Position numbers and translations under genes: made by a program. DNA of 64,000 nucleotides from Janibacter indicus (GTDB lineage Bacteria > Actinomycetota > Actinomycetes > Actinomycetales > Dermatophilaceae): NCBI RefSeq assembly GCF_900176385.1, contig NZ_FWXN01000012.1, forward strand, positions 1 to 64,000, written 5' to 3'. Below, piece after piece: positions 1 through 64,000 of the stretch (the first letter of the stretch is position 1; each line of letters starts with the position of its first letter). The notes below the pieces were generated by a model. It ran no database searches. It saw nothing but the letters and a program-made list of their open reading frames with translations, and was not told the DNA's origin.

Positions 1-263
1 ACAAGAACTCCCACGACGTGCGCGCCGTCCTCGACGAGCTGGGCGCCAAGCACAAGTTCATCAAGCCCCACTGCCCCTGGCAGAACGGCAAGGTCGAACG
101 CTTCAACCGCACCCTGCAAACCGAGTGGGCCTACCGGCAGGTCTTCACCAGCAACCAGCAACGAGCAGCCGCCCTTGCGCCCTGGCTCGAGCACTACAAC
201 ACTGAACGCCGCCACACCGCACTCGGCGGCCTCGCCCCGACCAGCCGACTGTCAACAACCTGA
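1..263 (+). CDS. IS481-type transposase, C-terminal fragment
   Basis: The reading frame is already open at base 3 and ends at 263, so only the last ~87 residues are in the window. It carries the end of an rve/integrase core: a WQNGKVERFNRTLQTEW block that supplies the third acidic (Glu) catalytic residue of the DDE triad, then the YNTERRHTALGG tail typical of IS481/IS3-type transposases. About ten bases after the stop, GGCCGAGTACA (264-274) could be the element's right terminal repeat, but the left end is outside the window. Whether the element is intact cannot be judged. Confidence 0.85.
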   Translation, partial: KNSHDVRAVLDELGAKHKFIKPHCPWQNGKVERFNRTLQTEWAYRQVFTSNQQRAAALAPWLEHYNTERRHTALGGLAPTSRLSTT

Positions 264-306
264 CGGCCGAGTACACCTAGCCGCCACTCCCCGATTCATC
301 TCGACA

Positions 307-335
307 TCAAGATTCATGACCGCAGGTATTCTTGA
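307..335. promoter_or_regulatory. candidate MarR operator and promoter of the gene at 339
   Basis: TCAAGA (307-312) and TCTTGA (330-335) form an inverted pair 17 bases apart, directly upstream of the MarR gene. TATTCT (327-332) is a good -10 box lying six bases before the ATG, which suggests a leaderless transcript. A MarR dimer bound here would cover the -10. The half sites are short, so this remains a suggestion. Confidence 0.35.
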
Positions 336-338
336 CGG

Positions 339-845
339 ATGAGCAGCCGCCACGACCCGTCCGACGACGTCGACGCCATCGTCGAGGCCTGGCGACGCGA
401 GCGCCCCGACCTCGACGTCGAGCCGCTCCACGTCTTCTCCCGCGTCTCCCGGCTGGCCCGGCTGCTCGACCTCGACCGCACGAGCGCCTTCGCCCGGCAC
501 GAGCTCGAGGGCTGGGAGTTCGACGTGCTCTCCGCGCTGCGTCGCGCCGGTGAGCCCTACCAGCTCTCCCCCGGTCGCCTCGTCCAGGAGACGCTCGTGA
601 CCTCGGGGACGATGACCAACCGCATCGACCGCCTCGCCACCAAGGGCTGGGTCGAGCGACTCCCTTCGCCCACCGACCGCCGGGGCGTCATCGTTCGCCT
701 GACGCAGGAGGGCCAGTCGGCGGTCGACGCGGCGATGGCCGACCTGCTCTCCCGCGAGGGCGAGCTCCTCGACGACATGTCGACCGACGAGCGCGCCGCG
801 CTCACCCGCGCCCTCAAGCGCCTGCTCGCCCCCTTCGAGGCCTGA
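339..845 (+). CDS. MarR-family transcriptional regulator
   Basis: A 168-residue winged-helix regulator. The centre has the typical layout: a helix with WEFDVLSALRRAG, a recognition region with LVQETLVTSGTMTNRIDRLATKGWVER, then the wing DRRGVIVRLTQEG. MarR proteins bind short palindromes as dimers and usually release DNA on binding small phenolic or drug-like ligands. The gene stands alone after the transposase and faces the ABC-F gene, with both stop codons in one hairpin. No transporter lies beside it on the same strand, so its target may be only itself. Start chosen at the ATG six bases after a -10-like TATTCT. Confidence 0.9.
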   Translation: MSSRHDPSDDVDAIVEAWRRERPDLDVEPLHVFSRVSRLARLLDLDRTSAFARHELEGWEFDVLSALRRAGEPYQLSPGRLVQETLVTSGTMTNRIDRLATKGWVERLPSPTDRRGVIVRLTQEGQSAVDAAMADLLSREGELLDDMSTDERAALTRALKRLLAPFEA

Positions 846-870
846 GCGGGCTCCCCTTCGCCCGGGCTCA
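843..870. terminator. hairpin shared by convergent stop codons
   Basis: TGAGC (843-847) pairs with GCTCA (866-870) and GGG with CCC, with a two-base bulge and a loop containing CCCCTTCG. The TGA of the MarR gene and the TGA of the ABC-F gene on the other strand lie in opposite arms. Probably a bidirectional terminator without a U tract. Confidence 0.5.
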
Positions 871-2691
871 CCCGACGAGCTCGGCGCACTCCAGCCACTC
901 GAGCTCGAGCATCTCCTTTTCCTCCGCGAGCTCGCCGAGCGTCGCATTGAGCTGCGCCAGCCGCGTGTGGTCGTGCACCGCCTCGGCCATCTCGTGGTGC
1001 AGCCTGTCCTCGCGGGCGGCCACCTTGGCCAGCTGCTTCTCGATCCGGGCCATCGCCTTGCGAGCCTCGCGCTGCGTCGCCGGGTCCACGCTCGGCTCCA
1101 CCGATGACGAAGGGGGACCATCTGCCCCCTTCGTCGTGGTCGCCGTGGCCTGCGCCACCACGTCACGAGCACCGGTGGTGCCGGCCTGCGCGGCGCGCAG
1201 CCGCAGGTACTCGTCGACACCGCCGGGCACGTGCCGCAGCCGGCCGTCGAGGATCGCGTACTGCTGGTCGGTGACCCGCTCGAGCAGGTATCGGTCGTGG
1301 GAGATGACGATGAGCGTGCCCGGCCACGAGTCGAGCAGGTCCTCCATCGCCGCGAGCATGTCGGAGTCGACGTCGTTGGTCGGCTCGTCGAGGGCGATGA
1401 CATTGGGCTCGTCGAGGAGCAGGAGCAGCAGCTGAAGGCGCCTCTTCTGACCGCCGGAGAGGTCGTCGACGCGCGCCGACAGGTGCTCGCGGGCAAAGCC
1501 GAGCCGCTCGAGCAGTTGCGCCGGCGTGTGGTCGCGCCCCTCGATGGTGAAGGTCGTCTTCGTGCGGGCGAGCACCTCGCGCACCCGGTCGGAACCGATG
1601 CTCGCCAGCTGCGAGAACTGCTGGTCGAGGAAGCCGAACTTCACCGTCTTGCCGCGCTTGACCCGCCCGCTCGTCGGCGCGATCGTCCCGGCGACGAGCC
1701 CCAGGAGGGTCGACTTGCCGGCGCCGTTGGCGCCGAGGATCCCGGTGCGCTCGCCCGGCGCGATGCGCCAGGTGATGTTGCGCAGGATCGTGCGGTCGCC
1801 GAAGCTCACACCCGCGTCCTCGAGGTCGATGACGTCCTTGCCCAGACGGGCGACGGCCATCCGCTGCAGCTCGATGGGGTTGCGCACCGGGGGCACGTCC
1901 TCGATGAGCTGGTTGGCGGCGTCGATGCGGAACTTCGGCTTCGAGGTGCGCGCCGGGGCGCCACGACGCAGCCAGGCGAGCTCCTTGCGCATGAGGTTCT
2001 GGCGCTTCTGCTCGGTCGCGGCAGCGATGCGGTCGCGCTCGACCCGCTGGAGGACGTAGGCGGCGTAGCCGCCCTCGAAGGGCTCGACGATGCCGTCGTG
2101 GACCTCCCAGGTCTCGGTGCACACCTCGTCGAGGAACCACCGGTCGTGGGTGATGACGAGGAGGCCGCCCGACGTGCGCGCCCACCGTCGCTTGAGGTGC
2201 TCGGCGAGCCACGAGATGCCCTCGACGTCGAGGTGGTTGGTCGGCTCGTCGAGGGCGATGAGGTCCCACTCGCCGACGAGGAGCGCGGCGAGCGCCACCC
2301 GACGCCGCTGACCACCCGACAGCTCGCCGACGCGCGCGTCCCACGGCACGTCGGAGACGAGGCCGCCGATGACGTCGCGCACCGCGGGGTCGCCGGCCCA
2401 CTCGTGATCGGGTCGGTCGCCGACGATGCTGTGCCCGACGGTCGCCGCGGGGTCGAGGTCGTCGGTCTGGCCGAGGACACCGAAGCGCACGCCACCACGG
2501 CGGGTGATCCGGCCGGACTGGGGCGCGATGGTCCCGGCGAGCATGCCGAGCAGGCTCGACTTGCCGTCGCCGTTGCGCCCGACGAGCCCGATCCGGTCGC
2601 CCTCCTCGATGCCGAGGCTGACCGAGTCGAAGACGACGCGCGTGGGGTACTCGAGGTGGAGCGACTCGGCTCCGAGGAGGGGCGTGGCCAT
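868..2691 (-). CDS. ABC-F family ATPase (tandem ABC protein without membrane domain)
   Basis: 607 residues with two ATP-binding cassettes. The first has Walker A GRNGDGKSS near residues 38-46, signature LSGGQRRR and Walker B followed by DEPTNHLD; the second has GANGAGKST, LSGGQKRR and LDEPTNDVD. There is no membrane segment, and the C-terminus is a charged coiled coil (KAMARIEKQLAKVAAREDRL), as in Uup/EttA-type ABC-F proteins, which act on the ribosome or, for Uup, on branched DNA. Which subgroup this is cannot be told by eye. A low-complexity linker before the coiled coil (TKGADGPPSS) is encoded by an 11-base inverted repeat (1106-1135). The start overlaps the ispE stop as TGATG. Confidence 0.9.
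   Translation of the reverse strand: MATPLLGAESLHLEYPTRVVFDSVSLGIEEGDRIGLVGRNGDGKSSLLGMLAGTIAPQSGRITRRGGVRFGVLGQTDDLDPAATVGHSIVGDRPDHEWAGDPAVRDVIGGLVSDVPWDARVGELSGGQRRRVALAALLVGEWDLIALDEPTNHLDVEGISWLAEHLKRRWARTSGGLLVITHDRWFLDEVCTETWEVHDGIVEPFEGGYAAYVLQRVERDRIAAATEQKRQNLMRKELAWLRRGAPARTSKPKFRIDAANQLIEDVPPVRNPIELQRMAVARLGKDVIDLEDAGVSFGDRTILRNITWRIAPGERTGILGANGAGKSTLLGLVAGTIAPTSGRVKRGKTVKFGFLDQQFSQLASIGSDRVREVLARTKTTFTIEGRDHTPAQLLERLGFAREHLSARVDDLSGGQKRRLQLLLLLLDEPNVIALDEPTNDVDSDMLAAMEDLLDSWPGTLIVISHDRYLLERVTDQQYAILDGRLRHVPGGVDEYLRLRAAQAGTTGARDVVAQATATTTKGADGPPSSSVEPSVDPATQREARKAMARIEKQLAKVAAREDRLHHEMAEAVHDHTRLAQLNATLGELAEEKEMLELEWLECAELVG
1106..1135. repeat. inverted pair of the CGAAGGGGG word inside the ABC-F gene
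   Basis: GACGAAGGGGG (1106-1116) and its exact reverse complement (1125-1135) flank an eight-base loop. The repeat sits in the coding region of the poorly constrained linker before the C-terminal coiled coil of the ABC-F protein. It looks like the terminator hairpin at 49005-49048 although no gene ends here. Confidence 0.8.
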
Positions 2692-3629
2692 CAGGACGTG
2701 CGCACCGTCGGCAGGACGTGGGCACCCTGGACCGGCCCGGTGGCGCGCAGGACGTCACCGGCGACCCCCGACGCGGTGAGCGCCACGGCGACGTCGATGG
2801 CCCCCTCCGCGGACTCGGTGAGGATCGCGACGGTCGGGCCCGACCCGGAGACGATCGCGGCGAGCGCCCCGAAGCCCATGGCGGCCTCGATGACCTCGCC
2901 GATGCCCGGCTGCAGCGCGATCGCGTCAGCCTGCAGGTCGTTGTCGAGGACGGGCGCGAGTGCGCTCGGGTCACCGGCACGCAGCGCGCTCATCAGGGCG
3001 GCGCTGGGGTGCGGGTCGTCGAGCCGGGTGCCCGCCGTGCGCTGGTCGAAGGCGGAGTAGACCATCGGCGTCGACAGCCCGCTCGCGGCCGACGGGACGA
3101 AGACCCAGTGATAGGTCCCCTTGGCCAGCACGGCCGTGACGACCTCGCCGCGGCCCGACCCGACCGCCGTCCCGCCGTGGAGGAGGAAGGGCACGTCGCT
3201 GCCGATGCCGGCGGCGATCTCCTCGAGCTCCTCCCGCGGCAGGGCGGTGCCCCACAGGGCGTCACAGGCGACGAGCGCCGCGGCAGCGTCGGCCGAGCCC
3301 CCGGCCATGCCGCCGGCGACGGGGATCTCCTTGTGGATCGACAGGTGGACCGGCTCCTGGCCCCCGGTGTGCTCCGAGAGGGCCAGCGCGGCCCGCAGCG
3401 CGAGGTTGGACTCGTCGGTCGGCACCTTGTCGGCGTCACGACCACGGACCGAGCAGCCCCAGTCGTCGGCGAGTGCGGCGGTGACGTCGTCGTGCAGGCC
3501 GACGGCCTGGTAGACGGTCGAGAGGGCGTGGAAGCCGTCGTCGCGCAGCGGGCCGACGAAGAGCTCGAGGTTGACCTTCGCCGGGGCGCGCACGGTGACG
3601 GGCGCGGGCGACTCGAGGACGGAGGTCAT
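2691..3629 (-). CDS. ispE: 4-diphosphocytidyl-2-C-methyl-D-erythritol kinase
   Basis: 312-residue GHMP kinase, the fourth step of the non-mevalonate (MEP) isoprenoid pathway, phosphorylating the 2-hydroxyl of CDP-methylerythritol. The N-terminus has [10 protein letters not shown], the substrate-binding start of IspE; the ATP-binding GHMP motif is [15 protein letters not shown]; and a Gly-rich GSGPTVAIL lies in the C-terminal domain. Length is normal. The ATG overlaps the rsmA stop as ATGA, and its own stop overlaps the ABC-F start, so rsmA-ispE-ABC-F form one translationally coupled unit, the usual actinobacterial order. Confidence 0.97.
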
Positions 3630-4519
3630 GGCGTCACCCTAGCCATGAGTTCCTCGGTGATCCGCGCGAAGGCCGCCACGTCGAGCTGCTCGCCCCGGGT
3701 GCGCGGGTCCACCCCGGCGGCGAGGAGGGCCTGCTCGGCGATCTCACCCGAGCCGGCCACGGAGCGAAGGGAGGCCCGCAGCGTCTTGCGTCGCTGGGCG
3801 AAGGCGGCGTCGACGACGGCGAAGACCTGTTCGCGCGTCGCCGCGGTCTGCGGCGGCTCACGGCGCACGAGGCGGACCAGCCCGGAGTCCACATTGGGCA
3901 CCGGCCAGAAGATCGTCCGGGAGACCCGACCCGCGAGGGCCACGTCGGTCCACCAGGCGGCCTTGACGCTCGGGACGCCGTAGGTCTTGCTGCCGGGGTC
4001 GGCGGCGAGGCGCTCGGCGACCTCGAGCTGGACCATGACCAGGACGCGCTCGATGCTCGGGAAGGTCTCGAGGAAGTGCAGCACGACCGGCACGGAGATG
4101 TTGTAGGGCAGGTTGGCCACGAGGGCGGTGGGCGTCGGCCCGGGCAGCTGGGTCACGGACATCGCGTCGGCGTGGACGACCTCGAGGCGCGCTGCGGCAC
4201 CGGGCGCCTCCTCGGCGACGGTGCCGGGCAGCGCTGCGGCGAGCACCGGGTCGACCTCGACGGCCGTCACCCGGCCGGCCGCCTCGAGCAGCGCGAGGGT
4301 GAGCGACCCGAGGCCGGGGCCGATCTCGACGACGTGGTCCTGCGCCGTGACCTCCCCCGCGCGCACGATGCGCCGCACGGTGTTGGCGTCGACGACGAAG
4401 TTCTGTCCCCACTGCTTCGTCGGGCGCACCGCGTGGCGCTGCGCCAGCTCGCGGATGCGGGCTGCCCCGAGCAGGCCGCCGGGCCCGTCATCGGGGTGCG
4501 TGGGCTGCTCGCTCGTCAT
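3626..4519 (-). CDS. rsmA: 16S rRNA (adenine1518-N6/adenine1519-N6)-dimethyltransferase
   Basis: 297 residues. RsmA (KsgA) dimethylates two adjacent adenines in the 3' hairpin of 16S rRNA late in 30S assembly. Motifs seen: [15 protein letters not shown] at the start, SAM-binding [17 protein letters not shown], acidic VTAVEVDP, and the catalytic [11 protein letters not shown] (NLPY). The frame runs further upstream, but I place the start at the ATG at 4519 because everything before it reads through the hairpin at 4533-4578 and lacks family similarity. Confidence 0.96.
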
Positions 4520-4532
4520 GGGGGTGACTCTA

Positions 4533-4578
4533 TGACGACGGGCCCCACGACCGAGTCGGTCGTGGGGGCCCGTCGTCA
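4533..4578 (-). terminator. terminator hairpin after the rpf gene
   Basis: A long stem: 14 pairs, one bulged G, then 8 more pairs closing at a single central base (4555). It lies in the gap between the rpf stop (4621) and the rsmA start (4519), so it should end the rpf transcript and insulate the rsmA operon. There is no U run, as is usual for this genome. Confidence 0.75.
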
Positions 4579-4620
4579 CGTTCCCAGGGAGGTCGTCGAG
4601 CGACCGTCCCGGGGCGGGGG

Positions 4621-5868
4621 TCAGGCCGCGTGGGCGCAGCCCCAGGGCTGCAGGCCACGGTCGGCGTAGACGCGGTTGGCCACGGTGATCTGCTCCTCGC
4701 GGGTGGCGAGGTCGGCACGCTGGGCGAAGTCCCCTCCGCCGGCGCCGAGCCAGGTCTGGATGTCGAACTGCAGGCCGCCGTAGTAGCCGTTGCCGGAGTT
4801 GATCGACCAGTTGCCCGTCGACTCGCACTGGGCGATGCGGTCCCACATCGCGGCGCGCGAGGTGTCGAGGCCGGAGCTGCTCGAGGAGGACGTCGGCTCG
4901 GGGGCGGGCGTCGAGGCCTTGGGCGTCGAGGCCTTGGGCGTCGAGGCCTTGGGCTGCGAGGTCGGCTCCGGGGCGGGGGCCGGCTTCGGCGCGGGCTTCG
5001 GCTTCGGCGCGGGCTTCGGCTTCGGGGCCGGGCGGGCCTTGGTCCCCTGGCGCACGATCTTGTCGACCGGCTGCTGGGTCACCTTGGTCGAGGTCCGCTT
5101 GGAGAAGACGACGTCGCCGTTCTTGTAGGTGAAGCTGTAGGTGGAGGTGCGCGAGCCCGCGCGGCCCTCCTGCTCGACCTTGGTCGTGCCCTCGTAGAGC
5201 GAGGAGTCCTGCTTGACGACCGTCTCGAAGGGGATGGCCTCGGTCCGGGTGCCCGGCTTGCGGTTGACGCGGTCCAGGCGGATCGTCATGCCGTCCTTGA
5301 CGCTGGCGGAGGCGCCCGGCTTGATGAGGTCGTTGCTGTCGTAGCGGACCTCGGCCTGGGTCAGGGCGTCCTCGACCGTGGTGGCCGTGACGGTCGCGGT
5401 CGAGCGCTTGCCGCCGACGAGGAGCTTGATCTCCTTGGGGGTGCTCACGCGCAGGTCCAGGCCCTTGCGGCCGATGGACTGCGAGCGCGAGGCGGAGAGC
5501 ACCGCGCCGTCGCCGTTGCGGATACCCAGCTGCTTGAGCGCGTCGCCGACCGTGGTGGCGGTCGTCCAGTACTCGCGCTCCTTGCCGTCGACGGTGACCG
5601 TCAGCTTGCGGCCGTAGCGCACGACGATGGTCTGGCCGTCGTCGACGGGGCTGTCGGCGGAGGGCGTGACGACGTCGTGGGGGCCCAGGTCGATGCCCTG
5701 CTTGTCGAGGACGTCACCGACGGTGCCGCCGAAGGCGTGGACGGTGGACTTCTCGCCGTCGACCGACAGGGCGACGGACTTGTCCATGACGACGACGCCC
5801 GAGACGCCGAGCGCCAGGGCGCCGACGACGCCGGCCTGGGTGATGCGACGGATCGCGGGTGAACTCAC
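4621..5868 (-). CDS. RpfB-like resuscitation-promoting factor (secreted muralytic enzyme)
   Basis: 415 residues from the chosen GTG. Order: N-terminal membrane/signal helix ([15 protein letters not shown]), three DUF348 repeats (each ending in a [11 protein letters not shown]-like block), a G5-type domain, a flexible PKPKPAPKP and PKAST repeat linker, and a C-terminal transglycosylase-like Rpf domain with [16 protein letters not shown], where the Glu is catalytic. This is the RpfB architecture; such proteins cleave peptidoglycan and revive dormant cells. I chose GTG 5868 because GGAG lies four bases before it; the upstream GTG at 5937 has no ribosome-binding site. A hairpin (5903-5922) lies in the leader. 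Confidence 0.93.
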
Positions 5869-5902
5869 GGTGCTCCGATGTTTGAAACTCCCGGGCACCG
5901 GT

Positions 5903-5922
5903 GGGTCCGCGCACGGGGACCC
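5903..5922 (-). promoter_or_regulatory. leader hairpin of the rpf gene and upstream promoter-like bases
   Basis: GGGTCC and GGACCC pair around an eight-base loop in the 168-base gap between tatD and the rpf start. Further upstream on the minus strand TTGACC followed 18 bases later by CAAGGT could be a promoter. I looked for the c-di-AMP (ydaO) riboswitch known upstream of some actinobacterial rpf genes and did not find its conserved core. Confidence 0.3.
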
Positions 5923-6036
5923 AAAGAAGGCGGGCACCTGTGTCAGCGAAAAGATCAGGGGAAACCGGCCCCGGCCAACAGCGGACTACCTTGCCCGACA
6001 GGTCACGCGAAGGTCAAGTTTTGATAACGGGCGGCG

Positions 6037-6921
6037 CTATGACGTCTGCCACGAGCCGTAGACCCGCTCGCTGTTGGCCGAGATCGCCGAGCACATCGTC
6101 GGCACGTCGACCCCGAGGGTGCGGGCCATGACGCGCACCGTGTGGGGCAGCAGGTAGGGGGCGTTGGCGCGGCCCCGCTCGGGCGTCGGGGTGAGGTAGG
6201 GGGCATCGGTCTCGGCGAGGACCTGCTCGAGGGGTGTGTGCGCCAGCGCCTCACGCAGCCCGGCCGCGCTCTTGAAGGTCACGGTGCCGGCGAAGGAGAG
6301 GTGGTAGCCGCGCTCGACGCACTCCCGGGCCATCGCGAGGTCACCGCTGAAGCAGTGCAGCACGGTCGTCTCCGGGGCCCCCTCCTCGGCGAGGATGCGC
6401 AGGATGTCGTCGTGGCTGTCGCGGTCGTGGATCTGCAACGCCTTGCCCGTGCGCTTGGCCAGGTCGATGTGCCAGCGGAAGGACTCCTGCTGCACGGCGT
6501 GCCCGTCGGGCCCGGTGCGGAAGTAGTCGAGGCCCGTCTCGCCGATGGCGCGCACCCGCGGGTGCGCGGACAGCTGCTCGATCTCGTCCCACGCCTCGTG
6601 GAGGCGGCCAGCCTCCGCTAGTGCGGGAATCTCGTTGGGGTGCAACGCAACTGCACCGAGCATCGTCGGGTGACGGTCGACCTGGTCGACGGTGAAGCGG
6701 GCACTCTCGAGGTCGCAGCCGACCTGCACCACCCGGTCGACCCCGACCGACGCGGCGGTGGCGAGCGCCGCGGCGACGTCCTGCGTGGTCCGCTCGTCAC
6801 CCCCTTCGGGAGCGATGGCGTCGGCGACGTCACGACGGCGGATGTCGAGGTGCGTGTGGTTGTCGACGACGGCCACCGGCAGCGGGTCCGGGTGCGGCGC
6901 GACGCCCTCGCGGTCGCCCAT
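6037..6921 (-). CDS. tatD: TatD-family metal-dependent DNase
   Basis: 294 residues, TIM-barrel amidohydrolase fold. Metal ligands visible: DNHTHLD near the start, E in RAIGETGLDYFR, H in QIHDRDSH, H in VLHCFSGD, and D in LAETDAPYLTP. TatD enzymes are 3'-5' exonucleases/AP nucleases linked to DNA repair and fragmentation. The ATG overlaps the metG stop by one base (TGATG), the usual metG-tatD coupling in actinobacteria. The frame continues upstream into metG, which explains a longer open frame that should not be used. Confidence 0.93.
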   Translation of the reverse strand: MGDREGVAPHPDPLPVAVVDNHTHLDIRRRDVADAIAPEGGDERTTQDVAAALATAASVGVDRVVQVGCDLESARFTVDQVDRHPTMLGAVALHPNEIPALAEAGRLHEAWDEIEQLSAHPRVRAIGETGLDYFRTGPDGHAVQQESFRWHIDLAKRTGKALQIHDRDSHDDILRILAEEGAPETTVLHCFSGDLAMARECVERGYHLSFAGTVTFKSAAGLREALAHTPLEQVLAETDAPYLTPTPERGRANAPYLLPHTVRVMARTLGVDVPTMCSAISANSERVYGSWQTS

Positions 6922-8720
6922 CAGCCCTCCCCCGACATGGCCGCGCGCTCGGTGGCGACGACCTCCTCCGCGTCGAGCTTGACGAAGACCGGGCTCGGCT
7001 TGGCGATCGGCGTGCCGACGGTCACCGGGGTCGGCTCCCAGCGGGGGAAGCCCGAGTAGTCGCCGGTGATGACCGGATAGCCGCGGCCACCGTCGAGGTC
7101 CTCGACGTCCTCGACGTGCGGCATTGGCACCAGGGCCCCCTCGCCCCCGAGGACCGCGTCGACCCGGTTGGCCGCGTGGGGGAGGAAGGGGGCGAGCAGC
7201 AGGTTGCAGTCGCTGACGCACTGGGTGAGCGTGTGCAGCACCGTCGCCAGCCGCTCGCGCCGGTCCTCGCCCTTGAGGCGGAAGGGCTCGGTGTCGGTCA
7301 CGTACTTGTTGACGTCGCCGACGACCCGCATGACCTCGCCGAGCGCGGCCTTCTGCCGGTGGCGGGCGAGCAGCCCGCCGACCTCGTCGAAGGCGGCGGC
7401 GACGCGGGCCAGGACCGCCCGGTCGACGTCCTCGAGGTCACCCGGCTGTGGGATCTCGCCGAAGTTCTTGGCGACCATCGACGCGGTGCGGTTGACGAGG
7501 TTGCCCCAGCCGGCGACGAGCTCGGAGTTGTTGCGCTGGACGAAGTCCGGCCAGGTGAAGTCGGCGTCCTGGCTTTCCGGGCCGGCGGCGCAGATGAAGT
7601 AGCGCAGCGGGTCCGGGCCGTAGGCCTCGAGGACGTGCCGCACGCCGATGACGTGGCCCCGGCTGGAGGAGAACTGGCGGCTCTCCATCGTCAGGAACTC
7701 GCTGGAGACGACCTCGGTCGGGAGGTTGAGCTCGCCGTAGGGGCCGGGCTCGCCCCCCTTCGCCCCCTTGCCGGAGTAGGCGAGCAGCTCCGCCGGCCAG
7801 ATCTGGCTGTGGAAGGTGATGTTGTCCTTGCCCATGAAGTAGTAGGACAGCGCCTCGGGGTCGTTCCACCACTCGCGCCAGCGCTCGGGGTCGCCCTGGC
7901 GGCGGGCCCACTCGATGGACGCGGACAGGTAGCCGATGACCGCGTCGAACCACACGTAGAAGCGCTTCGTCGGGTACTTGGTGGCCAGCTCGCCCGGCAG
8001 CGGGATGCCCCAGTCGATGTCGCGCGTCATCGCCCGCGGGCGGATGTCGTCGAGGATGTTGAGGCTGAAGCGGATGACATTGGGCCGCCACGTGCCGGTG
8101 GCCTCGCGGCCCTGGAGGTACTCGCGCAGGGCGTCGGCCAGGGCCGGCAGGTCGAGGAAGAAGTGCTCGGTCTCGCCGAACTGCGGCGTCGAGCCGTCGA
8201 TCTTGCTGCGCGGCTGCTTGAGGTCACTCGGCTCGAGCTGGTTGCCGCAGTTGTCGCACTGGTCGCCGCGGGCCTCCTCGTAGCCGCAGATCGGGCAGGT
8301 GCCCTCGATGTAGCGGTCGGGCAGGGTGCGGCCGGTGCGCGCGTCGAGGGCGACCTGCTGGGTCTGCTCGATGAAGTAGCCGTTGGCCCGGCACTGCTCG
8401 AAGAGGTCCTGGACGACCTGGTAGTGGTTGCGCGAGGTGGTGCGCGTGTAGAGGTCGTAGGAGCAGCCGAGGTCGGCCAGCTCGTGGGCGATCGTCGCGT
8501 GGTGGGTGTCGACGAGCTCGCGTGCCGTCGTGCCCTGCTTGTCGGCCAGGACGAGGATCGGGGTGCCGTGCTCGTCGGAGCCACTCACCATGAGCACGTC
8601 GTGCCCCGCCATGCGCATGTACCTGCTGAAGACGTCGGAGGGGACACCGAACCCGGCGACGTGGCCGAGGTGGCGCGGTCCGTTGGCATAGGGCCAGGCG
8701 ACGGCGGAGAGAACCTTCAT
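6921..8720 (-). CDS. metG: methionyl-tRNA synthetase
   Basis: 599 residues, class I synthetase charging initiator and elongator tRNA-Met. Near the N-terminus is [14 protein letters not shown] (HIGH motif as HLGH); a zinc knuckle with paired CPIC and CDNC follows; the KMSKS loop appears as FSSSRG in [15 protein letters not shown], a form I recognise from other actinobacterial MetG. A C-terminal anticodon-binding helical domain is present; no tRNA-binding EMAP domain is attached. TAGGAT six bases before the ATG suggests a leaderless transcript for metG-tatD. Confidence 0.96.
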
Positions 8721-8811
8721 GACCTCATCCTAGGTTCCCCGCCCACGCCGTCCCGCGCCGCTAGCCTGCCGGGACGAGGTGCGTGAGCACCCACCGACGA
8801 GAGGGGCATCG

Positions 8812-9408
8812 ATGATCGCTGCACTCACCGGGATGGGGCTGAGCGCCGCCGCCGGTCTCAACGCCTACATCCCCTTCATCATCGTCGCGCTGCTCGCCCG
8901 CTTCACCGATGCCGTCGTGCTGCCCACGGGCTTCGAGTGGATGGAGGCGTGGTGGACGATCGGCATCGGCGCGGTGCTGCTCGTCACCGAGATCACCCTG
9001 GACAAGGTGCCCGCGGTCGACAGCCTCAACGACGCGGTACAGACCGTGATCCGCCCCGGGATGGGTGGGCTCATGGGCGCCGCCACCGCCGGCGCGAGCA
9101 CGCTCGACGAGTCGACGTGGATGCAGGAGCACGCCTGGGTCGGGGTCGTGCTCGGCATCGTCGTCGCCGGGCTGGTCCACACCGGCAAGGCGGCCTCCAG
9201 ACCGGTGATCAACGCCGGCACGGCGGGCTTCGGCGCGCCGGTCGCCTCGACCGCCGAGGACGGCGCCGCCGTGGGCATCGCCCTCGTCGCGATCTTCCTG
9301 CCCCTGCTCGTCGTCCTCGTGCTCGTCGTCCTCGCCGCGGCGCTGGTCTGGGTGCTCAGCGCGTGGCGCCGGCTGCGCCGGCGACGACAGGCCCGGCTCG
9401 CCGCCTGA
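8812..9408 (+). CDS. DUF4126 family membrane protein
   Basis: 198 residues, with several hydrophobic helices (AAGLNAYIPFIIVALLARF at the start, a long VVLVLVVLAAALVWVL near the end). The N-terminal glycine-rich GMGLSAAAGLNAYIP matches the DUF4126 pattern; function unknown. The start at 8812 follows a GAGAGGGG ribosome-binding site by four bases; an in-frame ATG-like start further upstream (8779) lacks one. Convergent with the TetR gene. Confidence 0.8.
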   Translation: MIAALTGMGLSAAAGLNAYIPFIIVALLARFTDAVVLPTGFEWMEAWWTIGIGAVLLVTEITLDKVPAVDSLNDAVQTVIRPGMGGLMGAATAGASTLDESTWMQEHAWVGVVLGIVVAGLVHTGKAASRPVINAGTAGFGAPVASTAEDGAAVGIALVAIFLPLLVVLVLVVLAAALVWVLSAWRRLRRRRQARLAA

Positions 9409-9419
9409 CCCGATGCGGC

Positions 9420-9440
9420 CTGACGGGCCCGACGCGTCAG
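9420..9440. terminator. short hairpin between convergent genes
   Basis: CTGACG (9420-9425) pairs with CGTCAG (9435-9440) over a nine-base loop, between the DUF4126 stop and the TetR stop; the TetR stop codon is inside the right arm. Weak but consistent with the pattern seen at other convergent gene ends here. Confidence 0.35.
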
Positions 9441-10027
9441 TCGACGTGGACGAAGGCCTCGATGATGCGCCGTCCGACTCCGCGCACATAGGCCTCGCGC
9501 TCCTCGACCGGCCGGGTCAGCGCACTGTTGAGCACGCCCTCCATCGCGGCGATGACCGCCTGCGCACTGGTCTCGGCGTCCTCGACCTCGGCGAGCACGA
9601 GGATCTGCCGCACGATCCCGTCGATGCGGTCACGTGCGGGGGCCATCGCCGCGGCGATCTCCGGCTGACGGGTCGCCTCCTGGCTGAGCTCGGCCTTGGC
9701 GGTCCAGGCCTCGGGCTCGTCGAGCCACGAGACGAAGAGGTCGAGCGCTCGCTCGACGAGCTTGACCTCGTCCTCACCGGCCTGCTGCTGCCGACCGAGC
9801 TCTTCGATGCTGTCGATGAGGCCGGCGGCGATGAACTCGGTGAGGGCGGTGACCAGGGCCAGCCGCGTGCGCAGGTAGCCCGAGGTGCTCCCCTGCGGCA
9901 GCCCGGCCTCGGCGTCGACGGCCCGGTGGGTCAACCCCCGCATGCCACCGGCCGCCACGACCCGGGTCGCGGACTCGAGGATCAACCGCATCCGCGGGGA
10001 GAGCTCGGTGCTGTCAGTGACGCTCAT
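9437..10027 (-). CDS. TetR-family transcriptional regulator
   Basis: 196 residues, with an N-terminal TetR helix-turn-helix (ILESATRVVAAGGMRGLTHRAVDAEAGLPQGSTSGYLRTRLAL; residues ~12-55) followed by an all-helical ligand/dimer domain. It resembles TetR proteins with the TetR_C_13-like tail, a guess only. It is transcribed away from the small membrane protein gene at 10173; a strong promoter and an imperfect 21-base palindrome lie between them, so that gene is the likely target. Start set at the first ATG with good TetR similarity after it. Confidence 0.88.
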   Translation of the reverse strand: MSVTDSTELSPRMRLILESATRVVAAGGMRGLTHRAVDAEAGLPQGSTSGYLRTRLALVTALTEFIAAGLIDSIEELGRQQQAGEDEVKLVERALDLFVSWLDEPEAWTAKAELSQEATRQPEIAAAMAPARDRIDGIVRQILVLAEVEDAETSAQAVIAAMEGVLNSALTRPVEEREAYVRGVGRRIIEAFVHVD

Positions 10028-10102
10028 CCGGCTCACGCTACCCGTTCCCACGGCCCCGTCAGGGCCGCCCGCGGGGACGTGACCCGGCCCCGGACGGCGA
10101 AG

Positions 10103-10131
10103 TTGACGCGACCTTTCTACGGGTGTAGTTT
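10103..10131 (+). promoter_or_regulatory. sigma-70-type promoter of the small membrane protein
   Basis: TTGACG (10103-10108), a 17-base spacer and TAGTTT (10126-10131). This is the best consensus promoter I can see in the window and points into the small gene. Transcription should begin at about 10138, inside the palindrome listed next. Confidence 0.65.
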
Positions 10132-10134
10132 GGT

Positions 10135-10155
10135 CTATGTCTTCAACAGATGTAG
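10135..10155. promoter_or_regulatory. candidate TetR operator
   Basis: An imperfect palindrome with CTA and TCT on the left mirrored by AGA and TAG on the right (12 of 20 symmetric positions agree). It begins four bases after the -10 box and covers the expected transcription start, the classic repressor position, next to a divergent TetR gene. Confidence 0.45.
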
Positions 10156-10172
10156 AAGGGATTGACACCATC

Positions 10173-10355
10173 ATGAGCATCGCCTCCATCACCACCTTCG
10201 TCACCGTCTCGCTCGTGCTCGTCGGCCTCGCGCTGGCGCTCCTCCTCGTGACCGTCGGCGTCGCCGCCTTCCAGTTCTTCGCGGCCAACCGTCCGGTGCG
10301 CGTCGCCCGTCAGGAGAGCATCCGGACGTACTACCGTCAGGCCGCCTTCAGCTGA
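10173..10355 (+). CDS. small membrane protein with one transmembrane helix
   Basis: About 60 residues: a hydrophobic helix (TFVTVSLVLVGLALALLLVTVGVAAFQFF) then a basic tail NRPVRVARQESIRTYYRQAAFS, so probably an inner-membrane protein with the tail inside the cell. Not recognised as a known family. The ATG at 10173 follows GAAGGG (10155-10160); an ATG at 10137 in the same frame would add 12 residues and would nearly be leaderless. It has the strongest promoter in the window and a probable TetR operator, so it is likely made at high level when the repressor lets go. Confidence 0.65.
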   Translation: MSIASITTFVTVSLVLVGLALALLLVTVGVAAFQFFAANRPVRVARQESIRTYYRQAAFS

Positions 10356-10364
10356 TCCATCGCT

Positions 10365-10398
10365 GACGAAGGGAGGACCGCCGCCGTTCCCCCCTTCG
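10365..10398 (+). terminator. possible terminator after the small membrane protein
   Basis: CGAAGGG (10367-10373) and CCCTTCG (10392-10398) form a seven-base inverted pair around an 18-base loop just after the small gene. Same word as in other hairpins of this genome; the large loop makes this weak. Confidence 0.35.
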
Positions 10399-10458
10399 CC
10401 CCCGGGCCGGGGTCCACGCCGGCGACGACGCCACGGACCCCGCGCCTACGCTGAGGCC

Positions 10459-11226
10459 ATGTCCTCAGCCCCCGAGCCCCTGGCCCCCCGGACGGCCGTC
10501 ACCGAGACACTTCTCGTTCTCGGGGTCTCCCTGGGCGCCTCGGCCCTGTGGTCGGCCCTGTCGCTGCTGCGCAAACTCACCGCCGACCAGAGGCTGTCCG
10601 GTCAGGTCACGTCGATGAACCAGTCCGTGACCCCCGACCAGCCGTGGCTCGACCTGGCCCACCAGCTCGTCGGCATCGCACTGGCGCTGGTGCCGGTCGC
10701 CCTCGCCCTGCACCTGCTCGCCCGGCAGCACCGCCGGCCCACCCACCTCATCGGGCTCGACACCCGCGCCCCGGGCCGCGACCTGCTCCAGGGACTCGCT
10801 CTCGCCGCGGCGATCGGGATCCCCGGCCTGGGTCTCTACCTCGCCGCCCGCGCCCTCGACCTCAACACGACCATCGCCGCGTCGGACCTGACGCAGGCGT
10901 GGTGGACCGTGCCCGTCCTCGTCCTGGCCGCCGGGCAGAACGCCCTGCTCGAAGAGGTCATCATGCTCGGCTACCTCTTCACGAGGTGGCGGGAGGCCAC
11001 GTGGTCCCCCGTCGCGATCGTCGTCGCCAGCGCCCTCGTGCGGGGCAGCTACCACCTTTACCAGGGCATCGGCGGCTTCGTCGGCAACATCGCGATGGGG
11101 CTGCTGCTCGGCGCGGTCTACCTGCGGGTGCGCCGGGTCATGCCGATGTTCATCGCCCACTGGGTCATCGACATCGTCGCCTTCGTCGGCTACGCGCTGC
11201 TCGTCACCCGCGTGGCCTGGCTGTGA
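10459..11226 (+). CDS. CPBP family intramembrane metalloprotease
   Basis: 255 residues with about six to seven membrane helices. The CPBP (Abi/CaaX-protease-like) motifs appear in order: the glutamate pair in LLEEVIMLGYLFTRWRE, a conserved His in RGSYHLYQGIGGF, and a later His in FIAHWVIDIVAF. Members cleave membrane substrates or protect against self bacteriocins; the substrate here is unknown. TACGCT lies six bases before the ATG, so the mRNA is probably leaderless. It converges on the lipoprotein gene with a nine-base hairpin over both stops. Confidence 0.85.
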   Translation: MSSAPEPLAPRTAVTETLLVLGVSLGASALWSALSLLRKLTADQRLSGQVTSMNQSVTPDQPWLDLAHQLVGIALALVPVALALHLLARQHRRPTHLIGLDTRAPGRDLLQGLALAAAIGIPGLGLYLAARALDLNTTIAASDLTQAWWTVPVLVLAAGQNALLEEVIMLGYLFTRWREATWSPVAIVVASALVRGSYHLYQGIGGFVGNIAMGLLLGAVYLRVRRVMPMFIAHWVIDIVAFVGYALLVTRVAWL

Positions 11227-11241
11227 GCCCGCGGCTCACAG
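11221..11241. terminator. bidirectional hairpin at convergent stops
   Basis: CTGTGAGCC (11221-11229) and GGCTCACAG (11233-11241) pair perfectly around CGC. The stop codon of the CPBP gene is in the left arm and that of the lipoprotein gene in the right arm. Confidence 0.7.
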
Positions 11242-12135
11242 GTCCTCGTCGCCGAACTCCTTGAGCGTGCGCGCACCCGCCGGGGCCTTCCAGTTCTCCC
11301 GGCTGGATCCCCAGTCGCTGAAGCTCAGCGTCGTGCGCGCCGGGTAGGTGCCGTAAGTCATCTTCAGCAGCGCGGCGTTGCCGTCGGTCGACAGCCACAC
11401 CTGGCGCTGCTGGTCGTTGCCGCCCTCCTTGCCCGCCTTGTTCAGCTGCAGGAGGTAGGCCCACTCGTCGCCCATGGGGACGGTGCTCGCCGGGCTGCGG
11501 CGGACGTCCTCGGGCGTCAGCCCCACCCCGAAGAAGCTGCTCTTGAGCAGGCGGTGCGGCTTGTACTGCTCGACCGGCGACTGCTGGCGCGGCACCTTGA
11601 CCCACTCTCCGACCCGCTTGCGCAGCGGGCTGTCGAGCTTGGGCTTGCGGGTGTCGATCCACTGCTGGTCGACCCGCAGGTAGTGGTCCCAGCCGACGAC
11701 GATGCTCTCCATCGTGCCGCCGCCCGGGAGCTCGAGGGTGGTGCGCGAGATGCCTGCGTCCGAGGTGACCTGCTGGGCCAGGCCCGCGGTCGACCCCTCC
11801 GCGTGGATCTTCATCTGCATGTCCCGCTCGGTGTCGTGCAGGGTGCCGCGGATCGTCACCGACGACGCAGCGTCCATGTAGGTGCGCATGTCGTCGGCCA
11901 GGGCCACCGGGTCCGGCGTCTGGGGCTTGGGGCCGGTCGGGTCCCCGCTCGGCGAGGTCGACGACGATGCGGTGGCATCGTCCGTCGGTGTCGGCGTCAG
12001 CGTCTCCACCGGCTCCCCCGAGCTCGAAGGGGGTGCCTGCCCGGGCAGCAGGGCACACCCGGAGACGGACAGCGCCACGGCGCCGGCCAGCAGCAGGCTG
12101 GCGCGGCGCCGTGGCGCGTGGTCACGCGCAGTCAT
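11236..12135 (-). CDS. LppX/LprG-type lipoprotein
   Basis: 299 residues: signal peptide RRRASLLLAGAVALSVSGC with a lipobox ending in Cys, a Pro/Thr/Ser-rich tether, then a domain with DMRTYMDAASSVTIRGTLHD and a later VVGWDHYLRVDQQWIDTR, the pattern of LppX_LprAFG lipid-binding lipoproteins, which carry lipids between the membrane and the outer envelope. The start at 12135 has GAGGGG six bases upstream. It follows sdhB on the same strand by 29 bases and may be co-transcribed with sdh. Confidence 0.78.
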   Translation of the reverse strand: MTARDHAPRRRASLLLAGAVALSVSGCALLPGQAPPSSSGEPVETLTPTPTDDATASSSTSPSGDPTGPKPQTPDPVALADDMRTYMDAASSVTIRGTLHDTERDMQMKIHAEGSTAGLAQQVTSDAGISRTTLELPGGGTMESIVVGWDHYLRVDQQWIDTRKPKLDSPLRKRVGEWVKVPRQQSPVEQYKPHRLLKSSFFGVGLTPEDVRRSPASTVPMGDEWAYLLQLNKAGKEGGNDQQRQVWLSTDGNAALLKMTYGTYPARTTLSFSDWGSSRENWKAPAGARTLKEFGDEDL

Positions 12136-12164
12136 GACGATCCCCTCGTCGTCTGCTCGCGGGC

Positions 12165-12908
12165 TCAGAGAGCGCCGCGCGCCGCCTTGCGCAGGTCGGC
12201 GTTGAGCGTGCTGATGACGTCGAGCGGGATCTCCTTGGGGCACGCCGCCGCGCACTCACCGATGTTGGTGCACCCGCCGAAGCCCTCGAGGTCGTGCGTC
12301 TCGAGCATCTTGACGACCCGGCCGCCGCGCTCGGGCTGACCCTGCGGCAGCTCACCCAGGTGGGTGACCTTGGCGCCGAGGAAGAGCATGCCCGAGGCAT
12401 TGGGGCAGGCCGCGACGCAGGCGCCGCAGCCGATGCACTTGGCCGAGTCGAAGGCCCGGTCGGCCTTGTCCTTGGGCACCGGCACCGAGTGCGCCTCGGG
12501 GGCCGCGCCCGTGTTGACCGAGATGAAGCCGCCCGACTGGATGATCCGGTCGAAGGCGCTCCGGTCGACGACGAGGTCGCGGATGACCGGGAAGGCGTTG
12601 GCCCGCCACGGCTCGACCGTGATCGTCTCGCCGCTGCGGAAGGAGCGCATGTGCAGCTGGCAGGTGGTCGTCCGCTCGGGGCCGTGGGCCTCCCCGGAGA
12701 TCATCAGGCCGCACATGCCGCAGATGCCTTCGCGGCAGTCGCTGTCGAAGGCGATGGGCTCGGTGCCCTCGGCGATGAGCTGCTCGTTGAGGACGTCGAG
12801 CATCTCCAGGAAGGACATGTCCGGAGAGATGTCCTTGAGCTGGTAGGTGACGAGTTCGCCCTTCGCCGTGGGTCCGGCCTGGCGCCAGATCTTGAGGGTC
12901 AGTTCCAT
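12165..12908 (-). CDS. sdhB: succinate dehydrogenase iron-sulfur subunit
   Basis: 247 residues. Carries the three clusters that pass electrons from FAD to quinone: 2Fe-2S ligands in [10 protein letters not shown] plus a later Cys, 4Fe-4S in [11 protein letters not shown], and 3Fe-4S plus last 4Fe-4S ligand in [15 protein letters not shown]. The start at 12908 is two bases from the sdhA stop. Last of the sdhC-sdhA-sdhB genes, the actinobacterial order with a single membrane subunit. Confidence 0.96.
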
Positions 12909-12910
12909 GC

Positions 12911-14902
<1,992 letters not shown>

Positions 14903-14919
14903 GTGGTCAGTGCTCCTGG

Positions 14920-15633
14920 TCAGACGAGGTTGAAGAACAGCGCGAGCGGCGGGATGAGGAAGCCGACGACGACCACCGCGGCGATGACACCACCGAGGGC
15001 GCGGGCGCGGGAGCGGGCCACCGCGGTCCGGTTGAGGCCCATGGTCTGCGAGGCGCTGTAGACACCGTGGTAGAGGTGCATGCCCAGCGCGATCATCGCC
15101 AGGACGTAGATGAGGACGACCCACCACAGCTCGAAGCTGGCGCTGATCATGACGAAGGGGGATTCCTTCACCGCGTCGGCGTCGGCCGAGGAGTTGAAAT
15201 TCGGCTTGACGACGGTGAAGTGGATCAGGTGGAAGATCACGAAGAGCAGGAGCGCGAGACCGCCCCAGCGCATCGTGCGCGAGGCGAAGGTCGAGGAGAT
15301 GTTCTTCTTCGCCTGGTACTTGACCGGGCGTGCGGCGTTGTTGCGCGCGATGAGCTTCAGCGCGGCGTAGACGTGCCCGATGATCGCGAGGATGAGCACG
15401 ACCCGCACGATCCACAGCAGTCCGCCGTAGGGCAGCATCGGCTCGCCGAAGGTGCGCAGGTGGTGGGCGTACTCGTCGAAGGCCTCCTGCCCGGCGAGCG
15501 CCTTGAGGTTGCCGTACATGTGCAACAGGACGTACAGGATGAAGATGACGCCGGTGCCCGCCATGAGGTATTTCAGCCCGATGGAGGAAGACGCCACCCC
15601 CTTCTTCTTCGCGGGGAGGGTCGTAGTAGCCAC
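14920..15633 (-). CDS. sdhC: succinate dehydrogenase cytochrome b subunit
   Basis: 237 residues with five predicted membrane helices and several helix-placed histidines ([42 protein letters not shown]), fitting the di-haem cytochrome b558 type that anchors SdhAB without a separate SdhD. Start is the GTG at 15633; no ribosome-binding site is seen, but TACCTT lies six bases upstream, so the sdh mRNA is probably leaderless. Divergent from the gene at 15770. Confidence 0.92.
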
Positions 15634-15769
15634 GGGGTCAAGGTACCGCCTTGTGAGCAGGCACACGTAGCCGGGGCGGCCCTCCCACGGTGTGATGTTT
15701 GCCCGGTTACCGTGACGTAATAGACAACACATTCGTCCCGGAAATCCGGGGCTGGCGAGGAGTGAGGAC

Positions 15770-16459
15770 ATGGACGACAGCGCTGCCGAGACGATCGTCT
15801 CCGCGACGACACCCCGCGGCGAGATCGCCCTGCGGGAGCGGGCGCACCCCGACGGCAGCGGCTCGGTCGTCCACGAGCTCGTCGTCGCCGGCGTCTTCGC
15901 CATGGACAGCCTCGACACGTCGACCGAGACCGCGCTGGCGGTCGAGGCGCTGACCCGGACCGCGGCCCCCGGGCGGGTGCTCGTCGGCGGCCTCGGTCTG
16001 GGCTTCACGGCCTGGCAGGTCCTCAAGGACAAGCGGGTGCGCCAGGTCGACGTCGTCGAGATCGAGAGCGACCTCGTCGAGTGGGCCCGGCTCGGCCTGG
16101 CCCCGACACTCGGCCTGGTCGCCCGCCACCCCCGCGTGCGCGTCCACGCCGGCGACATCGCACCGGTGCTCGCCGGCGCCGCGACCCCCTTCGGCCCGTG
16201 GGACCTCGTCCTGCTCGACGTCGACAACGGCCCGAGCTTCCTCGTGCACGCGGGCAACGAGCGCATCTACTCCCCCGAGGCCATGCGCGGGGCTCTCGAC
16301 CAGGTCTCCCCCGGCGGCACCCTCGCCATCTGGGCCGCCCAGCCCGAGCCCGACCTGCTCGTGTCCCTGGCCACTCTCGCCCCGACCGAGGAGGTCCTCC
16401 TCGAGGTCGAGCGCGAAGGGCGCACCCTCACCTACGCCCTCTACCTCACCCGCCCCTGA
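15770..16459 (+). CDS. spermidine synthase-like methyltransferase-fold protein
   Basis: 229 residues. Rossmann-type fold with VLVGGLGLGFTAWQVL (cofactor loop), VDVVEIESDLVEWAR (acidic end of strand 2), and DLVLLDVDNGPSFLVH (strand 4), as in PAPT/spermidine synthase relatives. It lacks the N-terminal beta domain of true spermidine synthases, and no adoMet decarboxylase gene is nearby, so the substrate is uncertain. GAGGAG lies eight bases before the ATG. It converges on hemL with a nested inverted repeat in between. Confidence 0.75.
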   Translation: MDDSAAETIVSATTPRGEIALRERAHPDGSGSVVHELVVAGVFAMDSLDTSTETALAVEALTRTAAPGRVLVGGLGLGFTAWQVLKDKRVRQVDVVEIESDLVEWARLGLAPTLGLVARHPRVRVHAGDIAPVLAGAATPFGPWDLVLLDVDNGPSFLVHAGNERIYSPEAMRGALDQVSPGGTLAIWAAQPEPDLLVSLATLAPTEEVLLEVEREGRTLTYALYLTRP

Positions 16460-16500
16460 CGTCACCCTGGCTGGGCTGGGAGGTGGGGTCCGGTGCCAGA

Positions 16501-16607
16501 GGCCGACAAGGGTGGGTCCGCGCGACTCAAGCCGACGTCGAGAACGACGACGTGACCACACGACGACGAAGGACTTCGGCCCAGCGCGGACCCACCCTCT
16601 CTCGGCC
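16501..16607. repeat. nested long inverted repeat between convergent genes
   Basis: Arms of 15 bases (16509-16523 and 16584-16598) pair perfectly, extended by six more bases (16501-16506 with 16602-16607) after a small internal loop. The 60-base centre is itself partly symmetric (GCCGA with TCGGC, CGTCGT-like runs). It probably ends both the spermidine synthase-like and the hemL transcripts, but is much larger than a standard terminator. Confidence 0.7.
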
Positions 16608-16634
16608 GACCCTGACCGGCCCGAAAGGACTGGC

Positions 16635-17966
16635 TCAGCCGGCAGCGGCCGCCTTGGCAGCGGCGGGCAGGGCGGCGCGGATGACGTCGAGGGCCTCGGT
16701 GTCCAGGGCGCCGGAGACGAACCACGCCTCGAAGGCGCTCGGCGGCAGGTGGACGCCGCCCTCGAGCATCGCGTGGAAGAAGCGCCCGTAGGCCGAGGTG
16801 TTCTGCGCCTGCGCGTCGGCGAAGGAGCGCACCGGCTCGTCCCGGAAGAAGATCGAGAACATCGACCCGGCCCACTGGACGGTGTGCGCGACCCCCTCGG
16901 CGGACAGGGCGTCGGAGGCGGCGTCGGCGATGGTGCGCGCGCTCTCGAGCAGGCGCGGGTAGAGCTCGTCGGTGCACGCCCGGAGCGTCGCGAGCCCGGC
17001 CGCGGTGGCGACGGGGTTACCCGAGAGCGTGCCGGCCTGGTAGACGGGCCCGTCGGGCGCCAGCCGCGCCATGAGGTCGGCGCGGCCGCCGAAGGCCGCA
17101 GCGGGGAAGCCGCCACCCATGACCTTGCCGAAGGTGAACAGGTCCGGGGCACCGCTCGGGTAGCCGCCGGGGTGGGCTCCCTCGGCACCGGTCTCGAGGC
17201 CGTACCAGCCCGAGCGGCTGCAGCGGAACCCGGTCATGACCTCGTCGCTGATGAGCAGTGCCCCGTGAGCAGACGTGATCCGACGCAGCGCCTCGGTGAA
17301 CCCGGGCGCCGGCGGCACGACGCCCATGTTGCCGGGCGACGCCTCGGTGATCACCGCGGCGACCTCCTCCCCGCGCACGGCGAAGAGCTCCTCGACCGCG
17401 CCCAGGTCGTTGTAGGGCAGCACCACGGTCTCCCCCGCTGCCGACGCGGGCACGCCGGCCGAGTCGGGCAGCGCAAAGGTCGCCACCCCCGAACCGGCCT
17501 GCGCGAGAAGGGCGTCCACGTGGCCGTGGTAGCAGCCGGCGAACTTCACGACGACCGAGCGGCCGGTCGCGCCCCGCGCCAGACGAAGGGCGGACATCGT
17601 CGCCTCGGTCCCCGAGGAGACGAGGCGCACCTGCTCCAGCGGCTCCACGCGCTCGACGATCTCGGCGGCCAGGGCCACCTCGTTCTCGCTCGGGGTACCG
17701 AAGGAGAATCCCTTGGCCGCGGCGTCGGTGACGCTGGCGAGCACGTCGGGGTGGGCGTGCCCGAGGATCATCGGGCCCCACGAGCAGATGAGGTCGACGT
17801 AGCGGTTGCCGTCGACGTCGGTGAGCCAGGGACCGCGGGCGCTGTCGATGAAGCGCGGCACGCCACCGACCCCGCGGAAGGCCCGCACCGGCGAGTTGAC
17901 GCCGCCGGGGGTGACCTCGCGGGCGCGGTCGAAGAGAGCCTGGGATGCGGTGGTCGAGAGCGTCAT
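16635..17966 (-). CDS. hemL: glutamate-1-semialdehyde 2,1-aminomutase
   Basis: 443 residues, PLP enzyme of the C5 pathway making 5-aminolevulinate from glutamate-1-semialdehyde. Motifs: [12 protein letters not shown] at the N-terminus, [13 protein letters not shown] (PLP phosphate), [18 protein letters not shown] (acid binding the pyridine N), and the Schiff-base Lys in [12 protein letters not shown]. The ATG at 17966 has GGAGG ten bases upstream. It follows the rex-hem-marR chain on the same strand, but 285 bases and a large cruciform repeat separate them, so it may have its own promoter. Confidence 0.97.
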
Positions 17967-18062
17967 GCCCTGATCCTCCCAAATCCGGTCGCCCGCTCCC
18001 CGAGGAGGCGCTCGCCATGATCGAGCAGGCGATGGCGCGCCGGGCGTGACCGGGATGAGCGC

Positions 18063-18128
18063 AGATGGCCGGGATGTCCGGACCTGGCCGTGCAATTGCG
18101 CGGTCACGTCCGGACATCCCGGCCATCT
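18063..18128. repeat. 66-base cruciform-type inverted repeat upstream of hemL
   Basis: Perfect 21-base arms (18063-18083, 18108-18128) with a 24-base centre that is itself nearly palindromic around GCAATTGC. Parts of the arm word (GGCCGGGATG / TTCCCGGCCATC) recur on both flanks (18048-18062 and 18130-18147). It lies between marR and hemL, which point the same way. Confidence 0.85.
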
Positions 18129-18251
18129 CAGGACTTCCCGGCCATCAGGACCGTGTGAGAGCGAAGGGAGGGTCAGCGCCCCTGGATGTCGGCGATCCGG
18201 GCCCCGACCTCGTCGGCGGCGTGCCGTGACGCAGCCAACAGCCCGACGAGG

Positions 18252-18731
18252 TCAGTCGTCGAGCCCGATCTCGTGGTGCTGCGGTGCCATCCGGTCGCGC
18301 AGCGCGGCCATCGCCTCGCCGAGCGCGGCGAACTGCTGCGGCGTGAGCACGTCGACGAGGTGGCTGCGCACGGAGGCCACGTGGGTCTGCGCGATGCCCT
18401 CGAGAGCCTCGCGCCCGGCGTCGGTGAGCGAGATCTCGACCCCGCGTCCATCGTCGGTGGAGCGGCACCGCTCGACCCAGCCGCGCTTCTCCAGCCTCGA
18501 GGCCGTGTGGGTGACGCGGGAGCGCGACTGGATGATGTCGTCGGCCAGGCGCGACATCCGGGTGCGCTGCCCGGGTGACTCCGAGAGCATCGAGAGCAGC
18601 TCGTACTCGGTCAGCTGGATCCCAAGGGGGGCGAGGTCGTCGACGAGTGCCCGCTCGAGGAGCCGCGACCCGCGCAGGTAGGCCCGCCAGTGCTGCTGCT
18701 GCTCGTCGTCGAGCCAGACGTCGTCGCTCAC
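18252..18731 (-). CDS. MarR-family transcriptional regulator at the end of the haem operon
   Basis: 159 residues; winged helix with ELLSMLSESPGQRTRMSRLADDIIQSRSRVTHTASRLEKRGWVER then a wing DGRGVEISLTDAG. GTG start overlapping the hemB stop as GTGA, so it is translated as the last gene of rex-hemACDB. Its place suggests control linked to haem or its precursors, but no ligand can be inferred. After its stop, a second frame stays open for about 26 codons (to 18173) without a start codon; I do not call it. Confidence 0.88.
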   Translation of the reverse strand: MSDDVWLDDEQQQHWRAYLRGSRLLERALVDDLAPLGIQLTEYELLSMLSESPGQRTRMSRLADDIIQSRSRVTHTASRLEKRGWVERCRSTDDGRGVEISLTDAGREALEGIAQTHVASVRSHLVDVLTPQQFAALGEAMAALRDRMAPQHHEIGLDD

Positions 18732-19711
18732 AGTCGGCCGGCGATCTCGAGGGCGAAGTAGGTGAGCACGATCTGGGCGCCCGCGCGCCGGATGTGCAGG
18801 AGCGACTCCATGACGGCTGCGTCGCGGTCGATCCAGCCCCGCTCGCTCGCGGCGACGATCTGCGAGTACTCCCCCGAGATCTGGTAGGCCGCCACCGGCA
18901 CCGGCGAGATCTCGGCGGCCGCCGCGATGACGTCGAGGTGCGGCTGGGCCGGCTTGACCATGATGAAGTCCGCGCCCTCGGCGAGGTCGAGCTCGATCTC
19001 GCGCAGCGCCTCGGTCGCATTGGCCGGGTCCTGCTGGTAGGTCGCGCGGTCGCCGCTCAGCGAGGACTGCACGGCCTCGCGAAAGGGCCCGTAGAGCGCG
19101 GAGGTGTACTTCGCCGCGTAGGCCAGGACGAGCGTGTCGGTGTAGCCGGCCTCGTCGAGCGCGGCACGCACGTGGGCGACCTGGCCGTCCATCATCCCGG
19201 ACAGCCCCAGGACGTGGGAGCCGGCGGCGGCCTGGGCCAGCGCCATGTCGGCGTAGCGCTCGAGGGTGGCGTCGTTATCGACGACGCTGCGCCCGTCGAG
19301 CGTCGTCGTGAGCACCCCGCAGTGGCCGTGGTCGGTGAACTCGTCGAGGCACAGGTCGGTCATGACGACCAGCCGGTCGCCGACGGCGTCGACGACCGCC
19401 CGGGTGGCGATGTTGAGGATGCCCTGCGGGTCGTCGGCCCCGGAGCCACGGGCGTCCTTGGTCTCCGGCACCCCGAAGAGCATGATCCCGCCGATGCCCG
19501 CCTCGACGCAGGCGCGCGCCTCCTGGACGAGCGAGTCGAGGGTGTGCTGGACGACGCCGGGCATCGAAGAGATCTCCACGGGCGCGGAGATGCCCTCGCG
19601 GACGAAGACCGGCAGGACGAGGTCCGCCGGGTGCAGCCGCGTCTGCGCCACGAGACGACGAAGGGGGACGCTCCCCCGCAGTCGTCGCGGTCGCACGACC
19701 GGGCCGCTCAC
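18728..19711 (-). CDS. hemB: delta-aminolevulinic acid dehydratase (porphobilinogen synthase)
   Basis: 327 residues. Condenses two 5-aminolevulinates to porphobilinogen. The zinc-type metal site is visible as DLCLDEFTDHGHCG; the two active-site lysines are in AYAAKYTSALYGPFREA and FIMVKPAQPHLD. The GTG at 19711 overlaps the hemD stop as GTGA. Confidence 0.97.
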   Translation of the reverse strand: MSGPVVRPRRLRGSVPLRRLVAQTRLHPADLVLPVFVREGISAPVEISSMPGVVQHTLDSLVQEARACVEAGIGGIMLFGVPETKDARGSGADDPQGILNIATRAVVDAVGDRLVVMTDLCLDEFTDHGHCGVLTTTLDGRSVVDNDATLERYADMALAQAAAGSHVLGLSGMMDGQVAHVRAALDEAGYTDTLVLAYAAKYTSALYGPFREAVQSSLSGDRATYQQDPANATEALREIELDLAEGADFIMVKPAQPHLDVIAAAAEISPVPVAAYQISGEYSQIVAASERGWIDRDAAVMESLLHIRRAGAQIVLTYFALEIAGRL

Positions 19712-21345
19712 CCCTTCGCCTTGCGTCGGGCCGTCGACTTCTTGCGCCGCTGGCTGGGACGGGTCGGCTCCTCGCCCGCTTCGGCCGCGGCCGCCGCGAG
19801 CTCGCGACCGTGGTCGGCGAGGGCCTCGACGAGGCTGTCGCCGGTCGCCTCGGGGGCCAGGACGTCGACCCGCAGGCCGGCCTCCTCGGCGGTCTTGGCG
19901 GTGGCCGGACCGATGCACGCGATGATCGTCGACGGGTGCGGCTTGCCGGCGATGCCGACGAGGTTGCGCACGGTCGAGGACGAGGTGAAGACGACGGCGT
20001 CGAAGGCGCCCTGCTTGATGGCATCGCGCACCGGCGCCGGCGGCGGGGTTGCGCGCACCGTGCGGTAGGCGGTGACGTCGTCGACCTGCCACCCCATGTC
20101 CTGCAGGCCCGCGACGAGGGTGTCGGTCGCGATGTCGGCCCGCGGGAGGAAGACGCGGTCGATCGGGTCGAGGACCTCGTCGTAGGGCGGCCACTCCTCG
20201 AGCAGTCCGCGGGCGGACATCTCGCCGGACGGCACGAGGTCGGGCTCGAGGCCCCAGTCGCGCAGGGCGTCGGCGGTGACCCCACCGACGGCGGCGATCT
20301 TCAGCCCGGAGAAGGCGCGGGCGTCGAGCCCGAACTCCTCGAACTTCTCGCGGATCGCCTTGACGGCGTTGACCGAGGTGAAGCCGATCCACTGGTAGCG
20401 ACCGGTGACGAGCCCCCGGACGGCACGCTCGACCGCCTGCGGGGTCCGCGGCGGCTCGACGCTGATCGTCGGGACGACCTCGCTCGTCGCGCCGTGGCCG
20501 AGCAGCTGCTTGGTCATCGGCCCGGCCTGGTCCTTGGTGCGCGGGATGAGCACGCGCCAGCCGTAGAGCGGCTTGGTCTCGAACCACGACAGGGCGTCGC
20601 GCATGCCGACGGTCGACCCGATCACCGCGAGGAGCGGCTCGTCGAGGTCGGCGAGCGCCTCGGCTGCGGCGTCGAGGGTCGTCTGCCGGGTGGCCTGCTG
20701 GGTGGTCGTCCCGCCCCGGGTCAGGGCGACCGGGGTGTCGGCCGCCCGACCGGCCGCGATGAGCTCGCCGAAGGCCGGCGCGATGTGCTCGGGCAGGCCG
20801 AGCAGCACGAGCGTGACGTCGTCGGCGACCGAGTGCGACAGGTCGGCCCGCTTGGAGCCGCTGAGGCTGATGACGTGCAGCGCCCCGGTGCCACGTGCGG
20901 TGAGGGGCACCCCCGCGTAGGTCGGCACGGCGCTCACCGACGAGACCCCGGGGACGATGTCGAAGTCGATGTCGGCCTTGACCAGCGCCTGCGCCTCCTC
21001 GGCCAGGCCGTTGAAGGTCGCGGGGTCGCCGTCCATGAGTCGCACGACGAGCCCGCCCTTGTGCGCCTTGGCGGTCTTGACGACGAGCTTGGCCCGGGAC
21101 GCGTGCGTCAGCTGCTGCCCGTGCTCGCCGTGACTGGCGTCGACGACGTCGACGTCGTCGCCGGTCATCGAGGCGACGATGGCCTCGTTGGTCAGCTGGT
21201 CGGTGATCACCGCGTCCGCGCGCCTCAGCAGGTCGACGGCGGCGACGGTCATCAGTGACGCGTCACCCGGTCCGGCGCCGACGAAGGCGACGCGGGCCGG
21301 CCGGCGAGCGGCGGTGGTGGCGGTGGCAGTGCGCTGGGGGGTCAC
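19708..21345 (-). CDS. fused uroporphyrinogen-III C-methyltransferase / uroporphyrinogen-III synthase
   Basis: 545 residues in two enzymes. Residues ~15-250 are a CobA-type SAM methyltransferase ([54 protein letters not shown]); ~265-510 are HemD ([46 protein letters not shown]), followed by a basic tail [13 protein letters not shown]. It closes the tetrapyrrole ring and also starts the branch to sirohaem/cobalamin. Such CobA-HemD fusions are usual in actinobacteria. GTGA overlap with hemC. The basic Lys/Arg tail is unusual for a cytosolic enzyme but short. Confidence 0.95.
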
Positions 21346-22301
21346 TGGGCATGCTCCGAAGCGGTCGGGGGGTGGGTGGCGGTCAGGTCGGCGATGGCGG
21401 GGGCGCCGTCGTCGACGAGGGTGCGGGCGAGCCGGCGGCCGAGCTCCTCGGCCTGCTCGAGGGGGCCGGTGGCGGACCGACGCAGGTCGCTGGAGCCATC
21501 GGTCGCGGCGACGACGGCCCGCAGCGACAGCACTGGACCGTCGACGTCGTCGACGACCTCGGCGAGCGCGCCGACGGGTGCGGCGCAGCCGGCCTCGAGC
21601 TCGGCGAGGATCGCGCGCTCGGCGGTGACGGCGGCCCGCGTGTCGGCGTCGTCAAGGGGACGCAGGGCGGCGAGCACCCGATCGTCGTCCTCGCGGCACT
21701 CGACGGCGAGGGCGCCCTGGCCGGGCGCCGGCAGCATCTGGATCGGGTCGAGGACCTCGGTGACGCGGTCGCGCAGGTCGAGCCGGGTCAGGCCCGCGTG
21801 GGCGAGCACGATCGCGTCGAGCTGGTCCTCACCGGGGCCGACCATGTCGAGCCGGGTGCCGAGGTTGCCGCGGATGTCGCGGAAGCGCAGACCGAGGCCG
21901 AGCGCGGCCAGCTGGGCCCGACGTCGCGGCGACCCGGTGCCGACGACGGCGCCCTCGCCGAGCTCGCCGAGGGTGAGCCCGTCACGGGCGCACAGCGCGT
22001 CGCGCGGGTCGACCCGCGGCGGGATGGCGACGACGACGAGCCCCGGCTCCGTTGCGGTCGGCAGGTCCTTGAGCGAGTGCACGGCCACGTCGATCTCACC
22101 GTCGTGCAGCGCCTGGCGCAGCGCGCTGGCGAAGACCCCGGTGCCACCCATGCTGGCGAGCGAGGCGCGGTTGGTGTCGCCCTCGGTGACGATCTCGACG
22201 AGCTCGACGTCGTGGCCGGCGGCCCGCAGGGCGTCGGCGACGTGGCCGGACTGGGTCGTGGCCAGGGCCGAGCGACGGGTCCCCAGACGAAGGGAGGTCA
22301 C
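21342..22301 (-). CDS. hemC: porphobilinogen deaminase (hydroxymethylbilane synthase)
   Basis: 319 residues. [22 protein letters not shown] at the start, substrate-binding SLKDLPT, and [12 protein letters not shown], whose Cys holds the dipyrromethane cofactor. Polymerises four porphobilinogens. GTG start overlapping the hemA stop. Confidence 0.97.
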
Positions 22302-23572
22302 AGGACACCTCCGTCGGCGTGCAGGTCGAAGAGCTGACGCAGGGCGTCCTCGTACTCGCCGAGCCGACCGTCGACGGCCAGCTCCTTGGCGCGCACGGTC
22401 GGCTGGTGCAGCAGCTTGTCGACGATCCGGTGGACGGCCCGCTCGACCTCGGCCCGGTGCTCGGCACTCATGTCGGGGGTGCGCTGGTCGAGGCGGCCGA
22501 GCTCACGCTCGACGACCTGCTGGGCGGCCGCGCGCAGTGCCCGGACCGTCGGCGCGGCCTGAGTCGCCGCGCGCGCACCGAGGTGCCGGGTGACGGCGTC
22601 ACCGACGAGCGAGCGCGCCTGCTCGACCTCGGGGACGGTGCCGCTGGAGCCGAGGAGCTCGCCGAGCTCGGCCAGGCCCAGACGCACGACGCCCGTGAGG
22701 TCGGCGACCTCGTGGCCGATGTCGTGCGGGAGGGCGAGGTCGACGAAGGCCTGCCGCCGACCGCCGCGCGCCACCTGGGCGTCGGCGACGTCGGCCAGCG
22801 TGATCGCCAGACCGGTCGAGCCGGTGCAGGAGATGACCACATCGGCGTCGGCGAGGGCCTCGGCGAGCTCGTCGAGGGGACGGGCGGTGCCCTCGAGCCG
22901 CTCGGCGAGCGCGACCCCCCGCTCGTGGGTGCGGTTGACGACGGTGAGCCGCTCGGCACCGCGGCGCACGCTGCTCGTCGCGGCCAGGGCGCTCATGGCG
23001 CCGGCACCCACGACGAGGACGTGGGCGTCGGCGAGCGGGCCGACGTGCTGCTCCGCGGCGTCGAGGCCGGCACCGACGAGCGAGCGCGAGACCTCGTCGA
23101 TGCCCGTGTCGGAGTGCACCTGCTTGCCGGTGCGCAGGGCCTGCTGGACCAGGGAGTTGAGGCTGGAGCCGACGTGCCCGTCCGCCTGGCCGCGAGCCAG
23201 TGCGTCACGCAGCTGCCCGAGGATCTGCGACTCTCCGACGGCCATCGAGTCCAGGCCCGCCGCGACGTTGAAGACGTGGGCGACGGCGGCGTCGCCGTAG
23301 TGGAGGTCGAGGTGGGTCTTGAGGTCGTCGTGGGTGATGCCGGTCGACGAGGTGAATGCCTCGGTGAGGTCGGCGACCGCGCCGTGGAAGCCGCTGACCT
23401 CGGCGTAGATCTCGGTGCGGTTGCAGGTCGCGACGACGACGTGCTCGCTGATGTCGGGGCTGTCCGAGGCCGCCGCGAGGATCTGGGCGAGGCTGGCCTC
23501 GTCGAGCGCCGCCCGCTCCAGCACGGAGATGGGGGCACGTCGGTGGTTGAGGCCGAAGGCGAGCAGACTCAT
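22298..23572 (-). CDS. hemA: glutamyl-tRNA reductase
   Basis: 424 residues, first committed step of C5-type haem synthesis, reducing Glu-tRNA to glutamate-1-semialdehyde. Catalytic Cys in [34 protein letters not shown] domain [14 protein letters not shown], and a C-terminal dimerisation helix. The ATG overlaps the rex stop as ATGA. This enzyme is the usual control point of the pathway, so its coupling to Rex is meaningful. Confidence 0.97.
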
Positions 23573-24252
23573 CGGCCCGCCGCCTCGTCGAGGAGCTCGT
23601 CCGAGCCGCCCACGCGCTGTTGCTCGTGGAAGGCGAGGATCTGCAGCTCGGTGGACAGGTCGACCTTGCGCATGTGCACCCCTTCGGGAACCTGGATGGC
23701 CGTCGCGGCGAAGTTGAGGATGGAGCTGACACCGGCCGCGACGAGCAGGTCGGCGACCGCCTGGGCGGACGCCGCCGGGGTCGCGATGACCCCGATGCAC
23801 GCCTCTCCGGGGACGACGAGGGAGGTCAGCGCCCCCATGGGCTGGATCGCCAGCTCGTCGACGCTGTCGCCGACGATGGCCTCGTCGCGGTCGAGGAGCG
23901 CGACGACCTTGAAGCCCTTGGTCGCGAAGCCCCCGTAGGAGGCCAGGGCCCGACCGAGGTTGCCCATGCCGACGATGATCACGGGCCAGTCGTGGGTCAG
24001 CCCCAAGGCCCGGGAGATCTGGTAGGTCAGGTGCGCGACGTCGTAGCCGACTCCGCGGACACCGTAGGAACCGAGGTGGCTGAGGTCCTTGCGCAGCTTG
24101 GCGGAGCTGACGCCGGCACTGTGGGCGAGCTCCTCGGAGGAGACGGATTGCACGTCCTGCGCGGTCAGCTGGCCCAGGGCCCGGAGGTATCCGGGAAGTC
24201 GCGCGACCGTCGCATCGGGGATCTCCCGCTTGGCGGCCTGATCGACTGACAC
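23569..24252 (-). CDS. rex: redox-sensing transcriptional repressor Rex
   Basis: 227 residues. N-terminal winged helix (RLPGYLRALGQL and KLRKDLSHLGSYGVRGVGYDV), Rossmann NADH-binding domain with VIIVGMGNLGRALASYGGF, and the C-terminal swapped helix. Rex leaves DNA when NADH rises relative to NAD+. First gene of the haem chain, as reported for Streptomyces. GTG start with GAGGAG 12 bases upstream; the leader is about 55 bases. Its own operator lies on its promoter (24326-24343), so it represses itself and the haem genes. Confidence 0.95.
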   Translation of the reverse strand: MSVDQAAKREIPDATVARLPGYLRALGQLTAQDVQSVSSEELAHSAGVSSAKLRKDLSHLGSYGVRGVGYDVAHLTYQISRALGLTHDWPVIIVGMGNLGRALASYGGFATKGFKVVALLDRDEAIVGDSVDELAIQPMGALTSLVVPGEACIGVIATPAASAQAVADLLVAAGVSSILNFAATAIQVPEGVHMRKVDLSTELQILAFHEQQRVGGSDELLDEAAGR

Positions 24253-24314
24253 GGCTGGGCTGCGCTCCTCTCGCGGTCGTGGGGCCGAGCGGCGCCGAAC
24301 GACCGAACGACTCG

Positions 24315-24343
24315 AGATTACGCTCTTGTGAACAAATGCACAA
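24315..24343 (-). promoter_or_regulatory. rex-hem promoter
   Basis: On the minus strand: TTGTGC (24338-24343) as -35, a 17-base spacer and TAATCT (24315-24320) as -10. The -35 lies inside the Rex operator, so repression by steric block is expected. Confidence 0.6.
24326..24343. promoter_or_regulatory. Rex operator (ROP)
   Basis: TTGTG (24326-24330) and CACAA (24339-24343) in perfect symmetry around eight AT-rich bases, 18 bases in all. This matches the Rex consensus TTGTGAANNNNTTCACAA except for the inner right positions. It stands 74 bases before rex, in a stretch far more AT-rich than its surroundings. Confidence 0.85.
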
Positions 24344-24386
24344 AGTCGCCACATACCGTGGACACCGGCCACCCCGGCCCGCACCC

Positions 24387-24635
24387 TCACGCCCGCAACG
24401 CCGCGCGCAACCGCCCTTCGTCCACCCGCCAGTAGTCGTGCTGGCGCCCGTCGACGAAGGTGACCGGCACCTCCTCGGTGTAGCGCGCCAGCTCGGGGTC
24501 GGCATCGATGTCGACCTCGGCGAAGCTGTCGCCGGTCTCGGCGACGACCCGCGCGATGATCGCGCGCGCCTCGTCGCACAGGTGACAGCCTTGGCGTCCG
24601 ACCATCACCACCCGGGCATCGGGAAGGGCGACCAC
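24387..24635 (-). CDS. glutaredoxin-like thiol-disulfide protein
   Basis: 82 residues with a thioredoxin fold: VVMVGRQGCHLCDEARAII gives a CxxC redox site (C-H-L-C), and EVPVTFVDGRQ has the cis-Pro. Belongs to the actinobacterial glutaredoxin family protein found next to the Rv0502-like acyltransferase. Start GTG 24635 is preceded by AGGAGG with four bases between; the frame is open upstream but is antisense-like there. Ends 43 bases before the Rex operator, so its mRNA probably stops there or runs toward rex. Confidence 0.85.
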   Translation of the reverse strand: MVALPDARVVMVGRQGCHLCDEARAIIARVVAETGDSFAEVDIDADPELARYTEEVPVTFVDGRQHDYWRVDEGRLRAALRA

Positions 24636-24643
24636 AGCGCCTC

Positions 24644-26146
24644 CTAGAAGAAGACGGAGCGGCGCGTGACGAGCACGGAGTACAGCGTCTGCTGGATCGT
24701 CTCGCGCACCTGGTCGGTCAGCTCGAAGACGAGCATCGGGTCCTCGGCCGCCGCCGGACCCAGCGACGCGGTGTCGACCGGCTCGCCGAACTCGATGATC
24801 CACTTGCTCGGCAGCGGGATGAGCCCGAGCGGGCCGAGCAGAGGGAAGAAGGGCGTGATCGGCGCATAGGGAGCCCCGAGCAGCCGGGCCACGGTCTTCA
24901 TGTTGCCGATCATCGGGTAGACCTCCTCGGCGCCGACGACCGAGCACGGGATGATCGGCACCTCGGAGCGGATCGCCGCCGACACGAAGCCGCCACGGCC
25001 GAAGCGCTGCAGCTTGTAACGCTCACGGAAGGGCTTGCCGACGCCCTTGAACCCCTCGGGCCAGACCCCGACGAGCTCGCCGCCGCGCAGCAGCCGCTCG
25101 GCATCGGCGTTGGAGGCCAGGGTCGCGCCGGTCTTGCGTGCGACGTCACCGACCACCGGGAGCTGGAAGACGAGGTCGGCGCCGAGCATGCGCAGGAAGC
25201 GCTGCTGCGGGTGGGCGTCGTGGATCGCCAGCTGGGTGATGACCGAGTCGATGGCCACCGTGCCCGAGTGGTTGGACACCAGGAGCGCGCCGCTGTCGGC
25301 CGGGATGTTTTCGATGCCCCGCACCTCGACGCGGAACCACTTGTCCTTGAGCAGCCGCAGCACGGGGAAGACGGTGTGCGTGGTGAAGTCGCGGTCGAAG
25401 CCGAAGTCGTCGACGGCGTAGTCGCCCTTGACCCGACGCTGGAGGAACTGGAGGGTCTCGGCGAAGCGCCGCTCCCAGTCCTCGCCCGCGGCCGCGCCGG
25501 CCGCCTGGCCCAGGGTGCGCGAGGTCAGCTGCCCGGCCGACAGCAGCACGGAGAGCAGCTCGGCCAGACCCGGCACGAGCGCCTGGCCGCTGTCGGGGGT
25601 CCCCGGCGTCGCGACCGGCTGGGCCGGAGCCACCGCCGGCGAGACCGGCCGACGTGATGCCGCGGCGGTGCTGCGTGCTGCCGGACGCGAGGCGGTCGAG
25701 GTGCTGCGCCGGGCCGGCGGTCGGCGGCGGGCGGTCGGGGTCGCCGCGGGGGGCGCTCCGTCGGGTCCGGGGACGACGGTGAGGCGCGGCTGGCGCGGGG
25801 CCGACGGCTTCTTGGGCTTGGCCGGGCGGGAGGACGTCGACGAGGTGCGCGATCCGCCCTTCGAGCTCGTGGTCGTGGGGACCTCGGCCGACGGACCGGT
25901 GAGCAGCGGGGTCGTGCGGCGGCGGGCCCGCTCTCCCCCGGCACGGTCGGCGGCCGCGGCGACCGAGCTGACCTTGGCGGGCGTCCGCGCGGCGGCCTTC
26001 TGGTTCGCCTTCTTCGGCGTCGCCTTCTTCGGCGTCGCCTTCTTGGCGGTCGACTTCTTCGCGGTCGACTTCCGCGTCGCCGGCTTCGCGGCGGTCTTCT
26101 TCGCGGCGGTCTTCTTCGCGCCGGAGGCGCGGGTGCTGTCGGCCAT
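24644..26146 (-). CDS. PlsC-like glycerolipid acyltransferase with a histone-like N-terminal tail
   Basis: 500 residues. Residues ~10-60 are repeated Lys/Ala (AAKKTAAKPATRKSTAKKSTAK), ~75-190 are Ser/Pro/Arg low-complexity, and ~225-490 are the acyltransferase: LLVSNHSGTVAID (active-site His region), GVWPEGFKGVGKPF (substrate Pro-Glu-Gly motif) and a C-terminal WIIEFGEPVD. The catalytic half is like mycobacterial Rv0502, in the same neighbourhood (epimerase, Cox24-like protein, HTH). Such enzymes acylate lysophospholipids or related lipids at the membrane. The long basic leader is the odd part. The ATG overlaps the epimerase stop (TGATG); a GTG one codon upstream is also possible. Confidence 0.85.
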   Translation of the reverse strand: MADSTRASGAKKTAAKKTAAKPATRKSTAKKSTAKKATPKKATPKKANQKAAARTPAKVSSVAAAADRAGGERARRRTTPLLTGPSAEVPTTTSSKGGSRTSSTSSRPAKPKKPSAPRQPRLTVVPGPDGAPPAATPTARRRPPARRSTSTASRPAARSTAAASRRPVSPAVAPAQPVATPGTPDSGQALVPGLAELLSVLLSAGQLTSRTLGQAAGAAAGEDWERRFAETLQFLQRRVKGDYAVDDFGFDRDFTTHTVFPVLRLLKDKWFRVEVRGIENIPADSGALLVSNHSGTVAIDSVITQLAIHDAHPQQRFLRMLGADLVFQLPVVGDVARKTGATLASNADAERLLRGGELVGVWPEGFKGVGKPFRERYKLQRFGRGGFVSAAIRSEVPIIPCSVVGAEEVYPMIGNMKTVARLLGAPYAPITPFFPLLGPLGLIPLPSKWIIEFGEPVDTASLGPAAAEDPMLVFELTDQVRETIQQTLYSVLVTRRSVFF

Positions 26147-27198
26147 CACTTCTCACTCTCGGGGGCGGGCGACACGGCGCGCATGGCGGCCTCGGCGGCC
26201 TGCACGGCAGACCAGCCGGGCTGGGCGAAGGGGAGGCGGTCCAGCACCCTCCCCTTCGTCGCGCGGGCGTAGTCCTCGTAGGCGGCGCGCGTCGTGTAGG
26301 CGGGCTCGAAGCCCAAGTCGGCGCGCATCCGGGTCGTGTCCAGACCACGACCGAAGGTCATGAAGTCGAGCTGGTCGGAGCCGATGTCGATCAGGCCGAA
26401 CTTCTTCGCCAGGTCGGTGAGGGCACCGGTCGTCGCGCGCGGCACGAGGACGAAGGGCCGTCCGGCGAGGTTGGCCGCCTGGCTCGCGGTGATGATGCCG
26501 TCGCCCGCGACGTTGACCGAGCCCAGACCCGGGATGCTCACCGCCCGGGCGATCGCGTCGACGCAGTCGTCCTCGTGGACGAACTGCAGCCGGGCATCGT
26601 AGCCGAGCGGGATCGGGATGACGGGCAGGCTGAAGTGGTCGGTGAAGGCGGTGCGGATGCGCGGCCCGATGACGTTGGCGAAGCGCAGCGTGGTGATCTC
26701 GATGTCGGGTCGGCGCCGCGAGAGACCGCGCACGTAGCCCTCGACCTCGACACTGTCGCGGGCCCAGCCCGAGCGCGGCATCTGCTTGGCCGACATGTCC
26801 TCGGTGAACATCGCCGGATCACGGGGGCTCGAGCCGTAGACGCCCGCGGTGGACTTGACGACGAGCTTGGTCACCGAGTCGGCGCGCTGGCAGGCAGCGA
26901 GCAACTGCATCGTGCCGATGACGTTGACTTCCTTCTGGGTCGCCCGTCCCCCGCCGGCGCGGGGGGTGGCGATGACGCCCATGTGGACGACCGTGTCGAC
27001 GTCGTTGCCCGAGATGATCCGGCTGATGAGCGGGCTGCGGATGTCGGCCCGCATGAACTCCGCACGCCCGATGCCGTGCCGCGGCGGCACCACGTCGACG
27101 CCGATGATCCGGTCGATGGACTCGTCTCGGCTCAGGCGACGCGCAAAGGCTCCGCCGAGGTGGCGGGAGACTCCTGCGACGAGGACCGTCTGGGGCAC
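26146..27198 (-). CDS. NAD-dependent epimerase/dehydratase (extended SDR)
   Basis: 350 residues. The NAD motif is TVLVAGVSRHLGGAFARRL; later VDTVVHMGVI, KSTAGVYGSSP and a conserved region LRFANVIGPRI. The usual YxxxK catalytic pair is not obvious, so it may be an atypical family member like mycobacterial Rv0501 (annotated galE2). I chose GTG 27198, with AGGAAGG seven bases upstream; GTG 27237 would add 13 residues and sits 12 bases after TAGGCT. An 11-base inverted repeat of the CGAAGGGG word lies inside (26226-26258). Confidence 0.85.
   Translation of the reverse strand: MPQTVLVAGVSRHLGGAFARRLSRDESIDRIIGVDVVPPRHGIGRAEFMRADIRSPLISRIISGNDVDTVVHMGVIATPRAGGGRATQKEVNVIGTMQLLAACQRADSVTKLVVKSTAGVYGSSPRDPAMFTEDMSAKQMPRSGWARDSVEVEGYVRGLSRRRPDIEITTLRFANVIGPRIRTAFTDHFSLPVIPIPLGYDARLQFVHEDDCVDAIARAVSIPGLGSVNVAGDGIITASQAANLAGRPFVLVPRATTGALTDLAKKFGLIDIGSDQLDFMTFGRGLDTTRMRADLGFEPAYTTRAAYEDYARATKGRVLDRLPFAQPGWSAVQAAEAAMRAVSPAPESEK
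26226..26258. repeat. inverted CGAAGGGGAGG pair inside the epimerase gene
   Basis: CGAAGGGGAGG (26226-26236) is mirrored exactly at 26248-26258 with 11 bases between. It encodes part of the last third of the epimerase (TKGRVLDRLPFAQPG region), so the hairpin is transcribed within the gene. Confidence 0.8.
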
Positions 27199-27313
27199 CG
27201 GGAGGCCTTCCTGTGGACGTCGGCCGCGGGTGGTCACGACCTGGTCTGCAGCCTAGCCACGCGCTGCCGCCCGCGGGGCCCCGCCGGGCGAGACGGCGGT
27301 CACCGTGAGCACG

Positions 27314-27356
27314 ACGAAGGGGGTCGGTCCGGATGATCCGGACCGACCCCCTTCGT
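27314..27356 (-). terminator. strong terminator after the Cox24-like gene
   Basis: Arms of 21 bases (27314-27334 and 27336-27356) are exact inverse copies around one central base, beginning with ACGAAGGGGG. It lies six bases after the mini-gene and before the epimerase start, so it separates the two transcripts. Confidence 0.85.
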
Positions 27357-27361
27357 GCGGG

Positions 27362-27460
27362 TCACTTCTTGTTGCGACGCTGGTGGCGCGTCTTGCGCAG
27401 CAGCTTGCGGTGCTTCTTCTTCGCCATGCGCTTGCGACGCTTCTTGATGACAGAACCCAT
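27362..27460 (-). CDS. AURKAIP1/COX24-type mini-protein
   Basis: 32 residues, almost all basic: MGSVIKKRRKRMAKKKHRK then LLRKTRHQRRNKK. This is the conserved 32-33 residue actinobacterial protein (Rv0500B in M. tuberculosis) with the COX24 / mitochondrial ribosomal mS38-like motif; a ribosome-associated role is likely from homology but not shown here. AGAAGGA lies seven bases before the ATG, and a TAGACT -10-like box on the same strand starts the leader about 90 bases upstream. Neighbours (HTH gene before, epimerase and acyltransferase after) match mycobacterial synteny. Confidence 0.9.
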   Translation of the reverse strand: MGSVIKKRRKRMAKKKHRKLLRKTRHQRRNKK

Positions 27461-27612
27461 GCGGATGTCCTTCTGGTGTCGTGGTCGGTGCTTGTCGGGG
27501 GCGGCTCGAGCGATGCCGATCCTGCCGAGGCAGGGCCCACCGAACTACGAGTCAGACGACAGAGTCTATCCGCTCCCACGAGCGCCTCGCGCCGGGGGCG
27601 GGTGCCGGTCGC

Positions 27613-27810
27613 TCAGGCGGTCTCGATGAAGGAGCTCTCGAGGTAGGTGTGCACGGCGTCCTCCGGGACGCGGAAGCTGCGACCGACGCGCACTGCCGGC
27701 AGGTCGCCGTTGTGGACCATGCGGTACACGGTCATCTTCGACACGCGCATGATCGAGGCAACCTCGGCCACGGTGAGGAAGCGCACCTCACCCAGTCGGT
27801 CGTTGGACAT
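27613..27810 (-). CDS. excisionase-type helix-turn-helix DNA-binding protein
   Basis: 65 residues. FLTVAEVASIMRVSKMTVYRMVHNGDLPAVRVGRSFRVPEDAV is a complete MerR/excisionase-type winged HTH, as in BldC-like proteins and mycobacterial Rv0500A. Start at ATG 27810, with GGAG 13 bases before and a closer GAGGTG. A TATGGT -10-like box lies about 75 bases upstream. Not a phage excisionase by context: the locus is conserved core synteny. Confidence 0.9.
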   Translation of the reverse strand: MSNDRLGEVRFLTVAEVASIMRVSKMTVYRMVHNGDLPAVRVGRSFRVPEDAVHTYLESSFIETA

Positions 27811-27982
27811 GATCACCTCGGTCTCCGCGGGGTCGCACCACCGGCCCGTGCCGGATGGATCGTCTACGAGCCCCGCAGACGACAACCATAGGGGCAGATG
27901 TGACGACTGTGAAGCCGCAGGGGGAGATTATCGCCCGCACGTCCACCCGACACGCCGATGCGTGGCGAGAAGTCGCGGAATT

Positions 27983-29173
27983 TCAGTCGTACCAGACGTC
28001 GAGGCCGTGGAGCGGGAAGACCGCCTCGCGGGCGGCCATGATCGCCCGGTCGACGCCGCTGTGGGGGTTGTAGCCCATCGCCCAGGGCTGCACCCAGATC
28101 GGCAGCTCCCGATCGGGCAGGTCACCCATGCGCTCCGGACCGAGCTGCCCGGAGACGAGCTCGACGTGCTCGCGCCAGGCCAAGGGGATCTCGGTGGCGG
28201 CCGGCACCGGCTTGTGCGCGGCGATCGCGGTCAGGTGGGTCCACGTCCGGGGCACGGCGCCGCAGACGTCGTAGCCACCCCCGCCGAAGGCGACCCACCG
28301 CCCGTCGGCGACCTCGTGCGCGAGACGGTGGAGGTTGACCGCGGCCTGCCGCTGGGCGTCGACGGTCAGGGCCATGTGGGCCAGGGGGTCCTCGCGGTGG
28401 GTGTCGCAGCCGTGCTGGGTGACGAGCACCTGCGGCTCGAAGGCGCGCACGACCGGGGCGGCGACCGAGGCCAGCGCACGCAGCCACGGCCCGTCGGTGA
28501 CCCCGGGCGGCAGCGCGATGTTGACGGCCGTGCCCTCGGCACCCGGCCCCCCGGTGTCAGCGGGCCAGCCGGTGCCCGGGAAGAGGGTGCGGCCGGACTC
28601 GTGGAGCGAGACGGTGAGCACGCGCGGGTCGTCGTAGAAGATCGCCTGCACGCCGTCGCCGTGGTGGACGTCGACGTCGACGTAGGCGACCCGCTCGACG
28701 CCCTGGTCGAGCAGCCACCGGATCGCGGCGGCGATGTCGTTGTAGATGCAGAAGCCGGCGGCACGATCGCGCATCGCGTGGTGCATGCCACCGGTGAAGT
28801 TGACGGCGTGCTCGGCCTCGCCGGTCCACACCCGCCGGGCGGCCTCGACCGATCCGGCGACGATGCGGGCGCTCGACTCGTGGATCCCGGCAAAGGCGGG
28901 CACGTCGTCGGTGCCGATGCCCCAGGTGCCGTCGGCGGCGGAGGGGTCGGCGGACATCGCCTTGACGGCGTCGACGTAGGCGCGGTCGTGGACCGTGGTG
29001 AGCACCTCGTCGGGCGCGATGTCCACGTCGACGAGCTCGACGTCGTCGAAGACGCCGAGCTCGCGGCAGAGTCGTGCGGTCAGGTCCAGCCGCACCGGTG
29101 CCATGGGGTGACCCGGCCCGAAGTCGTACTTCGTGAAGTCCTCGCCCCAGATGGCGCACGCCTGTGTGCTCAT
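27983..29173 (-). CDS. acuC: acetoin utilization protein AcuC / class II histone-deacetylase-like enzyme
   Basis: 396 residues. Arginase/HDAC fold with TGGMHHAMRDRAAGFCIYND, zinc ligands in YVDVDVHHGDGVQ, and the catalytic region FGGGGYDVCGAVPRTW. Removes acetyl groups from protein lysines; AcuC targets acetyl-CoA synthetase in Bacillus. No acs or pat gene is nearby. The ATG at 29173 is seven bases after TAGCGT, so probably leaderless; divergent from the TrkA-type gene. Confidence 0.9.
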   Translation of the reverse strand: MSTQACAIWGEDFTKYDFGPGHPMAPVRLDLTARLCRELGVFDDVELVDVDIAPDEVLTTVHDRAYVDAVKAMSADPSAADGTWGIGTDDVPAFAGIHESSARIVAGSVEAARRVWTGEAEHAVNFTGGMHHAMRDRAAGFCIYNDIAAAIRWLLDQGVERVAYVDVDVHHGDGVQAIFYDDPRVLTVSLHESGRTLFPGTGWPADTGGPGAEGTAVNIALPPGVTDGPWLRALASVAAPVVRAFEPQVLVTQHGCDTHREDPLAHMALTVDAQRQAAVNLHRLAHEVADGRWVAFGGGGYDVCGAVPRTWTHLTAIAAHKPVPAATEIPLAWREHVELVSGQLGPERMGDLPDRELPIWVQPWAMGYNPHSGVDRAIMAAREAVFPLHGLDVWYD

Positions 29174-29234
29174 GAGCAGGACGCTACCCCGGCTAGGGTC
29201 GGTGATCACTGACCCCCCGACGATCGGAGAGACC

Positions 29235-29903
29235 GTGCCCCGCATGCGTCTGCACAACGAGGACGTCCTCGTCATCGGCCTCGGCCGCTTCGGCGGGGCC
29301 GTCGCGACCGAGCTGCACCGGCTCGGCAACCGCGTCACGGCCCTCGAGCTCGACCCCCGTCTGGCGGAGAGCTATCTCGGCCGGGTCGGGCGCATCGTCC
29401 AGGGCGACGCCACTGCCGTCACGACGATCGAGGAGATCAAGCCGCACGCCTTCTCGGCGAGCGTGCTCGCGATCGGCTCGTCGATCGAGGCGAGCGTCCT
29501 CGCGGCGGTCAACCTCATCGACGGCGAGGCACCCAAGGTCTGGGCCAAGGCGGTCAGCCCCGAGCACGCCCGCATCCTCAACCGGATCGGCGTGCACCAC
29601 GTCCTCTCCCCCGAGATCGAGTCCGGCAAGCGGCTGGCGCACCTCATCGGCAGCCGGCTCATGGACTACATCGAGTTCGACGACGGCTTCGCGATCGTCA
29701 AGATGACCCCGCCGCAGGAGGCGATCGGCTTCACCCTCGAGCAGTCGTCGATCCGCAGCAAGTACGGCGTGACCGTCGTCGGCGTGAAGTCACCCGGCCA
29801 GGACTTCACCTATGCCCGCCCCGAGACCAAGGTGCGCAGCGGCGACCTGATCATCGTCAGCGGGCCGACCGCGCTCATCGAGCGGATGGCCGCGCGGCCG
29901 TAA
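29235..29903 (+). CDS. TrkA/KtrA-type potassium channel regulatory subunit
   Basis: 222 residues: an RCK N-domain (VLVIGLGRFGGAVATELHRLG, nucleotide-binding Rossmann) and a C-terminal TrkA-C domain (GVTVVGVKSPGQDFTYARP then RSGDLIIVSGP). These proteins gate Trk/Ktr K+ transporters by ATP/ADP or cyclic-di-AMP. No TrkH/KtrB membrane subunit is adjacent. Start GTG 29235 has GGAG five bases upstream; TAGGGT (29194-29199) would give a 29-base leader. A diadenylate cyclase is encoded in the same window (40889), which may be relevant. Confidence 0.88.
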   Translation: MPRMRLHNEDVLVIGLGRFGGAVATELHRLGNRVTALELDPRLAESYLGRVGRIVQGDATAVTTIEEIKPHAFSASVLAIGSSIEASVLAAVNLIDGEAPKVWAKAVSPEHARILNRIGVHHVLSPEIESGKRLAHLIGSRLMDYIEFDDGFAIVKMTPPQEAIGFTLEQSSIRSKYGVTVVGVKSPGQDFTYARPETKVRSGDLIIVSGPTALIERMAARP

Positions 29904-29920
29904 CCCGGCCCGCCTCACGG

Positions 29921-29962
29921 CGGCGCCCCTCCTCCCTTCGGTCGAAGGGAGGAGGGGCGCCG
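29921..29962. terminator. bidirectional terminator hairpin
   Basis: Twenty perfectly paired bases on each side of GT, with CCCTTCG / CGAAGGG at the tip. It lies between the convergent TrkA-type and acetyltransferase genes. Confidence 0.85.
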
Positions 29963-29980
29963 GTGGTCGTGGGGTCGCGG

Positions 29981-30499
29981 TCAGCCGCGGTCCTCGCCGA
30001 GGGCCAGGACGAGCGCGATCTCCTCCTCGGGAGCGCCGTCGCCACCCGAGACGCGCATCGGGCGGCGGTCGTCGGTGGGGCGGAAGCCGAAGCTGGAGGC
30101 GAAGGCGACGGCGCGGCCGTTGTCGGAGCCGACCCAGTAGTAGAGCTGGCTCAGGCCCTTGTCCTCGGCGATGCGAGCGCCCTGGCGCACGAGGTTGGCG
30201 GCGACGCTGCGGCCACGCCACTGGGGGTTGACCCACAGGCCGAAGAGCTGGCCGGCGGTCTCGCCCTTGTCCTCGCTGACGCTGCCGATGCTGACGACAC
30301 CGACGTGCGCGCCCTCGGCCTCGGCGACGAGGCGGACGCTGCGGGCCATGCGGGCGCGCCAGAAGTCCTCGGGCTCGGCGGCCTCGGTGTCGTGGTCGGC
30401 GACGAAGGCGTCGGGAGATTCGCGCAGGGCTTCCAGCCGAAGGGTGCGGTAGGTCTCCCACTCGTCCTCGGTCAGTGCGCGCACGGTGATCTCACTCAT
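29981..30499 (-). CDS. GNAT family N-acetyltransferase
   Basis: 172 residues. ITVRALTEDEWETYRTLRLEAL is a typical GNAT opening; the acetyl-CoA loop is LWVNPQWRGRSVAANLVRQGA (R-x-x-G-x-G/A type), and SFGFRPTDDRR closes the fold. Substrate unknown. A similar enzyme follows at 30542; the two share the opening pattern (EDEWETYRTLRLEALRESPDAF versus EDWQRYRAVRLAML) and may be duplicates. Confidence 0.85.
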   Translation of the reverse strand: MSEITVRALTEDEWETYRTLRLEALRESPDAFVADHDTEAAEPEDFWRARMARSVRLVAEAEGAHVGVVSIGSVSEDKGETAGQLFGLWVNPQWRGRSVAANLVRQGARIAEDKGLSQLYYWVGSDNGRAVAFASSFGFRPTDDRRPMRVSGGDGAPEEEIALVLALGEDRG

Positions 30500-30541
30500 G
30501 GCGTGAGTCTCTCATCCCGGGCCGCGGAATGCTCCCCCGGG

Positions 30542-31045
30542 TCATCGAGAATTCACCTCTTCGCCTGTCACAGCGCGGATCTCGCGACTCATCCGGTCGC
30601 ACCCCCGGGCGTCGCCGTGTGCCCCGTCGAAGGCGAACCCGGCCCGCTCGTAGAAGCCGAGTGCTCGCGGGTTGTCGAGCATGACGTGCAGTCGCACCTC
30701 CGTCGCGCCCCCGGCCGCCGCCTCGGTCACGGCGGCGTCGACGAGGGCGTCGGCGAGCCCCCGACCACGGGCGTGGCCGGCGACCCACATCGCGACGATC
30801 TCGGGGACGTCGGCCGGGTCGAGTCGCAGCATCGTCGCGGCGCCGAGCGGGAGGCCGTCGCCGCCCTCGGCGAGGAAGACCGCCTGCTCGAGGAGCGAGC
30901 GCCACCTCTGCTCGTCGTAGGAGACCTCCCGGGCGAAGCTGCTGCCGTAGGCCGCCGGCTCGTCGAGGAGCATCGCCAGCCGCACGGCGCGGTAGCGCTG
31001 CCAGTCCTCGGCGGTCAGGCGGCGCACCGACCAGTCGGCGGCCAT
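30542..31045 (-). CDS. GNAT family N-acetyltransferase
   Basis: 167 residues: VRRLTAEDWQRYRAVRLAML, acetyl-CoA loop VAGHARGRGLADALVDAAV, then VMLDNPRALGFYERAGF. Substrate unknown. The start at 31045 overlaps the proC stop as TGATG, so it is translated after proC, though a role in proline metabolism is only a guess. Confidence 0.87.
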   Translation of the reverse strand: MAADWSVRRLTAEDWQRYRAVRLAMLLDEPAAYGSSFAREVSYDEQRWRSLLEQAVFLAEGGDGLPLGAATMLRLDPADVPEIVAMWVAGHARGRGLADALVDAAVTEAAAGGATEVRLHVMLDNPRALGFYERAGFAFDGAHGDARGCDRMSREIRAVTGEEVNSR

Positions 31046-31833
31046 CAGCCGGCTCGGTCGGCGCAGGCCGAGACGGCGTCGGCGAGGGCGTGCCGCACCC
31101 CGTGGGCCTCGAGGCGGGCGAGCGCCGCGGCGGTCGAGCCCCCCGGCGAGGTGACCTGGGCGCGCAGCAGCGCCGCCTCCTCGCCGGTCTCGACGAGCAT
31201 CGCGCCCGCACCACGTGCGGCCTGCCCGGCGAGGGCGAGGGCGTCGGCGCGGGTCAGCCCCTGCGCGACGCCGGCGTCGACCATCGCCTCGACGACGAGG
31301 TAGAAGTAGGCGGGCGCCGACCCGGACAGGGCCGTGGCCGCGCCCTGCTGCGTCTCGGGAAGGACGAGGGTGGCCCCGGCCGGCGCGAGCACGTCGCGCA
31401 CGAGCTGCAGCTGCTCGTCGGTGACGTCGGCGGCGGGGCTGAGCACGGTCATCCCCTGGCCGACGCGGGCCGGGGTGTTGGGCATCCCGCGGACCGCGGC
31501 GACGCCGTCGGGCAGCGCGGCGGCCAGGTCGGCGAGGGAGACGCCGAGCGCGAGGGAGACGACGAGCGAGCCGGGGCGAAGGGAGTCGCGCACCTGCGCG
31601 AGCAGGTCCGCCACCGCGTAGGGCTTGACGACGACGAGGTGGACGTCGGCGCGGGCCGCGGCCGTGGAGGCGTCGACGACCTCGACCGCGGGCCGGTCGG
31701 CGTAGCGCTCGCGCAGCTCGGTGGCGCGCTCGGGGGTGCGCGCGACGGCGAGGACCTCGCCGTCGCCGTGCGCGGTGAGACCGTCGAGGATGGCGCCGCC
31801 CATGGCGCCGACTCCGTAGATCGCGGTGGTCAT
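31045..31833 (-). CDS. proC: pyrroline-5-carboxylate reductase
   Basis: 262 residues. NADPH motif IYGVGAMGGAIL and the conserved C-terminal block SAPAYFYLVVEAMVDAGVAQGL. Last step of proline synthesis. It lies 27 bases after the proline dehydrogenase gene, which runs the opposite reaction, in the same operon. Confidence 0.95.
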   Translation of the reverse strand: MTTAIYGVGAMGGAILDGLTAHGDGEVLAVARTPERATELRERYADRPAVEVVDASTAAARADVHLVVVKPYAVADLLAQVRDSLRPGSLVVSLALGVSLADLAAALPDGVAAVRGMPNTPARVGQGMTVLSPAADVTDEQLQLVRDVLAPAGATLVLPETQQGAATALSGSAPAYFYLVVEAMVDAGVAQGLTRADALALAGQAARGAGAMLVETGEEAALLRAQVTSPGGSTAAALARLEAHGVRHALADAVSACADRAG

Positions 31834-31860
31834 CTGGGTCCTCCTGGGTCGGTGGTGCGG

Positions 31861-32805
31861 TCAGCCGCGGCCGGTGACGGTCTCGACGAGGCGTCGGACC
31901 CCGGAGGGGCGGCGGGCCAGGTCGTGCAGGTGCTCGAGCCACATCGGACCGTAGGGCACGAGGATGCGCACCCGGTGGCCGGCGTCGGCGGTGCGCAGCT
32001 GCAGGTCGGGGTCGGCGCCGAGGAAGAACTGGTACTCCAGGCCCTCGGGTCCCCGACCGGACTGGTCGGCGAGGCCGTCGGCCAGGTCGAGGAGCACCGG
32101 CTCGTGGGTCGCGACGACGGTGTGGACCCCGCTGCCGAGCAGGGTCGCGAGGCAGCGGGCGAAGGCGAGGTCGACCTCGTGCGGGTCCTGCCAGCTCGAC
32201 GCCTGCGGCTCGCCGGTGCCGCCGCGCACGAGGCGCACCCGGGCGCCCGTCGCGGCGAGCATCGCCGCATCGGCCTCGGAGCGGTGGCGGCGGGCGACGA
32301 GCGAGGTCGTGAGGCGGGGGTGCTCCAGCCGCACCCGCTGGACGAGGTCGAGCAGGGCGTCCATCGAGTGGTCGGGGCCAGAGCGCAGGGTGATGTCGAC
32401 CCGGTGGTCGTCGCCGACCGTGCACACCCGGCGCAGGGCTTCTTCGGCGCGGGCCGGGTCCTGGCCCAGCCCGAAGTGCTCGGGGGCGAGGTAGAGCTCG
32501 GAGTGGTAGTCGCCGCCCGCGGTGACGGGCGCGATCCTCTCGATGGCCGTCGTCGCCTCGGTGATCGTCGCCTCGACGGCCGCGGCATCGGTCGCGGCGG
32601 GCAGGAGCGGGTGGAGCGCGGCCAAGCGGTTGGTCCGCCGCAGCCAGGCCGCCGTGGCGACCGCGTCGTCGACGCCCTCGCCGGCGACAAAGCGATGCCG
32701 GGCGGCCTGCACGATGCGGGAGCGCTCGGTGCGCCCGCGCGCCTGCGAGGTCACGAGGGCGTCGAGCAGCCGGGTGCGCAGGTGGTCGGGGTTGAGGATG
32801 CTCAC
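31861..32805 (-). CDS. proline dehydrogenase (monofunctional PRODH)
   Basis: 314 residues, close to the usual size of stand-alone actinobacterial PRODH. TIM-barrel sequence with DITLRSGPDHSMDALLDLVQR, RLVRGGTGEP (FAD region) and a closing RILVPYGPMWLEHLHDLARRP, the conserved end with the Arg pair that binds proline. Oxidises proline to pyrroline-5-carboxylate at the membrane with FAD. No P5C dehydrogenase gene is adjacent. GTG start with GAGGAG upstream, overlapping the lipid kinase stop as GTGA. Confidence 0.88.
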   Translation of the reverse strand: MSILNPDHLRTRLLDALVTSQARGRTERSRIVQAARHRFVAGEGVDDAVATAAWLRRTNRLAALHPLLPAATDAAAVEATITEATTAIERIAPVTAGGDYHSELYLAPEHFGLGQDPARAEEALRRVCTVGDDHRVDITLRSGPDHSMDALLDLVQRVRLEHPRLTTSLVARRHRSEADAAMLAATGARVRLVRGGTGEPQASSWQDPHEVDLAFARCLATLLGSGVHTVVATHEPVLLDLADGLADQSGRGPEGLEYQFFLGADPDLQLRTADAGHRVRILVPYGPMWLEHLHDLARRPSGVRRLVETVTGRG

Positions 32806-33722
32806 GTCGTCTCCTCGGGGGTGTGCAGACGGTAGGCCTCGGGCACGACCCGCCAGGTGCGCTCCCTGACGGGGTCGAGCTCCTCGCCGTCGGCATTGGC
32901 GGCGAAGGCGTGGTTGACCCCGCGGACGGTGACGGTGCGGGCCCGGCGGGTCACGACGTCGTCGAGCTCGGTGTGCGTCCCGCGGCTCAGGTGCAGCGCG
33001 TAGCGGAGGCGGCGACGGGGAGCGACGGCGAAGGAGGCGACGACCTCGGCACGGCCGTCGCCGGGTGCTGCGTCGGGGGCGATCATGCTGCCGCCGCCGA
33101 AACTCGTCCCGATGGTCGCGGCGACCTGCAGGACGCGACGACTGCCGTCGGCGATGACCTCGTCGTCGACGACCACCTCGAGGTGGCGACCCTGCTGACC
33201 GAAGCCCGCGGCGATGCCCCCGATCGCATAGCTGAGGATCCCGAGGTGCACCTTGCCCAGACGCTCCTTCCAGGGGGCGGCGATGCGGCCGGCCTCCTCG
33301 CCCACGCCGATGTGCACGGCATTGGCCACGAGGTTGTCGTCGTCGTCGATGAGCACGTCGACCGGGCGCACCGGGCTGGCCAGGACGATGCGCGCCGCCT
33401 CGGCGGGGTCCTTGGGCAGGCCCGTCGCCCGGGCGAAGTCGTTGCCCGTGCCCATCGGCAGCAGGCCGACGGTCGGCGGGTCCTCGCCGAGGTCGCCGGT
33501 GCGGCACAGCGCGGTGACGAAGGCGTGCAGCGACCCGTCTCCCCCGGCGACGACGACCTCGCGGCCGTCACGCGCGGCGATCGCCTCGGTGAGATCGTCG
33601 ATCGACTCGGTCTCGACGACCTCGACGTCGCCGCCCTCGCGCAGCACGGCCAGCGCGGCCGCCTGGGCCTTCCGGTCGGAGCTGCCCGCTGAGGCATTGG
33701 CGATGAAGAGCAGTCGTCTCAC
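32802..33722 (-). CDS. diacylglycerol kinase family lipid kinase
   Basis: 306 residues, DagK/YegS fold: LLFIANASAGSSDRKAQAA, the nucleotide loop VVVAGGDGSLHAFVTAL, then LLPMGTGNDFARATGLP. Phosphorylates a diacylglycerol or similar lipid. Length fits DagK. GTG start preceded by TAGGCT at seven bases, suggesting a leaderless transcript for this gene and PRODH-proC-GNAT downstream. Confidence 0.92.
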   Translation of the reverse strand: MRRLLFIANASAGSSDRKAQAAALAVLREGGDVEVVETESIDDLTEAIAARDGREVVVAGGDGSLHAFVTALCRTGDLGEDPPTVGLLPMGTGNDFARATGLPKDPAEAARIVLASPVRPVDVLIDDDDNLVANAVHIGVGEEAGRIAAPWKERLGKVHLGILSYAIGGIAAGFGQQGRHLEVVVDDEVIADGSRRVLQVAATIGTSFGGGSMIAPDAAPGDGRAEVVASFAVAPRRRLRYALHLSRGTHTELDDVVTRRARTVTVRGVNHAFAANADGEELDPVRERTWRVVPEAYRLHTPEETT

Positions 33723-33746
33723 GCCCGTCAGCCTACGGTCCCGCGG

Positions 33747-34481
33747 TCACCCGGTCCGGCGGCGCAGGGTGAGGCTCCCCAGGGCGAGGGCCACGACGAT
33801 CCAGCCGGCGATGACGAGCAGCGGGGTGACGAGGTCACCGCCCGGGTCGGGCGCCCGCGCGACCGAGGTCGCCGCGTCGACGACGTAGGACAGCGGCAGC
33901 ACGTCGGAGACGAGCTCGAGCGCGCGCGGCAGCTGGTCGCGCGGCACGAGCAGCCCGCAGAGGAGGAACTGCGGCAGCACCGTGGCCGGCATGAGCTGGA
34001 CGGCCTGGAACTCGGTGGCGGCAAAGGCCGACGCGAGCAGCCCGAGCGAGGTCCCGAGGACCCCGCTCGCGACGACGACGAGCACGAGCCAGGCCGACGT
34101 CGCGGCGGTGTCGAGCCCGAGGAGCCACACCGAGACGGCCGTGACGACCGCCCCCTGGACGACGGCGAGCAGACCGAAGGCGAGCGCGTAGCCGAGGACG
34201 AGGTCGGCCTTGCCCAGGGGCGTGGTGAGCAGCCGCTCGAGGGTGCCGCTCGTGCGCTCGCGCAGCGTCGCGACGCTCGTCACGACGAACATGACGACGA
34301 AGGGGAAGACCGTGAGCAGCACCGGCCCGACCCGCTCGAAGAGCACACCGTCGGCGTAGATCCACGCGAGCAGGCACATGAGGACGACCGGCACGACGAG
34401 CAGGAGACCAAGCGTTCGGTGGTCGCGGGTGAGCTGCCGCAGCACCCGGGCGACGGTGACGAGGGTCAGCCGCGGGCTCAT
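33747..34481 (-). CDS. ABC-2 type transporter permease
   Basis: 244 residues, six membrane helices, and the ABC-2 loop TLRERTSGTLERLLTTPLGKADLVLGYALAF between the second and third helices. Pairs with the ATPase at 34478, with which it overlaps (ATGA). Substrate unknown; two-gene ABC-2 systems of this type usually export drugs, lipids or peptides. Confidence 0.92.
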   Translation of the reverse strand: MSPRLTLVTVARVLRQLTRDHRTLGLLLVVPVVLMCLLAWIYADGVLFERVGPVLLTVFPFVVMFVVTSVATLRERTSGTLERLLTTPLGKADLVLGYALAFGLLAVVQGAVVTAVSVWLLGLDTAATSAWLVLVVVASGVLGTSLGLLASAFAATEFQAVQLMPATVLPQFLLCGLLVPRDQLPRALELVSDVLPLSYVVDAATSVARAPDPGGDLVTPLLVIAGWIVVALALGSLTLRRRTG

Positions 34482-35242
34482 GCCGCCACCTCGTCCACGA
34501 GCGCGAGGAAGGCACCCTCGGCATCGGCGGCGCCGGTGCGCTCGAGGAGCCCCGCAGGTGTGTCGTCGGCGAGGACCTCCCCGTCGCGCAGCAGGACGAG
34601 TCGGTCGCAGCGCGAGGCCTCGTCCATGACGTGGCTGGAGACGAGGAGCGTCACGCCGTCGTCGGCGAGCCCACGGAAGAGGTCCCACAGGTCGCGCCGC
34701 AGGACGGGGTCGAGCCCGACGGTCGGCTCGTCGAGGACGAGCAGCTCGGGAGAGCCGACGAGGGCAGCCGCGAGGCTGACCCGGCTGCGCTGCCCGCCCG
34801 AGAGGGCATCGGTGCGTGCAGCGGCACGGCTCGTCAGGTCGACGCGCGTCAGCGCCTCGCGGGCCGCCGTGCGCGGGTCCCACACGCCGAGGAGCCGGGC
34901 GAAGTGGGTGACGTTGTCCGCCACGGTGAGGTCGCCGTAGACGCTCGGTGCCTGGGTGACGTAGCCGACCCGGTGCCGCAGCTCGGGGTGGCCCGCCGGG
35001 CGTCCGAGGACCTCGACCCGACCCGCGTCGACCCGCTGCACCCCGACGACCGCCCGCATGACGGTGGACTTGCCGCCGCCGCTCGGCCCGAGGAGCCCGA
35101 CGACCTCTCCCTTCGGCACCCGCAGATCGAGGCCGGGCAGCACGAGGCGTCCGCCCCGCGTCACCCGCAGCCCGTCGATCTCGATCGCGTGCGCCCCGTC
35201 GAAGGGTGCCCGCGCGTCGCGCCGACGGCCGTGGGCCGACAT
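34478..35242 (-). CDS. ABC transporter ATP-binding protein
   Basis: 254 residues. Walker A GLLGPSGGGKSTVMRAV, signature LSGGQRSRVSLAAAL, Walker B LLVLDEPTVGLD and switch His in LLVSSHVMDEA. Drives the permease that follows. Start at ATG 35242 overlaps the isomerase stop; a GTG one codon before is possible. Confidence 0.94.
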   Translation of the reverse strand: MSAHGRRRDARAPFDGAHAIEIDGLRVTRGGRLVLPGLDLRVPKGEVVGLLGPSGGGKSTVMRAVVGVQRVDAGRVEVLGRPAGHPELRHRVGYVTQAPSVYGDLTVADNVTHFARLLGVWDPRTAAREALTRVDLTSRAAARTDALSGGQRSRVSLAAALVGSPELLVLDEPTVGLDPVLRRDLWDLFRGLADDGVTLLVSSHVMDEASRCDRLVLLRDGEVLADDTPAGLLERTGAADAEGAFLALVDEVAA

Positions 35243-36075
35243 CACGACGCCGATTCGGTGGCGGTGGCGCTCGGCTCGTCGGCGAGCTGCCCGAGGTGCC
35301 GGCGGGCGAAGTCGAGCGACTCGCGCAGGTCCGCCTCGCGCTCCTGCGGGCGGCGCCGGGTGCCGACCTCGAGCACGACGGCCCCGGAGAACCCGCTCGT
35401 CGTCAGGTGCTGGAGCACCTCGGCGCAGGGCTGGGTGCCGCGGCCCGGGACGAGGTGGTCGTCCTTGAGCGTCGTGAGCATGCCGTCGGCCAGATGGATG
35501 TGCGAGAGCCGGTCGCCGAGGTCGAGGACCATCTGCATCGCGTCGCTGCGGGCGGTCGCGGTGTGCGACAGGTCGATCGTCACGTGGTCGTAGGGCTGGG
35601 GCACCGGGTCCCAGTGGGGCAGGTAGGCCTGCACCTGGCGGCCCCGCGCGGCCCAGGGGAACATGTTCTCGACCGCCAGGGTGATGCCGGACTCGTGCTC
35701 GCGCTCGGCGACGCCGTCGGCGAAGCCCCGGGCGTAGGCCTGCTGCCAGCGGAAGGGCGGGTGGAGCACGACGGTCGGCGCCCCGACCTGCTGCGCCAGC
35801 TCGATCGAGCCGTCGATCTTGCCCCAGGGGTCGGCGCTCAGGACCCGCTGGGTGAGCAGCAGGGTCGGCGCGTGGATCGAGACGATGTCGAGGCCGTGGT
35901 GGTCGGCGAGGGCCCGCAGCGCGCCGGCGCTCTGCGAGATCGGGTCCGCCCAGACCATGACCTCGACGCCGTCGTAGCCCAGCTCGGCCGCCATCTCGAA
36001 GGCCGCGGCCGCGCCCTCCGGGTAGACCGAGGCGGTGGACAGGCCGACCGGGATGTGCGGGTGGGGAGAGGCCAT
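35242..36075 (-). CDS. sugar phosphate isomerase/epimerase (xylose isomerase-like TIM barrel)
   Basis: 277 residues. AELGYDGVEVMVWADP, IVSIHAPTLLL, TLAVENMFPW and DRLSHIHLADGMLTTLKDDHLVPGRGTQP place it in the AP endonuclease family 2 / sugar isomerase fold, with metal-binding Glu, Asp and His at the barrel mouth. Substrate unknown. TACGCT six bases before the ATG suggests a leaderless start for isomerase-ATPase-permease. Confidence 0.85.
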   Translation of the reverse strand: MASPHPHIPVGLSTASVYPEGAAAAFEMAAELGYDGVEVMVWADPISQSAGALRALADHHGLDIVSIHAPTLLLTQRVLSADPWGKIDGSIELAQQVGAPTVVLHPPFRWQQAYARGFADGVAEREHESGITLAVENMFPWAARGRQVQAYLPHWDPVPQPYDHVTIDLSHTATARSDAMQMVLDLGDRLSHIHLADGMLTTLKDDHLVPGRGTQPCAEVLQHLTTSGFSGAVVLEVGTRRRPQEREADLRESLDFARRHLGQLADEPSATATESAS

Positions 36076-36119
36076 GCCTCGAGCGTAGACCCGCGTCGGC
36101 GGCGGGATCGGGAGCGCGC

Positions 36120-37046
36120 TCAGCTCATCAGGTCGAGGTAGCGCAGCAGCACGCCCTCGCGCAGCGCCCACGGGCAGATCGTCAGCTCGCGGACCCCGAG
36201 CAGGTCCATCGCCGCCTCGGCGACGATGCCGCCGGCGAGCAGCTGGTGGGCCCGCGACGCGGAGACCCCCGGGAGCTCGACGCGCTCGTGCGCGGTCATC
36301 GTCGAGATCCGGGCGATCGTCGCGGTGACGTCCTCCAGGCGCAGTCGCCGGTCGGCGTAGGGCCCGTCGGCGCTCGGCGCGGCGCCCGCGATGCGGGCCA
36401 GGGAGCGCATCGTCTTGCTCGTGCCGAGCACCGTGTCGGGCGAGCTCGCCTTGGCGTAGGGCCGGATCTCCTTGGCCAGGGTGGCGCGGACCGCGCGGCG
36501 GGCCGCCTTGATCTCCTGGGCCGAAGGGGGATTGCCCGGCAGCAGGTCGCGGGTCACCCGGCCGGCGCCGAGGAGGAGCGACTTGGCGATGTCGGGGTCC
36601 TCGTCGTCGCCGAGGGTCAGCTCGAGGGAGCCGCCGCCGATGTCGACGACGAGCAGCCGGCCCGCGGACCAGCCGGCCCACCGACGGGCGGCGAGGAAGG
36701 TCAGCCGCGCCTCGTCCTCACCGCTGAGCACCCGCAGGTCGACCCCGGTGTCGGCCCGCACCCGGGCGAGGACCTCGTCGCCGTTGGGCGCCTCGCGCAC
36801 CGCGCTCGTGGCGAAGGGCAGGATCTCCTCGACCCCGTGGTCCTCGGCGACCTCGAGGCACTCGGCGACGAAGCGCGACAGGTCGGCCGCGCCGGCGTCG
36901 TCGATGCAGCCGTCGGCGTCGACGTGCTCGGACAGCCGCAGCAGGATCTTGTGGGAGGTCGCAGGGATCGGCGCCGCACCGTGATGGGCGTCGACGACGA
37001 GGAGGTGGACGGTGTTGGAACCGACATCGATGACACCAAGGCGCAC
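36120..37046 (-). CDS. Ppx/GppA phosphatase family protein
   Basis: 308 residues, the short actinobacterial form (like mycobacterial Ppx1/Rv0496). ASKHA fold with [29 protein letters not shown] and [16 protein letters not shown]. Members remove phosphate from polyphosphate or (p)ppGpp. GTG start six bases after TACTGT, so probably leaderless, sharing a 61-base gap with the divergent gene at 37108. Confidence 0.9.
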
Positions 37047-37071
37047 GGGGCAACAGTAGACGCCCGCGGCT

Positions 37072-37100
37072 CTTGCCCGGCACGCGCGCACGCATAGGGT
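37072..37100 (+). promoter_or_regulatory. promoter of the Cys-rich protein gene (leaderless)
   Basis: CTTGCC (37072-37077) or TTGCCC one base on as -35, and TAGGGT (37095-37100) as -10 with a 16-17 base spacer. The -10 ends seven bases before the GTG, so the transcript should begin at or one base before the start codon. Confidence 0.6.
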
Positions 37101-37107
37101 GGCAGCC

Positions 37108-37941
37108 GTGAGTGATGAGACCACGTCGCACCCCGGCGAGAGCGACCTGCAGACCGCCCGGACGTGGGTCGAGTTCGACGACCCGGCCGACGAGGAGCAG
37201 CGCTTCCGCTGCGACCTCACCTGGCTCACCTCGTCGTGGACCTGCGTCTTCGGCAACGGCTGCCACGGCATCGACGCCGACAAGCCGGACTTCGGCTGCT
37301 GCGTCCTCGGAGCCCACTTCACCGACAAGGACGACGTCGCCCGGGTCAAGGCGATCGTCGACGAGCTCGGCGAGGACGAGTGGGAGCTCCACCCGGGCTC
37401 GACCCGCAAGTCCGCATGGACCGAGCGTGAGGACGGCGAGCTGAAGACCAAGGTGGTCGACGGCGCGTGCATCTTCCTCAACCGGCCGGGCTTCCCCGCC
37501 GGCGCCGGCTGCTCGCTCCACCAGCACGCGATGCTCACCGGCGTCGAGCCGCACACGGTCAAGCCCGACGTGTGCTGGCAGCTGCCGATCCGCCGCACCT
37601 ACCGCACCGTCGAGCTGCCCGACGAGAGCAGCTACCTCGAGGTGAGCATCGGCGAGTACGACCGCCGCGGCTGGGGGCCGGGCGGGCACCAGCTCGACTG
37701 GTACTGCTCGGGCAGCCCCGACGCGCACGTCGCCGCCGACCCCGTCTACGTCAGCGAGCGGCCGGGGCTCATCGAGCTCATGGGGCAGGCCGGATACGAC
37801 GAGCTGGCGCGCCGGTGCGAGGCCCACCTGGCACTCGTGGCCGCGGCCACGACGACCGGGGACGGTCGCCCTTCGCCCTCCGGCCGGGCGCTGCTGCCGC
37901 TGCTCGTCCACCCGGCGACGCTGGCCGCACGGGAGTGGTGA
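37108..37941 (+). CDS. conserved Cys/His-rich actinobacterial protein, unknown function
   Basis: 277 residues. Cysteine-rich: [22 protein letters not shown] then [11 protein letters not shown], later CSLHQHAM and DVCWQLPIR, and [11 protein letters not shown]. The spaced C and CC motifs recall the YkgJ-type CxxCxxCC metal proteins, but I cannot assign the family firmly. No signal peptide, so cytosolic. Strong leaderless promoter, and only two bases before the next gene. Possibly binds zinc or an iron-sulfur cluster; this is inference from Cys spacing only. Confidence 0.7.
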
Positions 37942-37943
37942 CG

Positions 37944-39362
37944 GTGTCCCCCTTCGACCTCGCGGAGCTGGTGCGCACCGCGCTGGCGGCCGAGCTCGGT
38001 GACGGGGTGCTCGCCACCGACCCCGACGTCGTGGGGTCCTACTCCACGGACCAGGCGCTCTTCTGCCCCGGCGACGGCGCGGTTGCTCTGGTGCGGGCAC
38101 GGACCGTGGCCGACGTGCAGGCGACGCTGCGGTTCGCGACGCGGCACCGGGTCCCCGTGGTGCCGCAGGGCGCCCGGACCGGGCTGTCCGGCGGGGCCAA
38201 TGCCGTGCCCGGCTGCCTGCTGCTGTCGCTGGAGCGCATGGACCGCGTGCTCGAGATCGACGCGGCCGAGCGGACCGTGACCGTCGAGCCGGGGATCATC
38301 AACCAGGACCTCAAGGACGCGCTCGCCCCGCACGGGCTGTCCTACCCGCCGGACCCGGGCTCGGTCGCGATCTCGTCGATCGGCGGCAACGTCGCGACCA
38401 ATGCCGGCGGGCTGTGCTGCGTGCGCTACGGCGTGACCCGCGACTACGTGCGGCAGCTGCGGGTCGTGCTCGCCGACGGCACGCTCGCCACCTTCGGCAC
38501 GACGACGGCGAAGGGGGTCGCCGGCCTCGACCTGCGCGGCCTGCTCATCGGGTCGGAGGGCACGCTCGGGGTCGTCGTCGAGGTGACGCTGCGGCTCGTC
38601 CCGACCCTGCCGGAGCCGCTCACCGCAGTGGCGACCTTCGCCGACATCCGTTCTGCCGCAGCGACGGTCGCCGACCTCATGGCGTCCGGGGCGCAGCCCA
38701 GCCTCGTGGAGTCGATGGACCGAGCAACCCTGCAGATCCTCGCCGAGTGCGGCTACGGCGACGTCGGCACGGGCGCCGGGGCGATGCTGCTCGTCCAGTC
38801 CGACGGTGGCGGCAGCCTCGAGGCCGCACAGGCGGAGGTCGAGGCGCTGGGGCGCTTCGCGCAGGCGCACGGGGCCCTGGACGTCGCCGTCTCGGACGAC
38901 CCGGCCGACAGCGCGGCCCTGGTGCACATGCGTCGGATGGCCCAGCCCTCCTTCGAGCAGTGGGCTCAGGCGCACGGCGGCGGCCAGCTGCTCGACGACG
39001 TCTGCCTGCCGCGCACCCGACTGCCGGACTTCTACGACCGGCTCGACGCGATCCGCGAGGAGTCCGGCCTGACGATCGCGGTCGCCGCGCACGCCGGCGA
39101 CGGCAACACCCACCCGTCGATCTTCTTCGACACGAGCGACCCCGACAGCATCGCGCGGGCCGATGCGGCCTTCGACGCGATCATGGAGCTCGGTCTCGAG
39201 CTCGGCGGCACGATCACCGGCGAGCACGGCGTCGGGTACCTCAAGCGCCGCTGGCTGGCCCGCGAGCTCGACGACGGCACCCGGCAGGCCCACCTGGCGG
39301 TCAAGGCGGCGCTCGACCCGCTGGGGATCCTCAACCCCGGCAAGATGCTCGCCGACCTCTGA
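37944..39362 (+). CDS. FAD-linked oxidase, GlcD/D-lactate dehydrogenase type
   Basis: 472 residues. PCMH FAD-binding domain (VVPQGARTGLSGGANAVPGC, DPGSVAISSIGGNVATNAGG) and the C-terminal FAD-oxidase domain (AHAGDGNTHPSIFFDTSD, GTITGEHGVGYLKRRWL). Oxidises a 2-hydroxy acid such as glycolate, D-lactate or D-2-hydroxyglutarate; the sequence alone does not say which. GTG 37944 chosen for the GGAG eight bases upstream; GTG 37938 is also possible. A hairpin follows the stop. Confidence 0.9.
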   Translation: MSPFDLAELVRTALAAELGDGVLATDPDVVGSYSTDQALFCPGDGAVALVRARTVADVQATLRFATRHRVPVVPQGARTGLSGGANAVPGCLLLSLERMDRVLEIDAAERTVTVEPGIINQDLKDALAPHGLSYPPDPGSVAISSIGGNVATNAGGLCCVRYGVTRDYVRQLRVVLADGTLATFGTTTAKGVAGLDLRGLLIGSEGTLGVVVEVTLRLVPTLPEPLTAVATFADIRSAAATVADLMASGAQPSLVESMDRATLQILAECGYGDVGTGAGAMLLVQSDGGGSLEAAQAEVEALGRFAQAHGALDVAVSDDPADSAALVHMRRMAQPSFEQWAQAHGGGQLLDDVCLPRTRLPDFYDRLDAIREESGLTIAVAAHAGDGNTHPSIFFDTSDPDSIARADAAFDAIMELGLELGGTITGEHGVGYLKRRWLARELDDGTRQAHLAVKAALDPLGILNPGKMLADL

Positions 39363-39405
39363 CCGAGCCCGCGGCCGCCCGCGAGGCCCGCTCAGGGCTC
39401 GGCAC

Positions 39406-39451
39406 CCCCCTCGAGGCTGCATTGCCCTACGGCAATGCAGCCTCGCGGGGG
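39406..39451 (+). terminator. terminator between the FAD oxidase and radA
   Basis: CGAGGCTGCATTGCC (39412-39426) pairs with its exact complement (39431-39445) over CTAC, and five C-G pairs extend the stem after one mismatch. It lies between the FAD oxidase stop and the radA promoter. Confidence 0.8.
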
Positions 39452-39481
39452 ATGTCGGAGGCGGGACGTAGGTTGGCGGCC

Positions 39482-40879
39482 ATGGCTACCAAGAAGGGCG
39501 GACCGACCTACCGGTGCAGCGAGTGCGGCTGGACCACGGTCAAGTGGGTCGGGCGGTGCGGCGAGTGCCAGGCATGGGGCAGCGTCGACGAGGTCGGCGG
39601 CGCGACGACGCGCACCCTCGCCGCGGCCCGGGTGCAGCGTCCCGCCGTGCCCATCCGGGAGATCGACGGCGAGCAGGCGAGCCACCGGTCGACCGGGGTC
39701 TCGGAGTTCGACCGGGTACTCGGCGGTGGGCTGGTGCCCGGCTCGGTCGTCCTCGTCGCCGGTGAGCCCGGCATCGGCAAGTCGACCCTGCTCCTCGACG
39801 TCTCCGCCCGGGTCGGCGAGACCCGGCGGGTCCTCTACCTCACCGGCGAGGAGTCGGCGGCGCAGGTGCGCGGCCGGGCCGAGCGCATCGGCGCGGTGAC
39901 CGACGGCCTCTACCTCGCCGCCGAGACCGACCTGTCGACCGTGCTCGCGCACATCGCGCAGGTGCAGCCCGACCTCGTCGTCGTCGACTCCGTGCAGACC
40001 ATCGCCTCCAGCGAGGTCGACGGCTCCGCGGGCAATGTCAGCCAGGTGCGCGAGGTCGCCGGGTCGCTCATCCAGGCGGCCAAGGAGGGCGGCTTCGCGA
40101 TGCTGCTCGTCGGCCACGTGACCAAGGACGGCTCGATCGCCGGCCCGCGGGTCCTGGAGCACCTCGTCGACGTCGTCGTGCAGTTCGACGGCGACCGGCA
40201 CACGCGGTTGCGGATGGTGCGCGCGGTGAAGAACCGCTTCGGCCCCACCGACGAGGTCGGGTGCTTCGACCTCACCGACGGCGGCATCATCGGCCTGTCC
40301 GACCCGAGCGGCCTCTTCCTCTCCAGCCGCCACATCAACGTCCCGGGCACCTGTGCGACCGTCACGCTCGAAGGGCGGCGACCGCTCGTCGTCGAGGTGC
40401 AGTCGCTCGTCTCCCCCTCGCAGATCCCCACCCCGCGACGGGCCAACGTCGGCCTCGACAGCGGCCGCCTGGCGATGATCATCGCCGTCCTCGACAAGCG
40501 GGCGGGCGCTCCGATCGGCAACCAGGACACCTACGTCTCCACCGTCGGCGGGGTCAAGATCACCGAGCCCTCCAGCGACCTCGCCGTGGCGATCGCCATC
40601 GCGAGCGCGGTGCTCGACGAGCCGGTGCCACACACCCTCCTCGCGCTCGGCGAGATCGGTCTGAGCGGCGAGGTCCGTCCTGCGGTCGGCGTCGCCCGAC
40701 GGTTGACCGAGGCGGCGCGACTCGGGTTCCGCACCGCGCTCGTGCCCGTGGGCGCGCTGGCCGACGCGACTCCCCCGCCGGGCATGGACGTCGTCGAGGT
40801 CACCGACGTCACGGCCGCCGTCGCCGAGATGCGACGGCGCCACCCCGCGGACAACGTGCGACGCCTGCCCTCGACATAG
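39482..40879 (+). CDS. radA: DNA repair protein RadA
   Basis: 465 residues. N-terminal C4 zinc finger (CSECGWTTVKWVGRCGEC), RecA-like core with Walker A GEPGIGKSTLLL, the RadA-specific KNRFG (RAVKNRFGPTDE) and a C-terminal Lon-protease-like domain. Drives branch migration in recombination. TAGGTT seven bases before the ATG indicates leaderless transcription. First gene of radA-disA-propeller-mutY. Confidence 0.97.
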   Translation: MATKKGGPTYRCSECGWTTVKWVGRCGECQAWGSVDEVGGATTRTLAAARVQRPAVPIREIDGEQASHRSTGVSEFDRVLGGGLVPGSVVLVAGEPGIGKSTLLLDVSARVGETRRVLYLTGEESAAQVRGRAERIGAVTDGLYLAAETDLSTVLAHIAQVQPDLVVVDSVQTIASSEVDGSAGNVSQVREVAGSLIQAAKEGGFAMLLVGHVTKDGSIAGPRVLEHLVDVVVQFDGDRHTRLRMVRAVKNRFGPTDEVGCFDLTDGGIIGLSDPSGLFLSSRHINVPGTCATVTLEGRRPLVVEVQSLVSPSQIPTPRRANVGLDSGRLAMIIAVLDKRAGAPIGNQDTYVSTVGGVKITEPSSDLAVAIAIASAVLDEPVPHTLLALGEIGLSGEVRPAVGVARRLTEAARLGFRTALVPVGALADATPPPGMDVVEVTDVTAAVAEMRRRHPADNVRRLPST

Positions 40880-40888
40880 ACTCCCTGC

Positions 40889-41965
40889 GTGGCCGACTCA
40901 GACGACGACCTCTTCCGCACGACCCTCGCCGCGGTCGCGCCGGGCACCGTCCTGCGCGACGGGCTCGAGCGCATCCTGCGCGGCAACACCGGAGCGCTCG
41001 TCGTCCTCGGGCACGACAAGCTCGTCGAGTCGCTGTGCACCGGCGGCTTCGACGTCAACATCGAGTTCTCCGCCACCCGCCTGCGGGAGCTGGCCAAGAT
41101 GGACGGCGCGGTCGTCGTCGACGCCGGCGTCTCCCGGATCCTCAAGGCGGCCGTCCAGCTCGTGCCCGACCCGAGCATCGAGACCCTCGAGAGCGGCACC
41201 CGTCACCGCACCGCCGAGCGGGTCGCGCGGCAGACCGGCTACCCCGTCGTCTCGGTCAGCCAGTCGATGCACATCATCGCCCTCTACGTCGACGGCCGGC
41301 GGCACGTGCTCCGCACGACGCCCGAGCTGACCTCCCAGGCCAACCAGGCCGTGCAGACCCTCGAGCGCTACACGACCCGCCTCAACGAGGTCACCGGCTC
41401 CCTGTCGGCCCTCGAGATCGAGGACCTCGTCACGGTCCGCGACGTCGCCATCGTCCTCCAGCGGCTCGAGATGGTCCGCCGCATCCACGCCGAGATCGCC
41501 GAGTACGTCCTCGAGCTCGGCATCGACGGACGCCTGCTCACCCTCCAGCTCGAGGAGCTGACCGCGGGTCTCGACGACGACCTGCACGCCGTGGTCCTCG
41601 ACTACCTCGACCCGGCCGGCCCGGTCGCCGACGTCGACGGGGTCCTGACCAACCTCTCGGCGCTCGACGCGACCGAGCTGCTCGACCTCGGCCACGTGGC
41701 CAAGGCGCTCGGCTTCGCCATCGTCGGAGAGTCCCTCGACGCATCGGTCAGCCCGCGCGGACTGCGCATCCTCGGCAAGATCCCGCGCCTGCCGGGCGCG
41801 ATCATCGACCGCCTCGTCGAGCACTTCGGCTCGCTGCAGCGACTGCTCGCCGCCGGCATCGACGACCTCATGGCCGTCGACGGTGTCGGTGAGCTGCGCG
41901 CCCGCACCGTGCGCGAAGGCCTGTCCCGACTCGCCGAGAGCTCGATCCTCGAGCGCTACGTGTGA
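40889..41965 (+). CDS. disA: DNA integrity scanning diadenylate cyclase
   Basis: 358 residues. DAC domain with the active-site DGA (KMDGAVVVDAG) and RHRTAER, a helical spine, and a C-terminal HhH DNA-binding domain (LLAAGIDDLMAVDGVGELRARTV). Makes cyclic di-AMP and pauses at branched DNA; RadA is known to inhibit DisA, matching the adjacency. TAGACT, formed with the radA stop codon TAG, lies six bases before the GTG, so disA could also be transcribed alone. Confidence 0.97.
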   Translation: MADSDDDLFRTTLAAVAPGTVLRDGLERILRGNTGALVVLGHDKLVESLCTGGFDVNIEFSATRLRELAKMDGAVVVDAGVSRILKAAVQLVPDPSIETLESGTRHRTAERVARQTGYPVVSVSQSMHIIALYVDGRRHVLRTTPELTSQANQAVQTLERYTTRLNEVTGSLSALEIEDLVTVRDVAIVLQRLEMVRRIHAEIAEYVLELGIDGRLLTLQLEELTAGLDDDLHAVVLDYLDPAGPVADVDGVLTNLSALDATELLDLGHVAKALGFAIVGESLDASVSPRGLRILGKIPRLPGAIIDRLVEHFGSLQRLLAAGIDDLMAVDGVGELRARTVREGLSRLAESSILERYV

Positions 41966-43257
41966 CCCGCTTCCTCGTCTCGCTGCTCGCCGGGGTGCTC
42001 GTCATCGCCGGCGCCTGGGTCGGCTGGACCCGGCCCGGCAGCGTCGACGAGCTCATCGCCCGCACCGCCGACCGCACCGTCGAGCCCTCCGGAGCCCCGA
42101 TCGGCATGGGGCACGAGCCGCGCGGGTCCCGCACTGCCCGGACCGGCGCGCCCGTGACGCCTCCACCGGCGGCGGGGTCCCCCCTTCGTCCAGCACGGGG
42201 TGCGGCCATCGACCCCCGCGGCACCGACCCCGGTCGCGCCTGCTCGGTCCCCGCACCCACCGATGCACGGGGCATGGACGCGCTCTTCGCCCAGCTCGAC
42301 GGGGAGCCGCGGCTGCAGGGCGGCGACCACGGCGGATCGGTGCGCCTCGCCGACGGGCGCACGATGTTCGTCTTCGGTGACACGATCCGCGACACCGACG
42401 TCGTCTCGCCCTTCATGGTCCGCAACTCCGTGCTCGTGTCCAACGGCGGCTGCCTGCGCGCGATGCGCGCCGACGACGACGGCGCCGTGATCCCCGACGA
42501 GGGCGACACCGGCTACTGGCCGATGTCGCTGCGGGCACGGGCCGTGTCCGGCGGCACCCGGGTCGAGGTCATCACCGCGGCCGTCCGCGATCTCGGGGGC
42601 CGTGACTTCGAGACCGTCGGCTCCGGCCTGGCGACCTTCGACGTCCCGACCAACCGCATGCCCAAGCTCGTCTCCCACGAGCCGCTCACCCCGACCACGG
42701 CCGACCCGACGGTGCCGACCTGGGGTGCCGCGATGTGGGAGAGCGGGTCGTGGACCTATGTCTTCGGCACGGCGAGCAATGCCGACAAGACGACCGACGG
42801 CTGGGCCCTGCACGTCGCGCGGGTGCCGTCGAGCCACCTCGCCGACCCCTCCCGCTGGCAGTACTGGGACGGCTCCGGCTGGGTCTCCGGGCGGCCCGAC
42901 GACCAGCCGGCACAGGCCGGGCGACTCATCGGGCCCGACGACGGGGTCTCCCACGTCCTCGGCGTGGTCGAGGACGACGGGTCCTGGTACGCGATCAGCA
43001 AGGAGGGAGACTTCACCGGCGACTCGCTCACCGTGTGGAAGGCGCCCACCGTCACCGGCCCCTGGACCGCGCACCCGGTCCGCGACCTCGAGAGCACGAG
43101 CCGCACGCTGCGCTACACGCCGCTGCCCCACCCCGACCTGAGGATGGGCTCGGGCAAGCTGCTCGTCTCGTGGTCCGAGTCGCCGACGACGAGCGGCCCC
43201 TACCACCGCGACCCATCGCTCTACCGACCGCGATTCACCGAGGTGGACCTGCCGTGA
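41962..43257 (+). CDS. secreted or membrane-anchored beta-propeller protein (DUF4185-like)
   Basis: 431 residues: one N-terminal hydrophobic helix (FLVSLLAGVLVIAGAWVGW), a Pro-rich linker, then a propeller-like part with RLADGRTMFVFGDTIRDTD, YWPMSLRARAV, WTYVFGTASNADKT, WYAISKEGDFTGDSLTVWKAP. The VFGDT pattern is that of DUF4185 / five-bladed glycosidase-like propellers. No catalytic set can be named. It overlaps disA (GTGA) and mutY (GTGA), so it is tied by translation to repair genes despite being extracytoplasmic. Confidence 0.72.
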   Translation: MTRFLVSLLAGVLVIAGAWVGWTRPGSVDELIARTADRTVEPSGAPIGMGHEPRGSRTARTGAPVTPPPAAGSPLRPARGAAIDPRGTDPGRACSVPAPTDARGMDALFAQLDGEPRLQGGDHGGSVRLADGRTMFVFGDTIRDTDVVSPFMVRNSVLVSNGGCLRAMRADDDGAVIPDEGDTGYWPMSLRARAVSGGTRVEVITAAVRDLGGRDFETVGSGLATFDVPTNRMPKLVSHEPLTPTTADPTVPTWGAAMWESGSWTYVFGTASNADKTTDGWALHVARVPSSHLADPSRWQYWDGSGWVSGRPDDQPAQAGRLIGPDDGVSHVLGVVEDDGSWYAISKEGDFTGDSLTVWKAPTVTGPWTAHPVRDLESTSRTLRYTPLPHPDLRMGSGKLLVSWSESPTTSGPYHRDPSLYRPRFTEVDLP

Positions 43258-44147
43258 GTCCCGAGGTGACCGGAGCCGGTCCCCGGCTGCACGCCGCCGT
43301 GCTCGCGTGGTTCGACGAGGTCGGCCGCGACCTGCCCTGGCGCGACCCCGACTGCTCGCCGTGGGGCGTCTACCTCTCCGAGGTGATGTCCCAGCAGACT
43401 CCTGTCGCCCGGGTGCTGCCGGTCTGGGAACGCTGGCTCGAGCGGTGGCCGACCCCTGCCGACCTCGCCGCCGACTCCCCCGGCGAGGCGGTGCGCATGT
43501 GGGACCGGCTCGGCTACCCCCGTCGGGCGCTGCGGCTGTGGGAGTCGGCGGCGGCGATGGTCGAGCGGCACGACGGTCAGGTCCCGCGCGACCACGACGA
43601 CCTGCTCGCACTGCCGGGTGTCGGGCCCTACACGGCGGCGGCCGTCGCCTCCTTCGCCTTCGGTGACCCGCGCACCGTCGTCGACACCAATGTCCGCCGG
43701 GTCCTCGCCCGGACCGTGAGCGGCACGCAGCACGCGGCGCCGGCACTCACCGCTGCCGAGATGCGTCTGGCCGATGCCTCGATGCCCGCCGACCGCGACA
43801 CGGCCAACCGGTGGAATGCCGCCTCGATGGAGCTCGGCGCGCTCGTGTGCACCGCCCGCGCGCCCCGCTGCGACGACTGCCCGGTGAGCCACCTGTGCGC
43901 CTGGCAGCTCGCCGGTCGTCCCGAGCACGACGGTCCGCCCCGGCGCGGGCAGGCCTGGCACGGCACCGACCGGCAGGTGCGCGGGCGCATCGTGCAGCTG
44001 CTGCGCGAGAGCCCCGACCCGGTGGCACGGGACGATCTCGACAGCACCTGGCCGGACGACCCGGCCAAGGTCGAGCGGTGTCTCGCCGGGCTCGTGGAGG
44101 ACGGCCTTGTCGAGCCGGCCGCAGGCGGCTACGTCCTGCCGAGGTGA
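43254..44147 (+). CDS. mutY: A/G-specific adenine DNA glycosylase
   Basis: 297 residues. MSQQTPVARV, HhH LPGVGPYTAAAVASFAFG, catalytic Asp in VVDTNVRRVLAR, and a 4Fe-4S loop C-x6-C-x2-C-x5-C (CTARAPRCDDCPVSHLC). Removes A opposite 8-oxoG. The C-terminal NUDIX-like domain of enterobacterial MutY is replaced by a short winged-helix-like tail, as in other actinobacteria. GTG start overlapping the previous stop. Confidence 0.95.
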   Translation: MSPEVTGAGPRLHAAVLAWFDEVGRDLPWRDPDCSPWGVYLSEVMSQQTPVARVLPVWERWLERWPTPADLAADSPGEAVRMWDRLGYPRRALRLWESAAAMVERHDGQVPRDHDDLLALPGVGPYTAAAVASFAFGDPRTVVDTNVRRVLARTVSGTQHAAPALTAAEMRLADASMPADRDTANRWNAASMELGALVCTARAPRCDDCPVSHLCAWQLAGRPEHDGPPRRGQAWHGTDRQVRGRIVQLLRESPDPVARDDLDSTWPDDPAKVERCLAGLVEDGLVEPAAGGYVLPR

Positions 44148-44159
44148 GAGGGCTCACCT
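44142..44159 (+). terminator. hairpin over the mutY stop codon
   Basis: AGGTGAG (44142-44148) and CTCACCT (44153-44159) pair over AGGG; the mutY TGA is inside the left arm. Short, but of the same type as those at 11221 and 47014. Confidence 0.5.
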
Positions 44160-44175
44160 TCGCCTGGCCTGGGGC

Positions 44176-44673
44176 TCAGAGTTGGCGGAGCATGCGCGTG
44201 TTGCCCAGGGTGTTGGGCTTGACCCGCTCGAGGTCGAGGAACTCGGCGACGCCCTCGTCGTAGGAGCGCAGCAGCTCGACGTAGACCTCGGGGTCGACGG
44301 CCTGCCCCTCGATCTCGGTGAAGCCGTGCCGGGTGAAGAAGTCGACCTCGAAGGTCAGGCAGAAGAGACGCTCGACCCCGAGCTCGACGGCGTCCTGGGC
44401 CAGCGTCTCGAGCAGCGCGCCCCCGACACCGTGCCCCAGGTGGTCGGCCGAGACGGCGAGCGTGCGGATCTCGGCCAGGTCGTCCCACATGACGTGCAGG
44501 GCCCCGCAGCCGACCACACGACCGTCGATCTCGGCGACGCGGAACTCCTGCAGACCCTCGAAGTAGGCCACCGTGTCCTTGCTGACGAGGACCCGTCGCT
44601 CGGCGAGCGGGGCGACGAGGGCACGGATCTCGCGCACGTCGGCGGTGCGCGCACGTCGGATGGTCACGGTCAC
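44176..44673 (-). CDS. argA: amino-acid N-acetyltransferase (short ArgA type)
   Basis: 165 residues, single GNAT domain: VTIRRARTADVREIRALVAPLAERRVLVSKD, acetyl-CoA loop GHGVGGALLETLAQDAV, RLFCLTFEVDFFTRHGF and the closing RSYDEGVAEFLDLERVKPNTLGN. This is the actinobacterial N-acetylglutamate synthase of the Rv2747 type, first step of arginine synthesis. GTG start six bases after TAGGTT; that -10 lies inside the terminator stem of the neighbouring gene. Confidence 0.85.
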   Translation of the reverse strand: MTVTIRRARTADVREIRALVAPLAERRVLVSKDTVAYFEGLQEFRVAEIDGRVVGCGALHVMWDDLAEIRTLAVSADHLGHGVGGALLETLAQDAVELGVERLFCLTFEVDFFTRHGFTEIEGQAVDPEVYVELLRSYDEGVAEFLDLERVKPNTLGNTRMLRQL

Positions 44674-44680
44674 CGGACAA

Positions 44681-44715
44681 ACCTACGCCCCCGCCTGCGA
44701 GGCGGGGGCGTAGGT
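44681..44715 (-). terminator. terminator of the LVIVD gene overlapping the argA promoter
   Basis: ACCTACGCCCCCGCC (44681-44695) and its exact complement (44701-44715) pair over a five-base loop, 34 bases after the LVIVD gene stop. The argA -10 box (minus strand, 44680-44685) lies within the left arm. Confidence 0.75.
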
Positions 44716-44749
44716 CAGGTGCTCCGGAGAGTGGTGGCGCGAAGGGGGC

Positions 44750-46174
44750 TCAGCGCACCGTGTACTTCGGCTGCGACTGGGCGTTGAACTCGTCCATGAT
44801 GACGCGGTCGGCCTTCTTCGTCGCCTTGTCGTTGAACTTCAGCACGTCGAACCCGCGGGCGATGTCCGACGAGTAGAGGTGACCGTTGTAGTAGTAGGTC
44901 GACCACGTGCCACCGGTGCCCTCCTCGACGGGCAGCGGCCCGCGCTCGAAGTAGCCCAGCTCCTTGGGGTTCTTGGAGTCGGTGAAGTCCCAGACGCTCA
45001 CGCCGCCCTGGTACCAGGACTGGACCATGATGTCGCGACCGGCGACGGGGATGATCGAGCCGTTGTGCGCGACGCAGTTCTCGGTCTCGGTCTGGTGGCG
45101 CGCGATCTTGTAGTACGACTGGAAGGTCAGCTTGCCGAGCTTCGACAGCTTGTAGATCGCGTTGGCACCGCGGTTGGGTCCGATGTCGGTGTTGCACGTC
45201 GGGGCCCCCCCGCCGCCGAGCTCGTCGGTGAAGACGACCTTGGTCGCGTCGGCGTTGAAGGTGGCCGAGTGCCAGAAGGCGAAGTTCTCGTTGTCCTGGA
45301 CGCGCTCGATGACGCGGGGCTGCTCCGGCGCCGAGATGTCCATGATGATGCCGTCACCCATGCAGGCACCGGCCGCGAGGTTCTTGTGCGGCAGGGCGGT
45401 GATGTCGTGGCAGCCGGTTGTGGCGGAGCGGCCGGCGATCGGGGTCGGGCCCTCGCCACCGGGGTTGCCGCCGTCGGGGAAGAGGTTGGGCGTCGCGATG
45501 ACCTCGGACTTCGTCGGCTCCGCCTTGTCGACCTTGACGATGGAGATCAGGTCGTGCGGGGTCTGGCAGTCCGGGTACTGGTCGCGGGGCGAGTAGCTCG
45601 ACACGTAGAGGTAGTCGTTGCCCTTGGTCTTGCCCTTGCCCGGCACGAGCGTGTGCGTGTGCGAGCCGCAGGCCGTCTCGACCGACTTGATGTACTTGGG
45701 GTTCTCCAGGTCGGAGATGTCGAAGATCTTGATGCCCTCCCAGCTGTCCTTGATCGTCGCCGACTGCGAGGTCGACTCGCAGGAGTCGTCGCTGCGGGAG
45801 GAGTCCGTGGACAGGTAGAGCAGGTCGCCCGAGACGGTGATGTCGTTCTGGCTGCCCGGGCACTTCACCTGGACGATGGTCTTGGGCTTGCGGGGGTTGC
45901 GGACGTCGACGACCGAGAAGCCGTCGTAGTTGCCGATGAAGGCCTTGTCGTCCTGGAAGGCGAGGTCGGTCCCGACCCCCTCGGCCAGCACACCCGACGG
46001 CGCGATGTTGGCCAGGTGCTTGACGTTCTTGCTGCGGCCGATCTCGTCGGTGGCCAGGTCCGTCCCGGACACGCCGATCCGGTCGTCGGGGCCCTTCGCG
46101 GTGGCGGTGCCGATGCCGGCGCCGGAGAGTGCCACGGCGGCTGCTGCCGCGATGGCCAGGATGGGTCTGCGCAT
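44750..46174 (-). CDS. secreted LVIVD-repeat beta-propeller protein
   Basis: 474 residues: signal peptide RRPILAIAAAAAVALSGAGIGTATA, then repeated units such as FSVVDVRNPRKPKTIVQVKCPG, IKIFDISDLENPKYIKSV, IIMDISAPEQPRVIERV and VSVWDFTDSKNPKELGYF, the LVIVD repeat pattern that builds a seven-bladed propeller. Cys pairs (CGSHTH, CQTPHD, CHDITALP, CNTD) suggest disulfides outside the cell. GGAGG lies just upstream of the ATG. Function unknown; divergent from the DUF305 lipoprotein. Confidence 0.82.
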   Translation of the reverse strand: MRRPILAIAAAAAVALSGAGIGTATAKGPDDRIGVSGTDLATDEIGRSKNVKHLANIAPSGVLAEGVGTDLAFQDDKAFIGNYDGFSVVDVRNPRKPKTIVQVKCPGSQNDITVSGDLLYLSTDSSRSDDSCESTSQSATIKDSWEGIKIFDISDLENPKYIKSVETACGSHTHTLVPGKGKTKGNDYLYVSSYSPRDQYPDCQTPHDLISIVKVDKAEPTKSEVIATPNLFPDGGNPGGEGPTPIAGRSATTGCHDITALPHKNLAAGACMGDGIIMDISAPEQPRVIERVQDNENFAFWHSATFNADATKVVFTDELGGGGAPTCNTDIGPNRGANAIYKLSKLGKLTFQSYYKIARHQTETENCVAHNGSIIPVAGRDIMVQSWYQGGVSVWDFTDSKNPKELGYFERGPLPVEEGTGGTWSTYYYNGHLYSSDIARGFDVLKFNDKATKKADRVIMDEFNAQSQPKYTVR

Positions 46175-46357
46175 AATTCCTCCACGGTGGCGTCCCTCGG
46201 GGCGGGGTGTGCCCCGACGGGGGTAGGGACACCTTGTCGCGACCTGACGCATCCGCGGCCCCGGACCAGCCCCCGGTTTGGTCAGGACATCGTCAGGTCC
46301 GACCGTGCGGGCCGCTGGCGGACCCACGGACGTCGAAGGGCGATTACCGTCGGCCTC

Positions 46358-47026
46358 GTGATCCGCCGCCTCTCCCCCTTCGTCCTCGCCGCCGCCCTCA
46401 CCCTGGGCGCCTGCAGCGGTGACGACGCCCCCACGTCCACGGCCACCTCTCCCGACGCACCGGTCCTGCAGCCCGGCACCCCCGGGGAGCCCAACTCGTC
46501 GCTGTCCGGCACCTCCGCGGTGGCGACGCCGTCGGCGAGCCACAACCAGGCCGACGTCGACTTCCTCCAGGACATGATCGTCCACCACGCGCAGGCGGTC
46601 GTCATGGGCGACATCGTCAAGGGGCGCCTCACCGACAAGAGCGTGCGCGGCATCGCCAGCCGGATCAGCGACGAGCAGAAGCCGGAGATGAAGGGCATGT
46701 CCACGACCCTGCGGTCGTGGGGCGAGAAGGTCCCCATCGAGGCGAGCAACCCCGGCGGCAGCGGTCATGGCGCCCATGCCGACCACTCCGGCATGCCCGG
46801 GATGGCGACCCGAGCCCAGCTGGACGAGCTGCGTCGGGCGAAGGGGGCCGACGTCGACCGGCTCTACCTCGACCTCATGGTCAAGCACCACGAGGGCGCC
46901 CTCGAGATGTGCAAGACCCTGGGCACAAAGGGCTCCGACGAGCGCACCGGCGAGCTCGGCGACGACATCAACGTCACCCAGACCAAGCAGATCGCGCAGA
47001 TGAAGGACATGCGGCGGCGCCTGTGA
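46358..47026 (+). CDS. DUF305 family lipoprotein
   Basis: 222 residues. Lipobox RRLSPFVLAAALTLGACSG, a Ser/Thr/Pro tether, then two DUF305 halves with HNQADVDFLQDMIVHHAQAV and LYLDLMVKHHEGALEM: paired HH motifs of this ferritin-like helical family. Some members bind copper or other metals; the Met/His-rich centre (HGAHADHSGMPGM) agrees. GTG start seven bases after TACCGT. The stop is inside a 15-pair hairpin. Confidence 0.88.
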   Translation: MIRRLSPFVLAAALTLGACSGDDAPTSTATSPDAPVLQPGTPGEPNSSLSGTSAVATPSASHNQADVDFLQDMIVHHAQAVVMGDIVKGRLTDKSVRGIASRISDEQKPEMKGMSTTLRSWGEKVPIEASNPGGSGHGAHADHSGMPGMATRAQLDELRRAKGADVDRLYLDLMVKHHEGALEMCKTLGTKGSDERTGELGDDINVTQTKQIAQMKDMRRRL

Positions 47027-47048
47027 CCGAGCCGGTCACAGGCGCCGC
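47014..47048 (+). terminator. terminator hairpin containing the DUF305 stop
   Basis: GCGGCGCCTGTGACC (47014-47028) and its exact complement (47034-47048) pair over GAGCC. The TGA stop is within the left arm, so the last codons of the gene encode half of the terminator. Confidence 0.8.
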
Positions 47049-47068
47049 GCCGTGGGACGAAGGGGGCC

Positions 47069-47191
47069 TCAGCCGGCCTTCGTGAGGTGGCCGACGACCC
47101 GGGGCAGAGCATCGTCGAGCGCCGGGCCCCACGTCTTCATGGTGTGCCCGCCCTCGGGGTAGACCCGGTACGTCCGCGGGCGCGTCGTCAT
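47069..47191 (-). pseudogene. C-terminal remnant of an esterase-like alpha/beta hydrolase
   Basis: An in-frame stretch of 40 codons reads TYRVYPEGGHTMKTWGPAL and then DDALPRVVGHLTKAG to a TGA. EGGH followed by a Trp and a short amphipathic helix is the usual end of esterase D / mycolyltransferase-like hydrolases, where the His is catalytic. The frame upstream does not continue into the rest of a hydrolase, and no start with a ribosome-binding site is seen, so I read it as a decayed remnant. Very short evidence; could be chance. Confidence 0.35.
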
Positions 47192-47277
47192 CTTCGTCCT
47201 GCCTGGTGAGGCGTCCATGCCATCCACCGTGGATCAGGAGCGTGCCGGTTGCACGTAGCGAACGCCTCAACGACCTC

Positions 47278-47307
47278 TTGACGACTGCCGCGGCCCCGCC
47301 CTACGGT
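47278..47307 (+). promoter_or_regulatory. promoter of the ArsR cassette
   Basis: TTGACG (47278-47283), an 18-base spacer and TACGGT (47302-47307). The expected transcription start falls inside the palindrome that begins at 47308. Confidence 0.6.
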
Positions 47308-47331
47308 TTATTCAACCGGTTAGTTGATTAA
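47308..47331. promoter_or_regulatory. ArsR operator
   Basis: TTA-T-TCAAC, six central bases, GTTGA-T-TAA: eight of nine positions in each arm are symmetric. This 24-base palindrome is AT-rich against its surroundings, follows the -10 box directly and ends just before the ribosome-binding site, as expected for ArsR-type self-repression. Confidence 0.75.
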
Positions 47332-47339
47332 GGAGCGCG

Positions 47340-47708
47340 ATGAAGGACGACACCGAGGAGCGACTTTCCCGGGCCTTCGCCGCGCTCTCCGACCCGGTCC
47401 GGCGGGACATCGTCACCCGCCTCACGGTCGGTGACGCCACCGTCAACGACCTCGCCGCCCCCTACGACATCAGCCTCCAGGCCGTGAGCAAGCACCTCAA
47501 GGTCCTCGAGGAGGCCGGCCTCGTCAGCCGGCGCAGGGAGGCCCAGCGCCGCCCGGTTCACCTCGAGAGCGAGGCACTGGCCACGATGACCGGCTGGATC
47601 GAGCGGCACCAACGACGGGCCGAGGAGCGCATGGCCCGCCTCGAGGAGGTCTTGGCGGACCTCCCTTCGCCCCACCCGGGCACCACGAGCACAGGAGCAG
47701 ACCGATGA
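47340..47708 (+). CDS. ArsR-family HTH regulator of an SRPBCC cassette
   Basis: 122 residues, winged helix AFAALSDPVRRDIVTRLTVGDATVNDLAAPYDISLQAVSKHLKVLEEAGLVSRR. There is no Cys metal site of the ArsR/SmtB type, so it belongs to the ArsR proteins paired with SRPBCC (Aha1-like) genes. AAGGAG lies four bases before the ATG. The stop overlaps the next start. Confidence 0.9.
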   Translation: MKDDTEERLSRAFAALSDPVRRDIVTRLTVGDATVNDLAAPYDISLQAVSKHLKVLEEAGLVSRRREAQRRPVHLESEALATMTGWIERHQRRAEERMARLEEVLADLPSPHPGTTSTGADR

Positions 47709-48241
47709 GCACCACACCCAGCACCAGCGGCCACCTCACCACCGCGACCATCGAGGCCGACCCCGAGGTCCCGGTCGTGCGGATCACGCGTGACTTCAAA
47801 GCGACCGCGGAGCAGCTGCACCGCGCGCACACCGACCCCGAGCTGTACAAGCGGTGGGTCGGACCCGACGAGCTCGACACGATCATCGACCACTGGGACG
47901 CGCGCACGGGCGGTAGCTACCGCTTCACCAACGTCGCCAAGGAGGGCAGCGAGCGGCGCGTCCAGGGCGACACCGAGGAGTTCCACTTCTTCGGCAGCTT
48001 CCACGAGGTGCGCCCCGACCGCATCGTCCAGACCTTCACCTTCGAGGGCTTCCCCGACGGGGTCTCGCTCGACACGATGACCTTCGAGGACCTCGGTGAC
48101 GGCTGGACGCGGGTGCACGGGCACTCGCTCCTGCCGACCTTCGAGGCGCGCGAGATGATGCTCGCCTCCGGCATGGAGATCGGCATCAACGAGGGCTACG
48201 CGGCGCTCGAAGCACTGCTCGCCGCCGGCGAGGTCGCGTGA
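47705..48241 (+). CDS. SRPBCC (AHSA1-like) domain protein
   Basis: 178 residues. VVRITRDFKATAEQLHRAHTDPELYKRWVGPDEL and later RIVQTFTFEGFPDGVSLDTMTFEDLGDG are typical of the Aha1/START-like ligand-binding fold encoded after ArsR regulators. Binds a hydrophobic ligand in a deep cavity; ligand unknown. Start ATG overlaps the arsR stop. Confidence 0.9.
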   Translation: MSTTPSTSGHLTTATIEADPEVPVVRITRDFKATAEQLHRAHTDPELYKRWVGPDELDTIIDHWDARTGGSYRFTNVAKEGSERRVQGDTEEFHFFGSFHEVRPDRIVQTFTFEGFPDGVSLDTMTFEDLGDGWTRVHGHSLLPTFEAREMMLASGMEIGINEGYAALEALLAAGEVA

Positions 48242-48828
48242 GCTCGCTCGCCGAGCTGTCCGTCGCCGACCGCTACCGGTCGGCGGCCGACGGCTTCGCC
48301 CGACGGGTCGCCGGCACGAGCGATTGGGACTCCCCCACCCCCGTCGCACAGTGGCGGGCGCGTGACGTCGTCGGTCACCTGACGTCCTGGCTGCCGGCGC
48401 TCGTGGCGTCCGGCTGCGAGGTGCGCCTGGACCCCGTGCCGTCCGCCGAGGAGGACCCGGTCGGCGCGTGGGCCGGTCTCGACGCGCAGATTCGATCGCT
48501 GCTCGACGCCCCGGCGACCGAGGAGGTCGTCTTCCAGCACGAGCACATCGGTCGGATGCCACTGCCGCAGATGCTCGACCAGTACTTCACGAGCGACGTC
48601 CTCTTCCACACCTGGGACCTCGCCCGCGCCACCGGCCAGGACGACCGCCTCGACGAGGACTACCTCGCCGGCGCCCTGGCCGGGATGCAGGCCCAGGCGG
48701 AGATGATCCGGGCGTCCGGGCAGTTCGGGCAGGAGCAGCCGGTGCCCGACGACGCGAGCGTCCAGGAGCGCTTCTTCGCCTTCATCGGGCGGGACCCGCG
48801 GTGGACGCCGCCGGCCCGATCCCGGTAG
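48238..48828 (+). CDS. DinB/maleylpyruvate isomerase-fold protein (TIGR03086-like)
   Basis: 196 residues. RYRSAADGFARRVAG, DSPTPVAQWRARDVVGHLTSWLP (His in the DVVGHL motif) and LFHTWDLARATGQDDRLDED (HTWDLARA) are the marks of the DinB_2/MDMPI family, whose His residues bind a metal and sometimes use mycothiol or bacillithiol. Third gene of the ArsR cassette; GTG start overlapping the SRPBCC stop. Confidence 0.88.
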   Translation: MSSLAELSVADRYRSAADGFARRVAGTSDWDSPTPVAQWRARDVVGHLTSWLPALVASGCEVRLDPVPSAEEDPVGAWAGLDAQIRSLLDAPATEEVVFQHEHIGRMPLPQMLDQYFTSDVLFHTWDLARATGQDDRLDEDYLAGALAGMQAQAEMIRASGQFGQEQPVPDDASVQERFFAFIGRDPRWTPPARSR

Positions 48829-48900
48829 GGCCCGTGGGCTCTGCGCAGGAGGACGGCATGGCGAAGGGTGCCGTTCTCACCTGGCAGCGTCGACGCCACG

Positions 48901-48962
48901 TGGTCGCGTTGGTGTCACCTGGTTGCCCGGAGAAGGGGGACCAGGTGACACCAACGCCACCA
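48901..48962. repeat. long inverted repeat downstream of the ArsR cassette
   Basis: An 18-base arm (48906-48923) pairs with 48940-48957 and, after one mismatch, four more bases (48901-48904 with 48959-48962). Centre of 16 bases. Probably the terminator of the plus-strand cassette, facing clpC. Confidence 0.7.
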
Positions 48963-49004
48963 GCCGAAGGACGAGGGCGCCGCCGAGTGCGTGAGGCCCC
49001 GGAT

Positions 49005-49048
49005 GACGAAGGGGAGGTGGCCAGTGATCTGGCCACCTCCCCTTCGTC
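49005..49048 (-). terminator. clpC terminator
   Basis: Twenty perfect base pairs (49005-49024 with 49029-49048) around TGAT, starting GACGAAGGGG on one arm. It lies 18 bases after the clpC stop. Confidence 0.88.
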
Positions 49049-49066
49049 TGCAGGGTCCGCGCTGGG

Positions 49067-51586
49067 TCAGTCGGCGGAGCCGTCGCCCGCCTCGACGAGC
49101 GGGACGTCGAGCTCGCCGACCTTGGGCGCACCCTTGAAGGTGAACTCCGCGTCCTTGCCCTCGCCGGTCGCGTCGACCGCGACGATCTCGCCGGAGACGA
49201 GCTCGCCGTAGAGGATCTTCTCGGAGAGCACGTCCTCGATCTCGCGCTGGATCGTCCGCTTGAGCGGGCGGGCGCCGAGGACCGGGTCGTAGCCGCGCTT
49301 GGCGAGCAGGGCCTTGGCCGCGGGCGTGAGCTCGATGCCCATGTCCTTGTCCTTGAGGCGCTTGTCGAGCTTGGCGACCTCGAGGTCGACGATCTCGACG
49401 AGCTCGTCCTGGCTCAGCTGCGGGAAGACGATCGTGTCGTCGACGCGGTTGAGGAACTCGGGGCGGAAGTGGTTCTTCAGCTCGTCGGTGACCTTGGCCT
49501 TCATCCGCTCGTAGTCGGTGCGCTGGTCGGTGCCGGAGGTGAAGCCCATGGCGCCCTTGGAGATGTCCCGCGTGCCGAGGTTGGTCGTCATGATGATGAC
49601 GGTGTTCTTGAAGTCGACCATCCGACCCTGCGAGTCGGTGAGGCGGCCGTCCTCGAGAACCTGCAGCAGCGAGTTGAAGATCTCCGGGTGCGCCTTCTCG
49701 ACCTCGTCGAAGAGCACGACGGAGAAGGGCTTGCGGCGCACCTTTTCGGTGAGCTGACCGCCCTCGTCGTAACCGACGTAGCCGGGGGGCGAGCCGAAGA
49801 GGCGGCTGACCGTGTGCTTCTCGGAGTACTCCGACATGTCGAGGGTGATCAGGCTGTCCTCGTCGCCGAAGAGGAACTCCGCCAGCGCCTTGGCGAGCTC
49901 GGTCTTGCCGACACCGGTGGGGCCGGCGAAGATGAACGAACCGCCGGGGCGGCGCGGGTCCTTCAGGCCGGCGCGGGTGCGCCGGATCGCCTGCGAGAGC
50001 GCCTTGATCGCGTCGTCGTTGCCGACGACCCGCTTGTGGAGCTCGGCCTCCATGTTGAGCAGTCGGGTCGACTCCTCCTCGGAGAGCTTGAAGACGGGGA
50101 TGCCGGTCGAGGCGGCGAGCACCTCGGCGATGAGCTCCTCGTCGACCTCGGCGACGACGTCCATGTCGCCGGCCTTCCACTCCTCCTCGCGGCGGGCCTT
50201 GTCGGCGAGCAGGTTCTTCTCGTCGTCGCGCAGGCTGGCGGCCTTCTCGAAGTCCTGGCCGTCGATGGCCGACTCCTTCTCGAGGCGGACCTTGGCGATC
50301 TTGTCGTCGAACTCCTTGAGGTCGGCGGGGGCCGTCATCCGACGGATGCGCAGCCGCGCGCCCGCCTCGTCGATGAGGTCGATCGCCTTGTCGGGGAGGA
50401 AGCGGTCGTTGACGTAGCGGTCGGCCATCGTCACGGCGGACACGATCGCCGGGTCGGTGATCGTCACCTTGTGGTGCGCCTCGTAGCGGTCACGCAGGCC
50501 CTTGAGCATCTCAATGGCGTGGGCCAGCGAGGGCTCGTCGACCTGGATCGGCTGGAAGCGGCGCTCCAGCGCCGAGTCCTTCTCGATGTGCTTGCGGTAC
50601 TCCTCGAGCGTCGTCGCGCCGATGGTCTGCAGCTCGCCGCGGGCGAGCATCGGCTTGAGGATGCTCGCGGCGTCGATCGCGCCCTCGGCGGCACCCGCAC
50701 CCACGAGGGTGTGGATCTCGTCGATGAAGAGGATGATGTCGCCGCGCGTCTTGATCTCCTTGAGCACCTTCTTCAGGCGCTCCTCGAAGTCACCGCGGTA
50801 GCGGCTGCCGGCGACGAGGGAGCCGAGGTCGAGCGTGTAGAGCTGCTTGTCCTTGAGCGGCTCCGGCACGTTTTCGTCGACGATGTCCTGGGCGAGGCCC
50901 TCGACGACGGCGGACTTGCCGACGCCGGGCTCACCGATGAGGACAGGGTTGTTCTTGGTGCGACGGGAGAGCACCTGCATGACCCGCTCGATCTCCTGCT
51001 CGCGACCGATGACCGGGTCGAGCTGGCCCTCGCGGGCGGCCTGGGTGAGGTTGCGGCCGAACTGGTCGAGGACCAGGGAGCCGGCCGGCTGCCCTTCGGC
51101 TGGACCGGCGCCGGCGCCAACGCCCGCGGCCTGCCCCTCCTTGCCGCCCTGGTAGCCCGAGATGAGCTGGATGACGGTCTGCCGCACGCGGCCGAGGTCG
51201 GCGCCGAGCTTGACGAGGACCTGAGCGGCGACGCCCTCGCCCTCACGGATCAGGCCGAGCAGGATGTGCTCGGTCCCGATGTAGTTGTGGCCGAGCTGCA
51301 GCGCCTCGCGCAGCGACAGCTCGAGGACCTTCTTGGCGCGCGGGGTGAAGGGGATGTGGCCCGACGGCGACTGCTGGCCGGGACCGATGATGTCCTGGAC
51401 CTGCTCGCGGACGGCGTCGAGGGAGACGCCGAGTGACTCCAGCGCCTTGCTGGCGACACCCTCGCCCTCGTGGATGAGGCCGAGCAGGATGTGCTCGGTC
51501 CCGATGTAGTTGTGGTTGAGGAGTCGTGCCTCCTCCTGGGCGAGGACGACGACCCGGCGGGCCCTGTCGGTGAACCGTTCGAACAT
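49067..51586 (-). CDS. clpC: ATP-dependent Clp protease ATP-binding subunit ClpC
   Basis: 839 residues: two N-terminal Clp repeats ([20 protein letters not shown] and [20 protein letters not shown]), AAA1 with Walker [15 protein letters not shown], the coiled-coil M domain ([11 protein letters not shown] region), AAA2 with [14 protein letters not shown], and the ClpP-docking loop after [13 protein letters not shown]-type Walker B. Unfolds proteins for ClpP. A Gly/Ala/Pro linker joins N-domain and AAA1. AAGGGG lies eight bases before the ATG. A ClgR-type box stands about 140 bases upstream. Confidence 0.98.
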
Positions 51587-51723
51587 GGGATCTACCCCTT
51601 CACGTGGTGCTCTGACCTCGATGCTAACCGTGCCCGCTCCCTGAGCCGGGGGGCGAGCCTCTCACGGGGTCACAACGCGGCGCCCTCCCGGCCTGTTCCA
51701 CGAGGCGAAAGGAGGGCCGCGGT

Positions 51724-51740
51724 GTTCGCTCTCAGCGGAC
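51724..51740. promoter_or_regulatory. ClgR-type operator upstream of clpC
   Basis: GTTCGC (51724-51729), five bases, GCGGAC (51735-51740): the near-palindrome bound by ClgR, the actinobacterial activator of clpC and clpP genes, with one arm base changed. It lies in the 210-base gap between the monooxygenase gene and clpC; TAGCAT (minus strand, 51621-51626) is the nearest good -10. Confidence 0.6.
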
Positions 51741-51796
51741 GGAATGCCTGCCCCGGTGATCGAGGTGCGAGGCCGCCCGCGGCCGAAGCCTCGAGA

Positions 51797-52102
51797 TCAG
51801 GGAGCTGGGACGTCGATCACGACGTCGAAGCCGAGCAGCTCCGCGCCGGTGGCGACGGGCTGCTTGCCCTCACCCGCGTGCGCGGCCCGGGCGTCGCCGT
51901 CGCGCCAGGCGGCGAAGGACTCCTCGTCGGCCCAGCGGGTCACGACGAAGTAGCGGTCTCCCCCTTCGGTCGGGCGCAGCAGCTGGAAGCCCTCGAAGCC
52001 GGGGGCGGTGTCGACGGTGCCCTGGCGCTCGGCGAAGCGCCGCTCGAGCTCCTCGCCCGCGTGCGCGGGGACGCTGATGGCGTTGATCTTGACGATGCTC
52101 AT
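51797..52102 (-). CDS. antibiotic biosynthesis monooxygenase-family protein
   Basis: 101 residues of ferredoxin-like ABM fold: VKINAISVPAHAGEELERRFAER, GFEGFQLLRPTEGGDRYFVVTRWADEESFAAWRDGD. The Trp/Arg pattern is close to mycobacterial MhuD/IsdG-like haem-degrading enzymes, which need an Asn and a His; KINA at the start offers the Asn and AAH near the end a His, so haem degradation is possible but unproven. It overlaps the DUF4328 gene (ATGA). Confidence 0.82.
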   Translation of the reverse strand: MSIVKINAISVPAHAGEELERRFAERQGTVDTAPGFEGFQLLRPTEGGDRYFVVTRWADEESFAAWRDGDARAAHAGEGKQPVATGAELLGFDVVIDVPAP

Positions 52103-52761
52103 GAGGTGACCCTAACCGCCTGCTGCGCGGCCGCGGTCGCCGCACGGACGATGCGCCACCACAGCACGAGGGCCACGACCGCGATGGCCGCGTTGACCTG
52201 CAGCGAGAGCGCCCACCGGTCTATGTCGCCCGGCTCGACGAGCACGTCGCCGGAGGAGTCGAGCACCGAGCCGGCGCCCATGAGCAGCCAGGCGATCCAC
52301 CAGGGCCAGTAGCTGCCGACCCGAGAGCCGACGGCCCGGCTGGCGTCAGCCACGACCTGGTAGGGGAACCAGAGGTTGACGATCGGCACCACCCAGCCAG
52401 CAAAGCCCCACCAGCTGGCACGGCGGTGGAAGAACCCGGGGTTGGCCCACTCCCCCACCCCGCGCAGGGCGATGAGCCACCAGCCGGTCGTGACGATGCC
52501 GACGAGGAGGGCCAGGACCCCGAGGCCGAGGAGACTGCTGATCAGCATGTAGGTGGTCGAGGTCGTGTCCGGCCCCACGACCCAGGCCCGCAGCTCGTCC
52601 CGCCGCAGGGTGATGACGACCGCAGCGGCGACCCACGACGCGGTCGCCGTCAGGGCCGTCGCGAGCGCCGCGCCTGCGGCGAGGGTCGGGGTCGAAGGGG
52701 GCGGACCGACCGGCGTCGTGTGCTCGTCGGCGAAGGGACTGGTGACGTGGATCTTGGGCAT
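52099..52761 (-). CDS. DUF4328 membrane protein (copy A)
   Basis: 220 residues with about five membrane helices and the family block FAGWVVPIVNLWFPYQVVADASRA followed by YWPWWIAWLLMGAGSV. Function unknown. TAGCGT lies seven bases before the ATG. Clear paralogue of the gene at 52839: both end in LWWRIVRAAT and share the WVVPIVNLWFPYQ segment. Confidence 0.83.
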   Translation of the reverse strand: MPKIHVTSPFADEHTTPVGPPPSTPTLAAGAALATALTATASWVAAAVVITLRRDELRAWVVGPDTTSTTYMLISSLLGLGVLALLVGIVTTGWWLIALRGVGEWANPGFFHRRASWWGFAGWVVPIVNLWFPYQVVADASRAVGSRVGSYWPWWIAWLLMGAGSVLDSSGDVLVEPGDIDRWALSLQVNAAIAVVALVLWWRIVRAATAAAQQAVRVTS

Positions 52762-52838
52762 GTCGACGACGCTAGGTCGACGAAGAGTCCGCCGCGCGGC
52801 CATCGCGTCGCCCCTGTGGACAACCCCGACGAAGGGAG

Positions 52839-53498
52839 TCAGTCCCGAGCGACAGCGGCCTCGGCGGCCCGGGTGGCCGCGCGGACGATGCGCCACCACA
52901 GCGCGAGCCCGACGACCGTGAGTGCGGCGTTGAGCTGCATCCCGGTGACCCACACCTCGACGTCGTGCGGGCTCGTCCACTCCTCGCTGCTCGGCGAGCT
53001 GACGAAGCCGGTGCCGGTGCTGATGAGCAGCCACGCGATCCACCAGGGCCAGAAGGTCCGTGCCCTCGAGCCGAGGGCACGGCTGCTGTCGGCGACGAGC
53101 TGGTAGGGGAACCAGAGGTTGACGATCGGCACGACCCAGGCGGCCAGCGCCCACCAGTCCGAACGGCGGTGGCGGTAGCCGGGCGCCGCCCAGCCGGCGA
53201 CGCGACGCAGGTCGACGAGCCACCACGCCGTGGCGACCCAAGCGGCGAGGACGGCGAGCAGGCCCGCCCTGGCCAGCGAGTTGACCGCGTCGAGGGCAGG
53301 TGGCAGGTGGTGCGGGTCGTCGACCACGAGCTCGAGGTCGTCGAGGCCGAGGGTGACGACACCTGCCGCGGCCACGGTGATCGCCGTGACGACGAGGGAC
53401 GTGGCGAGCACGACCGCGCCCACTCGGCTCGGCGCCCGTGGCACCTGCGCGACCGACACCTCACCGACCCCTGCTGCTGTCTCCCCCAGAGCACTCAT
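52839..53498 (-). CDS. DUF4328 membrane protein (copy B)
   Basis: 219 residues, about five membrane helices, with WALAAWVVPIVNLWFPYQLVADSSRALGSRARTFWPWWIAWLL. The copy A gene follows 77 bases later; a tandem duplication is the simplest reading. TAGGTT six bases before the ATG suggests its own leaderless promoter. Confidence 0.83.
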   Translation of the reverse strand: MSALGETAAGVGEVSVAQVPRAPSRVGAVVLATSLVVTAITVAAAGVVTLGLDDLELVVDDPHHLPPALDAVNSLARAGLLAVLAAWVATAWWLVDLRRVAGWAAPGYRHRRSDWWALAAWVVPIVNLWFPYQLVADSSRALGSRARTFWPWWIAWLLISTGTGFVSSPSSEEWTSPHDVEVWVTGMQLNAALTVVGLALWWRIVRAATRAAEAAVARD

Positions 53499-53580
53499 GC
53501 ATCCAACCTAGGCCCCGAGCCACCACGAGGTGCGCAAGCGCTCCATGGCCTCCCCGGCCCACCGCCCTACGCTCGACCCC

Positions 53581-54168
53581 ATGCGCACGGTCTTCGACCC
53601 CACCGACCCGGGCACCAACGCCTACGACCTGCTGACGAGCATCGTCGTGCCGCGGCCGATCGCCTGGATCACGACCGTCGGCGCCGACGGTGTCGGCAAC
53701 CTCGCCCCGCACTCCTTCTTCAACGTCGCCTGCGCGCGACCGCCGATGGTCAGCTTCACCTCCGTCGGCCGCAAGGACACGCTGCGCAATGTCCTCGCGA
53801 CGGAGCACTTCGTCGTCAACCTCGTCTCGGAGGACCTCGCCGAGCTCGCCAACGCGAGCAGCGCTCCCTTCGACCCGGAGGTGGACGAGGCACAGGCCGT
53901 CGGCGTCCGGCTCGAGCCGAGCGATGTCGTGCCCGTCCCCCGCGTCGCCGACTCGGCGACCTCGATCGAGTGCCGACTGCACTCGAGCACCGGGCTCGGC
54001 GACAGCCACCTCGTCATCGGCGAGGTCGTCGCCATCACCGTGCGCACCGATGCCCTCGTCGACGGACGACCGACGATGGACGCGCTGCGGCCGGTCTCCC
54101 GGCTCGGGCGGGACGAGTGGGGGCACTCCCCCGAGGTCTTCCGGCTGGAGCGGCCGCGGCGGGCGTGA
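53581..54168 (+). CDS. flavin reductase family protein (FMN-binding split barrel)
   Basis: 195 residues: SIVVPRPIAWITTVGADGVGNLAPHSFFNVACARPPMVSFTS, the FMN-binding start of the DIM6/NTAB family, then TLRNVLATEHFVVNLVSEDLA. Likely reduces FMN for a partner monooxygenase; none is adjacent on the same strand. TACGCT lies seven bases before the ATG. One base separates its stop from the nei2 stop on the other strand. Confidence 0.88.
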   Translation: MRTVFDPTDPGTNAYDLLTSIVVPRPIAWITTVGADGVGNLAPHSFFNVACARPPMVSFTSVGRKDTLRNVLATEHFVVNLVSEDLAELANASSAPFDPEVDEAQAVGVRLEPSDVVPVPRVADSATSIECRLHSSTGLGDSHLVIGEVVAITVRTDALVDGRPTMDALRPVSRLGRDEWGHSPEVFRLERPRRA

Positions 54169-54169
54169 G

Positions 54170-54994
54170 TCAGCTGCGGCGCTGGCAGTTGCCGCACCAG
54201 TAGAGAGTGCGCCCGGCGACGTCCTTCGAGCGCACCTTCGAGCCGCAGACCACGCAGGCCTCGTCGGTTCGCTTGTAGACGTAACTGGTCCGCTCGGTGA
54301 GGTGCACGTCCTCCCCCTTCGCCAGGGCGGCCTCGACCTGCTCGACCTGCTCCTCGACGGTGACGATCCGGCTGGTCGCGACGCCGAGCGGCAGCAGCCG
54401 GCGCAGGTCCGCCCAGATGAGGTCCCACGAGGCCCGCTTGAGCCGCTCCCCCGGCGTCGCGGGGTTGATCCGGTGCCGGTAGAGCACCTCGCAGCGGTAG
54501 ACGTTGCCCACGCCGGCGAGCACGTCCTGCTCCATGAGCAGCGCCGCGATGGACTTGCGGGAGCGGCGGATCCGCTCCCAGGCAGGCCCACCATCGGTGT
54601 CCCGCAAGGGATCCGGGCCGAGCTTGGCGTGGACCGCCTCCTCCTGCTCGGGGGTGATGACGGCACAGGTCATCGGGCCGCGCAGGTCCGCGACATGCTT
54701 GTCCGTGGCGATGCGGCACCGGACCTGACCGATGACCGGCCGCTCACCGACGTAGGCGGCCTCGTCGATGGTGAAGGTCCCGATGAGCCCGAGGTGGACG
54801 TGCAGGACGCGGTCGCCGGCGAACTCGACGAAGAGGTGCTTGCCGTGGGCCCGCGCCTCGAACAGCTCGTGGTCGGTGAGCAGGGCCGAGCCGGAGGCGA
54901 AGCGGCCCTGCGGGGACGACACCTCGACGACCTGGCCGGCAAAGGTGGCGTGCAGGTCGCGGGCGATGCGGTGGAGGGTGTGGCCTTCGGGCAT
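54170..54994 (-). CDS. DNA glycosylase of the Fpg/Nei family (Nei2 type)
   Basis: 274 residues. PEGHTLHRIARDLHATFAG has the catalytic Pro2-Glu3; HGKHLFVEF carries the beta-delta elimination Lys; the H2TH region is around EQDVLAGVGNVYRCEVLYR; the C-terminus is a zinc finger C-x2-C ... C-x2-C (ACVVCGSKV, YWCGNCQRR). Starting PEGH rather than PELP marks it as Nei (endonuclease VIII). It follows ku by 12 bases in the same operon. Confidence 0.93.
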   Translation of the reverse strand: MPEGHTLHRIARDLHATFAGQVVEVSSPQGRFASGSALLTDHELFEARAHGKHLFVEFAGDRVLHVHLGLIGTFTIDEAAYVGERPVIGQVRCRIATDKHVADLRGPMTCAVITPEQEEAVHAKLGPDPLRDTDGGPAWERIRRSRKSIAALLMEQDVLAGVGNVYRCEVLYRHRINPATPGERLKRASWDLIWADLRRLLPLGVATSRIVTVEEQVEQVEAALAKGEDVHLTERTSYVYKRTDEACVVCGSKVRSKDVAGRTLYWCGNCQRRS

Positions 54995-55006
54995 GACGAA
55001 GGGGGG

Positions 55007-55966
55007 TCAGCTCGCCTTCTTCTTCGCGGCCGTCTTCTTCGCAGCAGACTTCTTGGCCGTGGACTTCTTGGCCGTGGACTTCTTTGCGGCGGTCTTCTTC
55101 GTCGCCGCCTTCTTCGCGGGGGCCTTCGTGGCGGTCGACTTCTTCGCGGGGGTCTTCGTGGCCACCGGCGCCGACGTCGAGGAGCTCTCGCCCCGGGCGG
55201 TCTTGGCCTTCTCGACCGAGCGGGCGAGGGCAGCGAGCAGGTCGACGACCTCGCCGGACTCCTCCTCGTCGGCCGCGACCTGCTGGACCTCTCCCCCGTC
55301 GACCTTGGCCTTGACGAGAGCCTCGACGGCGAGCGCGTAGTCGTCCTCGAACTCGTCGGGGTCGTAGTCGCCGGCGAGTTCGTCGATGAGCATTCGCGCC
55401 ATCGACATCTCCTTGTCCGACAGCTCCTGGTCCTCGACGCTCGCGAAGTCGGCCGCGCGGATCTCGTCGGGCCACAGCATCGTCTGCATGACGATGACCC
55501 CGTCGCGCACGCGCAGCACGGCCATCGTCATCCGGCTGCGGATCGAGACGGTGACGACCGCCATGCGCCCCTGCGCCTCGAGCGCCTCACGGAGCAGGAC
55601 GTAGGGCTTGGTCGCGGTCTTGTCCGGCTCGAGGTAGTAGCTCTTGTCGAGGAGCATCGGGTCGATCTGGTCCTCGGGCACGAATTTTTCGACGCTGATC
55701 TCCTTGTTGCTGCGCGTCGGCAGGTCGGCCATGTCCTCGTCGGTGAGGATGATCATCTGACCGTCCTCGGTCTCGTAGCCCTTGGCGATGTCGTCGTAGG
55801 CGACCTCGTCGCCGTCGATGCTGCAGAAGCGCTTGTAGCGGATACGGCCACCGTCGGTGCGGTGCACCTGCCGGAACTGCACGTCGTGGTTTTCGGTCGC
55901 GGAGTACAGCCGGACCGGGACGTTGACCAGGCCGAAGGAGACGGCACCCTTCCAGATCGCGCGCAT
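55007..55966 (-). CDS. ku: non-homologous end-joining protein Ku
   Basis: 319 residues. Ku core from RAIWKGAVSFGLVNVPVRLYSATENHDV through FVPEDQIDPMLLDKSYYLEP and EIRAADFASVEDQELSDKEMSMARMLID; then a lysine/alanine tail (KKAATKKTAAKKSTAKKSTAKK) of ~50 residues, known in several actinobacterial Ku proteins to hold DNA. Binds double-strand ends for LigD, which is not in this window. TAGGCT six bases before the ATG: leaderless ku-nei2 transcript. Confidence 0.96.
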   Translation of the reverse strand: MRAIWKGAVSFGLVNVPVRLYSATENHDVQFRQVHRTDGGRIRYKRFCSIDGDEVAYDDIAKGYETEDGQMIILTDEDMADLPTRSNKEISVEKFVPEDQIDPMLLDKSYYLEPDKTATKPYVLLREALEAQGRMAVVTVSIRSRMTMAVLRVRDGVIVMQTMLWPDEIRAADFASVEDQELSDKEMSMARMLIDELAGDYDPDEFEDDYALAVEALVKAKVDGGEVQQVAADEEESGEVVDLLAALARSVEKAKTARGESSSTSAPVATKTPAKKSTATKAPAKKAATKKTAAKKSTAKKSTAKKSAAKKTAAKKKAS

Positions 55967-56006
55967 GCCGCCAGCCTACGCGGGTGACCCCCATAGGATC
56001 AGCCTC

Positions 56007-56942
56007 GTGGCCCAGGGGGGCACCTCGCCACCGGACGAAGGTCCGACCATGCCTCGTCGCGTCACCACCATCGCCTCGCTCGCCACCGCGGCCCTCGCCG
56101 GGGTCGCCCTGACCTCCGCCCCGGCCACGGCGGCACCCACCGCCACCACTGGAGTGCCCGGCGTGCCCTACAGCTGCCAGGCGAGCCTGCGCGCCTACAG
56201 CAGCACCGGCTCCCTCGCCTGGTACGAGTACTCCAAGGGGACCGCCAAGAGCCTGCGCGTCGGCAAGAACAGCCTCGGCTGGCAGCCGACCGCGGCCCAG
56301 CAGGTGGGCGCCGGCGGCGACCCGACGAGCTTCTTCAGCACCGAGGTCGCCACGTCCAAGGGCGGCAAGCTCATGCAGATCAAGCAGAACGGCAAGCTCA
56401 GCAACGGAGCATGGTCGGTGACCCAGTCCGCGACCACGCTGCGGTCCAGCGGCTGGACCGGTACCCGGGCCCTGGTCGCGAGCTACGGCGGGTACCTCTA
56501 CCGCCTCCACGGCAGCACCCTCACCCGCTACAAGCAGGGCGCCTGGGTCGACGGCAAGCTGACCCTCTCCGGCGGGTCGCGTGTGGGCACCAACTGGGGC
56601 GGCGTGCGCTCCATGGTCTACGAGCGCACCGGTGTCGTCTCCGGTCGCACCATCGACGTCTTCCTCGCCAACGACACCTCGGGCCGGCTCGTCGAGTACC
56701 GGATCCCGCGCACCGAGCCCGCGAAGTGGACCCGCACGGTGCTGCGCTCCACCGGCTTCAAGAGCGTGCGTGCCCTGACGACCTCACCGTGCGGGAGCAG
56801 CGGCCGGGCGATCGGTGCGATCACCGACACCGACACGATGTACGTCTGGTACGACCCCAAGGTCTCCGACCTCAAGGGTGGGGACATCCGTGGAGGCTGG
56901 ACCGGCAAGCGCGGCTTCTCGCGCGCCGCCTTCGGCCAGTGA
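56007..56942 (+). CDS. secreted protein with tachylectin-like repeats, unknown function
   Basis: 311 residues from GTG 56007 or 297 from ATG 56049. A signal peptide follows the ATG (RRVTTIASLATAALAGVALTSAPATA). The mature part repeats short Tyr/Trp units: LAWYEYSKGTAKSLRVGKN, LMQIKQNGKLSNGAWSV, YLYRLHGSTLTRYKQGAWV, RLVEYRIPRTEPAKW, MYVWYDPK; this resembles tachylectin-type propeller lectins, but I am not sure. TAGGAT seven bases before the GTG argues for the longer leaderless form; GAAGG seven bases before the ATG argues for the shorter. Confidence 0.7.
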   Translation: MAQGGTSPPDEGPTMPRRVTTIASLATAALAGVALTSAPATAAPTATTGVPGVPYSCQASLRAYSSTGSLAWYEYSKGTAKSLRVGKNSLGWQPTAAQQVGAGGDPTSFFSTEVATSKGGKLMQIKQNGKLSNGAWSVTQSATTLRSSGWTGTRALVASYGGYLYRLHGSTLTRYKQGAWVDGKLTLSGGSRVGTNWGGVRSMVYERTGVVSGRTIDVFLANDTSGRLVEYRIPRTEPAKWTRTVLRSTGFKSVRALTTSPCGSSGRAIGAITDTDTMYVWYDPKVSDLKGGDIRGGWTGKRGFSRAAFGQ

Positions 56943-56957
56943 CCGACCGCACCTGAT

Positions 56958-56991
56958 CGCCGCCCTCGCGCCACCCGGCGCGGGGGCGGCG
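56958..56991. terminator. bidirectional terminator
   Basis: CGCCGCCCTCGCGCC (56958-56972) pairs with 56977-56991 over ACCC, with one G-T pair. Lies between the convergent secreted protein gene and lhgO, and so ends the glutarate-type operon. Confidence 0.7.
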
Positions 56992-57004
56992 TGCGTGCGC
57001 GGCC

Positions 57005-58216
57005 CTATGACGCGCGTCGGGCGAGCGCCTCCGCCACCACGTGCTCGGCGATCGCCAGCGCCGAGGTCGCCCCGGGCGAGGGCGCGTTGCGCACGAGCAC
57101 GACCCGGTCGGTGCCGGTTATGACGAAGTCGTCGACGAGCCGACCGTCGGCACCCATCGCCTGGGCGCGCACCCCACGGGTGCCCCGCACCGCGCCGGAG
57201 GTGTCGAGCGCCGGCACGTACCTGCGGGCCTCGGCGACGAACTGCCGCCAGCTGAGCGCGGTGCGCGACTCCCGCACCGCGGCCGCGAGGTTGCCCGCGG
57301 CGAAGCGCCAGAAGCCGCTGAAGCCCACGACGTCGAGCACGTCGGCGGGCACCGGGAGGGTGCGCCGGTAGGACTCCCGCCCCAGCGACAGAAAGGCATT
57401 GGGCCCCAGCGTCAGCACCCCGTCGACGCGCGGCGTGACGTGCACACCGAGGAAGGGGTAGCGCGGGTCCGGCACCGGGTAGACCATGCCGCGCACGACG
57501 TCACGCTGTTCGCGCGGCAGGACGAAGTAGTCCCCGTAGAAGGGCACGATGCGCGGGGTTCGGTCCTCGCCGAGCAGACCCGCCAGGCGGTCGCTCTGCA
57601 GGCCGCCGCACACGACGACCAGGTCGTACTCGTTGCCGTCTCGTGCCCCCTTCGCCGTCGTCGTCACCCGCACGCCGGTGCCGGTGTCGGCCAGCCCGAC
57701 GACCTCGTGGCCCAGGCGCAGCCGACCACCGGCGGCAGTGAGCTCGGCCGCGAGCGCCCGGGTGACGGCCGGGTAGTCGACGATCGCCGTCTGCGGCGAG
57801 TGCAGCGCGCGCACACCGGTGGCGGCCGGCTCGATCTCGCGCAGCCCGTCGGCGTCGACGAGGCGCGCGCCGGGCACGCCGTTGGCCACGGCGCGGGCGT
57901 GCAGGTCGTCGAGCCGGGCCGCCTGCACCGCGTCGAGGGCGACGACGACCTTGCCGCACTCGTCGTAGGCGATGTCGTGCCGCTGCACGAAGTCCTGCAG
58001 CAGACCCACCCCGCGCCGGCACAGCGTCGCCTTGAGGCTGCCCGGCTCGTAGTACAGACCCGCGTGGACGACCCCGCTGTTGTGCCCGGTCTGGTGGGCG
58101 GCGAGGTGCTCCTCCTTGTCGAGCAGGGTCACCTCGGCGTCGTGCTCGGTGGCCAGGTGCCGCGCGACGGCGGTGCCGATGATCCCGCCGCCGACGACGG
58201 CCGCGCGCAGGGTCAC
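57005..58216 (-). CDS. lhgO: L-2-hydroxyglutarate oxidase
   Basis: 403 residues, DAO-type flavoprotein: AAVVGGGIIGTAVARHLA, the LhgO signatures HQTGHNSGVVHAGLYYEPGS, LGVHVTPRVDGVLTLGPNAFLS and the closing VRNAPSPGATSALAIAEHV. Oxidises L-2-hydroxyglutarate to 2-oxoglutarate, passing electrons to quinones in known cases. In the lysine/glutarate route it follows the hydroxylase CsiD, which is not in this window. GTG start overlapping the CoA-transferase stop (GTGA). Last gene of the TRAP operon. Confidence 0.92.
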   Translation of the reverse strand: MTLRAAVVGGGIIGTAVARHLATEHDAEVTLLDKEEHLAAHQTGHNSGVVHAGLYYEPGSLKATLCRRGVGLLQDFVQRHDIAYDECGKVVVALDAVQAARLDDLHARAVANGVPGARLVDADGLREIEPAATGVRALHSPQTAIVDYPAVTRALAAELTAAGGRLRLGHEVVGLADTGTGVRVTTTAKGARDGNEYDLVVVCGGLQSDRLAGLLGEDRTPRIVPFYGDYFVLPREQRDVVRGMVYPVPDPRYPFLGVHVTPRVDGVLTLGPNAFLSLGRESYRRTLPVPADVLDVVGFSGFWRFAAGNLAAAVRESRTALSWRQFVAEARRYVPALDTSGAVRGTRGVRAQAMGADGRLVDDFVITGTDRVVLVRNAPSPGATSALAIAEHVVAEALARRAS

Positions 58217-59343
58217 GACTCGCTCCGCGGGACGAAGGGGGGCGGCGCCGTCCGGTAGGCCGCAGGCGTGCGCGAGAGGCTGATCGGGTTGGCGATCGTC
58301 GCGACGGATCCGCCTGCGGCGGAAGGGACTTCGCGCACCGGGTCGAGGTCGAGCCGCCGGGCGAGGTCGAAGGCCTGACCGAGGTCGTTGATCGGCCCGC
58401 AGGGCACCCCCTGCGCCGAGAGCACGTCGAACCAGTGGTCCGCGCCGTGCCCGGCGAGGGCGTCCTCGAGCTCCGCCGCGAGCACCGCCCGGTGGGCCAC
58501 CCGGTCGGCATTGCTCCCGAAGCGCGGGTCGTCGGCGAGCTCGGGCCGACCGACGGCCTGCGCGAGCAGACGGAAGAGCTTGTCGTTGGCCGCCGCGATC
58601 GCCACCGGGCGATCGGCCGTCGCGAGCACCTCGTAGGGCGCGATGCTCGGGTGCAGGTTGCCCATGGCCTGCGGCACCGCGCCGGTGACTGCGTGGGTCG
58701 AGGCCTGGTTGGACATCGCGGACAGGACCGACGACAGCAGGTTGACCTCGACCCGCTGCCCCTCCCCCGTGCGGTCACGGTGACGCAGCGCGGCGAGGAC
58801 CCCGATCGTCGCGTGCAGGCCGGTGACGATGTCGACGAGGGCGACGCCGGACTTCATCGGACCCGAGTCCGCCGACCCGGTCACCGACATCAGCCCGCCG
58901 ACCGCCTGGGCGACGAGGTCGTAGCCGGGCAGGTCTGCACCGGCACCGGAACCGAAGCCGGTCACCGAGCAGTAGACGAGCCCGGGGTGCCGGGCGGACA
59001 GCTCGTCGTAGCCGAGGCCGAGCCGCTCCATCGTGCCGCTGCGGAAGTTTTCCACGACGACATCACACCCGGTGACGAGCTCGAGCGCCACCTCGCGGTC
59101 CTGCGGCGACCGCAGGTCGAGCACCCGGGAGGTCTTGTTGCGGTTGACCGAGAGGAAGTACGTCGACTCCCCCTCGTCCGACCAGGGCGGCCCCCACGCC
59201 CTGGTCTCGTCACCGCCGTCCGGGCGCTCGACCTTGATCACCTCCGCCCCGAGGTCGGCCATGAGCATGGTCGCGTAGGGCGCCGCCAGCACGCGGCTGA
59301 AGTCGGCGATCCGCACGCCCTCGAGGGCACCGGGGGTGATCAA
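58213..59343 (-). CDS. class III (CaiB/BaiF) CoA-transferase
   Basis: 376 residues. GVRIADFSRVLAAPYATMLMADLGAEVIKVE, NRNKTSRVLDL, VVENFRSGTMERLGLGYDEL and the active-site Asp in LPGYDLVAQAVGGLMSVTG are standard for family III transferases such as formyl-CoA and succinyl-CoA:glutarate CoA-transferases. Beside a glutaryl-CoA dehydrogenase-like gene the natural reading is glutarate activation. The start is uncertain: I use TTG 59343, which overlaps the dehydrogenase stop (TTGA) and gives the usual family N-terminus. Confidence 0.88.
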   Translation of the reverse strand: MITPGALEGVRIADFSRVLAAPYATMLMADLGAEVIKVERPDGGDETRAWGPPWSDEGESTYFLSVNRNKTSRVLDLRSPQDREVALELVTGCDVVVENFRSGTMERLGLGYDELSARHPGLVYCSVTGFGSGAGADLPGYDLVAQAVGGLMSVTGSADSGPMKSGVALVDIVTGLHATIGVLAALRHRDRTGEGQRVEVNLLSSVLSAMSNQASTHAVTGAVPQAMGNLHPSIAPYEVLATADRPVAIAAANDKLFRLLAQAVGRPELADDPRFGSNADRVAHRAVLAAELEDALAGHGADHWFDVLSAQGVPCGPINDLGQAFDLARRLDLDPVREVPSAAGGSVATIANPISLSRTPAAYRTAPPPFVPRSES

Positions 59344-60515
59344 CGGAAGGCGGCCTCTCCGGTCAGGGCCCGTCCGATGACGAGCTGGTGGACCTCGCTC
59401 GTGCCCTCGTAGGTGAGGACCGACTCGAGGTTGTTGGCGTGCCGCATGATCGGGTGCTCCAGCGTGATGCCGGCGGCGCCGAGGATCGTGCGGGACTCGC
59501 GGGCGATGGCGATGGCCTCGCGCACGTTGTTGAGCTTGCCGAGCGAGACCTGCTCGGGAGCGATCCTCCCTTCGTCCTTGAGCCGGGCGATCTGCAGGGC
59601 CAGCAGCATGCCCTTGCCGAGCTCCAGCGACATGTCCGCCAGCTTCGCCTGGGTCAGCTGGTAGGCCGCCAGCGGCTTGTCGAAGATCTCCCGCTCGCGC
59701 GAGTAGCGGATCGCCGTCTCGAGGCAGTCGCGGGCCGCACCGAGCGCACCGAAGACGATCCCGAAGCGCGCCTCGTTGAGGCACGAGAGCGGACCCGAGA
59801 GCCCAGCCACCTCCGGCAGCACCGCCTCCGCGGGCAGCCGCACGTCGTCGAGGACGAGCTCACTCGTCACCGACGCCCGCAGCGACACCTTGCGCTTGAT
59901 CTCCGGGGCGGAGAACCCCGGCGTGTCCGTCGGCACGACGAACCCGCGGACCTTGTCCTCGGTCTGCGCCCACACGACGGCCACGTCGGCGACCGACCCG
60001 TTGGTGATCCACATCTTGCTGCCGTTGAGCACCCAGTCGTCGCCATCTCGGCGCGCGCGCGTGCGCATGCCCGCCGGGTTGGACCCGAAGTCCGGCTCGG
60101 TGAGCCCGAAGCAGCCGATCGCCTCACCGGCGGCCATCCGCGGCAGCCACTCCTGCTTCTGCTCCTCGCTGCCGTGCTTCCAGATGGCAAACATCGCGAG
60201 CGACCCCTGCACCGACACGAGCGAGCGCAGACCGGAGTCACCGGCCTCGAGCTCCATGCACGCCAGCCCGTAGGCCGTCGCGGAGGTCCCGGAGCAGCCG
60301 TATCCCTCCAGGTGCATCCCGAGGACACCGAGGCGGCCTAGCTCCGGCGCGAGCTCCCGGACGGGGAAGGAGCCCTGCTCGTACCAGTCGGCGATCCCCG
60401 GGCGGATCCGGTCATCCACGAAGCGCTTGACCGTGTCCCGGATCGCCCGGTCCTCCTCCCCGATCAGGTCGTCGGTCGCGAAGAGCCCGAGCGGGCTCTG
60501 GGCGGTGGTGCTCAC
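59340..60515 (-). CDS. glutaryl-CoA dehydrogenase-like acyl-CoA dehydrogenase
   Basis: 391 residues. SGLRSLVSVQGSLAMFAIWKHGSEEQKQEWLPRM, CFGLTEPDFGSNPAGM (FAD), NGSKMWITNGSVADV, and the end TYEGTSEVHQLVIGRALTGEAAF, where the catalytic Glu is that of the GCDH branch. Known members oxidise and decarboxylate glutaryl-CoA to crotonyl-CoA; a related branch only dehydrogenates, so decarboxylation is inferred. GTG start overlapping the binding-protein stop. Confidence 0.9.
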   Translation of the reverse strand: MSTTAQSPLGLFATDDLIGEEDRAIRDTVKRFVDDRIRPGIADWYEQGSFPVRELAPELGRLGVLGMHLEGYGCSGTSATAYGLACMELEAGDSGLRSLVSVQGSLAMFAIWKHGSEEQKQEWLPRMAAGEAIGCFGLTEPDFGSNPAGMRTRARRDGDDWVLNGSKMWITNGSVADVAVVWAQTEDKVRGFVVPTDTPGFSAPEIKRKVSLRASVTSELVLDDVRLPAEAVLPEVAGLSGPLSCLNEARFGIVFGALGAARDCLETAIRYSREREIFDKPLAAYQLTQAKLADMSLELGKGMLLALQIARLKDEGRIAPEQVSLGKLNNVREAIAIARESRTILGAAGITLEHPIMRHANNLESVLTYEGTSEVHQLVIGRALTGEAAFR

Positions 60516-61501
60516 TTGGCCTCCTCGAGGGCGCGCTCCGAGCCGTCGTGCAGCGGGACCGGGCCGGTCTCGGTCATCGTCTCGGCGTCGATCTCCTCGG
60601 CGGCCGGGTGCACCTGCACCAGGGCCTCCTTCTCGTCGATCATCAGGGTGGTGAGGGCGCAGGCGACGTTGTCCTCCATGTCCTCGCGCACGACGATGAC
60701 GTTGGGGACGGAGATCGTCGGGACGTCCTCCGACAGGTCGTAGGTGTCGGCCGGGATCGAGGCCTCCTCGTAGACCTCGTTGACCTTCTGCATGTCCTTC
60801 AGCTGACCGGTGATGTCGATGAACTCGACGTCGTCACCCATCGAGGTGAAGAGGTCGGTGATGGCCGGCGTGGGCAGACCACCGGACCAGACGAGGCCGT
60901 CGATCGAGCCGTCCTTCATCCCGTCGACGGTCTTGGTCAGGTCGAGCCGCTGGCGCTTGACGTCCTTGAGGTCGAGGCCGGCGGTCTCGATGAGCCGGTT
61001 GGCGATGACCTCGGTGCCGGACTTCGGCGAGCCGGTCGAGATCGTCTTGCCCTTGAAGTCCTTGACGCTGTCGATGTCGGCGCCCTTGCGCACGACGACC
61101 TGGGTGTAGTTGTCGTAGACGCGGCCGAGGGTGCGGATGTCCTGCTTCTCGGTGAAGGAGCCGGTGCCGTTGACGGCGTCGGCGGCGGTGTCGGCGAGCG
61201 AGAAGCCGGCGTCGTAGTCACCGGCGACGACCTGCTGGATGTTCTGCACCGACGCGCCGGTCTCGGCGGACGAGGCCTGCAGGTCGGTCTTGTCGTTGAC
61301 GAGCTTGGCCAGCCCGCCCCCGATGACGTAGTAGACGCCGGTGGAGTTGCCGGTCGCGATGTTGAGCCGGCCCTGGCCGGTCTCGCAGCTCTCGGCGTCA
61401 GCGCCGGAGTCGCCGCTGCGGTCCTGCTGGCCGCCGCAGGCGGACAGGGCGAGGGCGGCGGCCATGGTCAGTCCGGTGAGGGTGGTGGTACGGCGCATCA
61501 T
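60512..61501 (-). CDS. TAXI family TRAP transporter solute-binding lipoprotein
   Basis: 329 residues: signal peptide with lipobox ALALSACGG, then LNIATGNSTGVYYVIGGGLAKLVND (the TAXI opening, TGxxxGxYY), ETGASVQNIQQVVAGDYDAGFSLAD and ISTGSPKSGTEVIANRLIE. TAXI proteins bind small acids; characterised ones bind glutamate or 2-oxoglutarate. AAAGG precedes the ATG pair by four bases. It overlaps the dehydrogenase gene and follows the permease by 50 bases. Confidence 0.94.
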   Translation of the reverse strand: MMRRTTTLTGLTMAAALALSACGGQQDRSGDSGADAESCETGQGRLNIATGNSTGVYYVIGGGLAKLVNDKTDLQASSAETGASVQNIQQVVAGDYDAGFSLADTAADAVNGTGSFTEKQDIRTLGRVYDNYTQVVVRKGADIDSVKDFKGKTISTGSPKSGTEVIANRLIETAGLDLKDVKRQRLDLTKTVDGMKDGSIDGLVWSGGLPTPAITDLFTSMGDDVEFIDITGQLKDMQKVNEVYEEASIPADTYDLSEDVPTISVPNVIVVREDMEDNVACALTTLMIDEKEALVQVHPAAEEIDAETMTETGPVPLHDGSERALEEAK

Positions 61502-61551
61502 CGAGCCTTTCGTGGTGGTGGTGTGGCGGTGCCCGGACGGGCGAAGGGAGA

Positions 61552-63714
61552 TCACGTTGCGGGGGTCGGGTGGGAGCCCCGGACCATCCGTCGCCGCACG
61601 AGGTGCAGCACGACGGCGACCGCGAAGACGGCATAGCCCAGGGCGATGGACGTGGGGACGAGGTAGAGCAGGAGGAAGGCCGCGGGTACGCACAGGGCGC
61701 GCTCGAGCAGGCTGGTCGGCCCGAACATCCAGCCGGTCGTCGCGACCGCGAGGGCCGCAACCGCGCTCCCGGCGACGAGGAAGGTCCACAGGATGTCGAC
61801 GAGGCTGCCCTGCGACAGCAGGTGCGAGCCGCTGTCGGTGACGACGAAGGCCATCGGGGCGAGGAAGGCCGGCAGCGTGTACTTGCAGGCCTGGATCATC
61901 GTCGGGATGACCTTGCCCCCGGTGATCGCCGCCGAGGCGACCGCGGCGAGGGCGGTCGGCGGCGAGACCTCGGACAGGACGGCGTAGTAGAAGATGAACA
62001 TCGCGACCGGAGCCGGCTCCACGCCGAGCGCGATCAGCGCAGGCCCGATGATCACCCAGCTGAGGATGAAGGACGCGGTGACCGGGACCGCGAGGCCCAG
62101 GATGAGGATCGCGATGGCGGAGAAGAGCGCCGACAGCACGATGAGCGAGGCGTCGTTGAAGGCGATCGCGTCGGCCGCCTGGACGAGGACGTCGGAGAGG
62201 ATCTGGCCCAGTCCGGTCTTGGCGATCACCGAGGTGATGACGCCGGCCGCGGCGCAGACCGCGATGACCGGCAGCGCGGAGCGGATGCCCGAGCTCAGCG
62301 CGCCGTAGAGGCGCCTGCCGTAGTCCTTGAGCGAGTCCGACAGCTCGAGTCGCTCGAGGTCCACGTCGTGGTCGTCGAAGCCGCTCACGACCCGGCGCCG
62401 CGACAGGAGCGACTCGGCCAGGCCGAAGAGCGCAGCCACCGCCGTCGCGTAGACGACCGCCTTGAAGGGCGGGACGTCGATGGCGAGGAAGAAGACGATG
62501 ACGCCGAGGCTGATGAAGTGGTAGCCGGACCGGGCGAGGAGGCGAAGGGGGTTGACGATCGCCAGCTCGACGCGGCTGGCCCCGAAGCGGCGGGCGTCGA
62601 TCTCGACGGCGAAGAAGATGCCGAGGTAGTACAGCAGCGTCGGGACGATCGCCCAGATGAGCACCTCGACGTAGGAGACGCCCAGGTACTCGGCGATGAT
62701 GAAGGCCGCGGCGCCCATCGTCGGCGGCGAGAGGATCGCGCCGATGCCGGCCGCAGCGAGCATGCCACCGGCGGCCTCCTTGGGGTAGCCGGCACGCTTG
62801 AGGATCGGCCAGGCGAAGGAACCGAGCGTCACCGCGGTCGCGGTGCCCGACCCGGAGACGGTGCCGAGCAGGAAGCCGGAGAGGGCGGTCGTGCGCCCCG
62901 GGGCGGAGGCGGACTTGCGGAAGAGCGAGAAGCTGAACTCGACGAAGAAGCGTCCGGCGCCCATCCGGTCGAGGACCGCGCCGTACATCGTGAAGAGCAC
63001 GATGTACGTCGCCGCGACGTCGAGGGGGACGCCGAAGAATCCGGAGGCCTCGTTGAACAGGGCGTTGATGATCTGCTCGATGTTCAGGCCGAGGTGGCTG
63101 ATCGACCAGCTGACCGGCAGGAACCCGCCGTAGTAGGCGTAGGCGAAGAAGACGAGGCAGACGACGGGCAGCACGAGGCCGGTCGTGCGGCGGGTGGCCT
63201 CGAGGACGAGGACCATGAGGATCATGCCGGCGACGATGTCCATCATCAGCAGCGAGCCCTGACGGTCGAGGAAGCCCTCGTAGCCGCCGAAGCCGAGGTC
63301 GCTCAGCGGGATCGGCAGGATCGGGTAGAGCCCGACGAGCATCGCCAGACCGGCGAGCACCCAGTCGAGGATCCCGGGGTTGTCCGTCGCGGCACGGCGA
63401 CCGACGGTGTCGGTGCCGGGGTCGATGTCGGCGGCCCGCTCCCTTCGCCCGCGCATCCGGTAGGTGAGGAAGACGAGCGGCAGGGTCACCGCGAGGAAGA
63501 TCACGAGGTAGTACTGGCTGCCCTGCTCGACGGGGTCGAAGACCTGCTTGAGCACGAAGAGCGCGACGAGGAAGCACCAGGCCCCCACCAAGAGCTCGAG
63601 GCGCGGCGAGAGGTGGCGCGAGGGCTTCTCCTCGTCGTAGTCGGCGACGATGTCGTCGACGTCGACGGGCTCGGGGGTGAGCTGCTGCTCACGGGCGACG
63701 CTGTCCGTTGGCAT
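61552..63714 (-). CDS. TRAP transporter fused permease (DctQM type)
   Basis: 720 residues, with about 16-18 helices: a 4-helix DctQ-like part (residues ~45-250) fused to the large DctM domain (GFLLGTVSGSGTATAVTLGSFAWPILKRAGYPKEAAGGMLAAAGIGAILSPP, GLAVPVTASFILSWVIIGPAL, AMFIFYYAVLSEVSPPTALAA). Fused 4TM-12TM permeases are the usual partners of TAXI proteins. Uses a sodium or proton gradient to import the solute. TACGTT seven bases before the ATG suggests a leaderless operon mRNA, divergent from the response regulator. Confidence 0.95.
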   Translation of the reverse strand: MPTDSVAREQQLTPEPVDVDDIVADYDEEKPSRHLSPRLELLVGAWCFLVALFVLKQVFDPVEQGSQYYLVIFLAVTLPLVFLTYRMRGRRERAADIDPGTDTVGRRAATDNPGILDWVLAGLAMLVGLYPILPIPLSDLGFGGYEGFLDRQGSLLMMDIVAGMILMVLVLEATRRTTGLVLPVVCLVFFAYAYYGGFLPVSWSISHLGLNIEQIINALFNEASGFFGVPLDVAATYIVLFTMYGAVLDRMGAGRFFVEFSFSLFRKSASAPGRTTALSGFLLGTVSGSGTATAVTLGSFAWPILKRAGYPKEAAGGMLAAAGIGAILSPPTMGAAAFIIAEYLGVSYVEVLIWAIVPTLLYYLGIFFAVEIDARRFGASRVELAIVNPLRLLARSGYHFISLGVIVFFLAIDVPPFKAVVYATAVAALFGLAESLLSRRRVVSGFDDHDVDLERLELSDSLKDYGRRLYGALSSGIRSALPVIAVCAAAGVITSVIAKTGLGQILSDVLVQAADAIAFNDASLIVLSALFSAIAILILGLAVPVTASFILSWVIIGPALIALGVEPAPVAMFIFYYAVLSEVSPPTALAAVASAAITGGKVIPTMIQACKYTLPAFLAPMAFVVTDSGSHLLSQGSLVDILWTFLVAGSAVAALAVATTGWMFGPTSLLERALCVPAAFLLLYLVPTSIALGYAVFAVAVVLHLVRRRMVRGSHPTPAT

Positions 63715-63815
63715 GCCGGGTAACGTAGGTGCGATTCAGGTCACACACAGCCGAGGCCCGGCGGACTTTACATACATCTGACCTTGGGCCCGGACCGAGC
63801 GCCGATCGAGGAGAC

Positions 63816-64000
63816 ATGCGAGTCCTGCTCGTCGAGGACGACGACCGGGTGGTGGCGGCACTCACCCCCGCCCTGCGCCGCGCGCACCTCACCGTGATCC
63901 GCGCGGGCACCGCGGCCGAGGCGGTCGAGGCCGCTCCCGGGGCCGACCTGGTCCTGCTCGACATGGGGCTGCCCGACCAGGACGGCCTGACCGTCTGCCG
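63816..64000 (+). CDS. response regulator receiver domain, cut by the window edge
   Basis: The first 61 residues of a receiver: VLLVEDDDRV (acidic pocket) and DLVLLDMGLPDQDGLTV, with the phosphorylated Asp at about residue 49. The output domain is outside the window. GAGGAG lies four bases before the ATG. It is divergent from the TRAP operon, as two-component systems that control TRAP transporters often are, so it is the best candidate regulator; the kinase should be just to the right. Confidence 0.85.
   Translation, partial: MRVLLVEDDDRVVAALTPALRRAHLTVIRAGTAAEAVEAAPGADLVLLDMGLPDQDGLTVC

Follow-up and report, generated by a model that had tools for sequence, protein, structure and literature searches.

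A conserved two-component, TAXI-TRAP and glutaryl-CoA dehydrogenase module in Janibacter indicus, a candidate system for glutarate uptake and oxidation

In Pseudomonas putida KT2440 and Escherichia coli, glutarate catabolism has been described as comprising two branches, one in which glutaryl-CoA dehydrogenase (GCDH) leads to crotonyl-CoA and one in which L-2-hydroxyglutarate, supplied by CsiD, is converted by LhgO to 2-oxoglutarate (PMC5974017, PMC6265302). For bacteria that possess LhgO and lack CsiD, metabolite repair has been proposed (PMC5974017). Uptake of the acid has been reported more recently; according to the report on KgtP (2025), the literature had until then described no microbial transporter for glutarate uptake (PMC12622518). 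Among TAXI solute-binding proteins, the glutamate-binding VcGluP is reported to hold the amine of its ligand with the side chains of Y45, Q93 and E125, of which Y45 and Q93 weigh most (PMC11574862), and a TAXI-TRAP transporter of Proteus mirabilis has been found to take 2-oxoglutarate and 2-hydroxyglutarate (PMC12344293). In Streptomyces coelicolor the two-component system GluR-GluK controls gluABCD. Glutamate is reported to be bound directly by GluK (PMC9739842), an argument against the requirement of a binding protein in that system.

Here, we describe a computational analysis of a locus in Janibacter indicus that an earlier note, made from the sequence alone, had read as an operon joining a TAXI-TRAP importer to both branches of glutarate breakdown. 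The window, by which we mean the whole stretch of DNA analysed, comprises 64,000 nucleotides and lies within a contig of 149,620 bases; the genome measures 3.42 Mb. Five minus-strand genes form one run, with a gap of 50 bases between the TRAP permease and TAXI genes and a 4-base overlap at each of the last three junctions (TAXI/dehydrogenase, dehydrogenase/CoA-transferase and CoA-transferase/LhgO). Their coordinates and family matches agree with the earlier description of overlapping or nearly touching genes, and the divergent response regulator described beside them is confirmed. The kinase sought to the right of the window was found directly after the regulator gene. The features of the locus, in the numbering of the window, are as follows:

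55007-55966, minus strand: Ku
about 56044-56942, plus strand: open reading frame downstream of LhgO
57005..58216, minus strand: L-2-hydroxyglutarate oxidase/dehydrogenase LhgO (NF008726, 490 bits against a cut-off of 299; GTG start)
58213..59343, minus strand: class III CoA-transferase, probably acting on glutarate (PF02515, 425 bits; TTG start)
59340..60515, minus strand: GCDH (640 bits to 3swo, 379 bits to human GCDH, 1siq)
60512..61501, minus strand: TAXI solute-binding lipoprotein of the importer (TIGR02122, 282 bits against a cut-off of 84; pocket residues; TRAP-linked side of the TAXI tree)
61552..63714, minus strand: TRAP transporter fused permease (TIGR02123, 411 bits against a cut-off of 321; order conserved)
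63764..63782, minus strand: candidate regulator-binding site in the divergent regulator/importer region (conserved in module intergenic regions)
63816..64000, cut by the window end and running to 64475 on the contig, plus strand: OmpR-type response regulator, RR (PF00072 and PF00486)
64478-65863, plus strand, outside the window: histidine kinase, HK (PF00512, PF00672 and PF02518)
65915-66854 (L001 9916-10855), plus strand, outside the window: transposase-like frames, recognized by eye
67359-68330 (L001 11360-12331), minus strand, outside the window: TAXI2, a second TAXI-like protein (PF16868)

The permease, the TAXI lipoprotein and LhgO clear NCBIfam cut-offs; the CoA-transferase and the dehydrogenase clear only those of Pfam families. 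With both the TAXI protein and the fused DctQM permease above cut-off (TIGR02122 and TIGR02123), the pair constitutes a TAXI-TRAP transporter, and the reading of a dedicated importer beside the divergent regulator, with a conserved site lying between the two, is supported.

The ten solved relatives that score best against the dehydrogenase (640 to 346 bits) comprise nine named GCDH and one named "acyl-CoA dehydrogenase", whereas other acyl-CoA dehydrogenase families start at 235 bits; Desulfococcus GDH (3mpi) scores 192 bits. These scores support the earlier GCDH-like assignment and reject a dehydrogenase of a non-GCDH type. Alignment with the human enzyme (1siq) reveals intact active-site residues and the conserved motifs ELEAGDSGLRS, FGLTEP and TYEGT, which we take to hold the carboxylate-binding Glu/Arg/Ser/Thr and the catalytic Glu of human GCDH. 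The protein is the sole GCDH in the genome, the next paralog standing at 35%. The best named NCBIfam model for the CoA-transferase is succinate-glutarate CoA-transferase (NF052585) at 335 bits, far below the cut-off of 750, which counts against our main reading; the protein is filed only as class III (PF02515). It is the only close CoA-transferase in the genome (next paralog 36%) and probably acts on glutarate. LhgO retains at S47, H51, Y246, L256, H259 and R350 the six residues reported to contact 2-oxoglutarate in the Drosophila enzyme (S88, H92, Y289, L299, H302 and R393; PMC10726252).

No csiD gene is present in the window, as the earlier note had observed, and the search beyond it found none in the whole Janibacter genome and no CsiD (PF08943) in any of 45 genomes (1 + 30 + 14), the E. 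coli control being positive. CsiD-dependent hydroxylation is thus ruled out for the tested genomes. Sixteen Janibacter genomes were scored for LhgO (E 1e-40) and GCDH (E 1e-90); LhgO occurs in 14 and GCDH in 10, all of which also have LhgO. Seven of these ten have the two genes within about 10 kb of one another and the other three do not, and 4 of the 14 LhgO-bearing genomes are without GCDH at the threshold used. One such genome (G012) has LhgO adjoining Ku, the site of the module in J. indicus. In a tree of 88 rows the module LhgO proteins, that of G012 included, form one clade (97/95), and those from the other arrangement of LhgO with GCDH (G005, G006, G013, G014 and Arthrobacter) lie in a separate clade of 34 rows (100/100). 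The presence of two LhgO lineages near GCDH indicates that the two genes met more than once or that LhgO was exchanged; from these arrangements a functional link between them appears likely. We also observed that the LhgO matches G004:C43:3988-5184 and G010:C1:863292-864491, both in Janibacter, contain one in-frame TGA each. The claim that one operon holds both branches is therefore right only in part: the hydroxylation branch, for which CsiD is needed, is not supported, CsiD being absent from all 45 genomes and LhgO missing from the module of G260, which belongs to another genus of the family. The absence of CsiD leaves import, side reactions or an unknown enzyme as the source of L-2-hydroxyglutarate and, together with the separability of LhgO and GCDH, recasts the claim as a glutarate module with an added L-2-hydroxyglutarate enzyme.

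The binding pocket of the importer bears on the nature of the ligand. The module TAXI keeps the tyrosine of VcGluP and has leucine in place of Q93 and asparagine in place of E125. Nine aligned TAXI proteins of the module type share Y, L and N, and two of type II have Y, V and N. The replacement of both amine-binding side chains argues against an amino acid ligand, and glutamate is accordingly disfavoured. The same L-N pocket is found in TRAP-linked TAXI proteins that have no glutarate genes nearby (L035-L038, L166 and others), and one of the nine aligned proteins (G021) likewise has these residues without such genes, so the pocket does not single out glutarate. The proposed import of glutarate or 2-hydroxyglutarate is thereby upheld with respect to a non-amino C5 ligand and not with respect to glutarate in particular. 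The precedent in Proteus makes it plausible that one importer serves several C5 acids.

The gene order TAXI2, HK, RR, TRAP-TAXI-GCDH-CoA-transferase(-LhgO) recurs in two other Janibacter genomes, in another genus of the family, where LhgO is lacking, and in Nocardioidaceae. Janibacter genomes with the locus include G007 and J. terrae NBRC 107853 (L043). All five operon genes keep their order in L033 and L034, from other Janibacter, and in L044 and L045, from Nocardioidaceae, a conservation that makes the arrangement more than chance; in L049 (Nocardioidaceae) the contig end cuts inside TAXI. Among 80 LhgO loci taken from genome contigs, a GCDH relative of at least 62% identity was found in the stretch in five (J. 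terrae, Nocardioides jiangsuensis, Nocardioidaceae UBA4001, a Nocardioides MAG and an uncultured Arthrobacter), the other GCDH matches being 28-33% identical. The full order, including LhgO, is seen in the first three; the MAG contig begins inside TAXI, and the Arthrobacter has a different order and a distant TAXI. The module of G260 retains the order without LhgO in its stretch, and this combination, limited to sensor, importer, GCDH and CoA-transferase, is exactly what glutarate would require and supports the glutarate reading. Two further loci count against it: G317 keeps the order up to GCDH and has no CoA-transferase match and no LhgO in the stretch, and G388 has sensor and importer with none of the enzymes. 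Clustering is not the default, since eight of eight other GCDH stretches of relatives (L225-L232) gave no match to CoA-transferase, LhgO, TAXI or TRAP. An importer TAXI of at least 59% identity occurs in 7 of 58 relatives, all with GCDH, and GCDH is also present in 28 of the other 51, a weak and non-independent co-occurrence that we do not count as main evidence.

The divergent region between regulator and importer spans 101 bases. The site at 63764..63782 aligns, with some variation, in all eight module intergenic regions, and the best common 19-mer of this genome and five distant ones scores 68, whereas 200 shuffled sets reached no more than 62. The genome holds one exact copy of the site; two more matches, with three mismatches, equal the number obtained with the control pattern. 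Within it, T(T/G)AC half sites are spaced by 11 bases, an arrangement known for OmpR/PhoB-type regulators. A search of 29 related RR-HK loci returned one look-alike, located in L162 at 66 bases ahead of a gene for an ABC ATPase, so that the site seems particular to the module. We regard it as a candidate regulator-binding site.

The module's second TAXI protein is encoded on the sensor side. TAXI2 lies directly beside the kinase gene in two other Janibacter genomes (489 and 6 bases), and the transposase-like insertion is therefore particular to J. indicus among the three. Here, two overlapping frames that by eye resemble an IS transposase part the kinase from TAXI2, and they were seen in no other of the three module-bearing Janibacter genomes. 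The 91 TAXI proteins compared, from 72 stretches, are a non-random sample of matches to a TAXI2 profile, of which the first 18 were mostly top-ranked. A kinase like that of the module is found no more than 1000 bases from 45 of them and a TRAP permease no more than 1300 bases from 35; no protein has both as neighbours, and 11 have neither. The TAXI tree splits without exception into 35 TRAP-linked proteins with 1 unlinked and 45 kinase-linked proteins with 10 unlinked (100/96), and the split was kept on adding 40 more TAXI regions of lower and middle rank. One of the ten is J. indicus TAXI2 itself; six others were inspected by eye, and L213, L214 and L217 have a kinase-like gene one gene away, while none was seen in the inspected part of L185, L192 and L211. 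The loci behind this observation are L001 11360-12331, L040, L153-L168 and L185-L224.

The residue at the E125 position is D or E in all 16 of the 91 TAXI proteins with a gluB-like ABC gene in the stretch, asparagine in module TAXI proteins and serine in module TAXI2 proteins. An OmpR-type regulator and a membrane kinase beside a divergent importer operon (PF00072, PF00486, PF00672, PF00512 and PF02518, with gene order) give the module a GluR-GluK-type layout; the module loci have no gluB-like match and, in TAXI2, serine rather than an acidic residue, which sets them apart from GluR-GluK proper. From linkage and phylogeny, TAXI2 may act as a co-sensor in a BctC-like role. A broader proposal, which we advance tentatively and at a little short of even odds, is that actinobacterial TAXI proteins comprise two ancient classes, TRAP transport TAXIs and sensor TAXIs, which would serve GluR-GluK-like systems as an extracytoplasmic third component and determine their ligand specificity, and that the module, with separate sensor and transport TAXIs for the same non-amino C5 acid, would be the first binding-protein-dependent system for glutarate sensing and import. 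We found no paper on TAXI proteins paired with kinases in the open-access literature. The pairing may supply a partner, perhaps the ligand-binding part, for a two-component family of many sampled actinobacterial families.

These observations lead us to propose, with a probability of about 0.58, that the locus is a substrate-induced uptake and oxidation module for a non-amino five-carbon dicarboxylate, most likely glutarate. TAXI2 would bind the acid outside the membrane and signal to the adjacent histidine kinase, and the response regulator would then turn on the importer operon by binding to the conserved site in the divergent region. The TAXI protein would hand the acid to the fused TRAP permease, the CoA-transferase would move CoA from succinyl-CoA to glutarate, and GCDH would oxidise and decarboxylate glutaryl-CoA to crotonyl-CoA. 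LhgO would convert L-2-hydroxyglutarate, probably arriving through the same importer or arising from side reactions, to 2-oxoglutarate, which could also renew succinyl-CoA.

The genes that accompany LhgO elsewhere suggest another substrate. In L044, L045, L049 and L074, DapA-like and SDR genes follow LhgO; LhgO and DapA overlap by 4 bases in L044, L074 and L039, and a DapA-like neighbour is found in 13 of the 80 LhgO loci versus 5 for GCDH; in Nocardioidaceae these genes have no place in the glutarate scheme and count against it. The imported acid might therefore be a larger or hydroxylated dicarboxylic acid handled by LhgO, a DapA-like aldolase/dehydratase, an SDR and, in some clusters, an FAH hydrolase, with the CoA-transferase and GCDH as a late branch. 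Consistent with this, module-bearing Janibacter have GntR, DapA-like and SDR genes past LigD, and G260 lacks both these and LhgO. We nevertheless consider this reading unlikely: G260 has the module and none of these genes, the DapA-like proteins of Janibacter and Nocardioides share only about 35% identity, and in seven loci (L065, L097, L103, L110, L115, L116 and L122, found in Nocardioides, mycobacteria, Actinomadura and Blastococcus) such a set includes LhgO together with a tripartite tricarboxylate (TTT) permease and a CoA-transferase and lacks a close GCDH, so the sets are separable. The only GCDH match among the seven, in L116, is at 29%; SDR and FAH matches occur in six and DapA in five, L065 ending after LhgO. 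The seven loci also hold an enoyl-CoA hydratase. We found no LhgO-DapA-SDR-FAH cluster in the open-access literature, and such clusters mark a catabolic route without a named substrate.

If instead L-2-hydroxyglutarate or 2-oxoglutarate were the main substrate, LhgO would be the main enzyme, and GCDH and the CoA-transferase would serve internally made glutarate. The intact LhgO site and the range of acids taken by the Proteus transporter (PMC12344293) fit this view; the absence of LhgO from the module stretches of G260, G317 and G388 and its occurrence without the importer in other Janibacter make it improbable. Lower still we place the idea that an unrelated enzyme hydroxylates glutarate in CsiD's stead and that both branches run. 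It would account for the repeated proximity of LhgO and GCDH, but CsiD is absent from all 45 genomes and the inspected module stretches share no hydroxylase gene, and we hold it very improbable.

The surroundings of the glutarate module suggest how it came to its present site. It lies between Ku and LigD, which are about 13 kb apart in this genome, whereas Ku and the polymerase part of LigD are about 2.9 kb apart in G004, G009 and G011, which are without the module; it thus looks like an insertion into a repair locus. Beyond TAXI2 lie LigD (contig 69290-70177, L001 13291-14178) and then a GntR regulator, a DapA-like gene and an SDR gene (contig 70174-72578, L001 14175-16579). These three are also found in G007 and G008, were not found in the G260 stretch and belong to the same families as the genes after LhgO in Nocardioidaceae. 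Taken as a whole, the results confirm the gene arrangement described earlier, support its interpretation in part as a variant on known glutarate catabolism with an unusual sensor-importer arrangement, and provide a lead to a broader sensor family. If the main reading is true, a regulated binding-protein glutarate importer equipped with a sensor of its own would be new, and it would be useful for glutarate sensing and production.

KgtP is a single permease and has no binding protein. The module would share with this E. coli protein the bringing of glutarate into the cell (PMC12622518). It has the GCDH and LhgO reactions of P. putida KT2440 and E. coli without their CsiD, and differs from the systems described there in that importer, sensor, CoA-transferase, GCDH and LhgO lie together (PMC5974017, PMC6265302). 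Phthalate uptake in denitrifiers likewise places a TAXI-TRAP transporter near a CoA-transferase that uses succinyl-CoA to activate the diacid once imported; there, the substrate is aromatic and the route is through a decarboxylase, and the available text of that report mentions neither GCDH nor LhgO (PMC13040137). With VcGluP and the Proteus mirabilis TAXI the importer shares its fold family and key tyrosine, and it departs from them in the leucine and asparagine at Q93 and E125 (PMC11574862, PMC12344293). The likeness to GluR-GluK/gluABCD of S. coelicolor, one of domains and gene order, lies in an OmpR-type regulator and kinase beside a divergent operon for a C5-acid importer, which is an ABC glutamate importer there and TAXI-TRAP in Janibacter (PMC9739842, PMC10345050); in our sample, GluR-GluK-like loci carry a gluB-like ABC gene and, next to the kinase, a TAXI gene. 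The nearest precedent for a binding protein in signalling is BctC-BctDE of Bordetella, in which a solute-binding protein takes part in two-component signalling; BctC is of the TctC type and serves both transport and signalling, whereas Janibacter TAXI2 is separate from the transport TAXI (PMC5812351).
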